64,000 nucleotides of DNA from Deltaproteobacteria bacterium (GTDB taxonomy: Bacteria; Myxococcota; B64-G9): assembly GCA_016935365.1 (NCBI GenBank), contig JAFGRB010000058.1, positions 35,850 to 99,849 of the forward strand, written 5' to 3'. Position numbers and translations under genes: made by a program. This document shows positions 1 to 64,000 of the stretch, one piece after another. Within the stretch, counting starts at the first letter, position 1, and each line of letters starts with the position of its first letter. The notes under the pieces were generated by a model. That model made no database searches. It was given only the letters and a program-made list of their open reading frames with translations, and was not told the origin of the DNA.

Positions 1-19
1 GGAGCAGATCGCCCAGCGC

Positions 20-358
20 ATGAAGAAGGCCATGTCGCTTCGCGAGGGAGCCGGCCGGGCCAAGATCACGGTCCACATGGGCACCTGCGGGATCTCGGCC
101 GGCGCCAGGAAGATCGTCAGCGCGGTGATGCACTGCCTGGAGGAGTCCGGCGCCCAGGACGTGATCGTCACCACCTCGGGCTGCGCGGGTCTGTGCAGCC
201 GGGAGCCGATGATGACGGTCGAGCTCTCGGGCCAGGCTCCGGTCAAGTACGTCGATTTGGACGAGGCCAAGGTCAAGCGCGTGTTCGACGAGCACGTCAT
301 CGGCGGAGTGATCGTGGCCGAATTCGCCCTGGCCAGGGGCAGCGAGCAGACGCTATGA
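20..358 (+). CDS. NuoE-like thioredoxin-fold [2Fe-2S] ferredoxin domain protein; frame is open to the window edge, so the true start may lie upstream
   Basis: MGTCGISAGARKIV...TTSGCAGLCSREP pattern of thioredoxin-like 2Fe-2S proteins; immediately upstream of a NuoF homologue with 4-nt overlap. Confidence 0.75.
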   Translation: MKKAMSLREGAGRAKITVHMGTCGISAGARKIVSAVMHCLEESGAQDVIVTTSGCAGLCSREPMMTVELSGQAPVKYVDLDEAKVKRVFDEHVIGGVIVAEFALARGSEQTL

Positions 359-2148
359 AGTCCCATCGCGCGCATGTGATGCTGTGTGCAGGGACCGGCT
401 GTGTCTCGAACGGATCCTTCGAGGTCAAGGCGGCGCTCGAGAAGGAGCTCGCCGAGCGAGACCTGCAGGACGAGATCGCGGTCGTCATGACAGGCTGCAA
501 CGGCTTCTGCGCCCAGGGCCCGGTCATGGTGGTCCAGCCTGGAGAGGTCTTCTACCAGCTCCTGGGTACGAAGGACATCCCCCATCTGGTCGAGGAGCAC
601 TTTCTGAAAGGCCGGCCGGTCGAGAGGCTCATGTACCGGCCGCCGGTAGATAAGATCCCTGTGCCAAGGATGAGCGACATCGGCTTCTTCAAGAAGCAGC
701 GCCTGATCGCTCTGCGCAACCGGGGGCTGATCGATCCCGAAAAGATCGACGAGTACATCGCCCGCGGTGGATACCAGGGCCTGAGCAAGGCGCTCACCGA
801 GATGACCCCCGAGTCGATCGTCGAAGAGGTGACGAAATCGGGGCTGCGGGGCCGCGGGGGGGCGGGTTTTCCCACCGGCCGCAAGTGGGCCTCGGCCGCC
901 AAGCACGCCAGCGACGAGAAGTACATCATCTGCAACGCCGACGAGGGCGACCCGGGCGCCTTCATGGACCGGAGCATCATCGAGGGCGATCCGCACGCGG
1001 TCATCGAGGGCATGACCATCGCGGGCCGGGCGGTGGGCGCGCACGCGGGCTGGGTCTATATCCGGACGGAGTACCCGATCGCCATGGAGCGCCTCAACCT
1101 GGCCATCTCCCAGGCGCGGGACTACGGCCTGCTGGGCGCGGACATCCTCGGGTCCGGCTTCGACTTCGACATCCATGTCTTCCGGGGCGCGGGCGCGTTC
1201 GTCTGCGGTGAATCCAGCGCACTTCGGGCCTCCATCCAGGGGGATCCGCCCGAGCCGTCCGCCAAGCACATCCACGCGACGGAGCGGGGGCTCTTCCAGA
1301 AACCGACCGTGCTCAACAACGTCGAGACCCTGGCCAACGTGCCCGAGATCATCCTCCGGGGGGGGGAGTGGTTCGCCGGCATCGGTACGGAGGGCAGCAA
1401 GGGCACGAAGGTCTTCGCCCTGGTCGGCAACGTCAACAACACCGGGCTGGTCGAAGTGCCCATGGGCACCACGTTGCGGGAGATCATCTTCGACATCGGC
1501 GGGGGCATGGAGAAGGGCAAGGAGTTCAAGGCGGTCCAGACCGGGGGGCCGTCGGGCGGCTGCATCCCAGCCTCGCTTCTGGACCTGCCCGTCGATTTCG
1601 ACCGCCTCACCGAGGTCGGCTCCATGATGGGCTCCGGAGGCATGATCGTCATGGACGAGGACACCTGCATGGTCGACGTCGCCAGGTACTTCCTGGACTT
1701 CCTGCGCGACGAGTCCTGCGGCAAGTGCACCGCCTGCCGGGAGGGCGTGGATGCGATGTACCAGATCGTCAGCCGCATCTGCAACGGGCATGGCTGCGAG
1801 GGCGACATCGAGCTGCTCGAGGACCTGGGAGAGACGATCAAGGACACCGCGCTGTGCGGCCTGGGCACGAGCGCACCAAATCCCGTCCTGAGCACGATCG
1901 CGTACTTCCGGCAGGAGTATGAGACGCACATCTCCGAGCGTCGCTGCCCGGCCGGGGTCTGCAAGGCGCTCATCACCTACTCGATCGACGCCGAGAAGTG
2001 CAACGGCTGCACGCTATGCGCCAAGAACTGCCCCGAGAACGCGATCTCGGGCGACAAGAAGGAAGTCCACACGATCGATCAGAGCAAGTGCATCAAGTGC
2101 GGGATCTGCCGCGACGTCTGCAGGCGAGAGGCGGTGCTCGTTCAATGA
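355..2148 (+). CDS. NuoF/HydB-like NADH-binding flavoprotein with N-terminal 2Fe-2S domain and C-terminal 2x[4Fe-4S]
   Basis: SGLRGRGGAGFPTGRKW, ICNADEGDPGAFMDR, ESCGKCTACREG motifs; C-terminal CNGCTLCAKNCP and CIKCGICRDVC; ATG at 355 overlaps previous stop. Confidence 0.93.
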   Translation: MKSHRAHVMLCAGTGCVSNGSFEVKAALEKELAERDLQDEIAVVMTGCNGFCAQGPVMVVQPGEVFYQLLGTKDIPHLVEEHFLKGRPVERLMYRPPVDKIPVPRMSDIGFFKKQRLIALRNRGLIDPEKIDEYIARGGYQGLSKALTEMTPESIVEEVTKSGLRGRGGAGFPTGRKWASAAKHASDEKYIICNADEGDPGAFMDRSIIEGDPHAVIEGMTIAGRAVGAHAGWVYIRTEYPIAMERLNLAISQARDYGLLGADILGSGFDFDIHVFRGAGAFVCGESSALRASIQGDPPEPSAKHIHATERGLFQKPTVLNNVETLANVPEIILRGGEWFAGIGTEGSKGTKVFALVGNVNNTGLVEVPMGTTLREIIFDIGGGMEKGKEFKAVQTGGPSGGCIPASLLDLPVDFDRLTEVGSMMGSGGMIVMDEDTCMVDVARYFLDFLRDESCGKCTACREGVDAMYQIVSRICNGHGCEGDIELLEDLGETIKDTALCGLGTSAPNPVLSTIAYFRQEYETHISERRCPAGVCKALITYSIDAEKCNGCTLCAKNCPENAISGDKKEVHTIDQSKCIKCGICRDVCRREAVLVQ

Positions 2149-2528
2149 GGCTCGAGGAAGTGCAGCGCATCCTGGAAGCCAGGCCAGCCTGGACCGTGAG
2201 GCTCCCGAGGAACGGCGAGCGCGAGGTGGTCTCGTGCCTGGCCACCGATCTGATGAGCGACGCCCTGACCACGACGGGCGAGGGCTCGCTGCTGCTGACC
2301 GGCCTGACGAACTCGCAGGTGATCCGCACTGCCGGGATCGTGGACCTGGCCGCGATCTGCTTCGTCCGGGGCAAGTCGCCCCAGCCCGAGACGGTCGAGC
2401 TGGCGGAGAAGATGGGCGTCCGGCTGCTGGTCACGGATCTGTCCATGTTCGAGGCCTGCGGCCGGCTTTACGAGAAGGGACTGCGAGCAGCCGTTGGAGA
2501 TGAGGGCGATTGTCGGACGAGAGAGTAA
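2145..2528 (+). CDS. DRTGG-domain protein
   Basis: ATLDLMSDAL...GLTNSQVIRTAGIVDLAAICFVRGK style DRTGG fold; ATGA overlap with upstream gene; paralogue at 3427. Confidence 0.7.
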   Translation: MRLEEVQRILEARPAWTVRLPRNGEREVVSCLATDLMSDALTTTGEGSLLLTGLTNSQVIRTAGIVDLAAICFVRGKSPQPETVELAEKMGVRLLVTDLSMFEACGRLYEKGLRAAVGDEGDCRTRE

Positions 2529-3430
2529 CCAAGCTGCAGGAGCTCGTCTACGAGCTCCGGGTCGGCGAGATCATGCACGAGGACGTGATCAGCGTGTCAC
2601 CGGAAACCCCCATGAGCGAGCTGCGCGAGATCCTGCGCATCAACCGCATCTCGGGCACGCCGGTGATGAGAGACGGCAGCCTGGTCGGGATGATCAGCAT
2701 CGAGGACTTCATCCGCTGGCTGGTGAAAAGCGACGGGGACTGCCGGGTGGAGGCGAAGATGACCCGGGACGTCAGGACGGTCTTCGCCGACGAGCCCCTC
2801 ATCCAGGCGGTCAACAAGCTGGAGCGCTTCGGCTTCGGCCGCCTGCCCGTCCTGGACCGAAAGAGCGGCAAGCTGGCGGGGGTGCTGACCAAGGGAGACA
2901 TCATCGAGGGCCTGCTGAAGAAACTCGAGATCGACTACCACGAGGCCGAGATGATGGGCGCGCGCTCGAGCCACGTCTTCGAGGACATCATCGCCGACTC
3001 GAGCGCGCTGCTGTTCGAGTACCAGGTGCCGGGCAAGGACTTCACCCGGGCCGGCGCCTGCGCGAGCGGCCTGAAGACCACGCTCAGGCGGCTTGGCATC
3101 CACCCGCAGACGGCGCGCCGGGCCGCGATCGCGTGCTACGAGGCCGAGATGAACCTGATCGTCCACACCGACGGCGGGCGGATAGAGGCGCGGGTGGACG
3201 GGCGCGCGATCCGCATCCAGGCGCTCGACGAGGGACCGGGGATCGAGGACGTGGCGCGCGCCATGCAGCCCGGCTACTCGACCGCCCCGGACTGGGTGCG
3301 GGAGCTCGGATTCGGCGCCGGCATGGGCCTGGTGAACATCGACAAGTGCGCGGACCGGATGGAGATCGACTCCACCACCGGCAAGGGGACGAGGATCGAG
3401 GTGGAGATCTTGCTGGAGACAGAGCCATGA
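2510..3430 (+). CDS. CBS-domain pair fused to HATPase (anti-sigma/serine-kinase-like) domain (TTG start)
   Basis: IMHEDVISVSPETPMSELREIL / GTPVMRDGSLVGMIS CBS motifs; C-terminal DEGPGIED...GFGAGMGLVNIDKCADR GHKL-type motifs. Confidence 0.85.
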   Translation: MSDERVTKLQELVYELRVGEIMHEDVISVSPETPMSELREILRINRISGTPVMRDGSLVGMISIEDFIRWLVKSDGDCRVEAKMTRDVRTVFADEPLIQAVNKLERFGFGRLPVLDRKSGKLAGVLTKGDIIEGLLKKLEIDYHEAEMMGARSSHVFEDIIADSSALLFEYQVPGKDFTRAGACASGLKTTLRRLGIHPQTARRAAIACYEAEMNLIVHTDGGRIEARVDGRAIRIQALDEGPGIEDVARAMQPGYSTAPDWVRELGFGAGMGLVNIDKCADRMEIDSTTGKGTRIEVEILLETEP

Positions 3431-3774
3431 CCCTGGCGGAGATCATAGACCGGCTGGGCCTGCAGGTCAGAGCCGGAGATGCGGCCCTCCGACGAGATGT
3501 CGAGCGCGGCTACGCGAGCGACCTGATGAGCGACGTGATCGCCAACGGGCTCGAGGGCGATCTATGGATCACCCTGCAGACTCACCAGAACACGGTCGCG
3601 GTCGCGAGCATGAAGGGGCTGGCGGGCATCGTGCTCGTCAACAGCCGCGAGCCCGAGCCGGACACGCTGGAGAAGGCCAGGCGGGAGTCGATCCCGCTGC
3701 TGGTCAGCGAGCTGCCGGCCTTCGAGCTGATCGGGCGCTTGCACGGCTTGGGCTTGACGGGACTGAGAGCGTGA
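3427..3774 (+). CDS. DRTGG-domain protein (second copy)
   Basis: Similar to the 2145-2528 product (YASDLMSDVIANG...VASMKGLAGIVLVNSREPEPDTLEKA); 4-nt overlap with upstream gene. Confidence 0.7.
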   Translation: MTLAEIIDRLGLQVRAGDAALRRDVERGYASDLMSDVIANGLEGDLWITLQTHQNTVAVASMKGLAGIVLVNSREPEPDTLEKARRESIPLLVSELPAFELIGRLHGLGLTGLRA

Positions 3775-4487
3775 GGAGCCTGTGTGCCGATCTGCACATC
3801 CATACCTGCCTTTCGCCCTGTGCAGAAAGGGAGATGTCGCCCTTGCAGATCGTCAGGCGAGCGCTGGAGAGGGACCTGGACTTGATCGCCATCTGTGACC
3901 ACAACTCGGCAGAGAACGTACAGGCGGTCCGCCGGGCCGCCGCGGGCACTTGCCTGGGCGTGATCGGCGGGATGGAGATCACGACCCGGGAGGAGATCCA
4001 CATGCTGGGCCTCTTCGGCCGGGACCGGGATCTCCTGTCCGTCCAGCAGCTCGTCCACGAGAAGCTGCCGGGCGAGAACGAGCCCGAGTTTTTCGGCGAG
4101 CAGCTGGTCATGAACGAGCGGGACGAGGTCGTGGGCTGCCAGACCGCCCTGCTGATCGGCGCGACGGAGCTGGGGCTCGAGGAGGCGGTGGCCTGCATCC
4201 ACGCGCAGGGCGGTCTCGCCATCGCGGCCCACATCGATAGGCCCAGCTTCAGCCTCCGGAGCCAGATCGGCTTCGTGCCGGACGACCTGGACCTGGACGC
4301 GCTGGAGGTCTGGGAGCCGGATGCGGAGGACCTGCCGGAAGACATGGCCGTGCTCCGATCGTCGGATGCGCACCGCCTGGACGAGATCGGCAGCCGCCGG
4401 ACCCTGCTCGAGATGGAGTCGGCGACCTTCGAGGAGCTCGGGATGGCCTTGAAGGGCATGCACGGCAGGCGGGTGGTGAGCCGATGA
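3771..4487 (+). CDS. PHP-domain metal-dependent phosphoesterase (GTG start)
   Basis: DLHIHTCLSPC, DHNSAEN, AAHIDRPS, SSDAHRLDEIG PHP motifs. Confidence 0.87.
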   Translation: MRSLCADLHIHTCLSPCAEREMSPLQIVRRALERDLDLIAICDHNSAENVQAVRRAAAGTCLGVIGGMEITTREEIHMLGLFGRDRDLLSVQQLVHEKLPGENEPEFFGEQLVMNERDEVVGCQTALLIGATELGLEEAVACIHAQGGLAIAAHIDRPSFSLRSQIGFVPDDLDLDALEVWEPDAEDLPEDMAVLRSSDAHRLDEIGSRRTLLEMESATFEELGMALKGMHGRRVVSR

Positions 4488-4500
4488 GAGAGGACGCCGC

Positions 4501-4959
4501 GTGGAAGACCTGTCTCTGCACCTGCTCGATCTCGCGGAGAACTCGATCCGCTCGCAAGCGACCCGGATCGAGATCTCGCTGGTGGAGGAAATGGAGCGCG
4601 ATCTGCTGACAGTCCGCGTGAAGGACAACGGCAAGGGCATGGACCTGGACGCCGCGGGCCGGGCGGTCGACCCCTTCTTCTCGACCAAGCCCGGCAAGAA
4701 AGTCGGGCTGGGCCTGGCGCTGCTGGCGCAGGCGGCCCGGGAGGCCGAGGGCGCGCTCGAGGTCGTCTCGAAGCCGGGCCAGGGGACCGAGGTGAAGGCG
4801 ACCTTCCGTCACAGCCACCCCGATCGAAAGCCGCTGGGAGACATCGCGGCGACCATCGAGGTCCTGGTGGCCGGTAATCCGGAAATCGATTTCGTGTTCG
4901 AACACAGGAAGGGCGGGGAGCACACCCGCCTGGACACGAGGGAAATGACCCGATCATGA
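4501..4959 (+). CDS. Stand-alone HATPase_c (histidine-kinase-like ATPase) (GTG start)
   Basis: LDLAENSIRSQA (N box), VKDNGKGMD, KKVGLGLALLAQAAREAEG, GQGTEVKATF. Confidence 0.8.
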   Translation: MEDLSLHLLDLAENSIRSQATRIEISLVEEMERDLLTVRVKDNGKGMDLDAAGRAVDPFFSTKPGKKVGLGLALLAQAAREAEGALEVVSKPGQGTEVKATFRHSHPDRKPLGDIAATIEVLVAGNPEIDFVFEHRKGGEHTRLDTREMTRS

Positions 4960-7900
4960 TCAAGATGCAAATCGACGGACAGGAAGTCAGCGCACAGCCC
5001 GACAGCACCGTGCTCGAGGCCTGCCGCAGCGCGGGCATCCAGATCCCCACGCTCTGCTACCACAAGTCGCTCTCGCCGTACGGAGCCTGCCGGCTGTGTC
5101 TGGTCGAGATCGAGGAGCGTGGGCGTCCCCGCATCCGGGCCTCGTGCGTCTACCCGGTCGAGGAAGGCCTGGTGGTCCACACGAACACGGACAAGGTGCG
5201 CCACCACCGACGGATGATGGCCGAGCTGCTGCTGGCGCGCTGCCCGGGCTCGGCCGCGATCCGCCAGATCGCAGCCGATCTCGGGGTGGAGGAGGCGCGA
5301 TTCCCGCAGAAGGACGAGGACTGCATCCTGTGCGGCCTGTGCGTCCGGGTCTGCGAGGAGAAGATGGGGATCGGCGCGGTGGACTTCTCGGCCCGGGGAA
5401 GCGAGAGGAAGGTCGGGCCGGCCTACGATCGGAAGTCCCCGGTCTGCATGGCATGCGGCGCCTGCGAGTCGATCTGCCCCATGGAGAAGAAGCTGCCCGA
5501 GGCCGTGTCCAGCCGGGCCGTGCGGCCCTCGCTGGCGGGCTTCGACGCGGGGCTCACGCGCCGTTCCTCCATCTACATCCCCTTCCAGCAGGCCGTGCCG
5601 AACGTGCCGGTCATCGATCGGGATACCTGCGCCCACTTCCTCACCGGCGGCGGCTGCAAGACCTGCCTGGACTTCTGCGAGGCCGGCGCGATCGACTTCG
5701 GCCAGCAGGACGAGCAGCTGGCGCTCGACGTGGGGGCGGTGATCGTCTCGCCCGGCTTCGAGCTCTTCGACCACGCCCTGCGATCCGAGTATGGCTTCGG
5801 GCTCTACCCCAACGTCATCAGCAGCCTGCAGCTCGAGCGCGTGCTCTCGGCCAGCGGGCCCTACCGGGGCCATCTGCAGCGGCCGGTAGACGGCAAGGTG
5901 CCGGACAGGATGGCCTTCATCCAGTGCGTGGGCTCTCGCGAGGCGGACGCGAACTTCTGCTCCTCGGTCTGCTGCATGTACGCGGTCAAGCACGCCCTGA
6001 TGGCCAGAGAGCACTGCCCGGATCTGGCCTGCACGATCTTCTACATGGACATGCGCGCGTTCGGGAAGGGCTTCGACGCTTACTATCAGCGGGCCGTCGA
6101 CGACGGAGTGCGCTTCGTCCGCGCCCGCCCGGCCAACGTGCAGGAGGTGGGAGAGGGGAAGAACCTCCTGATCCGCTATCAGGACGAGAGCGGCGAGTTC
6201 CGCTCGGAGGAGTTCGATCTCGTCATCCTCTCGTGCGGGATGCGGCCGTCCGAGGACAACGGCATGCTGGCCGAGCGCCTGGGCATCGGGCTCGACGAGC
6301 GGGGCTTCTGCAGGACCGAGGCCTTCGATCCGATGAGGACCAGCCGGCCGGGCGTCTTCGTCTGCGGCGCCTTCTCGGAGCCCAAGGACATCCCGGAGAC
6401 GGTCATCCAGGCCAGCGGCGCCGCGGCCAAGTCGATGGCCCTGCTTGCGGAAGCGCGGGGCACCATGGTCTCGCCGAAGGCCTATCCGCCGGAGAGAGAC
6501 GTGACCGGTGAGGAGCCCCGGATCGGTGTCTTCGTGTGCCACTGCGGCCGCAACATCGGCAGCGTGGTCAACGTCCCCGAGGTGGTCGCGTACGCCGAGG
6601 AGCTCCCGGACGTCGTCTACGCCACCGATAACCTCTTCACCTGCTCGCAGGACACCCAGGAGCTCATCAAGAAGGTCATCGCCGACGAGAAGCTCAACCG
6701 GGTCGTGGTGGCCTCGTGCACCCCGCGGACCCACGAGCCGCTCTTCCGGGACACGGTCCGGGAAGCGGGGCTCAACCGCTATCTCTTCGAGATGGCCAAC
6801 ATCCGCGATCAGTGCTCCTGGGTCCACATGCACGAGCCGCAGGCGGCGACGAGCAAGGCCAAGGACCTGGTGCGGATGGCGATCGCCAAGGCGAGGCTCC
6901 TCGAGCCGCTGCAGGAGCGCAGCATGTCCCCCAACCACGAGGCGCTGGTGATCGGCGGGGGCGTCGCCGGCATGTCGGCCGCCATCGGCCTCGCGGACCA
7001 GGGCTTCCAGGTCCATCTGGTGGAGCGCGAGCCGGAGCTCGGTGGCCACGCGCGCCACGTCCATTTCCTGCCGCGCGGGGAGGAGCCCAAGGCCTTTCTG
7101 GCCGAGCGGATAGACCGGGTCACGTCCCACCCCCGCATCAAGCTCTACCTCGGATCCGTGCTGAAGTCGGTGGAGGGCTTCGTGGGCAGGTTCACGAGCA
7201 CCATCGTGACGAACGGTACGCAACATGGAATCGAGCACGGCGTGGTGATCGTGGCCACCGGCGCAGGCATGCTCGAGACCGAGGAGTACCTGTACGGAAA
7301 GGACGAGCGGGTCATAAGCCAGGTCGCCTTCGAGAGCGAGCTGGCCGCAGGCGAGTGCGAGCTCGACAACGTGGTCATGATCCAGTGCGTCGGCTCGCGC
7401 GACGACGAGCGGCCGTACTGCAGCCGGCTGTGCTGCAACCACGCCATCCGGAACGCGCTCAAGCTCAAGGAGCTCAAGCCGCAGGCGAACGTCTTCGTCC
7501 TCTACCGGGACGTGCGCGCCTACGGCTTCCGCGAGCAGCTCTACACCCTGGCCCGGGAGAAGGGCGTGCGCTTCATCCGCTACGAGCCGGAGCGCAAGCC
7601 GGAGGTCTCCCAGGCCGGCGAGAAGCTGCGGGTCGAGGTCGACGATCCGATCCTGCAGTCGAGGCTGGCCATCGACTGCGATCGGCTGGTGCTCTCGCTG
7701 GCGGTCGTGCCCCGGGAGGATACCGAGAATCTGGCCAAGATGCTCAAGGTGCCGATCAACCAGGAGAAGTTCTACCTGGAGGCCCACATGAAGCTCAGGC
7801 CGGTGGACTTCGCATCCGAGGGCATCTTTCTGTGCGGCCTGGCGCACTCGCCCAAGGATCTCAGCGAGACGGTGGCCCAGGCCATGGGCGCGGCGGGCCG

Positions 7901-8195
7901 AGCCTCGACGATTCTGGCCAACGAGGAGCTGCCGCTGGAGTCCGCGATCTCCGAGGTCGTGGACGCGAACTGCGACGGCTGCGCGTACTGCATCGATCCC
8001 TGTCCATACGATGCGCTGACGCTCCTGGAGTACAAGCGCAAGGGCGAGATCAAGAAGACGGTCCAGACGAACGAGGCGCTGTGCAAGGGCTGTGGCGTCT
8101 GCCAGGCGACCTGTCCCAAGCAGGGCATCTTCGTGCGGAGCTTCAAGCTGGATCAGCTCAACGCGATGGTCGAGGCAGCCCTGGAGATGGGCTGA
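4956..8195 (+). CDS. NuoG/HydA-type iron-sulfur N-terminus fused to HdrA (FAD/4Fe-4S heterodisulfide reductase subunit A)
   Basis: N-terminal PTLCYHKSLSPYGACRLCLVEI 2Fe-2S plus CILCGLCVRVC/CMACGACESICP; C-terminal HdrA VIGGGVAGMSAAIGLADQGF, IQCVGSRDDERPYCSRLCC, CDGCAYCIDPCP, CKGCGVCQATCP. Confidence 0.9.
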   Translation: MIKMQIDGQEVSAQPDSTVLEACRSAGIQIPTLCYHKSLSPYGACRLCLVEIEERGRPRIRASCVYPVEEGLVVHTNTDKVRHHRRMMAELLLARCPGSAAIRQIAADLGVEEARFPQKDEDCILCGLCVRVCEEKMGIGAVDFSARGSERKVGPAYDRKSPVCMACGACESICPMEKKLPEAVSSRAVRPSLAGFDAGLTRRSSIYIPFQQAVPNVPVIDRDTCAHFLTGGGCKTCLDFCEAGAIDFGQQDEQLALDVGAVIVSPGFELFDHALRSEYGFGLYPNVISSLQLERVLSASGPYRGHLQRPVDGKVPDRMAFIQCVGSREADANFCSSVCCMYAVKHALMAREHCPDLACTIFYMDMRAFGKGFDAYYQRAVDDGVRFVRARPANVQEVGEGKNLLIRYQDESGEFRSEEFDLVILSCGMRPSEDNGMLAERLGIGLDERGFCRTEAFDPMRTSRPGVFVCGAFSEPKDIPETVIQASGAAAKSMALLAEARGTMVSPKAYPPERDVTGEEPRIGVFVCHCGRNIGSVVNVPEVVAYAEELPDVVYATDNLFTCSQDTQELIKKVIADEKLNRVVVASCTPRTHEPLFRDTVREAGLNRYLFEMANIRDQCSWVHMHEPQAATSKAKDLVRMAIAKARLLEPLQERSMSPNHEALVIGGGVAGMSAAIGLADQGFQVHLVEREPELGGHARHVHFLPRGEEPKAFLAERIDRVTSHPRIKLYLGSVLKSVEGFVGRFTSTIVTNGTQHGIEHGVVIVATGAGMLETEEYLYGKDERVISQVAFESELAAGECELDNVVMIQCVGSRDDERPYCSRLCCNHAIRNALKLKELKPQANVFVLYRDVRAYGFREQLYTLAREKGVRFIRYEPERKPEVSQAGEKLRVEVDDPILQSRLAIDCDRLVLSLAVVPREDTENLAKMLKVPINQEKFYLEAHMKLRPVDFASEGIFLCGLAHSPKDLSETVAQAMGAAGRASTILANEELPLESAISEVVDANCDGCAYCIDPCPYDALTLLEYKRKGEIKKTVQTNEALCKGCGVCQATCPKQGIFVRSFKLDQLNAMVEAALEMG

Positions 8196-8217
8196 GCGCG
8201 GCCGAGGAGAGACGGAG

Positions 8218-8631
8218 ATGTCGGAAGAAGAATTCGAACCCACGATCATCGCGTTCTGCTGCAACTGGTGCTCCTACGCCGGAGCGGATCTGGCGGGCAC
8301 GTCCCGGATCCAGTACCCGCCTAACGTTAGGAACATCCGGGTCATGTGCTCGGGCATGGTGCACCCCAACATGGTGATCGAGGCCCTGACCAAGGGCGCC
8401 GACGGCGTGATCATCTGCGGATGCCATCCGGGAGACTGCCATTACATCGAGGGCAACCTCAGGGCGGAGAAGCGAGCCGAGGCCATCGATCTGATGCTGG
8501 AGGACTTTGGGCTCGAGCCCGAGCGCTTTCGGCTGGAGTGGGTCTCGGCCTCGGAAGGACCTCGCTTCGCCGAGGTGATGAAGGACGTGGTGGAGTCGAT
8601 CCGCGAGCTGGGACCCAGCCCGTACCGTTGA
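8218..8631 (+). CDS. MvhD-like hydrogenase iron-sulfur subunit
   Basis: IIAFCCNWCSYAGADLAGTSRIQYP, CGCHPGDCHYIEGN, EWVSASEG motifs of MvhD/FlpD family. Confidence 0.9.
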   Translation: MSEEEFEPTIIAFCCNWCSYAGADLAGTSRIQYPPNVRNIRVMCSGMVHPNMVIEALTKGADGVIICGCHPGDCHYIEGNLRAEKRAEAIDLMLEDFGLEPERFRLEWVSASEGPRFAEVMKDVVESIRELGPSPYR

Positions 8632-8666
8632 TCAGAGCGGGAACAAGGAGTGGCAAGGAGGATCTC

Positions 8667-8879
8667 ATGGAGCCTGAGAGCGTACGGTTTTTCGAGGATG
8701 AGAAGTTCATGTGGGACGGAGAGATCTACGAGACCCGGGACGCGGCCGAGGCGCGGCGCAAGGAGTACGAGGCCGAGAACTTCCAGACGCAGGTGGTCGA
8801 GGCGGAGAACGCCTATCTCGTCTACTCGCGCCGGGTCGTCAAGGAAGTCGTGGTCGAGGGAGAGCCCCCGCCTGCCTGA
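8667..8879 (+). CDS. Small (70 aa) uncharacterised acidic protein inside the hdr cluster
   Basis: Good RBS (aaggaggatctc) before ATG 8667; MEPESVRFFEDEKFMWDGEIYETRDAAEARRKEYEAENFQ; fills the gap between mvhD and hdrC. Confidence 0.7.
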   Translation: MEPESVRFFEDEKFMWDGEIYETRDAAEARRKEYEAENFQTQVVEAENAYLVYSRRVVKEVVVEGEPPPA

Positions 8880-8912
8880 TGAGGCGGATCGGGGACAAGG
8901 AGCAACGGAGCG

Positions 8913-9398
8913 ATGGCTAGCGACAAAGAGACGATCGTCGTCAACGAGCAGGATCTGAGCTTTGCGAGGGAGGTGGCCGCCCAGCCCGGAGGGGAGCACA
9001 TCTGGCGCTGCTTCGCCTGCGGCACCTGCGTGGCGGGTTGCCCGATGAGCGAGGTGGAGCCCGGCTACAGCCCGCGCAAGATCATCCGTCAGATCCTCTT
9101 CGGCATGCGCGACGAGGTGCTGTCCTCGCCGATGATCTGGTACTGCCTGATCTGTTACCGCTGTTACGCGCGCTGCCCGCAGAAGGTCAACTTCACGGAC
9201 ATCATGCGCGTCCTGCGCTACCTGGCCGTCAAGGGCGGCTACGTCCAGGCCAGCGTGATGGACAGGTGCGACTCGATCGACAAGTTGACCAACTCGGTGC
9301 GCCGGGAGCTGGTCAAGCGCGGCTTCGAGAGCGGGCAGGATGCATTCGATCAGTTCCGCGAGAAAGTCGAAGCCGAGCTGGGGGGCCTGGCCACATGA
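8913..9398 (+). CDS. HdrC-like 4Fe-4S dicluster protein
   Basis: WRCFACGTCVAGCPMSEVEPGYSPRKIIRQILFG ... WYCLICYRCYARCPQKV. Confidence 0.9.
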   Translation: MASDKETIVVNEQDLSFAREVAAQPGGEHIWRCFACGTCVAGCPMSEVEPGYSPRKIIRQILFGMRDEVLSSPMIWYCLICYRCYARCPQKVNFTDIMRVLRYLAVKGGYVQASVMDRCDSIDKLTNSVRRELVKRGFESGQDAFDQFREKVEAELGGLAT

Positions 9399-10531
9399 CT
9401 TCGCTGCCAGGAGAGGTCAAGGGCTTCAAGGATCTCGAGCAGGAGGTCCAGAAGGCGGGCATCTGCGGCAAGTGCGGCGGATGTGTGGCGTTCTGCTCGG
9501 CGGGGGAGTTCCACGCGCTGCGCTCGGAGGCGGACGGGACACCGGTGATGGCCGACGAGTCGAAGTGCCTGCACTGCGGGATTTGCTATTTGATCTGCCC
9601 GCAGATCCGGGCACTGGACCAGGAGCTGCGCGAGAAGCTCGACTGGAAGCAGCCCATCGGCCCGGTGCGGAGGATGGCGTCGGCCCGCGCGAGCAGCCAG
9701 CGGATCCTGAGGGTGGCCACGGACGGTGGCGTGGTCACCGCGCTGCTGACCTTCGCGCTCAAGAAGAAGATGATCGACGGGGCGATCGTCTCGCGCCCGG
9801 TCGGTCCGTTCTCCCGGGAGCCGGCCATCGCCACCGATGCCGAGTCGCTGCTCCAGGCGGCCGGCTCGCACTTCGAGGAGTCGCTCCACGTCCACGCCGT
9901 GGGCGGGATGTACAGCTCCTTCTCCCCGAGCATCAAGGAGGTCAAGTCGCTCGGGCAGCACGGGATGCGGAAGATCGCCCTGGTCGGTACGCCTTGCCAG
10001 GTCTTCACGATGCAGAAGATGCGTCTGCTCCAGGTGCTGCCGGCCGACAGCATCAAGCTGATCATCGGGCTGTTCTGCATGCAGAACTTCTCCTTCAACG
10101 CGAAGGCCCGCCGGGCTCTCGAGAAGCGCATGTCGGTCAAGCTCTCGAGCATCGACAAGCTGAACATCAAGGACGACGTCATCGTGACGACCCGGAAGAA
10201 GGACGTCATCCACATCCCGTTCGAGGAGATGGACACCTTCGCCCGTCCGGCCTGCTTCGCGTGCTCCGATTTCTCCAACGAGTACGCCGACATCTCCTGC
10301 GGAGGGCTCGGCTCCCCGGACGGCTACACCTCGACCATCCTGCGGACCGCGGAGGGGGAGCGGCTCTACAACCTGGCCAAGCGCGAGGGGATCATCAAGG
10401 AGCTCGGCCTGCGGGGCCGAAAGGCGCGGCAGGATCACTACACGGAGATGATGGCCAAGATCGTCTCCTTCTCGCGGCGCAAGCAGGTCAGGGCCGCAAA
10501 GACACTCAGGGAGGCCGGCCGTGGAGCATAA
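9395..10531 (+). CDS. Coenzyme F420 hydrogenase/dehydrogenase beta subunit (FrhB) family protein with N-terminal ferredoxin domain
   Basis: CGKCGGCVAFCS, CLHCGICYLICP, ATDGGVVTALLTFAL, ALVGTPCQVFTMQKM, PACFACSDFSNEYADISCGGLGS. Confidence 0.9.
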   Translation: MTSLPGEVKGFKDLEQEVQKAGICGKCGGCVAFCSAGEFHALRSEADGTPVMADESKCLHCGICYLICPQIRALDQELREKLDWKQPIGPVRRMASARASSQRILRVATDGGVVTALLTFALKKKMIDGAIVSRPVGPFSREPAIATDAESLLQAAGSHFEESLHVHAVGGMYSSFSPSIKEVKSLGQHGMRKIALVGTPCQVFTMQKMRLLQVLPADSIKLIIGLFCMQNFSFNAKARRALEKRMSVKLSSIDKLNIKDDVIVTTRKKDVIHIPFEEMDTFARPACFACSDFSNEYADISCGGLGSPDGYTSTILRTAEGERLYNLAKREGIIKELGLRGRKARQDHYTEMMAKIVSFSRRKQVRAAKTLREAGRGA

Positions 10532-13517
10532 GCGGGCACTGGTCGTGGGCGGCGGGATCGCCGGGATCCAGGCCTCCCTCGATCTGGCGGATGCCGGAGT
10601 CGAGGTCTTCCTGCTGGAGCGGGGTCCGAGCATCGGCGGCCGCATGGCCCAGCTCGACAAGACCTTCCCGACGAACGACTGCTCGATGTGCATTCTCTCG
10701 CCGAAGCTGGTGGAGGCCGGGAGTCACCCGAACATCAAGCTGCTGACGAAGTCGGAGCTGCTGGGGCTCGAGGGCGAGGCGCCTCGATTCGTCGCCCACG
10801 TGCGCAAGCACCCGCGCTACGTGGACGAGGACAAGTGCACGGGCTGCGGGATCTGCACGACCAAGTGTCCGGTCAAGATCCCCGATCCCTACAACGTGAA
10901 TCTCGACAAGACGCGCTGTCTGCACATCCCCTTCCCGCAGGCGGTCCCGGGTATTCCGGTCATGGACGCCTCGCAGTGCATCTACTTCAAGCGCGGCAAG
11001 TGCCGGGTCTGCGAGAAGGTCTGCCCGGCCGACGCGATCGACTTCACGCAGCAGCCGAAGGACATCGATCTCGAGGTGGGCGCCGTCGTGCTGGCCATCG
11101 GCTCGCAGGAGTTCGAGGCCCGGCTCAAAGACGAGTACGGCTACGGCACCTTCGACAACGTGGTGACCAGCATCGAGTTCGAGCGCATGCTGAGCGCCTC
11201 GGGTCCGACATCCGGGCACATCAAGCGGCCCTCGGACGGCGAGGAGCCCGCGCGGGTGGCGTTCTTGCAGTGCGTCGGCTCGCGCGACCTTCAGGTGGAG
11301 CGGGCGTACTGCTCGGCCGTCTGCTGCATGCAGGCGACCAAGCACGCCGTCATCCTGACCGAGCACCTCAGCGGCGTCGAGAGCTGCATCTTCTACATGG
11401 ATATCCGGTCCTACGGCAAGGGCTTCGACAGGTTCGTCGACCGGGCCAGGGACGAGTACGGGGTGCGCTTCATCCGCTCCCGGGTCTCCTCGGTCGAGGT
11501 CGATCCCGAGACCGACGACCTCGTCCTGCAGTACGCCGTAGACGGGTGCAAGCTCCGGAAGGAGAAGTTCAACCTCCTCGTGCTCTCGGTCGGGCTGTGC
11601 TCGAATCCCGGCATCGAGGCGCTCGTCCGGAGACTGGATCTCGAGCCCGGCAACCACGGCTTTCTCGTCCCGTCCTCGTTCCGGCCGGTCGACACGGAGC
11701 GCGTGGGCGTGTACGCCTGCGGCACGATCAACGGGCCCAAGGACATCCCCGAGTCCGTGATGGAGGCCAGCGGGGCGAGCTCGGCGGCGCTCTGCAGCCT
11801 GGCGGGCTTTCCCGCCAGAGAGGTCTCCCAGCGCCTGCCGCCGGAGAAGGACTTGCGCGCCGCGCCTCCCCGGGTGGGCGTCTTCGTCTGCCGCTGCGGC
11901 ATCAACATCGGATCGGTCGTCGACGTGCCCTCGGTGGTCGAGTACGCGGCCTCGCTGCCGCGGGTGGTGCTGGCCGAGGAGCGGCTCTTCGCCTGCTCAT
12001 CGGACTCCCAGAAGACGATCGCCGAGGCCATCCAGGAGCACGACTTGACGCGGGTGGTCGTGGCCGCGTGCACGCCGCGCACCCACGAGCCCCTTTTCCA
12101 GAAAACGATGGCCGAGAGCGGGCTGAACCCCTACCTGTTCGAGTTCGCCAACATCCGCGAGCACAACTCCTGGGTGCACCAGAAGGAGCCGGCCAGGGCA
12201 ACCGAAAAGGCGAAGGATCTCGTGCGGATGGCCGTGGCGAAGGCCGTCCGACTTAAGCCCCTTACGAAGAGCCGGCTGCCCGTGACCAAGAGCGCGCTCG
12301 TCATCGGCGGCGGCGTGGCGGGCATGGCCGCCGCGCTGGACCTGTCGACCCAGCGCTACCCGGTGACGCTGGTCGAGAAGGACGAGCAGCTGGGCGGCCA
12401 CGCCCGGAGGCTCTTCCGCTCGCTCCAGGGCGAGGACGTCAAGGCCTTCCTGGCGCAGACGATCCGCAAGATCGAGTCCGACGAGAGGATCTCCGTGCAC
12501 CTGGGGACGGAGGTCGAGCGGATCGACGGCTACGTGGGCAACTTCCACACACGGCTCTCGGACGGCTCGGACGTCGATCACGGGGTGGTCGTCGTGGCCA
12601 CGGGGGGCGAGGAGTACCGGGGAAAGGACTACCTCTACGGTCAGGACGCCAGGGTGCTGACCCAGACCGAGCTCGAGGAGCGGCTGGGCGGCGACGGCGA
12701 GGCCCTGCAGGGCCTCGAGTCGGTGGTGATGATCCAGTGCGTGGGCTCGCGCGACGAGCAGAACCCGTACTGCAGCCGGATCTGCTGCGGCACGGCGCTC
12801 AAGAACGCGCTCTGGCTCCTGGATCGCGATCCCGACACGCGGATCTTCGTCCTGTGCCGGGACGTTCGAGCCTACGGGCTGATGGAGCCCCGCTACCAGG
12901 AGGCGAGAGAGCGGGGTGTCGTCTTCGTGCGCTACGAGCCGGATGCCAGGCCGCAGGTGAGCAACGCGGGCGGCAGCCTGCAGGTCCGGCTCAAGGACGA
13001 GATCCTGGGCGAAAAGATACTCCTGCGGCCCGATCTCGTGGTCCTGAGCACGGGCATCACGGCGCGGCCGGGCAACAAGCCGTTGTCCCAGTCTCTCAAA
13101 GTGCCCCTCGACGCGGACGGGTTCTTCCTGGAGGCCCACGTCAAGCTGCGGCCGGTCGACTTCGCCACCGACGGTGTCTTCGTCTGCGGCCTGGCCCACT
13201 ACCCCAAGGACATCGGCGAGAGCATCTCCCAGGCGAGAGCCGCCGCCTCGAGGGCGGCGACGGTCCTGGCCCGCGACGAGATCGAGTCCGAGGGCAAGAT
13301 CGCGAGGGTGGACGAGGCGCTCTGCAGCGGCTGCGGCGCCTGCACCGAGGTCTGCGCCTACGGGGCGGTGAAGATCGACGCGGACAGCGGCCTGGCCACG
13401 GTCAACGCAGCCCTTTGCAAGGGTTGCGGCACCTGCGCGGCGACCTGCCGCGTGGGCGCGGTGGACTTGAGCGGGTTCAGCGATGCACAGCTGGCCGCGG
13501 TGCTGGAGTGCTTCTAG
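10521..13517 (+). CDS. Tandem-fused HdrA (two HdrA/FAD modules in one polypeptide)
   Basis: Two Rossmann motifs (ALVVGGGIAGIQASLDLADAG and ALVIGGGVAGMAAALDLS), two LQCVGSRD/IQCVGSRD-CC blocks, N-terminal CTGCGICTTKCP and C-terminal CSGCGACTEVC/CKGCGTCAATC. Confidence 0.92.
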   Translation: MEHKRALVVGGGIAGIQASLDLADAGVEVFLLERGPSIGGRMAQLDKTFPTNDCSMCILSPKLVEAGSHPNIKLLTKSELLGLEGEAPRFVAHVRKHPRYVDEDKCTGCGICTTKCPVKIPDPYNVNLDKTRCLHIPFPQAVPGIPVMDASQCIYFKRGKCRVCEKVCPADAIDFTQQPKDIDLEVGAVVLAIGSQEFEARLKDEYGYGTFDNVVTSIEFERMLSASGPTSGHIKRPSDGEEPARVAFLQCVGSRDLQVERAYCSAVCCMQATKHAVILTEHLSGVESCIFYMDIRSYGKGFDRFVDRARDEYGVRFIRSRVSSVEVDPETDDLVLQYAVDGCKLRKEKFNLLVLSVGLCSNPGIEALVRRLDLEPGNHGFLVPSSFRPVDTERVGVYACGTINGPKDIPESVMEASGASSAALCSLAGFPAREVSQRLPPEKDLRAAPPRVGVFVCRCGINIGSVVDVPSVVEYAASLPRVVLAEERLFACSSDSQKTIAEAIQEHDLTRVVVAACTPRTHEPLFQKTMAESGLNPYLFEFANIREHNSWVHQKEPARATEKAKDLVRMAVAKAVRLKPLTKSRLPVTKSALVIGGGVAGMAAALDLSTQRYPVTLVEKDEQLGGHARRLFRSLQGEDVKAFLAQTIRKIESDERISVHLGTEVERIDGYVGNFHTRLSDGSDVDHGVVVVATGGEEYRGKDYLYGQDARVLTQTELEERLGGDGEALQGLESVVMIQCVGSRDEQNPYCSRICCGTALKNALWLLDRDPDTRIFVLCRDVRAYGLMEPRYQEARERGVVFVRYEPDARPQVSNAGGSLQVRLKDEILGEKILLRPDLVVLSTGITARPGNKPLSQSLKVPLDADGFFLEAHVKLRPVDFATDGVFVCGLAHYPKDIGESISQARAAASRAATVLARDEIESEGKIARVDEALCSGCGACTEVCAYGAVKIDADSGLATVNAALCKGCGTCAATCRVGAVDLSGFSDAQLAAVLECF

Positions 13518-13550
13518 CGGGAGCGCCCCGGCGAGGAGAGGTGAGCGCGA

Positions 13551-14024
13551 ATGCAGCCGAGCAAAGCGGAAGACGTCCAGGCGTGGGAACCGAGGATCGT
13601 CGCTTTCCTGTGCAACTGGTGCTCGTATGCGGGGGCGGATCTGGCCGGCGTGAGCCGGATCCAGTATCCGCCGAACGTGTGGGTCGTCCGGGTGCCATGC
13701 TCGGGGCGTTTCAACCCGCTCTACATCATCAAGGCGCTGCAGAGCGGCGCGGATGGGGTGCTCGTGTCAGGATGCCATCCGGGCGACTGCCACTACATCA
13801 GCGGGAACCTGGCCGCGCGGCGGAAGTTCTCCATGATCAAGGATCTCCTCGGCTATGCGGGCATCGAGCCGGAGCGGGTGCAGTTCACCTGGGTGTCGGC
13901 CTCCGAAGGGGGGCGCTACGCCGAGATCGTGGACAAGGTCGTGTCCCAGGTGCGGGCGCTGGGACCCAACAAGAAGCTCCGCAAGTGTCCGGGGCAGGCT
14001 GGTCTCGGAGCCGCGGCTCGATGA
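13551..14024 (+). CDS. MvhD-like hydrogenase iron-sulfur subunit (second copy)
   Basis: IVAFLCNWCSYAGADLAGVSRIQYPPNVW, SGCHPGDCHYISGN, FTWVSASEGGRYAE. Confidence 0.9.
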   Translation: MQPSKAEDVQAWEPRIVAFLCNWCSYAGADLAGVSRIQYPPNVWVVRVPCSGRFNPLYIIKALQSGADGVLVSGCHPGDCHYISGNLAARRKFSMIKDLLGYAGIEPERVQFTWVSASEGGRYAEIVDKVVSQVRALGPNKKLRKCPGQAGLGAAAR

Positions 14025-14043
14025 ACACCGAGAAGGGGAAGAG

Positions 14044-15048
14044 ATGACGCGCAAAGAAATCCAGTCGCGCCTCCAGGAGACCGCGGGTGAGCTCTTGCGA
14101 TCCGGGCGCGTGGATCTGTTCATCGGACATGCCAAGGCCAGTCTGCCCTTGCGCTGCAGGCCGCTCGTCATCTCGCGCGCGGAGGAAGCCGGGGAGCTGG
14201 TCTGGAACTCGTTTTGCCAGAACAACCTGTCGGTCTACTTGCCGGGGCTCTTCTCGGGCAGCATCCCTATCGAGCGGGAAGGCGACCCCGAGAGCCCACT
14301 GCGGATCGGGCTGGCCGTGAAGCCCTGCGACGCGCGCTCCGTCCGGATGCTGGTGCAGGAGAGGCAGGTGGACAGGGAGCGCGTGGTCCTGGTCGGCCTC
14401 GGATGCACGGGGATGATCGACCGCCGCAAGGCCCTGGCGGTGCTCGAGGGCAAGGAGGCCCTGGGCGCGGGCGAGGACGACAGCGGCGACATCCACGTCG
14501 TGCTCGAGGACGGCACGGAGACGACGCTGGCGCGCGATGCCGTGCTGGCGGACGCCTGCCTCGAATGCGCCCTGGAGGGAGCCGGGGACTGCGACCTGAC
14601 GATCGGCCAGATGACGCCGCCGGAGGGGCGAGGCGGGCCGCGGGCCGACGTGGAGTCGATGACCCTGGAGGAGCGCTGGAAGCGATTCAGCGACGGCGTC
14701 TCCGAGTGCATCCGATGCTATGCATGCCGGCAGGTCTGCCCGCTGTGCTACTGCAAGGACTGCTTTGCGGATCGGACGAGTCCCCGCTGGCTGGGCATAG
14801 GCAACTGCGGGTCGGACCTAGAGGGATTCCATTTGATCCGCGCATTTCACATGGCTGGCCGCTGTACGGACTGCGGGGCCTGCGTGGCCGCATGCCCGAT
14901 GGGGATCGACACGCGCTGGCTGACGCGCTGGTTGAACCGCGATGCCGAGTTGATCTTCGGATATCGGGCGGGCCTGTCCTTCGATGGCAAGCCGCTGCTG
15001 TGCGAGTTCTCGATGGAAGATCCTCAGGAGTTCTTGACCGAACCGTGA
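14044..15048 (+). CDS. Iron-sulfur (FrhB/FdhB-like, 4Fe-4S dicluster) electron-transfer subunit
   Basis: AVKPCDARSVRML, ECIRCYACRQVCPLCYCKDCF, GRCTDCGACVAACPMGID. Confidence 0.8.
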   Translation: MTRKEIQSRLQETAGELLRSGRVDLFIGHAKASLPLRCRPLVISRAEEAGELVWNSFCQNNLSVYLPGLFSGSIPIEREGDPESPLRIGLAVKPCDARSVRMLVQERQVDRERVVLVGLGCTGMIDRRKALAVLEGKEALGAGEDDSGDIHVVLEDGTETTLARDAVLADACLECALEGAGDCDLTIGQMTPPEGRGGPRADVESMTLEERWKRFSDGVSECIRCYACRQVCPLCYCKDCFADRTSPRWLGIGNCGSDLEGFHLIRAFHMAGRCTDCGACVAACPMGIDTRWLTRWLNRDAELIFGYRAGLSFDGKPLLCEFSMEDPQEFLTEP

Positions 15049-15070
15049 ACCACGGGAGCGGCGAAGAAGA

Positions 15071-16081
15071 ATGAGAACCAAGAGCATTCCAGACAAGCGA
15101 ATCGCGGACATGGTGGAGGCGCTGCAGGCCCGGGCGAGCGTGATCGGCCCCAAGCGCAGCGCCGACGGCACGTTGCGGCTGGGGAAGATCGAGTCGGCTG
15201 ACGAGCTGGAGATCGACTACCGCAACTCCATCCTCTCCCCGAAGTCGGTCTTCTTCCCCCAGCGCGAGACCATCTGCGCTTTGGAGGGAGAGCGGGTCGT
15301 GGATGTGCCGCTTCCGGACGGGCCGATCGTGCTGCTCGGCATCCGGCCGTGCGACTCGAGCGCCATCCAGGCGCTCGACAAGGTCTTCCTGGAGTCGAGT
15401 CCACAGGATCCGTTCTATGCCCGCCGGCGAGAGCTGTGCACGGTGGTGTCGTTCGCGTGCACGCGACCGGAATCGACTTGCTTCTGTACGGCCGTCCAGG
15501 GCGGCCCGGGGCACGTGCATGCCTCTGACGTGCTCGTTCTCGAATCCGATGGCGAGCTTTTGCTCAGGCCCCACTCGGAGAAAGGCGAGCAGCTGCTCGA
15601 ATCGATAGATGGGCTGCTGGGAGACGCCAGCCAGAAGGCGATCGAGAAAGCGGAGACCGCCATCGAGCAGGCTGCGGAGAGGATCGACTCCTTCACGCTG
15701 GACGGGGTCGCGGAATCGCTCCAGGGGGCGTGGGAGAGCGACATCTGGACTCGCATCGGGCAGCAGTGCATCGGCTGCGGCGTCTGCAGCTACCTGTGTC
15801 CGACGTGCCACTGCTTCGACATCTCCGACGAGGTCCAGAAAGACGAGGGCAGCCGCGTCCGGGCCTGGGACTGCTGCGCGTACCCCCTGTTCACCCTCCA
15901 CGCCTCCGGCCACAATCCGAGAGCGAGTCGAAGGGAGCGCTGGCGGCAGCGCGCCATGCACAAGTTCCACTACGGTCTGACGAACTACGATCGATTCCTG
16001 TGCGTCGGATGCGGGCGTTGCATCCGGAACTGCCCGGTGAACGTGGACCTGCGCAGCGTCCTGCAGGAAGTGAGGTCTTGA
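15071..16081 (+). CDS. Sulfhydrogenase beta-subunit-like 4Fe-4S dicluster protein
   Basis: GIRPCDSSAIQALDKVF, CIGCGVCSYLCPTCHCFDISDEV, CVGCGRCIRNCPVNVDLR; followed by gamma/delta/alpha-type genes. Confidence 0.85.
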   Translation: MRTKSIPDKRIADMVEALQARASVIGPKRSADGTLRLGKIESADELEIDYRNSILSPKSVFFPQRETICALEGERVVDVPLPDGPIVLLGIRPCDSSAIQALDKVFLESSPQDPFYARRRELCTVVSFACTRPESTCFCTAVQGGPGHVHASDVLVLESDGELLLRPHSEKGEQLLESIDGLLGDASQKAIEKAETAIEQAAERIDSFTLDGVAESLQGAWESDIWTRIGQQCIGCGVCSYLCPTCHCFDISDEVQKDEGSRVRAWDCCAYPLFTLHASGHNPRASRRERWRQRAMHKFHYGLTNYDRFLCVGCGRCIRNCPVNVDLRSVLQEVRS

Positions 16082-16084
16082 TCC

Positions 16085-16927
16085 GTGACCGCCAATCCAT
16101 ACCTTCCGTTTCCGTGCCGTCTGGACGGTATCGAGGTAGAGAACGAGGAACGAGACATCAAGACGTTCAAGCTCGCCTTTCTCGAGGCGGAGCACGCGAA
16201 AGCCTTCGCCTACATGCCGGGCCAGTTCGCCGAGCTGTCGCTGCCCGGCTTCGGGGAGGCGCCGTTCGGCATCGCGTCTTCTCCCACCGAGGCGGGCTTC
16301 GTGCTATTCAGCGTCAAGCGCGTGGGCGTCTTCACCAGCGAGCTGCACGCCTCCGAGTGCGGGAGGCTCGTCGGGGTTCGCGGCCCGCTCGGCAAGGCCT
16401 TTCCGTGGGAGGCGATGCAAGGCAAGGACCTGGTCGTGGTCGGGGGCGGCTTCGCCTTCACGACGCTGCGCTCGGCCATCGTCTACGCCCTCGACGAGAA
16501 GAACCGGAAGGACTTCGGGACCATCACGGTGATCTACGGCGCCCGGACACCGGGCGAGCTCCTCTACCGGAGCGACCTGGACGCCTGGAGCGCGAGGAAG
16601 GACATCGAGCTGCACGTCACGGTGGATCGGGGTGACGAGGCCTGGAAGGGACACGTGGGCGTCGTGCCGAAGATACTCGAGCAGACCGCGCCGAAAGCGG
16701 ATCGGGCGATGGCCATCGTGTGCGGTCCGCCGATCATGATCAAGTACACCTTGCCGGTGATCGACAAGCTGGGATTCAGTCCGAAAACGACGGTTCTGTC
16801 TCTCGAGAACCGAATGAAGTGCGGCATCGGGAAGTGCGGTCGCTGCAACATCGGCCCGCGCTTCGTGTGCGTGGACGGTCCGGTGTTCACGCGGGAGGAG
16901 CTGTCCGCTCTGCCGCAGGAGTACTGA
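16085..16927 (+). CDS. Sulfhydrogenase gamma-subunit-like FAD/NAD(P)-binding oxidoreductase (GTG start)
   Basis: PGQFAELSLPGFGEAPFGIAS, VVVGGGFAFTTLRSA, CGPPIMIKYT, ENRMKCGIGKCGRCNIGPRFVC. Confidence 0.9.
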   Translation: MTANPYLPFPCRLDGIEVENEERDIKTFKLAFLEAEHAKAFAYMPGQFAELSLPGFGEAPFGIASSPTEAGFVLFSVKRVGVFTSELHASECGRLVGVRGPLGKAFPWEAMQGKDLVVVGGGFAFTTLRSAIVYALDEKNRKDFGTITVIYGARTPGELLYRSDLDAWSARKDIELHVTVDRGDEAWKGHVGVVPKILEQTAPKADRAMAIVCGPPIMIKYTLPVIDKLGFSPKTTVLSLENRMKCGIGKCGRCNIGPRFVCVDGPVFTREELSALPQEY

Positions 16928-16992
16928 TATGCGCAGGGGGTGGCAGACCACTCCCTGGAAGAGTTCAACGTCACGAAACAGGAGGTGAGCGA

Positions 16993-17940
16993 ATGGCTGT
17001 GAAGGTATCGTCGGAGTGGCTCAACGCATGCTCCGGCTGCGAGATATCGATCCTCAATATCGGGGAGACGATTCTCGACCTCATCCCGGACAAGATCGAG
17101 CTGGTGCACATCCCGGCGCTCGTCGACAGCAAGTACTACGGGCAGCTCGGCGACGGGACGAAGCTCGAGCTCCCGAAGGCCACGGTGGGCTTGATTTCCG
17201 GCGGGGTGAGGACGGAGGAGCACGCAGAGGTCGTCCGCGAGATGCGCGACAAGGTGGACATCCTGGTGGCGCTGGGCACCTGCGCGACGGACGGCGGCAT
17301 CCCCGCCCAGGCGAACATGTGGAAGAACGAGGACGTGCTGAAGAAGATCTTCGGAGACTGCCCGACCCACGAGCCGGCCGGCCATCCGACCGAGATCGTG
17401 CCGCCCTACACGGACTCCGTCCTGGCGGTGGACGAGGTGGCCAAGGTGGACATCTACATCCCCGGCTGCCCGCCCCATCCGGACTGGATCGCGGACGCGC
17501 TTCTGGCGCTCGTCGAGGGCAAGACCGAGTGGGCGCTGCCGGAGCGGAGCGTCTGCGACACTTGCCCGGTCATCCGCGAGAAGAAGTCCGCCGGGGGCGC
17601 GGCGATCAAGCGGCCGCTCGAGAACTACACTTATGACCCGGACGAGCCGATCGAGAAGATGCGCTGCATCATGGAGCAGGGCTACCTGTGCCTGGGTGCG
17701 GTCACGCGTGCCGGATGCGCCGGAAAGAGCGGGGTGCCGCGTTGCATCCAGGCCAGACAGGCGTGCCGGGGCTGTTTCGGCCCCATCCGCAGAGGGGCCA
17801 AGCCGATGGTGGACATGATGGGCGCGCTGTCGTCCATCGGCCAGGACGCCAAGAGCCTGGTCGACAGGCGGGCGTTGCTCAATCGCTTCGTCGGGGCGCA
17901 CAAGAACCTCAGACCCTTGCCCCAGCGCGGGAAGAAGTGA
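16993..17940 (+). CDS. Group 3 [NiFe]-hydrogenase small subunit (MvhG/HydD-like, NuoB-family)
   Basis: EWLNACSGCEISILNIGE, ALGTCATDGGIPA, YIPGCPPHPDWIADAL, RQACRGCFGPIRRGAKPMVDM. Confidence 0.93.
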   Translation: MAVKVSSEWLNACSGCEISILNIGETILDLIPDKIELVHIPALVDSKYYGQLGDGTKLELPKATVGLISGGVRTEEHAEVVREMRDKVDILVALGTCATDGGIPAQANMWKNEDVLKKIFGDCPTHEPAGHPTEIVPPYTDSVLAVDEVAKVDIYIPGCPPHPDWIADALLALVEGKTEWALPERSVCDTCPVIREKKSAGGAAIKRPLENYTYDPDEPIEKMRCIMEQGYLCLGAVTRAGCAGKSGVPRCIQARQACRGCFGPIRRGAKPMVDMMGALSSIGQDAKSLVDRRALLNRFVGAHKNLRPLPQRGKK

Positions 17941-17973
17941 TCGGGCGATCTATCAATCACGGAGGACTGGCGA

Positions 17974-19422
17974 ATGGGAAAAATGATTCAGATTCAGCCC
18001 GTCACCCGGATCGAAGGCCACAGCAGGGTGGTCGTCGAACTGGATGACGGGGGAAACGTCTCCGATGCCAGGTTCCACGTGTTTGCCCTGCGGGGATTCG
18101 AGATGTTCTGCCAGGGCAGACCGGTCGAGGAGATGCCGCGTATCGTCAACCGGATTTGCGGCATCTGCCCGTGGAACCACCACCTCGCATCGGTCAAGGC
18201 CACCGATGCGGTCTTCGGTGTCACACCGCCGCCTGCGGCCGTGAAGCTCCGAAGGCTAGCCCAGCACATGGCCTACATTCCGGACAAGCTGCTCCACTTC
18301 TACTTCCTGGCGGCCCCGGACTTCGTCCTGGGGCCCGACTGCGATCCGTCGACCCGCAACGTGATCGGCATCGCCAAGGCCAACCCCGAGCTCGCCAGGA
18401 AGGTCGTCCGCATGCGCCAGAGCGCGGCCATGATGCTCGAGGAATGGCTCGGCAAGGTGATCCATCCGGTCGCGGCCGTGACGGGCGGGTTCAGCCGTCC
18501 GCTCCTGGAGAAGGAGCGGGAGAAGTTCCTGGAAGGCTACAAGGAGCAGCTCGAGTTCGCCAAGTTCACGATCGCCTTCGCCAGGGAAGAGGTCTTTCCG
18601 AAGTACACCGAGGCGGTGGAGAGCCTGGGCGTCATCAAGACCGGCTTCATCGGCACGGTCACCGAGGACGGGACCCACGACATCTACGACGGCAAGCTTC
18701 GCCTGATGAAGCCCGACGGCAGCTACGATGACTTCAGCTACGAGCAGTACACCGATCACATCGGCGAGCACATCGAGGCCTGGACCTACCCCAAGATGCC
18801 CTTTGCCAAGAAGTGGGCCTCGGGCGAGTTCTCGCTGGACCTCGACGAGCCCAAGGGGATCTACCGCAGCAATGCGCTGGCGCGCATCAACGTCTGCGAC
18901 AAGATCGGCACCCCCGAGGCCCAGAAGGAGCTCGATCTCTTCCGCGAGAAGTACGGGCGGCCCACCCAGCTGACCCTGCTGTACCACTGGGCGAGGTTGA
19001 TCGAGCTGGTCAACAACTGCGAGACGGTGATTCAGCTGCTCGAGGATCCGGAGATCACCAGCCGGGAGATCCGCTCCGACGTGCAGGTGAAGGCCGGTCG
19101 GGGCGTGGGCTGCGTGGAGGCTCCGCGCGGTACCCTGATCCACGACTACACCGCGGACGAGAATGGCCTCATTTCCAGCGTCAACTTGATCGTGGGCACG
19201 ACGCACAACCAGGCGCCGATCAACATGTCGGTCAAGAAGGCGGCCCAGGACCTGATCCACGGCGGCGAGTATGACCAGGGGGTTCTCAACAGGATTGAGA
19301 TGGCCATACGCGCCTACGACCCTTGACTGAGCTGCGCCACGCACCGCCTGGATGGCGGTCTAGACATCGAAGTCAGCATCGTGGACGCGCGCGGCAAGGA
19401 GATGGCGTGTATAAGGAAATGA
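17974..19422 (+). CDS. Group 3 [NiFeSe]-hydrogenase large subunit, selenocysteine-containing (TGA at 19324-19326 read as Sec); the ORF track truncates it at 19326
   Basis: L1 motif RICGICPWNHH; the supplied ORF ends ...MAIRAYDP* exactly where L2 (DPCxSCATH) should be; downstream in-frame codons are TGA CTG AGC TGC GCC ACG CAC = U-L-S-C-A-T-H, then RLDGGLDIEVSIVDARGKEMACIRK to TGA 19420-19422. Confidence 0.9.
19343..19359 (+). promoter_or_regulatory. Putative bacterial SECIS element downstream of the Sec UGA
   Basis: ACCGCC-TGGAT-GGCGGT: perfect 6-bp stem, 5-nt loop with G in the first two loop bases; loop starts 22 nt after the UGA. Confidence 0.65.
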
Positions 19423-19898
19423 CGAGCAGCCGGGTGCTGATCTTCGGATGCGGCAACGTGCTCATGGGCGACGACGGCTTCGGCCCGGCCGTGGTGAAGA
19501 AGCTCAGGCAGAAGTACCGGCTGCCGCCGGACGCGCACGTGGAGGACGTCGGGACGAGCATCCGGGACCTGCTGTTCAACATCGCCTTGCTCCCGCAGCG
19601 GCCCGAGAGGATCATCGTGATGGATGCGGTCGATAAGCCGGGACGCAGCCCGGGAGAGGTCTTCGAGATCGACCTGGACGCGATACCGGAGAGCAAGGCG
19701 GTCGACTACTCCATCCACCAGTGCCCGACCTCGAACCTGCTCAAGGAGATCCGGGACCTCTGCGGCGTGGAGGTCACGGTCGTGGCGGCGCAAGTCGCAA
19801 AGGAGAACGAGCAGGTCGGGCCGGGCCTGTCGGAGCCCGTGCGGGGCGCGGTTCGGGAGGCGGCCGAGCGGATAGCGAAAATGGTAAAAGCCCGTTGA
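19419..19898 (+). CDS. Hydrogenase maturation protease (HycI/FrhD family)
   Basis: VLIFGCGNVLMGDDGFGPAVVKKL; ATG overlaps the stop of the read-through large subunit (ATGA). Confidence 0.92.
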   Translation: MTSSRVLIFGCGNVLMGDDGFGPAVVKKLRQKYRLPPDAHVEDVGTSIRDLLFNIALLPQRPERIIVMDAVDKPGRSPGEVFEIDLDAIPESKAVDYSIHQCPTSNLLKEIRDLCGVEVTVVAAQVAKENEQVGPGLSEPVRGAVREAAERIAKMVKAR

Positions 19899-19973
19899 GC
19901 CGTGACGAGGTGGCGGATCGGGCGTTGCATTTGGGCGTCGTGAGCATATCATGAGCGTATGCTGGAAGGACAG

Positions 19974-21653
19974 ATGCGCTCGATCCGGCTCGCATGTCTG
20001 ATCTGCTTGGCGGGCCTGCCTGCCGCGGCCGAGGTCTACGAGGTAGGGCCGGATCAGACCCTGCAGGCGGTCGGCCAGGTGCCCTGGGAGTCGCTGCAGG
20101 CGGGCGACGAGGTGCGCATCCACTGGCGCGAGCAGGCCTACTTCGAGAAGTTCGTCATCGGGAGGCGCGGCGAGCAGGCTGCGCCCATCGTGGTTCGGGG
20201 CGTGCCGGGCCCTCGAGGCCAGCTGCCGGTCCTCGACGGCCGGGACGCGACGACCCGATCGGGGCTGAACTACTGGAACGAGGATCGGGGCCTGGTCAAG
20301 ATCGGCGGCTCCAACCAGCCGCCGGACACGACGCCTGCCTGGATCGTGATCGAAAACCTGTGCATCCGCTCGGCGAGGCCGCCGCATACCTTCACCGGTC
20401 GCGACGGCCTGACCGCCTACCGGGAGAACGCGGCCGCGGTCTACATCGAGAAGGGCGAGCACATCGTGCTGCGCGGGCTCGAGATCGCCGACTCGGGCAA
20501 CGGGCTCTTCTGCGCTGCGGCCACGAGAGACCTGCTCGTCGAGGGCTGCTGGATCCACGACAACGGGATGGAGGACGACATCTACGTGCACAACAACTAC
20601 ACCGAGGCCCTGGGCATCGTGTTCCAGTACAACCACTTCGGACCGCTCCGGGAGGCCTGCCGGGGCAGCAACCTCAAGGATCGCTCGGCGGGCCTGATCG
20701 TGCGCTACAACTGGATCGAGGGCGGCAACCGGCAGCTCGATCTCGTGGACGCGGAGGACAGCGCCGAGCTGGTCGCGCATCCGAGCTACCGCCAGACCTT
20801 CGTCTACGGCAACGTCCTGATCGAGCCGGACGGGGCCGGCAACTCCCAGATCCTGCACTACGGCGGGGACTCGGGCACGACCTCGGACTACCGCAAGGGG
20901 ACTTTGTTCTTCCATTACAACACGGTCGTCTCCACCCGCAGCGGCAATACCACCCTGATGAGGCTATCGACGAACGACGAGCTGGCGGAGTGCCGTAACA
21001 ACGTGATCTACACGACCGAGCCGGGGCAGAGGCTGGCCATGCTGGACGCGACGGGCCAGCTCAGTTTGCGGCACAACTGGTTGAGAGCCGGCTGGCGCGA
21101 CTCCCACTCGGGTCTCGTGGGCAGCATCGACGACGACGGCTCCAACCTGACGGGCGAGGCGCCGGGCTTCGAGGATCTCGCATCGCAGGACTTCCACCTG
21201 GCGGAGGGATCGGCGTGTATCGACCGCGGCGGCGCGCTGCACCCCGACGTCGTGCCGGACCACCTGCCCGGTCGGCAGTACGTGCGCCACCAGAGGAGCG
21301 AGAACCGGCCGGATGACGGGCAGGCGGACATCGGCGGCTTCGAGCTCTGCCCGCCGGGCGGCTGCGAGGCGCCGGATGGGGGGCCGATCGACGCGGACGG
21401 CGGGGAGGCCGACGCGGATGGCGATGGCGGCGGTGACGGCGGTGAAGGCGGTGACTGGGGCGGGGACGAGAGCCTGGATGCGGGTGACGGCTCGGGCCCG
21501 GCAGCGGACCGCGGCGATCCGGCCGGCGGCGAGCGCGGAGACGCGGTCAGCGGTGGCTGCGGATGCGCGTCTTCCGGCCCGGCCCCGTCGTGGTGGCTGC
21601 CCATCCTTCTCGGCCTGCTCGCAATTGCTGCCGGGAGATCCCGGCGCGCGTGA
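19974..21653 (+). CDS. Secreted right-handed parallel beta-helix protein with MYXO-CTERM-like C-terminus
   Basis: Signal peptide MRSIRLACLICLAGLPAAA; beta-helix repeats (IVIENLCIRSA, IVLRGLEIADSGNGLF, LLVEGCWIHDNG); Asp/Gly-rich linker; GGCGCASSGPAPSWWLPILLGLLAIAAGRSRRA tail. Confidence 0.8.
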   Translation: MRSIRLACLICLAGLPAAAEVYEVGPDQTLQAVGQVPWESLQAGDEVRIHWREQAYFEKFVIGRRGEQAAPIVVRGVPGPRGQLPVLDGRDATTRSGLNYWNEDRGLVKIGGSNQPPDTTPAWIVIENLCIRSARPPHTFTGRDGLTAYRENAAAVYIEKGEHIVLRGLEIADSGNGLFCAAATRDLLVEGCWIHDNGMEDDIYVHNNYTEALGIVFQYNHFGPLREACRGSNLKDRSAGLIVRYNWIEGGNRQLDLVDAEDSAELVAHPSYRQTFVYGNVLIEPDGAGNSQILHYGGDSGTTSDYRKGTLFFHYNTVVSTRSGNTTLMRLSTNDELAECRNNVIYTTEPGQRLAMLDATGQLSLRHNWLRAGWRDSHSGLVGSIDDDGSNLTGEAPGFEDLASQDFHLAEGSACIDRGGALHPDVVPDHLPGRQYVRHQRSENRPDDGQADIGGFELCPPGGCEAPDGGPIDADGGEADADGDGGGDGGEGGDWGGDESLDAGDGSGPAADRGDPAGGERGDAVSGGCGCASSGPAPSWWLPILLGLLAIAAGRSRRA

Positions 21654-21663
21654 GGGACTCTTG

Positions 21664-23385
21664 CTAGGCTTTCCCGAAGTGGAAGCCCTGCAGGTACTGG
21701 AATTCGAAGTCCCGGGCGAGAGCGGAGTCGTCCGCATCCTCGATCCGATCCACGATGGTCTGGATCGACTCGGCGTGGCAGTGCTCCACCAGGTGCTGGA
21801 AGATCCGCCTCAGCCGGTTGTCCGAGCGGGTCTTTCTGAGCAGGGCCATGTCCACCTTGACGAACTGCGGATCGAGGCGGCTGAGGGACTCGAGGCCCAG
21901 GTAGCCCGGGCAGAGGTCGTCGAGCCCGATCCGAAAGCCGCGCGCCCTGAGCCGGTCGATGGCCTGTCGGAAGCGGCCGTGATCCACGATCTCGCGGCTC
22001 TTGTTGACCTCCAGGACCAGGCGCCCGAGCAGCGGCTCCATTGCCGGGCTGACCTCGAGGAGCTGAGGGTCGTAGATCTCCAGGGGGTGGAGGTTGACGA
22101 AGAGCAGGCAGTCCTCGGGCAGCTCACCGTAGGACTCGACCGCCATCTGCCGCAGGATGCGGCCCAGCTCGTGGATGCGGCCGGTCCGCTCGGCCGTGTC
22201 GATCAGGTCCAGGGGGCTGGCGAAGAGCTCGGCCACGGGCCTGCAGAACGCCTCGTAGCCGATGATCCGATCCGGGTGCGCCACGATGGGCTGGTAGGCG
22301 AAGCGGAACGACCGCGACAGCATGATCTGCTCAAGAGAGAGCACGCGCTGGGCATCGAAGCTGTCCAGCCAGCTCTGCTGCTGCGCCGAGTCGCCGATCT
22401 CGGAGCAGTAGGCGACGACCCGGTTACGACCGCTTCGCTTGGCGGCGTACAGGGCGGCGTCGGCCGCCCGGATCAGCTCGTCACGGCTCTGGCCGTCGGC
22501 CGGAAAGGCGGCCGTGCCGATCGACAGGGTGACCAGCGGGATCCGATCGCCCCAGGGATGCATCTGGACGGCGATGCGCAGGCGCTCGGCGGTCACGGTA
22601 GCGCCGCTGCGGGAAGTCTCGGGCAGGATCAGGACGAACTCGTCTCCGCCGTACCGGGCTGCAAAGTCGTGATCCCGGAGATGGAAGCCGCTTCCGTTCG
22701 CGCTGCCCTGCAGGATGGAGGCGACCGTCCTGAGGACCGTGTCTCCGACCATGTGCCCGAGGCTGTCGTTGACCTGCTTGAAGCGGTCCAGGTCGATGAA
22801 GACCAGGCCGATGCTGTGCTGGCCTCTCTGGCTGCGGCTGACCTCCCGCGCCAGGCGATCCTGGAAAAAGGCGTGGTTGTAGAGGCCGGTGAGGGGATCC
22901 CGCACGGCCATGTCCTGAAGCATCTCCACGGTCTTGCCGGCGCGGACCAGCTCCTCCTCGAGCACGCGGTTGCGCCGAAGCTGCTGCAGGTGGTTCACCA
23001 CCCGCCGCAGCCGCAAGCGGAGATCGTCCGGGTTGATCGGCTTGAGGATGTAGTCGACCACGTGGAGCTGCATGGCCTCGATGGCGGACTCGAGGCTGGG
23101 GTGGCCGGTGATCAGTACCACGGCCGCATCCGCGGGGCTGTCGTGGAAGAGCTCGGCCAAGGTCAGGCCGGTGCCGTCGGGCAGCAGCCTGTCCACCAGG
23201 ACGACATCGTACTGCGACTTGTCGAAGAGGCTCGTGGCCTCGGCGAGCGTGAGGGCGGAGTCGGTCTCGAAGCCGTCGAGCTCCAGGACCTTCCGCAGCA
23301 GCCGTGCGAGGATCGGCTCGTCCTCGACGATCAGCAGCCTGAGGCCCTTGCCAAAATCCGAATGGGTTTTTTTCTTCTCCGGCAT
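21664..23385 (-). CDS. Response-regulator receiver + GGDEF + EAL cyclic-di-GMP protein
   Basis: LLIVEDEPILARLL...VVLVDRLLPDGTG receiver; RYGGDEFVLILP; FAYQPIVAHPDRIIGYEAF and GLDDLCPGYLGLESL EAL-like. Confidence 0.9.
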   Translation of the reverse strand: MPEKKKTHSDFGKGLRLLIVEDEPILARLLRKVLELDGFETDSALTLAEATSLFDKSQYDVVLVDRLLPDGTGLTLAELFHDSPADAAVVLITGHPSLESAIEAMQLHVVDYILKPINPDDLRLRLRRVVNHLQQLRRNRVLEEELVRAGKTVEMLQDMAVRDPLTGLYNHAFFQDRLAREVSRSQRGQHSIGLVFIDLDRFKQVNDSLGHMVGDTVLRTVASILQGSANGSGFHLRDHDFAARYGGDEFVLILPETSRSGATVTAERLRIAVQMHPWGDRIPLVTLSIGTAAFPADGQSRDELIRAADAALYAAKRSGRNRVVAYCSEIGDSAQQQSWLDSFDAQRVLSLEQIMLSRSFRFAYQPIVAHPDRIIGYEAFCRPVAELFASPLDLIDTAERTGRIHELGRILRQMAVESYGELPEDCLLFVNLHPLEIYDPQLLEVSPAMEPLLGRLVLEVNKSREIVDHGRFRQAIDRLRARGFRIGLDDLCPGYLGLESLSRLDPQFVKVDMALLRKTRSDNRLRRIFQHLVEHCHAESIQTIVDRIEDADDSALARDFEFQYLQGFHFGKA

Positions 23386-23431
23386 TTTCGACTCTGCTCG
23401 GACTTGTCAGTATCCTATTTCTGTATGGGGA

Positions 23432-24577
23432 TTACAAGACCAGTTTTCCCATTCGATCCCGGCAGACCGCCAGGAGCGCCTCTGAGCTGTCCGCCCGGCG
23501 CGAGAACACCTCGTTCCAGCGACGCGTGTATGCGGCGTGGAGCGACTCGATCCGCTCGCGGGCCACGCCCTGCCACTGCTGCGACTTGCATTCCACGAGC
23601 GACTCGAGCGTCTCATAGTCCGCCTCGGGCCAGCGCTCGGCGAGCGCCTCTCGGAGCGTCCAGCCCTGGCGGGCCTGATCGGCCACTTTCTCCCAGTAGG
23701 AGCACAGATCGGCCCGGTAGGTAGGGATGTCGAAGGCCCTCGATCCCGCATCGTAGACGACGCAGCGCTCGAGGGGATAGGCGGGATCGTCGTACTGCGA
23801 GAGCTCGAACTCGGGCGCCAAGAGCGCGCCCCGGCGGATCAGATCCGTTCCCGGGACGCTGATCCGCAAGCCCGAGCGGCTGTCGACCAGCTTGAACTTG
23901 CCCTCCAGGTAGACTGCGATACTGCCCTCGAAGCCCGGGAAGGCCTCCCGGAAGGCCCGATCGCTCTCGGCCAGCTGCTTTTCGACCTTGTGACAGCCGA
24001 TCGTCACGAAGACGAGCTTGCGGATGCTCGAGCCGATCGACTGCAGGTGCTCGAGCAACACGCGCAGCCCGTTGCCCACCGTCACGCCGGTCGCCACGAC
24101 ATCGCCTGTCATCAGCACCGCCTCGGGAGGGATCATGAGCTTGCGGTACATGTCCTCCCGAACACCCCAGCGGCCATCCTGGCGGAAGCGCTGCGAGCTC
24201 ATGAACGCCGAGGACTGGCAGTTGAAGCCATAGGCGTCCCGCAGGGCTCCGCGAAGATCGAAGTTGAGCCCGCCGCGCAGGAAGTTGAGCACACAGACCC
24301 GGTGCTCTGCCGTCTTCTCGATGATCTGGCGAAAGGGGGCGATCCGCAGCGCCCGGGTCACGGCCGAGCGCAGTAGATCCGAGAACTCGCATCCGAGGAT
24401 CTCGGGCAAGTTGCAGATCGAGCGGCTCTCGGGCGTGGTGGCGATGTAGCGCTCGATCCCGGACTCGTATGCGCCGTGGATGGAGTAGATGCGGGAATCT
24501 GCTCCGGATGCTCGCTCGACCAGGTATTGCATTGACGATCCGTGCTCCACTGGCAGGCCTTCGATCGAGAGGCACAA
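23432..24577 (-). CDS. Uncharacterised protein with phosphoribosyltransferase-type (PRPP-binding-like) motif
   Basis: VLMTGDVVATGVTVGNGLRVLLEHL resembles the PRTase signature; no other recognised domain. Confidence 0.55.
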   Translation of the reverse strand: MCLSIEGLPVEHGSSMQYLVERASGADSRIYSIHGAYESGIERYIATTPESRSICNLPEILGCEFSDLLRSAVTRALRIAPFRQIIEKTAEHRVCVLNFLRGGLNFDLRGALRDAYGFNCQSSAFMSSQRFRQDGRWGVREDMYRKLMIPPEAVLMTGDVVATGVTVGNGLRVLLEHLQSIGSSIRKLVFVTIGCHKVEKQLAESDRAFREAFPGFEGSIAVYLEGKFKLVDSRSGLRISVPGTDLIRRGALLAPEFELSQYDDPAYPLERCVVYDAGSRAFDIPTYRADLCSYWEKVADQARQGWTLREALAERWPEADYETLESLVECKSQQWQGVARERIESLHAAYTRRWNEVFSRRADSSEALLAVCRDRMGKLVL

Positions 24578-24587
24578 GGCCGGGCGG

Positions 24588-25178
24588 TCAGTCGTCCATG
24601 GACTCGAGCAGGGCGTCCAGCTCCTCGAGGAGCTTGTCGGCCTTGTCCTCCACGCCCGAGCTCTCGGCCGGCGCCTTGCTCGTGGCCGGCTCGGGGTTCG
24701 GCGCCGGCTCGGGGTTCGGAGCGGGCTCGGGGTTCGATGCGGGCTCGGGGCTCGTCGCGGGCTTCGGCTCCTGGCTCGGCGCAGGCTCCCGGCTCGGTGC
24801 GGGCTGGGCGCCGACCTCCTTGGAGAGCTTCACCACCCACTCGATGAGCTCGTTCCGCTTGCGGCGTGAAGGCTCATCGAAGGCCACAGCCATGCCGGCC
24901 GGCTGCCCCTTCGTCTTGGCCTGCTCCTGGTTGACGCTCCTGACCACCTCGCCGACGATGAGGAAGCGATCGCCGTCCGGCAGCGCGAAGCTCAGCTTGA
25001 CCTGCTTCCAGAGCGGGGCGGGCTCCTTGGTCCGCAAGAAGAAGCCGCTGTTTCCGATGTCCTTGCTCGCCAGCAGCATGCGGCGGGCCGCACCCGCCAC
25101 CTCCACCTCGACCTCGAGGATGGCAGCCTTTGCGCTCGGACGGCTTCTCGGTAACTCGGCCATGTGCTTCGCCGCCAT
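24588..25178 (-). CDS. PilZ-domain-like protein with Pro/Glu-rich repeat C-terminus
   Basis: LLASKDIGNSGFFLRTKEPAPLWKQVKLSFALPDGDRFLIVGEVV, GMAVAF PilZ-like; repeated PEPAPN tail. Confidence 0.65.
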   Translation of the reverse strand: MAAKHMAELPRSRPSAKAAILEVEVEVAGAARRMLLASKDIGNSGFFLRTKEPAPLWKQVKLSFALPDGDRFLIVGEVVRSVNQEQAKTKGQPAGMAVAFDEPSRRKRNELIEWVVKLSKEVGAQPAPSREPAPSQEPKPATSPEPASNPEPAPNPEPAPNPEPATSKAPAESSGVEDKADKLLEELDALLESMDD

Positions 25179-25231
25179 TGTGGCTCGACAAAAAAGTATA
25201 CCCCAGCGGCCGGGGATGTTCAAACGCGTTG

Positions 25232-26968
25232 TCAGCTCTGGCCTTTGTTCTCCTCGGTGGCAGACGAGCTCCTCTTCTTGCGCTTGCGGCGCTTCGAGGT
25301 CTTGGGCTGGCTGGTCTTGGGTTCTTCCTGCTCTCCGCCCGCCGGTTGTGGCGTCGTCTTCTTGCGCCTCTTCCGGCGTCGCTTTCGGGCGGCCGGTTCC
25401 ACATCGGTGGCCTGGGCGGGCTGGCTGCTCTCCGCGGGTGGCTTCGCGGCTTGCTCTGACACCGGCTTCGCAGGTCGCTCCGCGTCGCTCGAGGGGGAGC
25501 TGCTCCGGGGGACGAGCTCGATCCGGCTCTCGGTCGGGCCAAGCTCGGGCACCGAGAGGACCTCGATGCGGATGCCGGACTCTCGCTCCGTCGCCAGGAG
25601 GTCGGCCCGGTGCTGGTTCTGGAAGGAGTTGCTCGTCTCGCAGCTGACCGAGAGCCGCACGCTGTCCACCTTCCCTGAAGCCGTCCCTTCCCGGATCTGT
25701 CTCAGGAGGTGGAGCGCCATGGCTTCCGGGGCTCGGATCACGCCATCTCCTCCGCAGGTGGGACACGGGCGGTGACCGCTGATCAGCAAGCTCTTGCCGA
25801 GACGCTGGCGCGTCAGCGTGCAGAGGCCAAAAGTGGATATCTTGCCCACCTTGTTCCTGGCCTTGTCCACCTTCATGGCATCGCGAAGGATGCGCTCCAC
25901 CTCCCGCCTGTGGGTAGAGGAGGACATGTCGATGAAGTCGATGACCACGATCCCGCCGAGGTCGCGAAGCCGAAGCTGGCGGGCGATCTCGATCGCGGCT
26001 TCCTGGTTGGTCTTGTAGGCGGTCGATCCCTGGCTCGACTGGCCTCGGATCTTTCCGGAGTTGACGTCGATGGCGACCAGCGCCTCGGTCTGGTCGATGA
26101 CCAGGCTTCCACCCGAGGGGAGTTGGACGCGCCGCTTCTGGAGCTCTTCGATCTGCTGCTCGATGCCGAAATGGGAGAAGATGGGCTCCCTGTGCGTGTA
26201 GGCCTTCAGCTGGCGCCTCTTCCTCGGCATGTAGAGCCGGAAGAACTGCTCCGCCTTCTGCAGGGCCACGGCATCGTCGATGCGGATCCACTCGATCTCG
26301 TCGCTGTAGTAATCGCGCAGGATCCTCGGAACCAGATCGGCGTCGGCGTGCAGCAGGCAGGGCTTGCTGCTCGAACGCGAGCGCTGATCGATATCCTTCC
26401 ACAGGCGGATGAGGTAGTTGAGGTCCTGCGAGAGATCGCGCTTGTTCATTCCCAGCCCGGCGGTGCGGACGATCACACCCATGCCCTTGGGCGGGTGGAT
26501 CTTGTCTGCGATCTCGCGGTAGGTCTGGCGCTGCTCGGGATCCTCGATGCGCCTCGAGACGCCGCGCGTCTCTGCGGAGTAGGGCATCAGGACCATGTAG
26601 CGTCCGGCGAGAGAGACGTGGGTGCTGAGCCTGGCGCCCTTCGTCCCCGACGGCTCCTTGTCGATCTGGACGATGAGCTTCTGACCCCGCGTCACGGCAT
26701 GCTCGATCCTCGGGCGGTCGGTCCGCTTCTTCCAGAACCGCGGCAGGATCTCGCCCATGGGAAGAAAGCCGTGCCGGCTCTCGCCGTAGTCGACGAAGCA
26801 GGCGTCCAGACCCGGCTGGACGTTGATGACCTCTCCGAGATAGATGTTGCCGCGCGTCCTGAAGTCCTGGTGGAACTCCTCGAAGTAGGCTTCGAGGCGA
26901 CCGGAGGAAACGATGGCGACCCGGGTGTTCTCGGGAACGCAGGCATTGACGATCATTTCCTGTTTCAT
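25232..26968 (-). CDS. rng: Rne/Rng family ribonuclease G
   Basis: RGNIYLGEVINVQPGLDACFVDYGESRHGFLP S1-like; VRTAGLGMNKRDL; LVAIDVNSGKIRG; GGIVVIDFIDMSSSTHR; CPTCGGDGVI. Confidence 0.9.
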   Translation of the reverse strand: MKQEMIVNACVPENTRVAIVSSGRLEAYFEEFHQDFRTRGNIYLGEVINVQPGLDACFVDYGESRHGFLPMGEILPRFWKKRTDRPRIEHAVTRGQKLIVQIDKEPSGTKGARLSTHVSLAGRYMVLMPYSAETRGVSRRIEDPEQRQTYREIADKIHPPKGMGVIVRTAGLGMNKRDLSQDLNYLIRLWKDIDQRSRSSSKPCLLHADADLVPRILRDYYSDEIEWIRIDDAVALQKAEQFFRLYMPRKRRQLKAYTHREPIFSHFGIEQQIEELQKRRVQLPSGGSLVIDQTEALVAIDVNSGKIRGQSSQGSTAYKTNQEAAIEIARQLRLRDLGGIVVIDFIDMSSSTHRREVERILRDAMKVDKARNKVGKISTFGLCTLTRQRLGKSLLISGHRPCPTCGGDGVIRAPEAMALHLLRQIREGTASGKVDSVRLSVSCETSNSFQNQHRADLLATERESGIRIEVLSVPELGPTESRIELVPRSSSPSSDAERPAKPVSEQAAKPPAESSQPAQATDVEPAARKRRRKRRKKTTPQPAGGEQEEPKTSQPKTSKRRKRKKRSSSATEENKGQS

Positions 26969-27074
26969 CTGAGACTCGATACACCGCGCCCTTGCGAATT
27001 GCAACAAGGAAACGCGTGCCTCGATCGGCGTGGAGGACCGTTCGAGCAATGTGCTCTTTTTTCGTTTTTTTGTG

Positions 27075-27103
27075 TTGACATCACATCAGGGACAATGTAG
27101 TGT
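27075..27103 (+). promoter_or_regulatory. Candidate sigma70-type promoter upstream of the Lys-rich ORF (TTGACA-N17-TAGTGT)
   Basis: Perfect -35 TTGACA at 27075-27080; weak -10 TAGTGT at 27098-27103; AT-rich local context in a GC-rich genome. Confidence 0.4.
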
Positions 27104-27240
27104 ATGGTCACGTCAGCGCTCATTGGTATCAGGATTTCGGATCTCCCAGGCGTCATAGACGAAGGCCTGGCGGCTGGGAGACCTTGTGATAGCGCGTGTG
27201 GGATCCAAGGCCACGAAGACAGGCAAGAGGAGGAAGGACC

Positions 27241-27384
27241 ATGGTAACGAAGAAGAAGGCGACCAAGAAGAAGCCGGCCAAGAAGAAGACCGCCAAGAAG
27301 AAGCCGGCCAAGAAGAAGACCGCCAAGAAGAAGCCGGCCAAGAAGAAGGCCGCCAAGAAGAAGCCGGCCAAGAAGAAGAAGTAA
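27241..27384 (+). CDS. Small histone-H1-like Lys/Ala/Pro repeat protein (47 aa)
   Basis: MVTKKKATKKKPAKKKTAKKKPAKKKTAKKKPAKKKAAKKKPAKKKK; RBS aggaggaaggacc before ATG. Confidence 0.8.
   Translation: MVTKKKATKKKPAKKKTAKKKPAKKKTAKKKPAKKKAAKKKPAKKKK
27254..27380 (+). repeat. Tandem 15/30-nt repeat (AAGAAGAAGCCGGCC / AAGAAGAAGACCGCC)
   Basis: Direct reading of the coding sequence; alternates KKKPA/KKKTA. Confidence 0.85.
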
Positions 27385-27441
27385 GCTGAGCAGCACCCGA
27401 TCGAGTCTTACGTTTTTTCGTTCTCTAGTGCTATCACCCGA

Positions 27442-27466
27442 AGGGCCCGGCCACCGGCCGGGCCCT
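27442..27466 (+). terminator. Strong GC-rich hairpin, possible bidirectional terminator
   Basis: AGGGCCCGGCC-ACC-GGCCGGGCCCT, 11-bp perfect stem between convergent genes; only a weak T-tract follows. Confidence 0.55.
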
Positions 27467-27493
27467 TTCGGTTAAGCCCCCCCTCGCGTCGAG

Positions 27494-28579
27494 CTATCCG
27501 AGGCGACCCGTGGCCTTGAGGTAGCGATGAAAACGCACATAGGGATGCCTGTCCAGCCCGACCTCCTCCATCCGCTCCAGCACGGATGTCACGGCCCAGT
27601 AAGAGGTCAAGAGCGACAGCAGCAGGCAGACCGGCACCTTGAGCAGGATGGCGGTCTGCGCGTCGAGCTGCTCTGCGTCGGCGAGGAAGAAGCCGAGCCG
27701 CAGGGCGAGATAGGTGGCGAATGGGGCGGCGAGCGCATACCCGATCCGCCAGCGGGCTCGCAGGCTGCGCGCAGGACCGTCGGTGAGGACGATCGGGCTG
27801 AGGTGGTCGACCCGCGTCTTGAAACGAGCCGCCCCCACGACCAAGAGGCTTATCACCATGGCCGTGATGGCCAGGTGCAGCGATATCTGGTGAGCCGGGA
27901 TGGGCCGGCCGGAGAGGTAGTAGGGCATGAAGCGCGAGAAGGCGACCACCAGACCGGCGGCCGCGTTGAAGAGGCAGTAGGGGATGACGTTGTGCGCGAT
28001 CACGTAGCGTCGGCGGCGGAGCTGTAGCGTGCGACCGGACTCCATGGCTCGCACGAAGCGCTTCAGGGAGCGCCGGGCAGACCAGGCCACCGCGGGCGGA
28101 ACGCAGATTGCCGGCAGCAATGCGGTGTAGAAGACGTAGGCCGGTCGGGGGTATCCCGGCAGGCGGCCGATGCAGGACAGGCCGAGCTGCACGGCGCCCA
28201 GGATCGCGGCCAGCGCGAGGCCGAGCAGGACGCATCCGGACCACAGCCCGCCGCGCGAGCCCGCTTCGCCAATCCGTACCGGCTCGAGCGCGCGCCACTC
28301 GTCCGCGGTGGGCTCGAGCCGGCCGATCAGCAACCTGCGGCGCGGGTGGAGGCTGGCCGAGAGATGGCAGATGAAGCCGACGAAGAACGCGCTCCAAGCC
28401 GTCATGAACAGGGTCAGGGGACGGCTCACGAGCCCGTCCGAGCCGAGCCATCGGTAGCCGACGACGGCGCTCGACCAGAGGAAGAAGAGCCAGAAGAGAA
28501 AGCTCCACAGCATCAGCCGACGGACATAGCTGCGGAGGCTGGTCGTCCTGCGACTGGCTTCGGAAGCTTCTCGATTCAT
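27494..28579 (-). CDS. Multi-pass membrane protein of unknown function
   Basis: Several hydrophobic segments (LMLWSFLFWLFFLWSSAVVGY, GCVLLGLALAAILGAVQLGL, ILLKVPVCLLLSLLTSYWAV). Confidence 0.65.
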   Translation of the reverse strand: MNREASEASRRTTSLRSYVRRLMLWSFLFWLFFLWSSAVVGYRWLGSDGLVSRPLTLFMTAWSAFFVGFICHLSASLHPRRRLLIGRLEPTADEWRALEPVRIGEAGSRGGLWSGCVLLGLALAAILGAVQLGLSCIGRLPGYPRPAYVFYTALLPAICVPPAVAWSARRSLKRFVRAMESGRTLQLRRRRYVIAHNVIPYCLFNAAAGLVVAFSRFMPYYLSGRPIPAHQISLHLAITAMVISLLVVGAARFKTRVDHLSPIVLTDGPARSLRARWRIGYALAAPFATYLALRLGFFLADAEQLDAQTAILLKVPVCLLLSLLTSYWAVTSVLERMEEVGLDRHPYVRFHRYLKATGRLG

Positions 28580-28711
28580 GCAGGCTGACCATACTATGCG
28601 CGTGGCCAGAAGGACAGCCCGGACCAGTGGCCGCGATCTCCGGAATCTCCGGACGGCTCGCTGGACCGCGGTGCCCGACTGTGGTATCTGCCAGGTTGCC
28701 GGAGGTGAGCC

Positions 28712-30469
28712 GTGTCCATGGCCTTGCTCGAGCAGATGCTGGCCGCTTCCATCCTGGTCTTGTGGCGCCAGGTCATTCCCAGGATTCCGCCGGATGTCAT
28801 CCGGATGCTGGCCCGGGCCCTGTTCTCGAAGTCCTGGGCGCGCTTCGAGAAGGTGACCGCCGATCCCCGCCTGGCCCAGCACGGGCGCCTGATGGAGATC
28901 GTCGGCCGGAACCGGGACACGGCCTTCGGGCGAGAGCACGGATTTGGAGAGATCCGATCCATCGAGGACTTCCAGCGGCGGGTTCCGATCCTGGGCTACG
29001 ACGAGCTCGGGCTATACATCCAGCGCATGATGCGCGGGGAGCGCGACGTCCTGGTCTCCGATCCGGTCAAGTACTTCGCGCGGACCAGCGGCACCACGGG
29101 GGCGGCCAAGTACATCCCGGTGACCGAACGCTACCTGGAGGAGTTCCGCTCGGGCAGGCGAGTCTGGTCTCGGCAAGTCGCGCAGGTCTTTCCCGGCTTG
29201 GTGCGCGGCACGCTCCTGACCATGCACTCGCCCAAGATCGAGGGCAAGACCGAGGCCGGCATCCCGTACGGGTCCATCACGGTGGCCATGGGCGCCATCG
29301 ACCAGGGCACGACCGGGAGCCTGCCGCTGCTCAAGCCGTTCCAGCGCATTCCGATGCGCATCTTCTTCATCGAGGACTTCAACACCAAGTACTACGTGCT
29401 GCTGCGGACTGCCCTGGTGACCAACATCTCCATGATGGCCGCCATCAATCCCTCGACCCTGATCCTCATGTGCCGCAAGCTGACGGAGTTCGCGCCCAGT
29501 CTGATCGAGGACTGCGAGCGCGGCGGGCTGAGGAGCGATCTCGAGATCGAGCCCGAGCTTCGAGCGCAGCTCCAGGGGCGGCTCCGGCCGGCGCCGGATG
29601 CCGCGGCGCGTTTGCGCGCTTCGCTGGCGGCGCACGGGCGGGTCAGGCCGATCGACATCTGGCCGAACTTGTGCGGGCTGATGAGCTGGAAGGGCGGCTC
29701 GGCGCCTTTCTACCTGCGCCAGTTCCCGGAGTGGTTCGGACAGCTGCCCGTGATGGACTACGGCTACGCGGCCACGGAGGGCAGCTTCTCGATCGTGATG
29801 TCCGCGGAGGGCAGCAAGGGCGTGGCGGCAGTCATGGGACACTTCCTGGAGTTCATCCCGGAAGACCAGGCCGAGGCGAGCGATCCGGACGTGCTGACGA
29901 TCGACCAGCTCGAGGAGGGCCGGCGCTACTTCGTGCTGGTGACCGGCTCTCACGGCCTGTACCGCTACTTCATCAACGACGTGATCGAGGTGGTGGGCTT
30001 CTACAAGAACACGCCGGAGATCGTCTTCTGCCACAAGGGCGGCAACATGATCTCGTACACCGGCGAAAAAATCGGCGAGAGCCACGTGGTCACGGCCGTC
30101 TCGGAGGCCCAGGAGGAGACGGGCATCCACCTGGACGGCTTCTGCGTGACCGTCCGCCTCGACTCGGCGAATCCTCGGTATATCTTCGCGGTCGAGCCGT
30201 CGCAGACCCAGGAGGAGGGCAGCCTGATCGAGCTGCTGGAGGCCTGCGAGCGGGGCCTGCGGAGAGCCAACATCGAGTACGCGGCCAAGCGCGAGTCGCT
30301 CAGGCTCGATGATCCCGGCCTGGTCGTCGTCTCGCCCGGCTCCTTCGAGAGGCTCCGGCAGGCGCGTCTGGCCGCTGGCGCCTTCGACTCCCATCTAAAG
30401 GTGCCTCACCTGGAGCCGGATCCCGCGGTGATCGAGAAGCTGGGTGTGCTCAGGGCGGTCCGGGCATGA
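28712..30469 (+). CDS. GH3 auxin-responsive-promoter family (acyl-adenylate-forming) protein
   Basis: ARTSGTTGAAKYIPVT (A3-like), YGYAATEGSFSI, GLYRYFINDVIEVVGFYKNTPEIVFCHKGGNMISYTGEKI. Confidence 0.85.
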   Translation: MSMALLEQMLAASILVLWRQVIPRIPPDVIRMLARALFSKSWARFEKVTADPRLAQHGRLMEIVGRNRDTAFGREHGFGEIRSIEDFQRRVPILGYDELGLYIQRMMRGERDVLVSDPVKYFARTSGTTGAAKYIPVTERYLEEFRSGRRVWSRQVAQVFPGLVRGTLLTMHSPKIEGKTEAGIPYGSITVAMGAIDQGTTGSLPLLKPFQRIPMRIFFIEDFNTKYYVLLRTALVTNISMMAAINPSTLILMCRKLTEFAPSLIEDCERGGLRSDLEIEPELRAQLQGRLRPAPDAAARLRASLAAHGRVRPIDIWPNLCGLMSWKGGSAPFYLRQFPEWFGQLPVMDYGYAATEGSFSIVMSAEGSKGVAAVMGHFLEFIPEDQAEASDPDVLTIDQLEEGRRYFVLVTGSHGLYRYFINDVIEVVGFYKNTPEIVFCHKGGNMISYTGEKIGESHVVTAVSEAQEETGIHLDGFCVTVRLDSANPRYIFAVEPSQTQEEGSLIELLEACERGLRRANIEYAAKRESLRLDDPGLVVVSPGSFERLRQARLAAGAFDSHLKVPHLEPDPAVIEKLGVLRAVRA

Positions 30470-31131
30470 ACGTGCGAGCGGTCTGCGTGGATGTGGACGG
30501 GACGCTCTACAGCATCCGGCGGATGGTGCGAGATCACCTCTCCACGGTCTGGCCCCTGCGGCGTTTCTTTCGCGACCTGCACCGCGTGCGCGACGCGATG
30601 CGCGGTGTGCACTACGACGACTTCCGGCGGGAGCAGGCCCGTCGCCTGGCGCGCGAGACGGGCACGGACGAGGCCGAGGCGGCGCGGCGGGTGGAGGAGG
30701 TCGTCGAGCAGCGCTGGATGAACGTGTTCTGGACCACGCGCCCATTCCGGGGAGCCGAGGAGACCTTGCGGCGGCTCGTCCTCGGGGGGCTGCGGCTGGC
30801 GGTGCTGTCGGACTACCCGATCGGGATCAAGCTGCACGGCATGGGCCTCGGCGATCTGCCATTCGCCGCCCGCGTGAACGCGGAGCGCACCGGCGCCCTC
30901 AAGCCCCATCGAGCGCCGTTCGAGGCGGTCTCCGAGCAGCTCGGGGTCGAACCCGACCGCATCCTGCACATCGGGGACCGGGAGGAGTACGATGTGGCAG
31001 GGGCGCTGGCGGCCGGCTTCCGGGCGGCGCTCTTCTACTCGGGCCGCCGCCGTCCCCGATCGAGGGCGGATTTCGCCTTCTCGGACTGGCGGAGGCTGAT
31101 CCCGTTGATGCGCTGGCGCGGAATGGTATAG
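30466..31131 (+). CDS. HAD-superfamily hydrolase
   Basis: VCVDVDGTLYSI, LAVLSDYPIGIKL, GALKPHRAPFEAV, ILHIGDREEYDVAGALAAGF. Confidence 0.88.
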   Translation: MNVRAVCVDVDGTLYSIRRMVRDHLSTVWPLRRFFRDLHRVRDAMRGVHYDDFRREQARRLARETGTDEAEAARRVEEVVEQRWMNVFWTTRPFRGAEETLRRLVLGGLRLAVLSDYPIGIKLHGMGLGDLPFAARVNAERTGALKPHRAPFEAVSEQLGVEPDRILHIGDREEYDVAGALAAGFRAALFYSGRRRPRSRADFAFSDWRRLIPLMRWRGMV

Positions 31132-31145
31132 GCTCGAGGCTGATC

Positions 31146-31376
31146 ATGTCCGGATCCCAGAAGGCGTGCTTGTGTGCTTGCATCGCGATCCTCGCCGGGC
31201 TCTGGCCGGCGGCGGCGAGGGCGTATCTCGATCCGGCCACGGGCTCATACATCTTCCAGCTGCTCGTGGCCGGACTGCTCGGCGGCCTGCTGACGCTCAA
31301 GCTGTTCTGGCGCAACGTGAAGGGCTTCTTCGCCAGGCTGTTTTCGAAACACCGAGATGCCGGACCCGAAGACTGA
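31146..31376 (+). CDS. Small secreted/membrane protein
   Basis: MSGSQKACLCACIAILAGLWPAAARAYLDPATGSYIFQLLVAGLLGGLLTLKLFWRNVKGFFARLF; lies in an operon-like run. Confidence 0.6.
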   Translation: MSGSQKACLCACIAILAGLWPAAARAYLDPATGSYIFQLLVAGLLGGLLTLKLFWRNVKGFFARLFSKHRDAGPED

Positions 31377-32754
31377 CAGCGGCGCGCTCGACAGGGGCTC
31401 GTTTCGGGATCCGAGCGGCTTCGTCTTCGAGTTCCGGGGTGAGATCCATCGCCAGGTCAACGTCTGCTACCGCGATGACTACGAGCGGCTCATGGGCTCG
31501 GGCCTGTACGCCGGCTTGACCGAGGCGGGCCTGCTCATCCCGCACGCCGAGGCCGATGCCTCGCTCGCCTGCAGCCCGGAAGCCTTCCGCGTGATCCGCC
31601 CGGAGCCCATCTCCTTCATCTCCTACCCCTACGAGTGGTGCTTCGGGCAGCTCCGGGACGCGGCGCTGGCCACGCTGGAGATCCAGAGGCGCGCGCTGGA
31701 CTTCGGGATGCAGCTCAAGGACGCGAGCGCGTACAACATCCAGTTCCGTCGGTGCAGGCCGGTCCTGATCGACACGCTGAGCTTCGAGCGCCACGAGGAA
31801 GGCCGACCCTGGGTGGCCTACCGGCAGTTCTGCCAGCACTTCCTGGCGCCCTTGCTGCTGATGAGCCACCGCGACGTACGGCTGGGCCAGCTGCTGCGCG
31901 TGTACCTGGACGGGATCCCGCTCGACCTGACCGCTCGCCTGCTGCCCTGGTTCCGCTCGCACTTCTCGTTCGCCATCCTGGCCCACGTGCGGCTGCACGC
32001 CCGAAGCCAGAGCGCGTTCGCCGACCGGAGGCTCGACTCGGTGACCCGCAAGATGAGCAAGCACGCCCTGCTGGGCCTGGTCGACAACCTGCAGGCGGCG
32101 ATCGGCCGCCTGTGCTGGAAGGCGGGCCCGTCGACCTGGGGCGGTTACTACACCGAGGAGCACAGCTACTCGAACCGCGGCCTCGAGCACAAGTTGTCCC
32201 TGGTCCGCGAATACCTCGAGCGGATCTCGCCGGCTCGCGTGTGGGACCTGGGCGCCAACACGGGCCTGTTCAGCCGGGTGGCGGCCGAGCTCGGGATCCC
32301 GACGCTGGCCTTCGACTTCGACCCGCTGGCCGTGGAGCTCCACTACCGCCAGTGCCGCCAGGAGGGCTCGGGTCGGATCCTGCCTTTGCTGCTGGACTTG
32401 ACGAACCCCAGCCCCGCGCTGGGCTGGGAGAACCGGGAGCGCAAGTCGATCTGGGAGCGCGGTCCGGCCGACTGCATCATGGCCCTGGCCCTGGTGCACC
32501 ACCTGGCGATCGCCAACAACGTGCCCCTGCCCATGCTGGCGGGCTTCTTCGCCGGCGCCTGCCGGACCCTGATCGTGGAGTTCGTACCCAAGACCGATCC
32601 CCAGACCCAGCGCCTGCTCGCATCGAGAGAGGACATCTTCCCGGGCTATACCCTGGCGGGCTTCGAGTCGGCCTTCGGGCGGCACTTCGAGACGCTCAGG
32701 TCGGAGCCCATCGAGCAGAGCGAGCGGCGGCTGTACCTCATGCAGAGGCGTTGA
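31357..32754 (+). CDS. Class I SAM-dependent methyltransferase
   Basis: ARVWDLGANTGLFSRVAAELGIPTLAFDFDPLAVE SAM-binding motifs; CIMALALVHHL. Confidence 0.8.
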   Translation: MPDPKTDSGALDRGSFRDPSGFVFEFRGEIHRQVNVCYRDDYERLMGSGLYAGLTEAGLLIPHAEADASLACSPEAFRVIRPEPISFISYPYEWCFGQLRDAALATLEIQRRALDFGMQLKDASAYNIQFRRCRPVLIDTLSFERHEEGRPWVAYRQFCQHFLAPLLLMSHRDVRLGQLLRVYLDGIPLDLTARLLPWFRSHFSFAILAHVRLHARSQSAFADRRLDSVTRKMSKHALLGLVDNLQAAIGRLCWKAGPSTWGGYYTEEHSYSNRGLEHKLSLVREYLERISPARVWDLGANTGLFSRVAAELGIPTLAFDFDPLAVELHYRQCRQEGSGRILPLLLDLTNPSPALGWENRERKSIWERGPADCIMALALVHHLAIANNVPLPMLAGFFAGACRTLIVEFVPKTDPQTQRLLASREDIFPGYTLAGFESAFGRHFETLRSEPIEQSERRLYLMQRR

Positions 32755-34343
32755 TGGGCTGGCAGAAGCGACTCGTCCTGCATCCGTTTCTCTTCGCCAT
32801 CTTCCCGGTGCTCTTCCTCTTCGCCCAGAACGCGAAGCACATGCAGGCCGCGGACGTGGCGCTGCCCGTCGCGATCGTGCTGGCCGCGGCGCTGGCGGCC
32901 TGCCTGCTCGTGAACCTGGGCCTGCGCCAGGCGCGAAAGACCGGGATCGTCGTCAGCGCCTTCTTCGTCCTGTTCTTCTCTCACGGGCACCTGCTCGAGC
33001 TAGCCAGCCTGGCCGGGCTCGACTTCAACCCGCTGGGCGTCGCGCCGAACATGGTCCTGGCCTGTGTCTGGCTGGCCCTGCTGGTCGTCTGTCTGTACCT
33101 CGTGCTTCGCACGCGATCGGACCTGGTCAAGCTCACCCGGGTGCTCGACGGCGTGGCGCTCTTGCTCGTCGGCTTGCAGATCGCGCAGTCGGGCTACGTG
33201 CTGGCCACGCGCCGGCCGGCCGAGCAGGGATCCGCTCAGGCCGTCGACGCTGGCGCGGGCACTGGCGAGCGGCCCGACATCTACTACATCATCCTCGACG
33301 GCTACCAGCGCCAGGACCGGCTCCGGGCGCTGTTCGGCTACGACAACCGGCCCTTTCTCGATCACCTCCGCCAGGCGGGCTTCTACGTGGCGGACAGGAG
33401 CCGCTCGAACTACATCCAGACCTTGCTCTCGCTGTGCTCGTCCCTCAACATGCAGTACCTCGACGGGATCGCCGGGATCGATCCCGACGGCGACGACCGC
33501 CTGCCGATGCAGGCGAAGCTGCGAGACAACGAGGTGTTCCGCTTCTTGCGCCGGCGGGGGTACCGGATCGTGTCCTTCTCCTCGGGCTACGCCATGACCG
33601 AGCTCCACACGGCGGACGTGCTGCTGGAGCCGGATCGCAACCTGTCCGAGTTCCAGGGCCTGCTGCTGTCCACGACGCCTCTGCCGGCCTTGCTGCACGG
33701 CCTGGAGTCGCCGTTCGATCTGCAGCGCAGGCGGATCCTCTACACCCTGGACAAGCTGCCCCGGATTCGCGAGGCGCGCCCGCCCCGCTTCGTCTTCGCC
33801 CACGTCCTGGCCCCCCACCCGCCGTTCCTCTTCGACGCCCAGGGGGGGCCCCACGCGCGGGAGCGATTCTTCGACCACGAGGACGGCAACCACTACTTCG
33901 GGCGCGGCGGGACGCGGCAGGAGTACCTGGATGGCTACCGCAACCAGCTCAAGGTGATCGACGGGAAGGTCTCCCGGGCCATCGACGCCCTGCTCGCGCG
34001 CCCGGGGCCCCGGCCGATCGTGATCCTCCAGGCGGATCACGGCTCGGGGCTGGGTCTCGACTGGAACAGCGCCGAGCGGAGCGACCTGGGCGAGCGCTTC
34101 TCGATCCTCAACGCCTACTTGCTGCCGGGCGAGGGCAAGTCGGACTGGCTCTACCCGTCCATCTCGCCGGTCAACACCTTCCGCGGCGTGCTCGGGGCCT
34201 ACTTCGGTGCACAGCTCGAGCTGCTGGACGACCGCATGTTCTACTCGACCTGGGACCAGCCGTTTCGCTACCTGGACGTCACCGAGAGGCTTCCGGGATC
34301 CGGGAGCGCGGTTGTCAGAAGCGGACAGCCCTTGATACAATAA
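32754..34343 (+). CDS. Membrane-anchored alkaline-phosphatase-superfamily/sulfatase-like protein
   Basis: N-terminal TM segments; DIYYIILDGYQRQDRLRALFGYDNRPFL, FVFAHVLAPHPPFLFD, IVILQADHGSGLG; ATG overlaps upstream stop. Confidence 0.8.
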   Translation: MGWQKRLVLHPFLFAIFPVLFLFAQNAKHMQAADVALPVAIVLAAALAACLLVNLGLRQARKTGIVVSAFFVLFFSHGHLLELASLAGLDFNPLGVAPNMVLACVWLALLVVCLYLVLRTRSDLVKLTRVLDGVALLLVGLQIAQSGYVLATRRPAEQGSAQAVDAGAGTGERPDIYYIILDGYQRQDRLRALFGYDNRPFLDHLRQAGFYVADRSRSNYIQTLLSLCSSLNMQYLDGIAGIDPDGDDRLPMQAKLRDNEVFRFLRRRGYRIVSFSSGYAMTELHTADVLLEPDRNLSEFQGLLLSTTPLPALLHGLESPFDLQRRRILYTLDKLPRIREARPPRFVFAHVLAPHPPFLFDAQGGPHARERFFDHEDGNHYFGRGGTRQEYLDGYRNQLKVIDGKVSRAIDALLARPGPRPIVILQADHGSGLGLDWNSAERSDLGERFSILNAYLLPGEGKSDWLYPSISPVNTFRGVLGAYFGAQLELLDDRMFYSTWDQPFRYLDVTERLPGSGSAVVRSGQPLIQ

Positions 34344-34389
34344 AAGGAATCCGTTTGCCAGGTGCCTGCGGGCACGGGAAGGTGAGCCC

Positions 34390-37300
34390 ATGAAAGCCGT
34401 GTGGAACGGGATCGCGGTTCTCTCGATGCTCTGCCTGCCAGCCGCGATGCACGCCCAGGACTGGGAGAAGGTCAACCTGGACCGCCTGCCGGAGTTCATA
34501 CAGCTCGAGGTCCTGAGCGGCTCGACCTTCGTCGCCCTGACGCCTTTCTCCAACCAGCTCTACCGGACAGAGGACGGCGCGGATACGTGGCAGAGCGTCA
34601 TCGTGGGCACGGGCGAGCTTCTTAGGCTGTACTTCCTCGATGCGCAGCGAGGCTGGGTCGTGGGCGAGAACGGCCAGATCCACGCGACAGCAGACGGCGG
34701 TGTCACATGGAGCCCTCAGTCGAGCTGTGCGGCCGGCCAATCACTGCGATCGACCTACTTCCTCGACGCCCAGCACGGCTGGGTCGTGGGCGACGGGGGC
34801 GCCGCCTGCCAGACGAGCGACGGGGGCGGGGATTGGATTGCCTTCGGGCCCGATTTCCACGGCCACGACCTCTACGACGTGTTCTTCCTGGATCTGCAGC
34901 ACGGCTGGGTCGTCGGCCAGATGGAGCTACAGCGGACCACGGATGGCACGACCTGGTACGGGGGCGTGGACGGTCCGGATAGCCCGACCTATCGAATTCG
35001 CTTCTTCGATCCCACCGACGGCCTGGCGAGCCAGAAGTGGATCGAGCTCTACGATCCCTGCGATGTCTACACCGACACGATCTGGCGCAGCCAAGACGGC
35101 GGTGCCAACTGGCTGTCGCAACATGCCTTTCCCACGAGCGAGATCGTGCTCGGCCTGGAGCTGACAGGAGCCGACACCGCCGAGTGCCTGAGCCGGGACG
35201 GCGTGCTCTACTCGACGAGCAACAGAGGAGGAAGCTGGCAGCAGACGGCCTTGTGGACCGGCTTGCTGGCCCGTGCGGCGGACCTGAGCGGCGACGACGG
35301 GGCGTACAGCGTGGGCACGGGTTCGCTCTTCGTCACGCACGACCGGGGCACGAGCTGGGCGCCGCTCGGGACCGGGACGAGCGGGACCCTGAGCGACATG
35401 GCCTGGCTGGACAGCCAGACGGGCTTGTACGTGGATGAGGGCAGATCGATGTACTTGAGCGAGGACGCGGGCCGTCACTGGTCGACGGTGTTCGAAGGGG
35501 ACTTCTCCTGCGGGCCCATGGAGGGAAGCCGGATGGCCGACCGGGTGGAGGTCTTGCCGAACGGGGCCGTGGTCGCGGTCGGCGTGCTCTGGAATGGATA
35601 CATGGATCCCGATCTGGCCTGCTTCGTGGGGGACGGCCACAGCAGCTGGGACGACTACTCCATCGAGCCCAGGACCATGGACAGCTTCAAGGCCCTGTTC
35701 TTCCTGGACTCCCAGCGCGGCTGGGCGGCGACGGCGACGCAGCTCTGGACCACGCCCGATGGGGGCCAGACGTGGACCGGGCTGAGCACGGGTGGACGCA
35801 GCATCCAGGCCATCCACTTCATCGACGCCCAGCGAGGCTGGATCGCCTGCCGGAACGGGATCATCGCCAGCACGGGCGACGGCGGATCGAGCTGGACGAA
35901 CCGGATAGCGCTCGGCGATCTGGACTTCTACGATGTCCACGTGGATGCTGGCAGCCTGGAGGCCTGGGCGGTCGGCTGGCGGAGCAGCAATGTCCGAATC
36001 TATCACTCGTCGGGCGGCGTCAACTGGAGCGAGCAGACGAACAAGCCCGGCGGGACCGGCCGGCTGTATGCTGTCGATTTCATCGACGACCAGGAGGGCT
36101 GGGCGGTCGGAGACGGCGGCTGGATCATACACACCGTAGACGGCGGGAGCAGTTGGTCCCAGCAGCAGAGCACGGTGTCTTCGAACCTGCGCAGCCTCTT
36201 CGTCTTCGACACGACCCTGGCCTACGTGGGCGGCGCTGCGGGCACGGTGCTGCGCTACGTGGGCCGCTGCGGGGACGGCTCGGTGGACGGGGGCGAGGAC
36301 TGCGATCCGGGCGCGGGCCACCACTGCTGCGATCCGATCACCTGCACCTGGACGCCTTCTGGGCAGGCCGATCCGCAAGATGCTTGCAGCGGCGCGGCGG
36401 AGTGTGAGCTGGACGTCTGCAATGGCGCGGGCGGCTGTCAAGTGATCGATGCCGACGACGGGACAGCCTGCACCGCGGACAGCGATCCCTGCACCGACGA
36501 CGTGTGCGCGTCCGGGCTCTGCGATCACCCGGCCGCCGAGCTCGTGTGCGGGGATGGGGAGGTCTGCGGAGTCGAGGACTGCGATCCGGGCGCGGGCCAC
36601 CACTGCTGCGACCCGATCACCTGCACCTGGACTCTCTCCGGTGAATCCGATCCGCAAGGCTCCTGCGCAACGGCGACCGAGTGCCAGCGAGACGTCTGCG
36701 ACGGCGGAGGCGGCTGCGCGGTCGAGGACCTGGACGACGGGGCCGCTTGCTCGGACGAAGGAGACCCGTGCACCGACGACGTGTGCAGCTCGGGGCAGTG
36801 CATCCATCCGGCCGCCGCGCTGGTCTGCGGGGACGGGGCCTTGTGCGGGAGCGAGGACTGCGATCCGGGCCTGCCCCGGGGCGACCATTGCTGCGACCCG
36901 GACACCTGCGCCTACTCCTCGAACGGATCCGAGGATCCCCAGGGCGTGTGCGCCGGCGCGGTGGAGTGCCAGGTCGAGCTCTGCGACGGTCAGGGCGGCT
37001 GCGTGAGCCAGGACGCAGACGACGGCACGCCCTGCAGTCAGGACCCTCTCTTCTGCAACGGTCGCGAGGTCTGCCTGGGCGGCGACTGCTCGAGTCCGGG
37101 AAACCCGTGCCCCAACCCGGACGATTGCGACGAGGATCTCGACATCTGCTCGGGCTGCGGCGATGGCTCGGTCAACGGAGGCGAGGAGTGCGATCCCGGA
37201 TCTCCCCGCAACGACCACTGCTGCGATCCGGCCACCTGCCTCTACGCGCCCCATGGCGGTCCGGATCCGCAGGGCGTGTGCGCCGGGGCGCCCGAGTGCC

Positions 37301-39273
37301 AGGTCGACGTGTGCGACGGCTCGGGCGGCTGCGCGACCGAGGACGTGGACGACGGCACGGCCTGCTCCCCGGACGACGATCCATGCACCGAAGACCTGTG
37401 CAGCGGAGGGCAGTGCACCCATCCGACCGCCGAGATCGTGTGCGGCGACGGAGCGCTGTGCGGCCTGGAGAGCTGTGAGACCGCGGCGCCCTACGAGGAC
37501 CACTGCTGCGATCCGCTCTCCTGCACCTGGACCCCGGACGGCGGGCTCGATCCGCAGGGCGAATGCGCCGGCGCGCTCGAGTGCCAGGTCGACCTGTGCG
37601 ATGGCTCGGGAGGCTGCCGGATCGAGACCGCCGAAGACGGCACGCCCTGCACCGACGACGGCCTCTTCTGCACCGGAGAGGAGCGGTGCGAGGACGGCGC
37701 CTGCGAGTCCGACGGCAATCCATGCGACGGCATATGCGACGAGGAGCGCGACGAGTGCCTGAACGACGAGCGGCCGCCGGTCATCGCCGAGACCGCCAAC
37801 CTCCGGGCGCTGGTCGGCGTGGCCTACATCTACGACCGGGACGGCCGTGCCGATGCGGCAGGCGCATCGCCGATCGAGTGGAGCGTGCTCGAAGGGCCGG
37901 AGGGCTTTCACATCGACAGGTCGTCCGGTGTGGTCGGATGGACGCCGCAGGCGGCCGGGGATGTCGAGATCCAGCTCCTCGCCGAGAACGACTTCGGCAG
38001 CGATGACTACGATTTCACGGTCTCGGTGACAGAGGAGAGCGTCCAGCCTCCGACGGCCGTGATCGCCACCAACCCCTATCCGCCGGAAGGCTTCGTCCCG
38101 TTCCAAATCCAGTTCAACGGCGCCCAGAGCACATCGCCGTCCTCCGAGATCGTCAGCCACAAGTGGATCTTCGGAGACGGATCGCCGGTCGAGTACGACC
38201 AGGTCGTCAATCACGACTACCTCGTGCCGGGTGGCTACAAGGCCCGCCTGATCGTATTCGACGCAAACGGGCTCAAGGGCGAGGCATCGGTGGGGATCTT
38301 GGTCTCGGTCCGGACGGAGGAAGGCGAGATCGCGCCGCCCAGCGCCTCGATCGTGGCAAGCGAGCGCGAGGGCGAGGGCACCTTGACGGTCCAGTTCGCA
38401 TGCGACTGCCGGGCGGGCAGCGCGCCCATCGCAGCCTACCAGTGGGACTTCGGAGATGGAAGCCAGTCCGTGCTCGAAGAAGTCTCGCACTCCTTCAGCG
38501 TGGGCGCCTACCGGGTGCGGCTGACCGTCATGGACGACAACGGCCTCTACGCACACGACTGGACCGAGGTTGTGGTGACCGAGGGCGGCCTCAAGCCCCC
38601 GGTCGTGGACGCGGGCGTGGAGCCGGTGAGCGGCGAGGCGCCGCTGGAGGTCTGGTTCATCGGCCTGGCGGCGGACAGCGACGGAGAGATCGTATCGCGA
38701 GGCTGGCAGTTCGGAGACGGCGGGGAGGCATCCGAGGAGAGCGCCCGTCACATCTACGCGCAGCCCGGAATCTATCAGGCCACTTTCCATGCCGAGGACG
38801 ACAGCGGCCTCGAGGGCTTCGCCTCGGTGGAGATCCTGGTCTCGGACGAGAACCGGCTCCTGCCGCCAAGCATCATCTCGGCTGCCGGGCTGGAAGCGCG
38901 GGTGGGCGAAGCGTACCGGTACGACACGGATGGCTTGCCCGCCGCGCGCGGCAGCCGGCCATTCGAGTGGTCGATCGGCCGCCAGGTCGGCGGAGAGACG
39001 GTCGGCAAGCCAGAGGGCATGCAGATCGAACCCGGCACTGGCCGGATTACCTGGACGCCGACCGAAGACCAGAAGGGCGAGCAGCGGGTCTCCCTGGTGG
39101 TGAGGAACGGAGCCGGAGCGGATGCTCAGGAGTTCGTCGTCCAGGTCGAGTCGGATGGCAGCGGAGGCGGGGGCTGCGGATGCGCGTCGGGGCGCGCAGA
39201 CCGCTCGGCCGACATCGCGATGCTGCTGCTTCTCGCGCTGGTGTTATCCCGGCGCAGGCTGGGCATCCCGTGA
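34390..39273 (+). CDS. Large secreted mosaic protein: YCF48/BNR-like beta-propeller repeats, Cys-rich repeats, PKD-like domains, MYXO-CTERM-like tail
   Basis: Repeated FLDAQRGWVVGENGQIHATADGGVTW; HCCDPxTC...DPQGxCxGAxECQ repeats; KWIFGDGSP / YQWDFGDGS PKD; terminal GGGGCGCASG...LLLLALVLSRRRLGIP. Confidence 0.85.
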   Translation: MKAVWNGIAVLSMLCLPAAMHAQDWEKVNLDRLPEFIQLEVLSGSTFVALTPFSNQLYRTEDGADTWQSVIVGTGELLRLYFLDAQRGWVVGENGQIHATADGGVTWSPQSSCAAGQSLRSTYFLDAQHGWVVGDGGAACQTSDGGGDWIAFGPDFHGHDLYDVFFLDLQHGWVVGQMELQRTTDGTTWYGGVDGPDSPTYRIRFFDPTDGLASQKWIELYDPCDVYTDTIWRSQDGGANWLSQHAFPTSEIVLGLELTGADTAECLSRDGVLYSTSNRGGSWQQTALWTGLLARAADLSGDDGAYSVGTGSLFVTHDRGTSWAPLGTGTSGTLSDMAWLDSQTGLYVDEGRSMYLSEDAGRHWSTVFEGDFSCGPMEGSRMADRVEVLPNGAVVAVGVLWNGYMDPDLACFVGDGHSSWDDYSIEPRTMDSFKALFFLDSQRGWAATATQLWTTPDGGQTWTGLSTGGRSIQAIHFIDAQRGWIACRNGIIASTGDGGSSWTNRIALGDLDFYDVHVDAGSLEAWAVGWRSSNVRIYHSSGGVNWSEQTNKPGGTGRLYAVDFIDDQEGWAVGDGGWIIHTVDGGSSWSQQQSTVSSNLRSLFVFDTTLAYVGGAAGTVLRYVGRCGDGSVDGGEDCDPGAGHHCCDPITCTWTPSGQADPQDACSGAAECELDVCNGAGGCQVIDADDGTACTADSDPCTDDVCASGLCDHPAAELVCGDGEVCGVEDCDPGAGHHCCDPITCTWTLSGESDPQGSCATATECQRDVCDGGGGCAVEDLDDGAACSDEGDPCTDDVCSSGQCIHPAAALVCGDGALCGSEDCDPGLPRGDHCCDPDTCAYSSNGSEDPQGVCAGAVECQVELCDGQGGCVSQDADDGTPCSQDPLFCNGREVCLGGDCSSPGNPCPNPDDCDEDLDICSGCGDGSVNGGEECDPGSPRNDHCCDPATCLYAPHGGPDPQGVCAGAPECQVDVCDGSGGCATEDVDDGTACSPDDDPCTEDLCSGGQCTHPTAEIVCGDGALCGLESCETAAPYEDHCCDPLSCTWTPDGGLDPQGECAGALECQVDLCDGSGGCRIETAEDGTPCTDDGLFCTGEERCEDGACESDGNPCDGICDEERDECLNDERPPVIAETANLRALVGVAYIYDRDGRADAAGASPIEWSVLEGPEGFHIDRSSGVVGWTPQAAGDVEIQLLAENDFGSDDYDFTVSVTEESVQPPTAVIATNPYPPEGFVPFQIQFNGAQSTSPSSEIVSHKWIFGDGSPVEYDQVVNHDYLVPGGYKARLIVFDANGLKGEASVGILVSVRTEEGEIAPPSASIVASEREGEGTLTVQFACDCRAGSAPIAAYQWDFGDGSQSVLEEVSHSFSVGAYRVRLTVMDDNGLYAHDWTEVVVTEGGLKPPVVDAGVEPVSGEAPLEVWFIGLAADSDGEIVSRGWQFGDGGEASEESARHIYAQPGIYQATFHAEDDSGLEGFASVEILVSDENRLLPPSIISAAGLEARVGEAYRYDTDGLPAARGSRPFEWSIGRQVGGETVGKPEGMQIEPGTGRITWTPTEDQKGEQRVSLVVRNGAGADAQEFVVQVESDGSGGGGCGCASGRADRSADIAMLLLLALVLSRRRLGIP

Positions 39274-39288
39274 AACCCGCCCAGACGC

Positions 39289-40410
39289 TCAACGGATCAT
39301 GAAGCGACACAGGACGCCGAGGTGATCCGAGGCGTAGAGGCCGTCTCGGGGCTCGGTGTACATCAGCTCGCAGGACTCCGCGCTCGCGGTGCCCGAGGAG
39401 CCGGAAACGATGTAGATGTAGTCGATCCGCCGCTCGGGGTTGTTCGAGTGGATCGTGAAGCCGTCCTCGCCCGGCATGGTCTCGAGCCAGGCGTCGCGCA
39501 GATCGCCGCGCGTGCCCTCGTGCTCGGCCTCGCCGCGGAAGAAGCGCATGGCCAGCGTGTCGGGCTCGGCGTTGAGATCCCCCGCCATGAAGCCCGGCGC
39601 CTCCGACGGGTTGGCGCGGATGAACTCGTAGACGGCCAGGGCCTGATCGGCCTTGACCTGCTCGTCCGAGTCCGTGGTCATGTGGGTGCAGAAGAGCTGG
39701 ATCGGCCCGCAGGGCGAGTCCACCCGCCCGCCGAGGACCCTGCGCCGGAACATGACCAGGTCCAGGTGGGGGAGCTCGGCCGAGTCGTGCCAGACGATCG
39801 GGTGGCGGCTCAGGATGCCGATGCCCTCGTCGAAGGAGAAGGGGACCGTGAAGGTGAACTCCCAGTACCACTCGTAGCCGGTCAGACCGGCGAGCTGCTC
39901 GGCGAAGCAGGGCGAGTCGCCGTCCCTGATCACCTCCTGCAGGGCGACTGCGTCGGGCTGCGAGGCGAGGATGCCGTCGGCGACCATCTGCAGGCGCTGC
40001 AGGGCGTCCTCCATGCCGAGCAGCGGGTGCTTGAGGTTGATGGTCAGCACGGAGAAGGCGCATCCGCTGCCCTGGTCGCCCGCGCCGTCGGCTGCGCCGT
40101 CACCGTCGAGTGCGCCGTCACCGTCGAGTGCGCCGTCGCCGTCGAGTGCGCCGTCGCCGTCGGAGCCGCCGTCCGGGCCGGCCAGGCCGTCGTCGCCCGA
40201 GCCGTCCGGGCCGGCGTCGCCGTCGGCCTGGACGTCTCCGCCGTCGAGTGCGTCGCTGTCGCCGGAATCGCCCGTGGCCGCATCGCCGTCATCGCCGGCT
40301 GCGCCATCCGCATCGGTGCCCGCGTCCAGGCCCGCATCCGCGAGGCCGGTCGCGTCGCTGCAGGCGGATGCCGCGACGAGCAGGGCCAGCAGGGCAATCC
40401 ATCGCATCAC
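39289..40410 (-). CDS. Lipoprotein with endonuclease/exonuclease/phosphatase domain
   Basis: Lipobox MMRWIALLALLVAASAC; AVALQEVIRDG, GILSRHPI, FMAGDLNAEPDT, IDYIYIVSG, ASDHLGVLCRF. Confidence 0.85.
   Translation of the reverse strand: MMRWIALLALLVAASACSDATGLADAGLDAGTDADGAAGDDGDAATGDSGDSDALDGGDVQADGDAGPDGSGDDGLAGPDGGSDGDGALDGDGALDGDGALDGDGAADGAGDQGSGCAFSVLTINLKHPLLGMEDALQRLQMVADGILASQPDAVALQEVIRDGDSPCFAEQLAGLTGYEWYWEFTFTVPFSFDEGIGILSRHPIVWHDSAELPHLDLVMFRRRVLGGRVDSPCGPIQLFCTHMTTDSDEQVKADQALAVYEFIRANPSEAPGFMAGDLNAEPDTLAMRFFRGEAEHEGTRGDLRDAWLETMPGEDGFTIHSNNPERRIDYIYIVSGSSGTASAESCELMYTEPRDGLYASDHLGVLCRFMIR
40093..40164 (-). repeat. 18-bp tandem repeat (four copies) coding for DGALDG
   Basis: tgcgccgtcaccgtcgag x2, tgcgccgtcgccgtcgag, tgcgccgtcgccgtcgga. 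Confidence 0.85.
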
Positions 40411-40480
40411 ATAGTGATCGTAACCGATCGTCGAGAAAAGATCACTCCGAGGAATCCGCGCATCCGCGCTGTGGCGTCTT

Positions 40481-40612
40481 CACCCCCACCCGGGCCTCGC
40501 CCGACCTCCCCCGTCGAGGGGGAGGTGTATTTTTCGAAAGTGAACAAAGAGCTATCCGTCCCTCCCCTGGCGGGAGGGACCGGCCGAAGGCCGAGGGAGG
40601 GGGGCGTGTAGC
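40481..40612. repeat. Intergenic REP-like palindromic element (two 9-bp hairpins plus flanking inverted C/G tracts)
   Basis: ACCTCCCCC-gtcga-GGGGGAGGT (40504-40526) and GTCCCTCCC-ctggc-GGGAGGGAC (40558-40580) in a non-coding gap. Confidence 0.7.
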
Positions 40613-40714
40613 TTGGTCAATCATCGTGATTTCCAGGCCAAATCATGGGGTATTTTCTATTCCTGACTTGCGCAAACCCGCACTGCAAGCGAACTTGCGA
40701 ACAACGCGGATCGC

Positions 40715-41764
40715 TCACTCCCGCTCGAAGAGATGCAAGAGCTCGCCGTGGCCCTCCTCGGCAAGCCGCTCGAGCGGGACGAAGCGCAGGGCTGCGGAGT
40801 TGATGCAGTAGCGGAGCCCATCCGGCTCGGGTCCGTCGGCAAAGACGTGGCCCAGGTGAGAGTCGGAGGACCGGCTGCGGACCTCGGTCCGCAGCATGCC
40901 GTGCGATCGGTCCGGCTTCTCGATGACCGCATCCGGCTCGATGGGCCGGGTGAAGGACGGCCAGCCCGAGCCGGAGTCGAACTTGTGCACCGAGGCGAAG
41001 AGGGCCTGGCCGGACACGACGTCCACGTAGATGCCAGGCTCGTGGTGATCCCAGTATCGGTTGTCGAACGGGGGCTCGGTGGCGTTTTCGCGGGTCACCC
41101 GGTACTGCAGCGGCGTGAGCCGGGCGCGGAGATCGGAATCGGTCTCGCGGGCCTCGGAGGCCGGCTTCCGGCTCCAGGTCCGCTCGAGAAAGACCTGCCG
41201 GCCGCTGGCCTGCCGGTAGCGCGCATAGCGCTCGGGGTGCTTCTGGAAGTAGGCCCGGTGGTACTCCTCGGCCGGATGGAAGCGCTCGAGGGCGAGGATC
41301 CGCGTGGCGATGGGCCGATCGAAGATCCCCGACTCGGCCAGGCTGCGCCTCGAGCGCTCGGCAGCCAGGCGCTGGGCCTCGCCGTGGTAGAAGATGGCCG
41401 TCCGGTACTGCGATCCCCGATCGGCGAACTGTCCGTCCGCGTCGGTCGGATCGATCTGGCGCCAGAAGACGTCCAGGAGCGCCTGGTAGGAGATCGCGTC
41501 CGGATCGAAGACGATCTGCACCGCCTCGAGATGACCGGTCTCGCCGCTGCAGACCCGCTCGTAGGACGGGCTCTCTTCACGGCCGCCCGTGTAGCCGGGC
41601 GTGACCGAGCGCACGCCGTCGATCTTCGCGAAGGCGGCCTCCATACACCAGAAGCAGCCACCGGCAAAGGTCGCTTTCTCGTGGCTGGGCTCCAGCTCAC
41701 CGGCCATGACGAGGCCTCCTAGCAGCATGGCCGCCAGCGCGGCGGTTCTCGTTCCGGGTGCCAT
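40715..41764 (-). CDS. msrAB: Bifunctional peptide-methionine sulfoxide reductase MsrA/MsrB with signal peptide
   Basis: [15 protein letters not shown] (MsrA); [40 protein letters not shown] (MsrB). Confidence 0.92.
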
Positions 41765-41872
41765 CTCCACCGTCCTGTCGCAGGCCCGATCGAAATCCAG
41801 CCCCGAGGAACAAGGTAGGCACGCCCGGGGCGCTGTCAAGGAAGCCGCCGGCCCGCAAGGCGGGCACTGCGG

Positions 41873-42271
41873 TCAGATGCCCGACGGGGGAATGCAGAGC
41901 TTGTCCTCGCCGCCCTCGACCGGATCGATGTTCGAGGAGCAGTTGGACTCGTTCTCCAGCGTGCGGTTCCGGTTGCACTCGGACTTGTCCAGGCAGGTCC
42001 GGAAGCAGTAGTTGCCGCTCTCGTAGCTGGCGCACAGGGAGCCTTCCGGGCAGTCCGCGCTCGCCGTGCAGCCCTCGCGGCCGCAGTAGCCGCCCTTGAA
42101 GTCCAGGATGCACTCGAGCTCGGGCGTGTCGTCATCGCCATCGTCGCAGTCGGCGGCCGTGGCGCACTCGGCCCCGATCAGCTGCTCGTCCGCATCTGCC
42201 CCGTCGCAGCCAACGAGCAGCTGAGAGGCGAGGACGAGCGCGGCCAGACACAAGCGGTTCACCACCTTCAT
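41873..42271 (-). CDS. Cys-rich lipoprotein
   Basis: MKVVNRLCLAALVLASQLLVGCDGAD lipobox; multiple Cys. Confidence 0.65.
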   Translation of the reverse strand: MKVVNRLCLAALVLASQLLVGCDGADADEQLIGAECATAADCDDGDDDTPELECILDFKGGYCGREGCTASADCPEGSLCASYESGNYCFRTCLDKSECNRNRTLENESNCSSNIDPVEGGEDKLCIPPSGI

Positions 42272-42390
42272 GACCTTCTCCTCGCGTCGTGCATTCCAGA
42301 ACAAGATGCCTCTACCCGGCGCTGGCTGTCAACGTCTTGACCCATCGCCTGGAGTGATTAGCTTGGATTTCGGATGAGGAGATCAGGCTC

Positions 42391-42825
42391 ATGAATGCGG
42401 TCTGCCCGAGATGCCAGCAGGTCAACCGGATTCCGGAGGACAAGCCCGCGGAGAAGGCGAGCTGCGGCCGCTGCCACGCGAGCCTCTTCGACGGCCACCC
42501 GGTCCAGCTCGACGAGTCGAGCTTCGAGAGGCACATCCAGAGGAGCGACGTGACGGTGCTGGTCGACTTCTGGTCACCCCGCTGCGGCCCGTGCATGATG
42601 ATGGCCCCGGTCTTCGAGCAGGCCGCCGGGCGTCTGGAGCCCCGTGTCCGCCTGGCCAAGCTGAACACGGACGCGGCTCCGGGCATCGCGGCCCGGCACG
42701 GCATCCAGGCCATTCCCACCTTGATCCTCTTTGCAGACGGGCGCGAGCTGGCGCGGAGCTCGGGTGCCATGAGCCTGGAGGGGCTGCTGGCCTGGGTGGA
42801 TCGGCAGCTGGGCGCTAACGGCTGA
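42391..42825 (+). CDS. trxC: Thioredoxin 2 (zinc-binding N-terminus)
   Basis: VCPRCQQVNRIP...CGRCHASL zinc motif; VDFWSPRCGPCMMMAPVFEQAA; GIQAIPTLILF. Confidence 0.9.
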   Translation: MNAVCPRCQQVNRIPEDKPAEKASCGRCHASLFDGHPVQLDESSFERHIQRSDVTVLVDFWSPRCGPCMMMAPVFEQAAGRLEPRVRLAKLNTDAAPGIAARHGIQAIPTLILFADGRELARSSGAMSLEGLLAWVDRQLGANG

Positions 42826-42826
42826 G

Positions 42827-43969
42827 TCACTTGCAGACGGCGTTGGCGGGCACCGGCGATTCGCTCGAGAGTCGCTTCTCGCAGCCCTCGAGCCCCTTGT
42901 TGTGCTTGCAGAGCTCCTGCTTGATCGCCTCGGGCGCGATGCCGTGGAAGAGGTAGCGGTTGTTGGCCAGCCAGGTCGGGCTGGCCTTGACGCCGAGGGA
43001 TTGGGCGAGCTTGAGATCCTCGGCCAGCAAGCGCTTGCCCTGCTCGCCGCTGGCGCACTTCTCGATGGTCTCGGCCCGGATGCCGTTCGCGCCCGTGCAC
43101 GCCTTCCAGTTCTTGTCCTTGATCTTGCGGTTGCGGCACCAGATGTACTTCATGTACCGGTAGCCCTTGGGGTAGTGCTCGATGGCGCAGAGCTCCCGGA
43201 TGTTCTCGTCCACCTCGTCCTGGCCGTGGAGCGACTTGAACTCGCCGTCCTTCTCGCTGGCGATGAAGTGCACCCGAAAGTCGATCTTGCGCTCGAAGGC
43301 GTCCAGGACCTCCTCCATGGAGTCCAGGGCCCGGGTCCCAAACGGGCACTGGGACATGGTGAAGACCTCCAGCCGCCTGGGCTGATCGGGCCGGCAGACG
43401 GGCTTGCCCTTGCAGTAGGGATCGGCGCAGTCCACCTTGCCGTCGCCGGTGTCGTCCCGGCCGTTGTCGCAGATCTCCGCCCTGGGGTCGAAGTCGGTCG
43501 GGTATCGGAGCCTCTGCATCCGTCCGCTGCCGGTCGTGGCGAGGTAGCGCCGGATCTTGGCGTGCCCCTTGCTCCCCTTGGCGGATGCGTCAAAGAGAAA
43601 GGCCGGAAGCCGCTCGAGCTTCTCCGACTCGAAGATCCGTTTGCACTCCTCCGAGCTCCAGTCGTGCCGGACGACGCGCAGATCGTCGAAGGTCTGCTCG
43701 AGCTTGGCGATCACGGGGCCGGTTTGGCATTTGAGGTCCGTGCAGCGCCGGTCCTCGAGCACGAGCAGGGTCACCGGCTCGGCGGCCTTCTCGGCCGCTC
43801 TCTGGGCGGACAGGGTCGGCGGAGGAGGGCCGGAGCGGCCCGCCTCTCCGGGCTCGTACTCGACCGTGGTCCCGGCCTGCTCGGGCGGCTCCTTCTGGCT
43901 GCAAGCGGCAAAGGTCAGAGCGCAGGACAGGATGAGCAGCTCGAACGCCAGCACTTCTCGTGCAGTCAT
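42827..43969 (-). CDS. Lipoprotein with DsbA/thioredoxin-like domain
   Basis: Lipobox LILSCALTFAACSQ; VFTMSQCPFGTRALDSMEEVLDAF; GVKASPTWLANNRYLFHG; 4-nt overlap with upstream gene. Confidence 0.65.
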   Translation of the reverse strand: MTAREVLAFELLILSCALTFAACSQKEPPEQAGTTVEYEPGEAGRSGPPPPTLSAQRAAEKAAEPVTLLVLEDRRCTDLKCQTGPVIAKLEQTFDDLRVVRHDWSSEECKRIFESEKLERLPAFLFDASAKGSKGHAKIRRYLATTGSGRMQRLRYPTDFDPRAEICDNGRDDTGDGKVDCADPYCKGKPVCRPDQPRRLEVFTMSQCPFGTRALDSMEEVLDAFERKIDFRVHFIASEKDGEFKSLHGQDEVDENIRELCAIEHYPKGYRYMKYIWCRNRKIKDKNWKACTGANGIRAETIEKCASGEQGKRLLAEDLKLAQSLGVKASPTWLANNRYLFHGIAPEAIKQELCKHNKGLEGCEKRLSSESPVPANAVCK

Positions 43970-45414
43970 GTTCGTTCATCTCCTTCCGGTATGTCCGATC
44001 GTCTCTTTCGGATCTCCTCCCACCAGAGCTGGTGATGCTCGCGGGCGTAGCTCTCCGGGACGGAGCCCCGGAACATGGACACGAGGGCGGGCCTCTCCGA
44101 GCTGACGAAGAGGCTCATGTAGAGGTGGACGATCAGGCCGACGACGACCATGGATGCGGCCGCGAAGTGGACGGGAATCGCCCAGCGCACGGGCCAGCCG
44201 CTGCCCGGCAAGAAGACCATGGCGAGCCCGCTGATCGCGGTCAGCAGCGTCCCGGCGCAGACCAGCATGCCGAAGAGCTTCTGGCCGGCGTTGTACTTGT
44301 CCTGGGGCGGAAGCGGGCGCTCCGATCGCAGGAGAATCCGTCCGGCCATGATCCGCAGCCAGCTGAGATCCTCGCGCCGGAGGCGCAAGCCGCGGACAAA
44401 GGGTCTGAGGTAGCCCCTGAAGCCGAAGGTGGCGTAGGCCAGGAGCACGGCCAGCCACAGCAAGCCCAGCGCGATGTGCGAGTCCAGCATGGCCTCGCGC
44501 GAGCCGAAGATGGCGAGCATGGTCCGGTTGAAGAAGCCCGGCGTCACGCGGTAGCTGCTGCTCGACAGCAGGCCGAAGCCGGTCAGGATCTGGAAGAGCC
44601 ATATCAGCGCGTTGAACCAGTGCAGCCAGACCGCGGGCATGGGCCGGCGCGCGAGGCGCGGCTCCGCGGGCGCCGCCGGATCCTCGGTCTGCTCTCGGGT
44701 CACGGCCAGCTGGCGCAGGAACGCGATCCCCTGACCCAGGAAGGCCAGACCCGCCAGGACGAGAAAGCCGGGCCGGAGGAGCTTCTGCATGATCGCGCCC
44801 TCGATCGGTGGCGAGGTCTTGGCGGGATCCGGCGGGTAGGCGGCGAAGATCCTGTCCAGGTCCTCTCGCTTGCCGGAGTAGAAGAGCCGGGGGCCGATCG
44901 ACACCTCCCGGCTCTCGTTGCGGCGGACGTGGCGATCCAGGAAGGCGCGGCTGAGCTCGCACCCGCGATCGTCCAGGTCGCCGAAGATCCTCGCACCCGC
45001 CGGGCAGGTGTCCACGCAGGCCGGCTGCATTCCGGCGTCGGTCCGGGCGGCGCAGAGGTCGCACTTCTCGATCTGGCCGATGTCCTTGCGGAGCATGCGC
45101 GCGCCATAGGGGCAGGCCGCCACGCAGTAGCCGCAGCCGATGCAGACCTGCGCATCGACTCTCACCCGGCCCTGCTCGTCGCGGTAGCTCGCGCCCGTGG
45201 GACAGGCGGTGAGGCATGTGGCCTGCTCGCAGTGGTGGCACATCCCCACGTAGTGCGTGTAGCTCTGCTCCGCCTCGCTGCAGCCCGGCTTCAAGGGCCG
45301 CACCCAGCAGCGGGTGACGCCCTCCGGCAGAGCCCATTCCTCCTGGCAGGCGATCGTGCAGGCTCCGCATCCCACGCAGCGGTGCATGTCGATGAGCATG
45401 GCTTGTCGCGACAT
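43966..45414 (-). CDS. Fused [4Fe-4S] electron-transfer subunit and cytochrome b-type membrane anchor (FdnH/PsrB plus gamma-like)
   Basis: CVGCGACTIACQEEWALP, CHHCEQATCLTACP, CIGCGYCVAACPYGAR, CDLCAAR; then TM helices with His (WLHWFNALIWLFQILTGFGL, HIALGLLWLAVLLAY, HFAAASMVVVGLIVHLYMS). Confidence 0.85.
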   Translation of the reverse strand: MSRQAMLIDMHRCVGCGACTIACQEEWALPEGVTRCWVRPLKPGCSEAEQSYTHYVGMCHHCEQATCLTACPTGASYRDEQGRVRVDAQVCIGCGYCVAACPYGARMLRKDIGQIEKCDLCAARTDAGMQPACVDTCPAGARIFGDLDDRGCELSRAFLDRHVRRNESREVSIGPRLFYSGKREDLDRIFAAYPPDPAKTSPPIEGAIMQKLLRPGFLVLAGLAFLGQGIAFLRQLAVTREQTEDPAAPAEPRLARRPMPAVWLHWFNALIWLFQILTGFGLLSSSSYRVTPGFFNRTMLAIFGSREAMLDSHIALGLLWLAVLLAYATFGFRGYLRPFVRGLRLRREDLSWLRIMAGRILLRSERPLPPQDKYNAGQKLFGMLVCAGTLLTAISGLAMVFLPGSGWPVRWAIPVHFAAASMVVVGLIVHLYMSLFVSSERPALVSMFRGSVPESYAREHHQLWWEEIRKRRSDIPEGDERT

Positions 45415-45435
45415 CGCAGCTCTCTTCTCGCCCGC

Positions 45436-47874
45436 CTAGCAGCTGTCCTCGGGCTTGACCTGGAAGACGCCCGGGCTGTCCTCAGCCTTCTTCTGGGGCT
45501 TCTTCCCGTCCAGGGGCTTCTTCTCGCCTGCTTCGTCCGCTCTCGGCTTCGCCGCGCTCGGATCGGGCAGATCGGGCGCGGGGGCGAGGTCCGAGGCTTT
45601 GGGATAGGCCTCGCGCTCCCGCAGGCTCCTCTCGCTGGTGCCTCCGATCTCCTTGCCTTCTCGATCGACGAGCTGGACGAAGTTGACCCGGAAGCCGGTC
45701 CCGCCGGTCGGGCCGTCCGCCGCGTAGCGGCTGGAGAGCAGGTTGTCCGAGATGCCCTTGGCATGTGCGAAGCGCATGGCCGGCGAGCGGCTGCCGAAGC
45801 CGTGCACCATGAAGACCGCGTCGCTGCGGATGGCCGCCGTCGCCAGGATGGCGATCGGTCCGGTCCTGAAGCCGTCCTGGTTTTCGAGGTAGACCAGATC
45901 GCCGCTTCTGAGACCCTTGGCCCTGGCCTCGTCCGCGTTGATCCACAGGCTGTTCTGCGGGGCCTGGCGTGCAAGCCGCGACAGGTTCTGGGTCCGGGCA
46001 CCGGTGTGGTAGGGGCTGCGTCCGGACAGCAGCCTGTACCAGCCCGGCTCCGGCTGCTCGACCGCCTCGAAGCGCGGGATCGGATCGTGGCCCTTGCTCT
46101 CCAGGGTCGACGAGAAGAGCTCGATCTTCCCGCTCGGGGTGGCGAAGCGGTGGGCAGAGCATTCGGGCAGGAATGGCTGCTGCTCGTCGAGTTGGTGGAT
46201 GCCCTTGCGGGCCAGCTCCTCGTATCCGATCCCCAGAGGCGCCAGGCGGGCGTCCAGGTAGCCCGTCACGTCCGGCTGGGTGAAGCAGTCGGTGTGCCCC
46301 AGCCGGTGGGCGAGCTGTTGGGCGATCCAGTAAGGCTCCTTCGCCTCGCAGCGGGGCGGTATGGCCGGCTGGCGCAGGGCGACGAAGGGCCGGGGATGAT
46401 CCTCGACCGCGTAGACGTCCCCGTGCCGCTCCAGGTAGCTCGCTTCGGGCAGGATCAGGTCGGCCCACAGGGCGCCCTCTGTCGGCCAGATGTCCACCAT
46501 GGTGATGAAGTCGACCCTGCGCATGGCCTCCTTGATCCTGCGAAAGTCGGGGTGAGACTGGGCGAGGTTGTCGGCGTAGAACACCCACTGCTTGATGCGG
46601 GCCCGGGGACCGATGCTGGCCTCGACGATCTCCTGGGCCGCCACGCCGAAGTGGGTGAAGGCGTGCCGGCCCGAGGCTGCGCTCTCGTCCATCTCTCCGT
46701 GGGGCGGGGGGCAGGCCCGCGGGCCGAGCGGGATCCTCGATCTCAGGAAGTATCCGCCCGGCCGTCCCCAGGCGCCCAGCAGGGCCGTCAGGATGGCCAT
46801 GGCCCGAGCTCGCTGGGTGTCGTTGCCGTACCAGGCGCTGAAGCGGCCGCAGTGGATCAGGACCGCCGGCCTGTGCCGGGCCATCCAGCGCGCTTCCTCG
46901 ACGATCGCCTCCCGGGGCAGCTGGGTGACCTCGGAGGCCCAGGCGGGGGTGCAGGGGCGGACCGCCCTACGGATCGAGTCGATGCCGATGCTGTGGCGCT
47001 GGATGTAGTCCCGGTCGTAGGACTCCTCGGCCAGCAGCACGTGGATCCACGCGAGCAGCAGGGCCGTGTCCGTGCCCGGCCGGATCGGCAGCCAGCGATC
47101 GGCCTTGGAGGCGGCCACCGACATGCGCGGATCGGCGACCACCAGCCGGGCGCCGCGGGACAGCGCCTCGGCGAACTCGGCCACCTGGCCGGTCTGTACG
47201 TTCTCGCCGATGTGGCAGCCCAGGAGCACGATCATCCGGCTGCGGGCCATGTCGTGCCGCTCGGGAGAGCCCGGCCCGTCCCCGAAGGTGAGCTGGAAGC
47301 CGACGTCCCGCGGGCCCCGGCACTGGCCGAAGGAGGGCGCGGCCCGGTTGGGGTTGCCCAGGTGGAGCATGAAGGCGTTCATGAAGCGGGAGGCCAGCCC
47401 GTGGGAGAAGAGCCCGATCGAGCCCGGCCCGTGCTCGGCGATCGCCTGGCGCGTCTTCTCGGCCCAGAGATCGAGGGCCTGGTCCCAGCTGATCCGCTTC
47501 CACTTGCCCTCGCCGCGCTCTCCGACCCGGAGCAGCGGGGCGCTCAGGCGATCGGGGTGATCCACCATGTGCCGGCCCGCGTTGCCGCGGGCGCACAGGC
47601 GTCCCTTGCTGCGAGGGTGATCCGGGTTGCCGCGCACCCTCACGATCCGCCCGTCGCGGACCTGGACCAGGATGCCGCATCGCCAGAAGCAGAGATCGCA
47701 GATCGACGGCAGCTCCTCGACCGCTTCCGCGCCCAGCCGGCCCGACCGCCTCAGCCCCGGCTCGCGCCTGGCAGGGAATGCCCCGGCCCGCCCCGGCAGG
47801 GCGGCCGGCGCGAGCGACGAGGCGGTCAGGAGCTTCAGCAGGGTCCTGCGCTTGAGGGTCGGCTCGGTGCTCAT
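45436..47874 (-). CDS. TAT-exported molybdopterin oxidoreductase (DMSO-reductase superfamily, polysulfide/thiosulfate/formate-like)
   Basis: TAT motif KRRTLLKLL; ICDLCFWRCGILVQVRDGRIVRVRGNPDHPRSKGRLCARGNAG; probable Mo ligand Cys in FGQCRGPRDVGF. Confidence 0.88.
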   Translation of the reverse strand: MSTEPTLKRRTLLKLLTASSLAPAALPGRAGAFPARREPGLRRSGRLGAEAVEELPSICDLCFWRCGILVQVRDGRIVRVRGNPDHPRSKGRLCARGNAGRHMVDHPDRLSAPLLRVGERGEGKWKRISWDQALDLWAEKTRQAIAEHGPGSIGLFSHGLASRFMNAFMLHLGNPNRAAPSFGQCRGPRDVGFQLTFGDGPGSPERHDMARSRMIVLLGCHIGENVQTGQVAEFAEALSRGARLVVADPRMSVAASKADRWLPIRPGTDTALLLAWIHVLLAEESYDRDYIQRHSIGIDSIRRAVRPCTPAWASEVTQLPREAIVEEARWMARHRPAVLIHCGRFSAWYGNDTQRARAMAILTALLGAWGRPGGYFLRSRIPLGPRACPPPHGEMDESAASGRHAFTHFGVAAQEIVEASIGPRARIKQWVFYADNLAQSHPDFRRIKEAMRRVDFITMVDIWPTEGALWADLILPEASYLERHGDVYAVEDHPRPFVALRQPAIPPRCEAKEPYWIAQQLAHRLGHTDCFTQPDVTGYLDARLAPLGIGYEELARKGIHQLDEQQPFLPECSAHRFATPSGKIELFSSTLESKGHDPIPRFEAVEQPEPGWYRLLSGRSPYHTGARTQNLSRLARQAPQNSLWINADEARAKGLRSGDLVYLENQDGFRTGPIAILATAAIRSDAVFMVHGFGSRSPAMRFAHAKGISDNLLSSRYAADGPTGGTGFRVNFVQLVDREGKEIGGTSERSLREREAYPKASDLAPAPDLPDPSAAKPRADEAGEKKPLDGKKPQKKAEDSPGVFQVKPEDSC

Positions 47875-48812
47875 GGCTGCGCTCTCCCGATCGCTGCGGC
47901 CGGCTCCGGTGTGCTGCAGCAGCGGATGCCCACGCAGCCCCAGTTGAAGTCCGGGTCGAAGGTGGTCCTGTCTGCGCTCTTGAAGCCGGATTCGCTCAAG
48001 AAGCAGGCTCCGCGGCCGATGCGCAGCGCGCCGGTCCGAGGGCCCGTCGGGTTCCTGCTCGGTCGCGCGCCGACCCGGTAGGGTGCGTAGGCATCGGCGA
48101 CCCACTCGTAGACGTTGCCGGCCAGGTTGTGGACACCTTCGGCCGATACGCCGTCCGGGTAGCTGTCGACCGGCATCAGGTGGCCCGGTCCGTGCTCGAG
48201 CGCGTTGAGCAGGTCCGCATTCGGCGGCGCGTCACCCCACGGGTGAGCTCTCTTCGAGGGCCCGGGCCCGCTGGCCGCTCGCTCCCACTCCGCCTCGGTG
48301 CACAGCCGCCTGCCGATCCAGCTGCAGTAGCTCTGCGCCTGCGTGTAGGACTTGCAGTTGACGGGAAAGGTAGGGCAGAGGTGACCCCGGTTGTCGCACT
48401 CTCTCGGGTAGTGGTTCACCCTGGTCTGATACTCGCCCTCGCGAGGCATGTAGGAGCACTCGGAGCCGCCGGGATCGCATACCCCCGACTGCGCGCAGGC
48501 CTCGTAGCGCTCGACCGTCACCTCGTAGCGGTCGATGCAGTAGGCGTCGAGCTGCACCTCGTGGGCCGGCCCCTGCACGCCGAAGCTCCGCAGGCCTCCG
48601 AAGAAAGCCGGTGGAGGCGCCTCGTGCTCGCTCTCGTCCGAGCCCATGACGAAGGAGCCTGCCGGCACGAGGACCTGTTCGCAGCAAGCCTGCGTGCACT
48701 GGCTGGAGGCCGGACAGACGAAGCGCGGCGGATCGGATGGGCTCTGATCACAGGCCATCAAGATGCACAGGAGCAGAAGAAGGCCGGCTGCCGTGGAGCT
48801 CACTCGTGGCAT
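47871..48812 (-). CDS. SUMF1/formylglycine-generating-enzyme-like lipoprotein
   Basis: ASFVMGSDESEHEAPP, VQLDAYCIDRYEVTVERYEAC, GRRLCTEAEWERAASG, NLAGNVYEWVADAY; lipobox ILMACDQ. Confidence 0.85.
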   Translation of the reverse strand: MPRVSSTAAGLLLLLCILMACDQSPSDPPRFVCPASSQCTQACCEQVLVPAGSFVMGSDESEHEAPPPAFFGGLRSFGVQGPAHEVQLDAYCIDRYEVTVERYEACAQSGVCDPGGSECSYMPREGEYQTRVNHYPRECDNRGHLCPTFPVNCKSYTQAQSYCSWIGRRLCTEAEWERAASGPGPSKRAHPWGDAPPNADLLNALEHGPGHLMPVDSYPDGVSAEGVHNLAGNVYEWVADAYAPYRVGARPSRNPTGPRTGALRIGRGACFLSESGFKSADRTTFDPDFNWGCVGIRCCSTPEPAAAIGRAQP

Positions 48813-48971
48813 CTCACTCGTCTCTCCACCTAAATACCCACCGGCCGGAAACAATCAACAGGAAAATATCATTCCCCGGCGATTTTTCTATTGACTAGAT
48901 ACTCTATCGTATTTCTGCCTGGCTCTCGGGCTTGCCAGCCAGGTCGAGCTCGTGTACCTTCTGACCAGCGC

Positions 48972-49700
48972 ATGGACGACCGGCTTCGCCAGCAGCGGGA
49001 TCACTTCGACCACCATCACCGCGAGTACGCCTCCATCCTCTTCGAGCGGGACTCCGCCTTCCACCGGGCCGTCACCGCGCGCATGCTCGAGGCGCTCGAC
49101 CTGCGGCCGGGCGACAGGGTGCTGGATCTCGGCTGCGGCCAGGGCCGGGTGGCCCTGGCCCTGCTGCGGGCGGGCTGCCGGGTCACGGGCCTGGACGTGT
49201 CGCGCGGCAGCCTCGAGAGCCTGAGCGAGCGGGTCGAGCAGCTCGGCTGCCGGGAGGCCTTCGAGGCGCTGTGTCTGCCGGCCGAGGAGCTCGATGCCCG
49301 CGGGCGTTACGACGCGGTCATCGGGCGGGGCATCCTGCACCACCTGGAGCGGCCGGTCGAGGTGCTCGAGCGCGTCCACCGGGCGCTGATCTCCGGCGGG
49401 CGGGCGGTCTTTCTGGACCCGAACCCGCAGCAGCCCCTGTGGATCCCGCTCATTCTGCTGCATCCGGCGCTCTCCTGGTCGGTCGAGCGCCACGTGCTCC
49501 GGGGCACGGCCGAGAACGCGAGCGGCTTCCTCCGGCGAGCCGGCTTCGAGCCCGTGCGGCACCGCTTCGTGGGCTGGGTGCCGCCCGGCTGGTGGGATCG
49601 CTGGCGCGCGGCCCGGCTCGCGGAGAGCCTGCTCACGTCCCTGCCGCTCATCGGACGGCTGGCCCTGTACCTGATGGTGATCGGGGACAAGAGCGGATAG
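48972..49700 (+). CDS. Class I SAM-dependent methyltransferase
   Basis: GDRVLDLGCGQGRVALALLRAGCRVTGLDVSRGSL; YDAVIGRGILHHLERP. Confidence 0.85.
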   Translation: MDDRLRQQRDHFDHHHREYASILFERDSAFHRAVTARMLEALDLRPGDRVLDLGCGQGRVALALLRAGCRVTGLDVSRGSLESLSERVEQLGCREAFEALCLPAEELDARGRYDAVIGRGILHHLERPVEVLERVHRALISGGRAVFLDPNPQQPLWIPLILLHPALSWSVERHVLRGTAENASGFLRRAGFEPVRHRFVGWVPPGWWDRWRAARLAESLLTSLPLIGRLALYLMVIGDKSG

Positions 49701-49720
49701 CCGGCCTGCGGCCCCGAGCC

Positions 49721-50722
49721 TCAAGAGCTCTCGGGCCGAGGCGCTGCGCTCCGGCCGGCCGGCATGGGGATGGCGTGCGACTGGAAGGCGTCCAGCACGC
49801 GCTCGGTCACGTCGCTGGCGAAGGCCTTCTCGTGGCGGGTGTCATAGACGTAGGCCTTGGCGGTGAGCTCCACGGCCATGACGCCGTGCTCGGGCGGCAG
49901 GACCTGGACCAGGACCGTCCAGGGCTTGCCCAGGTAGAGGTACTTGGAGGCCAGCACGGCCTCCTCCACGATCTCCTTGGCGCGCCGGTGATCGGCCTGG
50001 GGGGTGATGAAGAAGCGCATGACCACCATGCAGTCCAGCTCGCCCGCATTGGCCGAGGCCACCGCGTCCACCAGGAACTTGTTGGAGGGGATGCTGACCA
50101 GGTTGTCGTCCAGGGTCACCAGGCGCACGGTCCGGAGCCCGATCTCCTTCACCTCGCCGTAGAAGCCGCCGAAGTGGATGCGGTCGCCCACCTGGAAGGG
50201 CTTGTTGACGAGGATGCTCAAACCCGCCAGGAAGGAGGCCGCCTCGTCCTTGAGCGCGAAGCCCAGCGTCACCGCCAGGGTGCCCGAGAGCGCCAGCCAG
50301 GCCTGGGAGCTCAGGGTGAAGAGCATGGTGAAGGCCCAGGCGAAGGCGATCACCCAGACGGCGAAGGCGAAGAGCGAGCTCGACTGCTTGATGACCAGGC
50401 GGTGGCGCACCGCGCGCTCGCTCAGCCGCTGGAGCAGGCGCTTGGAGGAGCGCACCAGGAGCACCGCGCCGATCAGCACCGCCAGGGCCCAGGGCAGGGC
50501 CCCGGGGTCGAAGAAGTCCAGCAGTCCGATGTCCGAGGCCTGGGCCGGGACCAGGCTGCTGGCAGCCCCGGGCGGCGCGGCGGCCAGGCCGGCCGGGGCT
50601 GCCTTCATGGTCCCCGGGCTCCCGTCGCCCGGAGGCTTCGGGAGTTGGGGATCCGGAGGCAGCGAGGGCGGCAGACCGGGATCCCTTCCCGGGATGGGCG
50701 CTGGCTGGTCGACGTCCGGCAT
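49721..50722 (-). CDS. MscS-family mechanosensitive channel
   Basis: GTLAVTLGFALKDEAASFLAGLSILVNKPFQVGDRIHFGGFYGEVKEIGLRTVRLVTLDDNLVSIPSNKFL. Confidence 0.88.
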   Translation of the reverse strand: MPDVDQPAPIPGRDPGLPPSLPPDPQLPKPPGDGSPGTMKAAPAGLAAAPPGAASSLVPAQASDIGLLDFFDPGALPWALAVLIGAVLLVRSSKRLLQRLSERAVRHRLVIKQSSSLFAFAVWVIAFAWAFTMLFTLSSQAWLALSGTLAVTLGFALKDEAASFLAGLSILVNKPFQVGDRIHFGGFYGEVKEIGLRTVRLVTLDDNLVSIPSNKFLVDAVASANAGELDCMVVMRFFITPQADHRRAKEIVEEAVLASKYLYLGKPWTVLVQVLPPEHGVMAVELTAKAYVYDTRHEKAFASDVTERVLDAFQSHAIPMPAGRSAAPRPESS

Positions 50723-50725
50723 GGC

Positions 50726-53700
50726 TCATTCCTCGGCGAACAGGAGATGCTTGGCGCGCAGCACGCGCAGCACCTGCCGGTAGGAGCGGGGCGTGAGGGT
50801 GAAGCGCCGCTCGTCGGTGTGCTTGCGCTCCAGGTAGCCGTACTCGGTGAGGAAGCGGACCGCGAAGCCGGCGAAGTCCAGGTCCACGTTGAGCGCCCGG
50901 CGAAGCTCGTCCACGCTCAGGTTCTCGTGCTGGCAGAAGGCGCCCAGGGCGAAGAGGAGCTCGGGGTTCAGATTCTCGAGCTCGCTGTCCGGCGGGGACG
51001 GGAACAGGCCCACCCGCAGCCCGACCCCCTGGCCCTCGCCCTCGCTGTCCCCACCTTCGACTATCTCGGTCCTGAGGGACTTGAGCCACAGGTAGGTCGC
51101 CAGCCGGGGGTTGCCGCCGCTGGCCTCGGTCAGCAGGCGGAAGTAACCCTCGGCGCTCTCGATCACCTCCAGGTCCCCGGAAGCGCTGCGCTCGCCGTCC
51201 AGCAAAAAGTCGTCGAACTCGATCACGAGGCCGGTCTTGCGGTTGCGCTGCGCGATGAGCTCCTGGATCTCCTCCATGCGCCAGGCCGGCAGCTGCCTCA
51301 GCCGTCGGAAGTAGTGCAGGCGCTGGCGGCTCCGGTTGACGAAGTCCCAGGCGAAGGTGTTGAAGACCAGCACCCAGAAGACCTTCTCGCTGGTGAAGTT
51401 GACCAGGCGGGTGAGGGCCTCGAAGGACTCGTAGCCGTCCACCACCCGCAGGAAGAGGTTGTGCACCTCGTCCAGCAGCACGACCCGCTCGGATCCCTTG
51501 TTGAGCTGGGCAGCCAGTCCGCCCGTGTTCTTGACCTCCTCGAGCCCCAGGGCCTCGGCCAGGTCGGCGGCCATGGCCTTCTCGTCCAGCAGCTTGCGGG
51601 CGAAGGTGTGCTGCGAGACCGGCAGCGAGGTCAGGCGCTGGCCGAGCAGGTTCAGCAGCGTGGTCTTGCCCGCGCCCTTCTCTCCCAGCAGGACCAGGGA
51701 GCCGTCCTTGCGGTCCGCCAGCCAGGACTTGACTTGATCGAAGACCTCGCGCAGCAGCTCCTCGCGCGGCAGCAGGAGCGTCTCCTCGTCGCCCTGCAGG
51801 GGATAGAGGGGGAACTCCGCCAGGTAGGCCTCGGGAAGGGGCTGGCACTCCGCAGCCGCGCTGTCCGGTTGCGCCTTTTGCGATCGGCGCCTGAGCGATC
51901 GCGCCCGGAGGTAAGTCCCCAGGCCGCCGCCTTTGAGCAGGCGGGCTCCGAGGCCCCATACACCCGCCAGCACGAGCCACAGGAAGACGAGCGGTACGGC
52001 CGGGATCGCCCAGGCGGAGCCGGAGACGACAGCCCCCAGCCGCTTGCCCGCCGAGCCCTCCGGGTGACCGCCCACGAGCCATTGGCCCAGCGGGCGGCGC
52101 CAGGCAAAGGCGGCCCAGACCGCCCAGCCCAGCAGCCACAGCCAGGCGAACCACAGCACCAGGGTGCGCAGCGCGCCGGTGCCCAGGAAGTCCGCGCACC
52201 AGGCGTGCGCGATGGCCACCAGCGCCAGCATGAGCCCCACGCGGCCGTAGGTGACCTTGAGCAGCTCCACCGTGGCGGGCCGGGCGGCGATCAGGGCGGG
52301 TCGACCCCGGGAGACCTGGCGGGTGAGGCCCAGCAGCACCTGGCGGCCGAAGACGTAAAGCCACAGCCACAGGAAGGCGAGCTCGACGAAGCGCACCTCC
52401 GGGTGCTCGAAGCCGAGAAGCCCCAGAGTCAAATAGCCGCCGGCCAGCACGACCGCGCTGGGCATCAGGGCGTGGAAGAAGCCCGCCCAGCGGATGAGGG
52501 CCCCGCCGCGTCCGCGCATGGAACGCCGCCCCTTGAGCCAGCGCACGACCAGCGAGACCAGCCTGCGCGAGCGCGCGCGGAGCAGGACCGCCAGCGCGAA
52601 GGCCGCCAGGGCGGCCAGCATGCGAAGCGCCCACAGGCCGCCCTCGGGCGTCAGGACGAACTCTGGCAGCTGCCTCGCCTTCCCGAGCTTCTCCCCGGCC
52701 CAGGCGCTGAGCTTGTCGATCAGGCCCATCCCGTCGGCCTGCAGGTCGGACAGCAGCTCCGTGCCGAGCGAGTAGGCCCCGTCCCGGGTCTCGGCCGAGA
52801 CCAGGGGCGAGAGCAGGCTCAGGCGCAGGCGCGCGTCCACCAGCTGCCAGCGGTCCAGGCCGAGACTGCTCATCGAGGCCAGGCCATCCAGGCTCTCGAG
52901 GCGCGCCTGGATCTCGGCCAGCACCTCCTCGGCCTGCTCGGTCGTGTTGACGGCCGCGGGCTCGGGCAGCAAGCGGTCGAGCTCGGCGACGAGCCTGGCT
53001 GCCCGGACCGGGGCACGCGGCAGATCGGCCACCAGCCGCGACAGTTGGCGCAGCTCGACGAGCGTCTCGCGAAAGGCCTCGTCCAGGTCGGCCCAGTCCG
53101 GATCCAGGACCCGGCCCAGGACCAGCTCCAGGGTCTCGGCGCCTTCTCGCTCGAGCTCGGAAGCGGCCGCGATCGTCTCGGAGGCCAGGCGGGCGAGGAT
53201 CTCGGCCCGGCCATGCAAGGCCGCGCCCAGCGCGTCGAGCTCTCGGGAGATGGCCTCGCGGTCGACCCGCAGGCCTTCCAGGGCGCCGGCGTGGGCGCGC
53301 GCCGCCAGGCCCCGGACCCGGCCGTGCAGGGACGCCAGCGAGCCGGCCAGCCGCTCGAGGCCCTCGGCCTCGGCCCGCATTCCCCTGCGCGGCGCGGCCA
53401 GCTCGGCCAGCGCGGCCTGGCTCGCCTCGGGCAGAGCGCGCAGGCGCCCGGCCAGGGCCTCGAGAAAGGTCTTGCGGGCCCGGGCGATGGACAGGGCGGC
53501 CCTGGCCTGGGCGAGGTCGAGCTCGAGCTTCGCGCGGAGCTCCGAGCTCTCCCGCCCGTGCCGCTCGAGCGCCGCCGCGTGCTCCGCGACCCGCCGCGCG
53601 TGCTCCTCGGAGGCCTGCTGATAGGCTCTGACCGCCTCCCGGTAGGCCTCGTCTTCCGCGCCGCCGTCCGGCGCGCCGGCGTCCCGTCCGCCGTCCGCGC

Positions 53701-54070
53701 CGGCCCGCGGAGGCTCGGGCGCGGGCCCGGGCGGCTCGGGGGGCGGCAGCTCGGTCTCGATCCTTGCGAGCCGGCTCTCGAGCCGCTCTGCGGCCGCAGC
53801 CTGCATCTCGATCTCGACCGCCAGCTCGGAGAGCCGGCGCTCGACAGCCCCGAGCTCGTGCAGCGGGAAGGTGAACAGGCTGGCAGCGGTCACGCCCGCC
53901 ATGGGCCGGCCCTCGACCAGCGCCTGGAGCCTCTCCTTCTGGACCTCGAGGGCCGGGTCCAGCGCGGTCGGCTCCGCCGGCGGATCGCCCGCATGGGCGT
54001 TCGGGGTGACGGCGAGCCACAGCGCCAGGAGATAGGCGGTCTTTGCGGCGAGGCCCGGGCTGCGGTCCAT
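50726..54070 (-). CDS. Large membrane protein: N-terminal coiled-coil, multiple TM helices, C-terminal AAA-type NTPase
   Basis: Signal peptide; long Leu/Ala/Arg coiled-coil; Walker A LLGEKGAGKTTLLN, Walker B VVLLDEVHN; C-terminal winged-helix-like region. Confidence 0.75.
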   Translation of the reverse strand: MDRSPGLAAKTAYLLALWLAVTPNAHAGDPPAEPTALDPALEVQKERLQALVEGRPMAGVTAASLFTFPLHELGAVERRLSELAVEIEMQAAAAERLESRLARIETELPPPEPPGPAPEPPRAGADGGRDAGAPDGGAEDEAYREAVRAYQQASEEHARRVAEHAAALERHGRESSELRAKLELDLAQARAALSIARARKTFLEALAGRLRALPEASQAALAELAAPRRGMRAEAEGLERLAGSLASLHGRVRGLAARAHAGALEGLRVDREAISRELDALGAALHGRAEILARLASETIAAASELEREGAETLELVLGRVLDPDWADLDEAFRETLVELRQLSRLVADLPRAPVRAARLVAELDRLLPEPAAVNTTEQAEEVLAEIQARLESLDGLASMSSLGLDRWQLVDARLRLSLLSPLVSAETRDGAYSLGTELLSDLQADGMGLIDKLSAWAGEKLGKARQLPEFVLTPEGGLWALRMLAALAAFALAVLLRARSRRLVSLVVRWLKGRRSMRGRGGALIRWAGFFHALMPSAVVLAGGYLTLGLLGFEHPEVRFVELAFLWLWLYVFGRQVLLGLTRQVSRGRPALIAARPATVELLKVTYGRVGLMLALVAIAHAWCADFLGTGALRTLVLWFAWLWLLGWAVWAAFAWRRPLGQWLVGGHPEGSAGKRLGAVVSGSAWAIPAVPLVFLWLVLAGVWGLGARLLKGGGLGTYLRARSLRRRSQKAQPDSAAAECQPLPEAYLAEFPLYPLQGDEETLLLPREELLREVFDQVKSWLADRKDGSLVLLGEKGAGKTTLLNLLGQRLTSLPVSQHTFARKLLDEKAMAADLAEALGLEEVKNTGGLAAQLNKGSERVVLLDEVHNLFLRVVDGYESFEALTRLVNFTSEKVFWVLVFNTFAWDFVNRSRQRLHYFRRLRQLPAWRMEEIQELIAQRNRKTGLVIEFDDFLLDGERSASGDLEVIESAEGYFRLLTEASGGNPRLATYLWLKSLRTEIVEGGDSEGEGQGVGLRVGLFPSPPDSELENLNPELLFALGAFCQHENLSVDELRRALNVDLDFAGFAVRFLTEYGYLERKHTDERRFTLTPRSYRQVLRVLRAKHLLFAEE

Positions 54071-54228
54071 GGGCGTGGATTGTGTGGCAGGCGGCCCTCG
54101 AAGTCAACAAGACGCCCGGAGTCTCGTTTTCGCCTCCGAGAAAGTGCGCAATCTTTCTCGAATGCTCCGTCTCCTTATGCGATGGAACTCGAACACGGGC
54201 TTCGGTCATGGCCGAAAAAGGAGACGAT

Positions 54229-56472
54229 ATGAGAACTTGGCTTGTTTCGCTCTGCGCTGTCTGCGCCGTGGCCTGCGGGGGCGGGCAGCCGGTGGACAGC
54301 GGCGACTGCGAGGCGGGCGCGCAGCGCTGCGATGGGGAGCGGCTCGAGCAGTGCGCCGACGGCGCCTGGTCCCTGGTGCAGGACTGCTCGCTGGACGGGC
54401 AGAGCTGCGAGATGCTCTCCGACACGGCCGCGGAGTGCCGCAGCGCCGGGGACTGCAGCACCGGGCAGCAGCGCTGCAGCGGGGAACTGCTCGAGTACTG
54501 CGACCGGGGCAGCTGGGTGGCCCAGCAGAACTGCGCCCTGGGAGGCGAGTCCTGCGTCGCTCTCACGGAGACGACGGCCGAGTGCCGGGACCTCGCCTGC
54601 CAGGAGGGCGATCAACGCTGTGATGGAGAGATCCTCGAGTACTGCCTCGATGGGGAGTGGAGCTTCCAGCAGAACTGCGGCCTTTCCGGGCTCGAGTGCG
54701 TGCCCTTGTCCGAGACCGCGGCCGAGTGTCGGGACCTCGCCTGCCAGGAGGGCGCGCGGCGCTGCGACGGAGAGATCCTCGAGTACTGCCTGGACGGGGA
54801 GTGGAGCTTCCAGCAGAACTGCGGCCTCGCCGGGCTCGAGTGCGTGCCTTTATCCGAGACCGCGGCCGAGTGCCAAGATCTCGCCTGCCAGGAGGGCGCG
54901 CGGCGCTGCGACGGCGATGTCCTGGAGTACTGCCGGGACGGGGAGTGGAGCTTCCAGCAGAACTGCGGCCTTACCGGGCTCGAGTGCGTGCCTCTGTCCG
55001 AGACCGCGGCCGAGTGCCGGGACCTCGCCTGCCAGAACGGCGATCAGCGCTGCGACGGCGATGTCCTGGAGTACTGCCTCGACGGCGGCTGGACCGTCCA
55101 GCAGAACTGCGGCCTCGCCGGGCTCGCCTGCGTCGCCAGCTCCGAGACGGCGGCCCAATGCCAGGCCGGAGGCTGCGCGGAAGGGGAGCAACGCTGCTTG
55201 GGGGATCGGCTCGAGGCGTGCGCCGACGGCGAGTGGGCGCTTCTTCAGGACTGCGCGCTCGGCGAGGAGCACTGCGTGCCGACCTCGCAGACGACCGCCG
55301 TCTGCCAGGGCGACGGCAGCTGCGAGAACGGCCGCCAGCGGTGCCTGGACGACATTCTGCAGCGCTGCGTGGACGAGGCCTGGACGACCGAGGAGAACTG
55401 CGGACTCGGCGGCGAGGTCTGCGTCCCGCTGACGGAGAGCACGGCCGAGTGCCGGTGCCAGCCGGACTGCGACGGCAGGCTGTGCGGCGGAGACGGCTGC
55501 GGCGGGACCTGCGGCACCTGCGCCACCGGGACCTGCAACGAGCAGACCGGGCAGTGCGAGGTCGGCGAGGGCGAGCTTCGCGTGCAGCTGCGCTGGGACA
55601 CCGCCGACACCGACCTCGATCTCCGGATCCTGAGGGGGAGCACGACGGACTACTGCTCCAACGACTCCTGCTACTACGCCAACTGCGTGCCCGGCGCGAG
55701 CCCGTGGCCCGAGTGGGACGGGGACAGCGGGCGGACCCCCGGCGATCCCGTCCTGGAGCTGGACGACATCGAGGGCTTCGGTCCGGAGCTCGTCTTGATC
55801 CAGGAGCCGGTGGATGCGACCTACCGGGTGGCGGTCCACTACTGGGGGCCGGGGACCGGGGCCCGGAGCTGGGCGTCGGTCAGCGTCTTCGTGGGCGAGA
55901 CGCTCATCGCCGAGGACGGCCGCATGCTCGACCCGCACGACCTCTGGGAGCCGTTCCGTATCGAGTGGGACGCGGGGAGCGCGACGGTGCACGCCTTCGA
56001 CGGCCTGTGGCGGGACGTCTCCCTCGCGGGCGGCTCGTGCGTCGTGAACACCACGCCCTGTGAAGAGGACCGCGACTGCCCCGCGGATCAGTACTGCGCC
56101 GAGGGCGTGTGCGCGGCCGGGTGCCGCGACGACGGCTCGTGCACCGGCGCCTGCGGCGGCGCTGCGGAGTGCGTCTGCAACGACGCGCACCTGTGCGTGG
56201 ATCCGAACGCCGGCACGCTCGGCATGCCGTGCGTCGAGCCGGCGGACTGCAGCCAGGGCGAGTGGTGCTCCTACGACGACATCCTCAACGGCATCCTGTG
56301 CGAGATGCTCGGTCTGCCCGGCATGTGCAGCAAGAGCTGCCACATGATCTGCGATCCGGACGCGCCCGTCTGTCCGGACGGGCAGACCTGCGGCAGCGCG
56401 GAGTCGCAGATCCTGGTGATCATCGGCACGCTCTACGGCGCCGACCTGGGAGACGACCTCCTCTGCTACTGA
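54229..56472 (+). CDS. Cys-rich repeat lipoprotein
   Basis: Lipobox AVACGGG; tandem DLACQEGARRCDGEILEYCLDGEWSFQQNCGLAGLECVPLSETAAECR. Confidence 0.8.
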   Translation: MRTWLVSLCAVCAVACGGGQPVDSGDCEAGAQRCDGERLEQCADGAWSLVQDCSLDGQSCEMLSDTAAECRSAGDCSTGQQRCSGELLEYCDRGSWVAQQNCALGGESCVALTETTAECRDLACQEGDQRCDGEILEYCLDGEWSFQQNCGLSGLECVPLSETAAECRDLACQEGARRCDGEILEYCLDGEWSFQQNCGLAGLECVPLSETAAECQDLACQEGARRCDGDVLEYCRDGEWSFQQNCGLTGLECVPLSETAAECRDLACQNGDQRCDGDVLEYCLDGGWTVQQNCGLAGLACVASSETAAQCQAGGCAEGEQRCLGDRLEACADGEWALLQDCALGEEHCVPTSQTTAVCQGDGSCENGRQRCLDDILQRCVDEAWTTEENCGLGGEVCVPLTESTAECRCQPDCDGRLCGGDGCGGTCGTCATGTCNEQTGQCEVGEGELRVQLRWDTADTDLDLRILRGSTTDYCSNDSCYYANCVPGASPWPEWDGDSGRTPGDPVLELDDIEGFGPELVLIQEPVDATYRVAVHYWGPGTGARSWASVSVFVGETLIAEDGRMLDPHDLWEPFRIEWDAGSATVHAFDGLWRDVSLAGGSCVVNTTPCEEDRDCPADQYCAEGVCAAGCRDDGSCTGACGGAAECVCNDAHLCVDPNAGTLGMPCVEPADCSQGEWCSYDDILNGILCEMLGLPGMCSKSCHMICDPDAPVCPDGQTCGSAESQILVIIGTLYGADLGDDLLCY
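54588..55163 (+). repeat. 144-bp (48-codon) tandem coding repeats, about four highly similar copies with divergent flanking copies
   Basis: Unit start GACCTCGCCTGCCAG recurs at about 54588, 54732, 54876 and 55020. Confidence 0.85.
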
Positions 56473-56480
56473 TCGATTCC

Positions 56481-56951
56481 TCATCGTGGCGCGAGCGCTT
56501 GTCGCATGTCGGCAAGGAGCCTGCTCTTTTTCTCCTGGAGTGCTTCGAGGAACCCCTCGAGCTTCTCGAGATGCCTGCCGGTGCTCGAGCCGAGCTCCGC
56601 GTGAAGGTCTTTCGCGTTGTCCGACAGTCCGAACTCCCTGATGTCCACCTTTGCCTCTTTGGCGGCGCGTAAAAACCACTCCTCGAGCCTTGGCGGTACG
56701 ACGACCAGAACGCTCTTTCTCGAGGGGTGTACCTTCAACTGAAGGGAGCCCATCTTCTCCTTGGTCGAAAACTCCTTCATGCGGCGGGGCTGATTACTCC
56801 CGGGATCCTGATCCACCAGGCCCACCGTGCCCTCGTATTTCCAGGCATTTCCGACCACTCGACCCTTGCCTCCGAGGTGCTTTATCGTCTCGCTCTCGTG
56901 TCCCAGGAAATGCACCAGCGCCGTGTCGGCGTAGCACTCGACGAAGATCAC
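56481..56951 (-). CDS. Small TOPRIM-like protein (GTG start) translationally coupled to an AAA ATPase
   Basis: VIFVECYADTALVHFLG (acidic E) ... GTVGLVDQDPG (DxD); GTG overlaps the ATPase stop (GTGA). Confidence 0.55.
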   Translation of the reverse strand: MIFVECYADTALVHFLGHESETIKHLGGKGRVVGNAWKYEGTVGLVDQDPGSNQPRRMKEFSTKEKMGSLQLKVHPSRKSVLVVVPPRLEEWFLRAAKEAKVDIREFGLSDNAKDLHAELGSSTGRHLEKLEGFLEALQEKKSRLLADMRQALAPR

Positions 56952-57943
56952 GCGCTTTCTCCGAAGTACTTGTCTACGGACAGAAAGACGTCCTCGGTGC
57001 CGTCCATCGCTTCCTCGATCTGCTTCTTTGTGAGCCTCTTCACGACCGTCTGGTTTTCGCGCAGGTCGACCGCGAAGCAGGCGAGCTGTTTGCTGGGTGT
57101 CTTCTCCAGCAAGGACATGAGGAAGTACGGATTGTGAGTGGCGAGGAAGTACTGGTTGCTCTCGTCGAGCGCGATCCGCTCGGCCAGGAACTTCGTGTAG
57201 TAGGGGAATGCGTGCGCTTCCGGCTCCTCGAAGGCCAGTACGCAGTCCTTGCTCGTGATCACGGCGGCCAGGAAGAACACCATGCGTCTGAGCGTGTCCG
57301 AGACCATGGACCATGAGTACGACACGGTCAGATCGCCTGTGTCGTGCAGGACCTTGAGGACATGCGTGGTGGCCGATGCCGAGGGATAGTCTCTGGCCTC
57401 CACGGAGAGGCGAAGGCCATACTCGCTGAAGATGTTCTGCAAGAGACGGCGCAGCTCGGCGTTGCTGTAGACGATCATTGCCAGGTTGCCGCCTCCTGGC
57501 GGAGAGAGGAACTGGAGGTTGTTCTCTCCTTCCCAGGAATCGAAGCGGTAGAACCTGTAGGTCATGAAGCTGTCTTTCCTCCCCGGGCCGGTGGAGTGGA
57601 ACTTGTAGTCGAAGAAGCTCTCTCGGATAGGATCGCCGTTACCAGCCCTGTGTTCGAACCAGGCCTTGGCGCCTTCTGCTCCCGACTCGATGATCACCTT
57701 GCCGAGGTCGAATCCTATCTCTGCGGTTCTGTCGAGGCTGCGTCCAAAGAAAAGATCATATGGGCCGCTCAGGCGAACGAACCGCTCGACGGATCCGTGG
57801 TATCCGGATGAGAGCAAGCCGATGACCTCGAGGATGTTGGATTTCCCGCTGTTCGGACGGCCGATGAAGACATTGACGCGTTCACAGCTGATCTTCACGT
57901 CGCGCAGCGACTTGAAGTTCTCTGCCGTCAGTTCCTTGATCAT
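56948..57943 (-). CDS. RecF/OLD-like AAA family ATPase
   Basis: MIKELTAENFKSLRDVKISCERVNVFIGRPNSGKSNILEVI (Walker A), CVLAFEEPEAHAFP (Walker B), QYFLATHNPYFL (switch His). Confidence 0.88.
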   Translation of the reverse strand: MIKELTAENFKSLRDVKISCERVNVFIGRPNSGKSNILEVIGLLSSGYHGSVERFVRLSGPYDLFFGRSLDRTAEIGFDLGKVIIESGAEGAKAWFEHRAGNGDPIRESFFDYKFHSTGPGRKDSFMTYRFYRFDSWEGENNLQFLSPPGGGNLAMIVYSNAELRRLLQNIFSEYGLRLSVEARDYPSASATTHVLKVLHDTGDLTVSYSWSMVSDTLRRMVFFLAAVITSKDCVLAFEEPEAHAFPYYTKFLAERIALDESNQYFLATHNPYFLMSLLEKTPSKQLACFAVDLRENQTVVKRLTKKQIEEAMDGTEDVFLSVDKYFGESA

Positions 57944-58051
57944 CGAGTGAATCTCCGTCTCAGATGCTCGGAAGAAGTATACCGCCGCAGGCGATCGCTC
58001 ACAAGTGAACCACGCGGGCGGGCGGGCGGCGAACCGCCCTTCCAAACAACA

Positions 58052-58124
58052 CGGCTCCGGCAGGGATCGAACCTGCGACCTTCGGCTTAACAAGCCGCCG
58101 CTCTGCCACCTGAGCTACGGAGCC
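58052..58124 (-). tRNA. tRNA-Asn(GTT)
   Basis: Reverse complement GGCTCCGTAGCTCAGGTGGCAGAGCGGCGGCTTGTTAAGCCGAAGGTCGCAGGTTCGATCCCTGCCGGAGCC folds as a cloverleaf; anticodon loop TTGTTAA. Confidence 0.93.
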
Positions 58125-58134
58125 ACTCCTCCTA

Positions 58135-58208
58135 TCGGGACGGGCGGACTCGAACCGCCAACCTCCTGGTCCCAAACCAGGCGCCCTACCGACTTGAGCG
58201 ACGTCCCG
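58135..58208 (-). tRNA. tRNA-Pro(TGG)
   Basis: Reverse complement CGGGACGTCGCTCAAGTCGGTAGGGCGCCTGGTTTGGGACCAGGAGGTTGGCGGTTCGAGTCCGCCCGTCCCG; anticodon loop TTTGGGA. Confidence 0.93.
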
Positions 58209-58212
58209 TCAG

Positions 58213-58285
58213 GGTGACCCGAGGGACTCGAACCCTCCTCTCCGGGACCACAACCCGGTGCTCTGCCGACTGAGCCAGGGCCACC
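58213..58285 (-). tRNA. tRNA-His(GTG)
   Basis: Reverse complement GGTGGCCCTGGCTCAGTCGGCAGAGCACCGGGTTGTGGTCCCGGAGAGGAGGGTTCGAGTCCCTCGGGTCACC; anticodon loop TTGTGGT; G-1 present. Confidence 0.93.
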
Positions 58286-58585
58286 ACCAGCCTTCAAAGA
58301 GCCTGCCGGCCCCGCATCGGGTCTCGCCTTGCCTGACAGTGGAAATGGGAGAGATGCGGGGCCTGGACCAGGACTATGGATTGCCCCGGGGACACGGGTG
58401 GCGTCCGATCGCGACGCCCTGCGTTTCTAGTGTCCTGGTCGACATCTCGATGACCAGGATACGCCCGGTCGGCAAAGGGTTCAATACGTCAAACGGACCG
58501 CCGTGGACAACGAGCGGCAGGGTGACGGAAAATCACTTGAAACCCATCGGATGCTCGAGCGTATCTCGGGATGGGAGGAATGCCG

Positions 58586-59521
58586 ATGAATCGAGGATGG
58601 ATTCTCGCGGCGCTGTTTGTTCTCGTCGGCGCTGCACCTGACCCTGACTCGCGGTCCGGAGCCGAGGGCATCTGGCGGTTGACAGGCGAGAGCCTCGCCG
58701 GGAAGAAGGTCGCTATGCCCGGGATCCACCTGTTCGAGTACGACGGGCGGCATGTGACGATCCGGCTGTTCACCGAGAAGGCGTGGATGTGGAAGACGCC
58801 CGATGACGTCTACAAGCTGAAGTCCCGCTGGAAGGGGGACGAGCTCTACTACCTGCCTCCCTTCGCCGACTGGCAGCACCTGGCGACCTTCGAGAAGGGG
58901 CGTTTCGTGATTCGGGACACGAACCGCGGCCGCGAATGGGCATTCGAGCGGATCCGGAAAGAGGATCTGGGTCCGGGCGACCGGGCCTTCGTGATGGCGC
59001 GGGACCCGCACGACTACGGCATCAAGCCGACCGATCCGTACGTTCCGGGGCACCTGCGCCACTTCCCGGGCCTGTATGTCCGCAAAGGGGACAGGATCGC
59101 CGATGCCCCTCCGGCCGACGTGGCGGTCGCGAGAGGCTATCCGCTCTTCGCTGCCAAGGGTCCGGCCAAAAACGGGATCAGATTGACCATCATGACGGCG
59201 AAGCTGGAGGTGGCGGTCGGCGAGGAGGTGCGGGTCATCCACGTGCTCGAGGCCTTCGAGCCGGGACGCGAGGTCTACGTGATGGGGCCCAAGACCGTGT
59301 TCGAGGAGTACGTGGACGGCGAGCTCGCCACGCAGAGGTACGCGGGGCCTGGCGTGTACGACGGCGCCGTGATGAAGAGCCCGTGGGCGGACTACAACTA
59401 CGAGATCACGTCGTACCGCTTCTCAAAACCGGGAAGGCACACCATCCAGTGGAGAGGCGGCGATCCGAGCGGCGAGAGCGTCGGCATGCAGAGCAACGTC
59501 CTCACCATTTCGGTGCGCTGA
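58586..59521 (+). CDS. Secreted protein of unknown function
   Basis: Signal-like MNRGWILAALFVLVGAAP; coherent coding over 310 aa. Confidence 0.65.
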   Translation: MNRGWILAALFVLVGAAPDPDSRSGAEGIWRLTGESLAGKKVAMPGIHLFEYDGRHVTIRLFTEKAWMWKTPDDVYKLKSRWKGDELYYLPPFADWQHLATFEKGRFVIRDTNRGREWAFERIRKEDLGPGDRAFVMARDPHDYGIKPTDPYVPGHLRHFPGLYVRKGDRIADAPPADVAVARGYPLFAAKGPAKNGIRLTIMTAKLEVAVGEEVRVIHVLEAFEPGREVYVMGPKTVFEEYVDGELATQRYAGPGVYDGAVMKSPWADYNYEITSYRFSKPGRHTIQWRGGDPSGESVGMQSNVLTISVR

Positions 59522-59628
59522 GCTGCTCGACACGCTCATCGCAGGGTGTTACGCTCCGCCGACCCCAAGCCGAGGATGGAACCATGGGAAAGGTCTTCGA
59601 GATCGATAGGCTCCAGGAGATCGCTCGA

Positions 59629-59670
59629 TCCTCGGTGGGGTGAGATTCGAACTCACAACACGACGGGTCC
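59629..59670 (-). other. tRNA 3'-end-like remnant (T-arm plus acceptor strand)
   Basis: Reverse complement ...GTGAG-TTCGAAT-CTCAC-CCCACCGA matches T-arm architecture; no complete cloverleaf found upstream. Confidence 0.4.
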
Positions 59671-59691
59671 ATTGGGAACGGGTCTCCTAAC

Positions 59692-62448
59692 GTGGCCGAA
59701 CTCGACGGTGAGCAGACGATGAGCCAGCTCGCTCTACACGACCCTCGAACCGCAGGCACGGGCCTGGTCTGCCGCTTGACGCCAAGCGGCAGGATCGATG
59801 TCCAGGCAGATCCCCGGGCGGACGGCGCCCCCGTCCCAACCGGAAGCGCAACCAAGATAGTAGAGGCCTTCGGGGCCGGTCGTGGCCGCGGCGTGCTGCA
59901 CCTCGGTGCTGCTGAGCTTTCGACGGTTCTACCCCCTTCGCTCTCGTTCTGGCGCGATCTCGGCCGCTTGCTCGTCAGTCGAACGTGCGTCTCTCTGGAC
60001 CCGATTGACCCCAAAACAGTCGTCATCCCGGAACCGGACCCGGAAGAGCTCGTGGCCATGGCCCAGGCCGCCCCCCCCATGCAGGGGGCCGAGTTGCTCA
60101 CCGCCGAGATCCTTCGGGAAGTATGGCAGGACGCGGGCACGGCCCTGGCCGAAGAGGCCGCCGGCTACGAGGACGGCGTTCAGCGATACCTGAGGGAGCG
60201 TAGCGCGGTTTGGAACGTGGTCGGCCGCGTGTGTCTGCACCTGGCCGAGAACAAACGCGATCCAGAGTACCCCTTCGCATTCATGGCCACCTATGTGCAC
60301 AAGGTGTCGAGGCAGGCCAAACCACAGCACCTGCCGCTCGGCAGAGCCCTGAAGGAGTATGCCGGGGCCAGGAAGCGCGAGATACTGTTGGCCCTGCTGG
60401 CTCCACTGTCCAGGGCGGCCGAGCAGAGCGAGTTCCTGCGCGAGCTGGTCGATTCGGGCTGCGTATATCACCCTCTGCGCTGGACAGCAGCTCAGGCCTA
60501 CCGGTTCCTGTGCGAGAGCGAGGCCTACGAGCGCGCCGGCCTGGTGGTGCGCATGCCAGACTGGTGGAACACCAGGAACAGGCCGCGTCCCGCGGTCACG
60601 GTCTCGGTCGGCAGCAGACAGCCATCCACCCTGGGGATGGATGCCCTGCTGGACTTCGACCTGAGCCTGACGCTGGCTGGCGAGGTGCTATCGAGCAAGG
60701 AAATCGACGAGTTGCTCAACGGCAGCGACGGACTGGTGCTGCTGAAGGGACGCTGGGTCGAGGTCGACCGGGAGAAGCTGTCCAAAGTACTCGGACGATG
60801 GCGAGACATACAGAGCCAGGCCCGGGCCGGCGGCGTCAGCTTCGCCGAGGCCATGCGCATGCTGTCGGGCGCTCGCCTGGACGACGAAGACGACGGCGAC
60901 GAGGACAGGCCTGAATGGTCCGAGGTCATCGCCGGCAAGTGGCTTTCCGATCGGCTCGACTCGCTCCGATCCCCGGCTCTCCAGGCCGAAATCGAGGCCG
61001 GATCGGGCCTGAGGACCGAACTTCGTCCCTACCAGAAGCAGGGCGTTCAGTGGCTTTCCATCCTGCGCGGCCTGGCGCTCGGCGGCTGCCTGGCTGACGA
61101 CATGGGCCTGGGAAAGACGATTCAGGTGCTGGCCATCCTGGCGATGTGCCGACGCAACGAGGAGAGGGGGACGGATTTGCTGGTGGTACCGGCGTCGATC
61201 GTGGACAACTGGAGACAGGAGATCGAGCGCTTCGCGCCCGAGCAGAGGATCCTCGTCGCCCACCCGGCCCACATACCCTCTGCCGAGCTGAAGCGGCTGT
61301 CGAAGAAAAGAGTAAAAGCCCACGACGTGGTGATCACCACCTACGGCACGGCCATGCGCACCGAGTGGATGAAGAAGGTATCGTGGCGCAACCTGATCCT
61401 CGATGAGGCGCAGGCGATCAAGAACCCGGGAGCCAAGCAAACCAGGGCCGTCAAGGCCATGAAGGCGTCCTGGCGGCTCGTGCTGACTGGAACGCCGGTG
61501 GAGAATCGGCTCGGCGACCTGTGGTCCATCTTCGACTTCCTCAACCCCGGCCTGCTCGGGACGGCCAAGGCCTTCGGCAGGCTGTGCAGGGCCATGGAGT
61601 CGAGCCAGCAGGGCTATGCGCCGTTGCGGCGGCTGGTGCGGCCTTACATCCTGCGGCGCCTCAAGACGGACAAGAGCGTCATCTCCGACCTGCCGGACAA
61701 GACCGAGGTCAACGCCTACTGCCAGCTCAGCAGACTACAGGCTGCGCTGTACCAGCAATCGGTCGACGAGCTTCGTAAGTCCATCGAGACGCTCGGCGGA
61801 ATCGAGCGGCGGGGAGCGGTCCTGGCGTTCCTGATGCGCTTGAAGCAGATCTGCAACCATCCGTCCCAATGGCTGGGCGACGGTGGCTACGATCCAGAAG
61901 ACAGCGGAAAGTTCAACCGGCTGCGCGAGGTGGGCGAGTCCATCGCTGCCCGCCAGGACAAGTCGCTGGTGTTTACCCAGTTCAGGGAGATGACCGAGCC
62001 GCTGGCCGGATTCCTGGCCGGGGTCTTCGGCCGCTCCGGCTTGGTGCTGCACGGCGGCACTCCGGTCAAGAAAAGACAAGGCCTGATCCGGGCGTTCCAG
62101 GAGGACGACCGGATCCCGTTTATGGTCCTGTCCCTGAAGGCCGGCGGCACCGGTCTGAACCTGACCGCAGCATCGCATGTGATCCACTTCGACAGGTGGT
62201 GGAACCCGGCGGTCGAAAACCAGGCGACCGACCGGGCTTTCCGCATCGGGCAGAAGAAGAACGTTCTCGTCCACAAGTTTGTCTGCCTGGGCACGGTGGA
62301 AGAGCAAATCGACGAGATGATCGCCAGCAAGAAGAAGCTCTCCGAGGAAATCCTGGCCGGAGGTGCCGAATCGTCGCTGACCGAGCTGAGCGACGAGGAG
62401 CTGCTGTCGCTCGTGGCTCTGGACCTGAACAGCGCGGTCGCGAGATAA
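59692..62448 (+). CDS. SNF2/Rad54 (HepA-like) family helicase/ATPase
   Basis: LGGCLADDMGLGKTIQVLAIL, LILDEAQAIKNP, VLTGTPVENRLGDLWSIFDFLNPG, SLKAGGTGLNLTAASHVIHFDRWWNPAVENQATDRAFRIGQ. Confidence 0.95.
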   Translation: MAELDGEQTMSQLALHDPRTAGTGLVCRLTPSGRIDVQADPRADGAPVPTGSATKIVEAFGAGRGRGVLHLGAAELSTVLPPSLSFWRDLGRLLVSRTCVSLDPIDPKTVVIPEPDPEELVAMAQAAPPMQGAELLTAEILREVWQDAGTALAEEAAGYEDGVQRYLRERSAVWNVVGRVCLHLAENKRDPEYPFAFMATYVHKVSRQAKPQHLPLGRALKEYAGARKREILLALLAPLSRAAEQSEFLRELVDSGCVYHPLRWTAAQAYRFLCESEAYERAGLVVRMPDWWNTRNRPRPAVTVSVGSRQPSTLGMDALLDFDLSLTLAGEVLSSKEIDELLNGSDGLVLLKGRWVEVDREKLSKVLGRWRDIQSQARAGGVSFAEAMRMLSGARLDDEDDGDEDRPEWSEVIAGKWLSDRLDSLRSPALQAEIEAGSGLRTELRPYQKQGVQWLSILRGLALGGCLADDMGLGKTIQVLAILAMCRRNEERGTDLLVVPASIVDNWRQEIERFAPEQRILVAHPAHIPSAELKRLSKKRVKAHDVVITTYGTAMRTEWMKKVSWRNLILDEAQAIKNPGAKQTRAVKAMKASWRLVLTGTPVENRLGDLWSIFDFLNPGLLGTAKAFGRLCRAMESSQQGYAPLRRLVRPYILRRLKTDKSVISDLPDKTEVNAYCQLSRLQAALYQQSVDELRKSIETLGGIERRGAVLAFLMRLKQICNHPSQWLGDGGYDPEDSGKFNRLREVGESIAARQDKSLVFTQFREMTEPLAGFLAGVFGRSGLVLHGGTPVKKRQGLIRAFQEDDRIPFMVLSLKAGGTGLNLTAASHVIHFDRWWNPAVENQATDRAFRIGQKKNVLVHKFVCLGTVEEQIDEMIASKKKLSEEILAGGAESSLTELSDEELLSLVALDLNSAVAR

Positions 62449-62458
62449 GGAAGGATTG

Positions 62459-63733
62459 ATGGGAAGTTACTCGTACATGGGATGGCGACCGTATGTCCCG
62501 GTGGCGGAGCGCCGCCGCCGGGCGGCGAAGAAGATCGACAGGCTGGAGAAGGCCGGCCGGAACATCTCGCCAGTGGAGATCCCGGGCCGAAAGATCACCT
62601 CGACCTTCTGGGGGAATGCCTGGTGCCGGAACCTCGAGGCCTACAGCGACTACTCCAATCGCCTCCCAAGGGGTCGGACTTACGTGCGCAACGGTTCGGT
62701 GCTCGACCTGCAGGTGGAGCCCGGTCGGGTCCTGGCACTGGTCTGCGGCACGGAGCTGTACGATGTGGAGATCCGGATCAAACCGCTGTCCGGGGACCGC
62801 TGGGCCGAGATCAAGAGACAGTGCGTGGGGCAGATCGGGTCGGTGGTGGAGCTGCTCAAGGGCGCCATCTCCGGCAGCGTGATGGAGATCGTCACCCGAA
62901 AGGGCGAGGGGCTGTTTCCTTCGCCCCGGGAGATCAAGCTGAGCTGCTCGTGTCCGGACTGGGCCGTGATGTGCAAGCACGTGGCTGCCTCGCTGTACGG
63001 CGTTGGCGCCCGGCTCGATCACCAGCCCGAATTGCTGTTCACTTTGCGCGGAGTCGATCCTGCCGAGATGGTGGCAGCGGCCGTCGACCTGCCGGTGGCC
63101 TCCGGCGGGGAGCACGAGAGCTTGATCCTGCAGGCAGACGGCTTGTCGTCTATATTCGGGGTCGACATCGACGAGGACTCGCTGCCTGGCGGACCTGAAA
63201 GTTTAAAAAGGGCCTATGTGAAGCCCGACTTTTCGACCGAGCACTCAGGGCAAGAACCTCCGCGCCAGAAGGCTGTAGCGGGTATTGAGACGCCGAGGAA
63301 GGCGCGGGCGAGCCGGACACCACGCCGCCCGGGGCGAAGAGCCAGAAAGCGCTATTCCGCCAAGCGCAGGGCCGCCCTTCTGAAGCAGTACCAGGATCTG
63401 CACGCCACCGGAATGACCGCCCAGGCGGCAGCCATCCATGTCGGCGTCCCCTACATCACCCTGCGCTCCTGGGAGGTCAAGGCCGGCAAGGGCTCCTCGG
63501 CAAGGCGCCGGCGAAGACCGTCCCCTCTGCGGAGAGCGGCCGGGGGCAGAAAAAGAACGCGGAAGGCGCGCAAGACGGGCAGGAGTGGGCGCAGGCGCTA
63601 CTCGGCGGCCGAGAAGACCGAGCTGCTGGAGGACTACCAGGCTCTGCGGGCTTTGGGGCTGACCGCCCATGTGGCCGCGAAGAGGGTCGGCGTCCCTTAC
63701 ATCACCCTTCGGTCCTGGGAAAAGAAAGCCTGA
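62459..63733 (+). CDS. SWIM zinc-finger protein with two C-terminal helix-turn-helix repeats
   Basis: SCSCPDWAVMCKHVAASLY SWIM CxC..CxH; duplicated RRYSAxxxxxLLxxYQxLxxxGxTAxxAAxxVGVPYITLRSWE; directly follows the SNF2 gene. Confidence 0.85.
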   Translation: MGSYSYMGWRPYVPVAERRRRAAKKIDRLEKAGRNISPVEIPGRKITSTFWGNAWCRNLEAYSDYSNRLPRGRTYVRNGSVLDLQVEPGRVLALVCGTELYDVEIRIKPLSGDRWAEIKRQCVGQIGSVVELLKGAISGSVMEIVTRKGEGLFPSPREIKLSCSCPDWAVMCKHVAASLYGVGARLDHQPELLFTLRGVDPAEMVAAAVDLPVASGGEHESLILQADGLSSIFGVDIDEDSLPGGPESLKRAYVKPDFSTEHSGQEPPRQKAVAGIETPRKARASRTPRRPGRRARKRYSAKRRAALLKQYQDLHATGMTAQAAAIHVGVPYITLRSWEVKAGKGSSARRRRRPSPLRRAAGGRKRTRKARKTGRSGRRRYSAAEKTELLEDYQALRALGLTAHVAAKRVGVPYITLRSWEKKA

Positions 63734-63734
63734 A

Positions 63735-63836
63735 GCCAGAATGGAGTTGTGTATCCATCGCCGCCTGGACGGTCTCGCGCTGATAGCCGCAGCTGTCTCT
63801 GAAGGGCCTCGATGATGACGTTCGTGTCCATGATCT
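63735..63836 (-). pseudogene. Possible frameshifted PIN-domain remnant
   Basis: One frame reads MDTNVIIEA, the adjacent frame continues FRDSCGYQRETVQAAMDTQLHSGF; no intact ORF. Confidence 0.25.
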
Positions 63837-64000
63837 CGAGCGCAGTGGCAAAGCTCCCCCTATGTCGAATCGCGACTCGCCTTCGACTGTGATAGCCGGG
63901 AGCCAGCGCATGACGCTCACCAGAATGGACCCGCCTCTGCTCGTGAAGATGAACCCACCACAGCAGTTGCTCCCTCAAGCTGAAGCCACGATCTGCTGAC

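Follow-up and report, generated by a model that had tools for sequence, protein, structure and literature searches.

A pair of overlapping genes on the window (the whole stretch of DNA analysed here, 64,000 nucleotides in length) is interpreted as a horizontally moving two-gene module of the split OLD/PARIS-like kind, in which an ATPase would control a minimal Toprim nuclease, with the probability of this reading put at roughly 0.58. The features of the pair and of the adjoining tRNA cluster are as follows.

58284-58212, minus strand: tRNA-His (ARAGORN)
58208-58135, minus strand: tRNA-Pro (ARAGORN)
58125-58051, minus strand: tRNA-Asn (ARAGORN)
57976..58004, minus strand: candidate sigma-70 promoter TTGTGA-17-TATACT, between tRNA-Asn and the ATPase gene
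57943-56948, minus strand: ABC/OLD-type ATPase gene, 331 aa, ATG start (AAA_15/AAA_21; SMC/Rad50/OLD head fold)
57839..57862, minus strand: Walker A (P-loop) GRPNSGKS, from the translation; G-PN-GKS invariant in 8 relatives
57212..57238, minus strand: Walker B LAFEEPEAH, followed by THNP (H-loop); invariant in aligned relatives
56951-56481, minus strand: small partner gene, 156 aa, GTG start; putative minimal Toprim nuclease
56937..56939, minus strand: E5 codon, putative catalytic Toprim glutamate after strand 1 (FVEC); invariant in 16 homologues
56865..56879, minus strand: HLGGK motif (H25 to K29), counterpart of CGNK in AriB-like proteins
56805..56813, minus strand: DxD motif (D47-Q-D49) after strand 3; both D invariant, in register with VDKD/VDRD of DUF4435
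56682..56684, minus strand: E90 codon in PRLEEW, the fourth motif; L89, E90 and W92 invariant

The gene pair and its relatives

The two overlapping ORFs described in the initial annotation were confirmed at the coordinates listed above, both on the minus strand, with the stop codon (TGA) of the ATPase gene and the start codon (GTG) of the small gene sharing four bases (GTGA). Both are real genes, because the same gene order is kept across domains and the small gene shows a dN/dS of ~0.14 (0.237/1.75) in Thermococcales, this being the only pair with an unsaturated dS. The module is under purifying selection. The candidate promoter is weak, matching nine of the twelve consensus positions at a chance expectation of 0.4, and the tRNA cluster, situated upstream of the ATPase gene on the same strand, is a neighbour and not part of the module.

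Identification of the larger product as a RecF/OLD-like ATPase was borne out by Pfam matches to AAA_15 (E=2e-16) and AAA_21 (E=6e-13) and by its structural model (pLDDT 71), which was found to match the heads of SMC, Rad50 and RecN as well as the ATPases of OLD (6p74), PtuA and retrons (including retron Eco8). Walker A, Walker B (FEEPEAH) and the histidine of THNP are all intact in the window ATPase and invariant in its relatives. Among the PADLOC models, AriA was the best match, over part of the protein only, and the AbiLi model was also matched (E=4e-12). In a tree of the ATPases, all module members formed one clade apart from AriA and OLD proteins with 100/100 support, based on a small AriA/OLD sample (three AriA) and with long branches. 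Archaeal and bacterial members were found to be intermixed, with the window placed beside Bathyarchaeota (88/95).

Relatives of the ATPase (~40% identity) were identified in Thermococcales, Desulfurococcales, Staphylothermus, Bathyarchaeota, Latescibacterota and Chloroflexi. The small gene was found directly downstream of the ATPase gene in nine close archaeal and bacterial relatives, and the loci found by a reverse profile search with the small protein again carry the ATPase, the exception being locus L061. At all loci the two proteins are encoded by separate genes, with intergenic gaps of -4 to +17 bases among the pairs and the 4-bp overlap recurring.

Approximately one third of the copies found look broken (L025, L030, L049, L050, L058, L059 and L061), some of which may be explained by draft assemblies. 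The small gene is frameshifted in L025 and L030, and in L049, L050 and L059 the ATPase gene is broken with the adjoining small gene open. At L061 (Chloroflexi, 1357-1866), the start of the ATPase (MIREVEIEGFKSIRKLRT) runs directly into the latter half of the small gene, the scar of an internal deletion. In one archaeon (L124, 10387-11694; locus L052), the module ATPase was found to carry an in-frame plastocyanin-like copper-binding insert (PF00127, E=4e-6) between Walker A and the signature region, with a truncated small gene alongside. On one Desulfurococcales contig (L125; G196:C49, 3403-12755), three ATPase-led pairs were located inside 10 kb, namely the module, a 455-aa AAA_21 ATPase with a 272-aa partner for which no known family was found, and a divergent module copy (421 aa and 168 aa). 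The ATPase of the divergent pair matches the module profile (E=9e-25), and its small protein possesses ECYAN, RH, IIDKE and IEEAF, with the second D of the DxD motif replaced by E.

Distribution, mobility and genomic context

Among genomes from the phyla to which three of the relatives belong, the module was identified in 8 of 398 (Desulfurococcales member), 5 of 115 (Thermococcales member) and 5 of 400 (Chloroflexi member). In the window's own phylum, a convincing match to the small protein was found in one of 195 genomes, the window genome itself, which was also the sole match to the ATPase profile among 189. Weak small-protein matches in this phylum (E 0.005-0.1, mostly inside long frames) were judged to be due to chance. 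The GC content of the module is 0.56-0.60, compared to 0.65-0.77 for its surroundings. An intact module was not found in the viral contigs or plasmids searched; a Parabacteroides distasonis plasmid (L047, 4052-4528) was identified to carry only a truncated ATPase relative, a C-terminal half of 158 aa, and no small partner.

The initial annotation had allowed for a housekeeping pair conserved in all relatives at this locus, and this is contradicted by its absence from the other genomes searched in its own phylum and from ~96-99% of those in three other phyla. As the pair is sporadic, low in GC, spread across domains, often broken and under purifying selection, it seems to be an accessory, horizontally moved module and not a housekeeping one.

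The same observations bear on the alternative of an ATPase-nuclease pair with a chromosomal function in repair or the cell cycle, akin to Cran1 or to RecF/Rad50, whose accessory status is incidental. This would suit the closeness of the ATPase model to SMC, Rad50 and RecN heads and the lack of defence neighbours at most loci. Furthermore, Cran1, an OLD ATPase-nickase of the archaeal order Sulfolobales, acts in cell cycle progression and not in defence (PMC12796447), so the presence of an OLD-type ATPase does not by itself imply a defensive role. Cran1 resembles the module in being an archaeal OLD-type ATPase linked to a Toprim. However, it is a single fused protein that is vertically inherited in its order (PMC12796447), whereas the module is split and sporadic and is not inherited in this manner. 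Given also that 96-99% of genomes are without the pair, that the tree mixes domains, that many copies are broken and that the GC content is foreign, a repair or cell-cycle role is considered rather unlikely, and an accessory mobile module is preferred.

The suggestion in the initial annotation that the tRNA cluster served as an insertion site was not supported. No integrase was found, nor was a direct repeat of a tRNA end (att) on the other side of the module, and most relatives are not situated beside tRNAs, with a tRNA detected near only one other module locus (ARAGORN). Comparison of the flanking region showed that the tRNA cluster matches relatives in fragments only, giving no clean empty site. 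The archaeal copy at L025 (5480-6020) adjoins two sequences that resemble, on visual inspection, tRNA genes with introns; neither was called by ARAGORN in bacterial mode.

PADLOC matches near 17 loci comprised 77 families, compared to 35 in control regions of the same genomes (120 proteins each). This excess comes from a few loci, namely the Desulfurococcales locus with three ATPase-led pairs and two others with methyltransferases nearby, and most copies lie outside clear defence islands. No UvrD-type helicase or reverse transcriptase was seen beside the pair, its neighbours in the window being the tRNAs and a repeat protein, with an SNF2 helicase two genes away. The repeat protein (54133-56472, plus strand) is of a Cys-rich secreted type with approximately eight repeats of 144-147 bp (62-89% alike), and no credible Pfam family was found for it. 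A large putative membrane protein with an AAA_22 ATPase domain at its end is encoded at 50726-54070 on the minus strand, in DNA with a GC content of up to 0.77.

The small protein as a putative Toprim nuclease

The acidic positions that had been taken as TOPRIM-type (VECYAD, VDQDPG) are present, and E5, D47 and D49 were found to be invariant across 16 homologues (down to 19% identity), together with C6, H25, P55, L89, E90, W92 and L109, with K29 being nearly invariant. E5 aligns with FFEG of AriB-like proteins. The segment PRLEEWF resembles SIENYL of DUF4435 and CFELWL (FELW) of RloB, a likeness judged by eye and not aligned by hhalign. The AlphaFold model of the protein (pLDDT 92.5, pTM 0.87) has the order strand-E-helix-strand-helix-strand-DxD, with E5 after strand 1, HxGxK after strand 2 and DxD after strand 3. 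This agrees with the Toprim order of a glutamate after strand 1, a glycine in the second motif and DxD after strand 3 within a beta-alpha-beta-alpha-beta arrangement.

Searches of Pfam, PADLOC, NCBIfam, PHROGs and PDB (by sequence) revealed no family match for the small protein, including none to RloB (PF13707) in Pfam, and none of 8-16 homologues matched DUF4435 (PF14491) or the PADLOC AriB model. Foldseek comparison of the model with PDB and viral structures gave nothing below E=0.04, neither a Toprim nor another fold. Comparison with AriB/DUF4435 using hhalign gave scores of 25-31 against shuffle means of 12-17, at a low probability (9-26%). These scores were equalled by none of 150 full-column shuffles and by none or one of 150 block shuffles for each of four DUF4435 sets, which overlap in part. 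The alignment pairs VEC with FEG, GGK with GGR/GNK and VDQD with VDRD. OLD-Toprim and RloB were rejected as the closest kin of the protein, their profile scores being no better than those of shuffles. Of the families that the initial annotation had named for profile comparison, DUF4435 alone stood above shuffles; PADLOC, named there as well, left the small protein unmatched and gave AriA, over part of the length, as the best match to the ATPase.

As the motifs are in register above the level of shuffles, but the hhalign probability is low and the fold search empty, the small protein is regarded as a likely rather than a proven Toprim. The invariant motifs, the order of secondary structure and the DUF4435/AriB comparison argue for this assignment, and the Pfam, PDB sequence and Foldseek searches do not. 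Catalysis of the Toprim type by the protein is, to a similar degree, probable. It could instead be a regulatory or adaptor subunit of the ATPase with no nuclease activity, in which the acidic residues serve only to bind metal or nucleic acid, as its lack of any family or fold match and the EC in place of the usual EG after strand 1 might suggest. Nevertheless, the invariant residues cluster where the Toprim motifs lie, and the alignment to the AriB/DUF4435 profile is in register and scores above shuffles, making such a subunit unlikely and a minimal Toprim nuclease the preferred identity.

Known systems and proposed mode of action

In PARIS, AriB is a dimeric Toprim nuclease kept inactive by a hexamer of the ATPase AriA; once freed by a viral trigger, it cleaves tRNA and so halts translation (PMC12409363, PMC11455837). 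The module has in common with PARIS (AriA and the DUF4435 Toprim AriB; class 4 split OLD) a Toprim-like gene that stands separately after the ATPase gene, with the E-(G/C)-N-x-D, GNK and DxD motifs in register with AriB-like proteins. It differs in the size of its partner (156 aa compared to 298-329) and ATPase (331 aa compared to 460-512), in having no DUF4435 match at cut-off and in an ATPase clade apart from AriA (100/100). Genuine DUF4435 partners were located downstream of AAA ATPases on plasmids.

AbiL (AbiLi ATPase and AbiLii/RloB) is likewise composed of two genes for an ATPase and a small nuclease-like partner, with FExW of RloB resembling LEEW of the module and the AbiLi model matching the module ATPase, but the module partner has no RloB Pfam match and RloB ORFs are of 210-274 aa. 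The earlier remark that the partner is smaller than known ones therefore holds against AriB and less so against RloB/AbiLii-type ORFs. OLD proteins of classes 1-3 (P2 Old, Gabija GajA, retron Eco8) follow the same ABC ATPase and Toprim plan, but with the Toprim fused to the ATPase, and the module also lacks the adjacent UvrD-like helicase gene of Gabija. The module would operate in much the manner of a miniature split-OLD/PARIS or AbiL system, while by sequence and gene layout it falls outside the PARIS, AbiL, Gabija and classical OLD families. Literature searches found no description of the pair. Taken overall, the reading given in the initial annotation is broadly, though only partly, borne out.

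A PARIS-like division of labour is the best guess for its action, since AriB-type Toprims come closest to the partner. An oligomer of the ATPase would sense a virus-related signal while keeping the small protein inactive, and upon sensing, an ATP-dependent rearrangement would release or license the small protein. This protein, a minimal metal-dependent Toprim nuclease (E5, D47, D49 and probably E90), would then attack nucleic acid: host tRNA is the most likely substrate (as for AriB), with DNA (as for OLD) the alternative, and cleavage would halt growth before the virus multiplies. An antiviral role is plausible and somewhat favoured, sequestration of the small protein by the ATPase is an even bet and, given defence, the choice of tRNA over DNA as target is finely balanced. 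Since the ATPase is compact and its partner half-sized, the oligomer and target could differ from those of PARIS. DNA cleavage and roles outside defence are also possible, given that DNA is the substrate of OLD proteins in other classes (PMC10568477) and that Cran1, a nickase, works in the cell cycle (PMC12796447).

PARIS has itself been described as toxin-antitoxin like (PMC11455837) and the module's genes overlap tightly and are co-inherited, but a selfish pair that maintains itself by addiction, its ATPase acting as antidote to the small nuclease and any defence being no more than a by-product, is distinctly improbable, as copies with a broken ATPase and an open small gene (L049, L050, L059) should be toxic if addiction were simple, unless they are assembly errors, and apart from the truncated ATPase none was found on the plasmids searched.

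More tentatively, and at somewhat less than even odds, the split OLD/PARIS-like module may represent a hitherto undescribed class of split immune systems within the OLD family, centred on archaea and more compact than any known (a 320-330-aa ATPase head and a free-standing 150-160-aa minimal Toprim nuclease), swapped between archaea and bacteria and having divergent sister pairs with different partners. To our knowledge, few archaeal defence systems have been worked out. Class 4 OLD (split, PARIS) has been reported in bacteria only, and the one characterized archaeal OLD protein is not defensive (PMC12796447); the module allows split-OLD defence in archaea to be asked about directly, and it occurs in Thermococcales, where genetics exist. 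It also opens the questions of the minimum that a Toprim needs to cut tRNA or DNA and of how such systems cross domains. The window's own genome was found to encode, elsewhere, an RloB gene and two weak DUF4435-like genes (contigs C277, C122 and C23; L063, L075 and L076).
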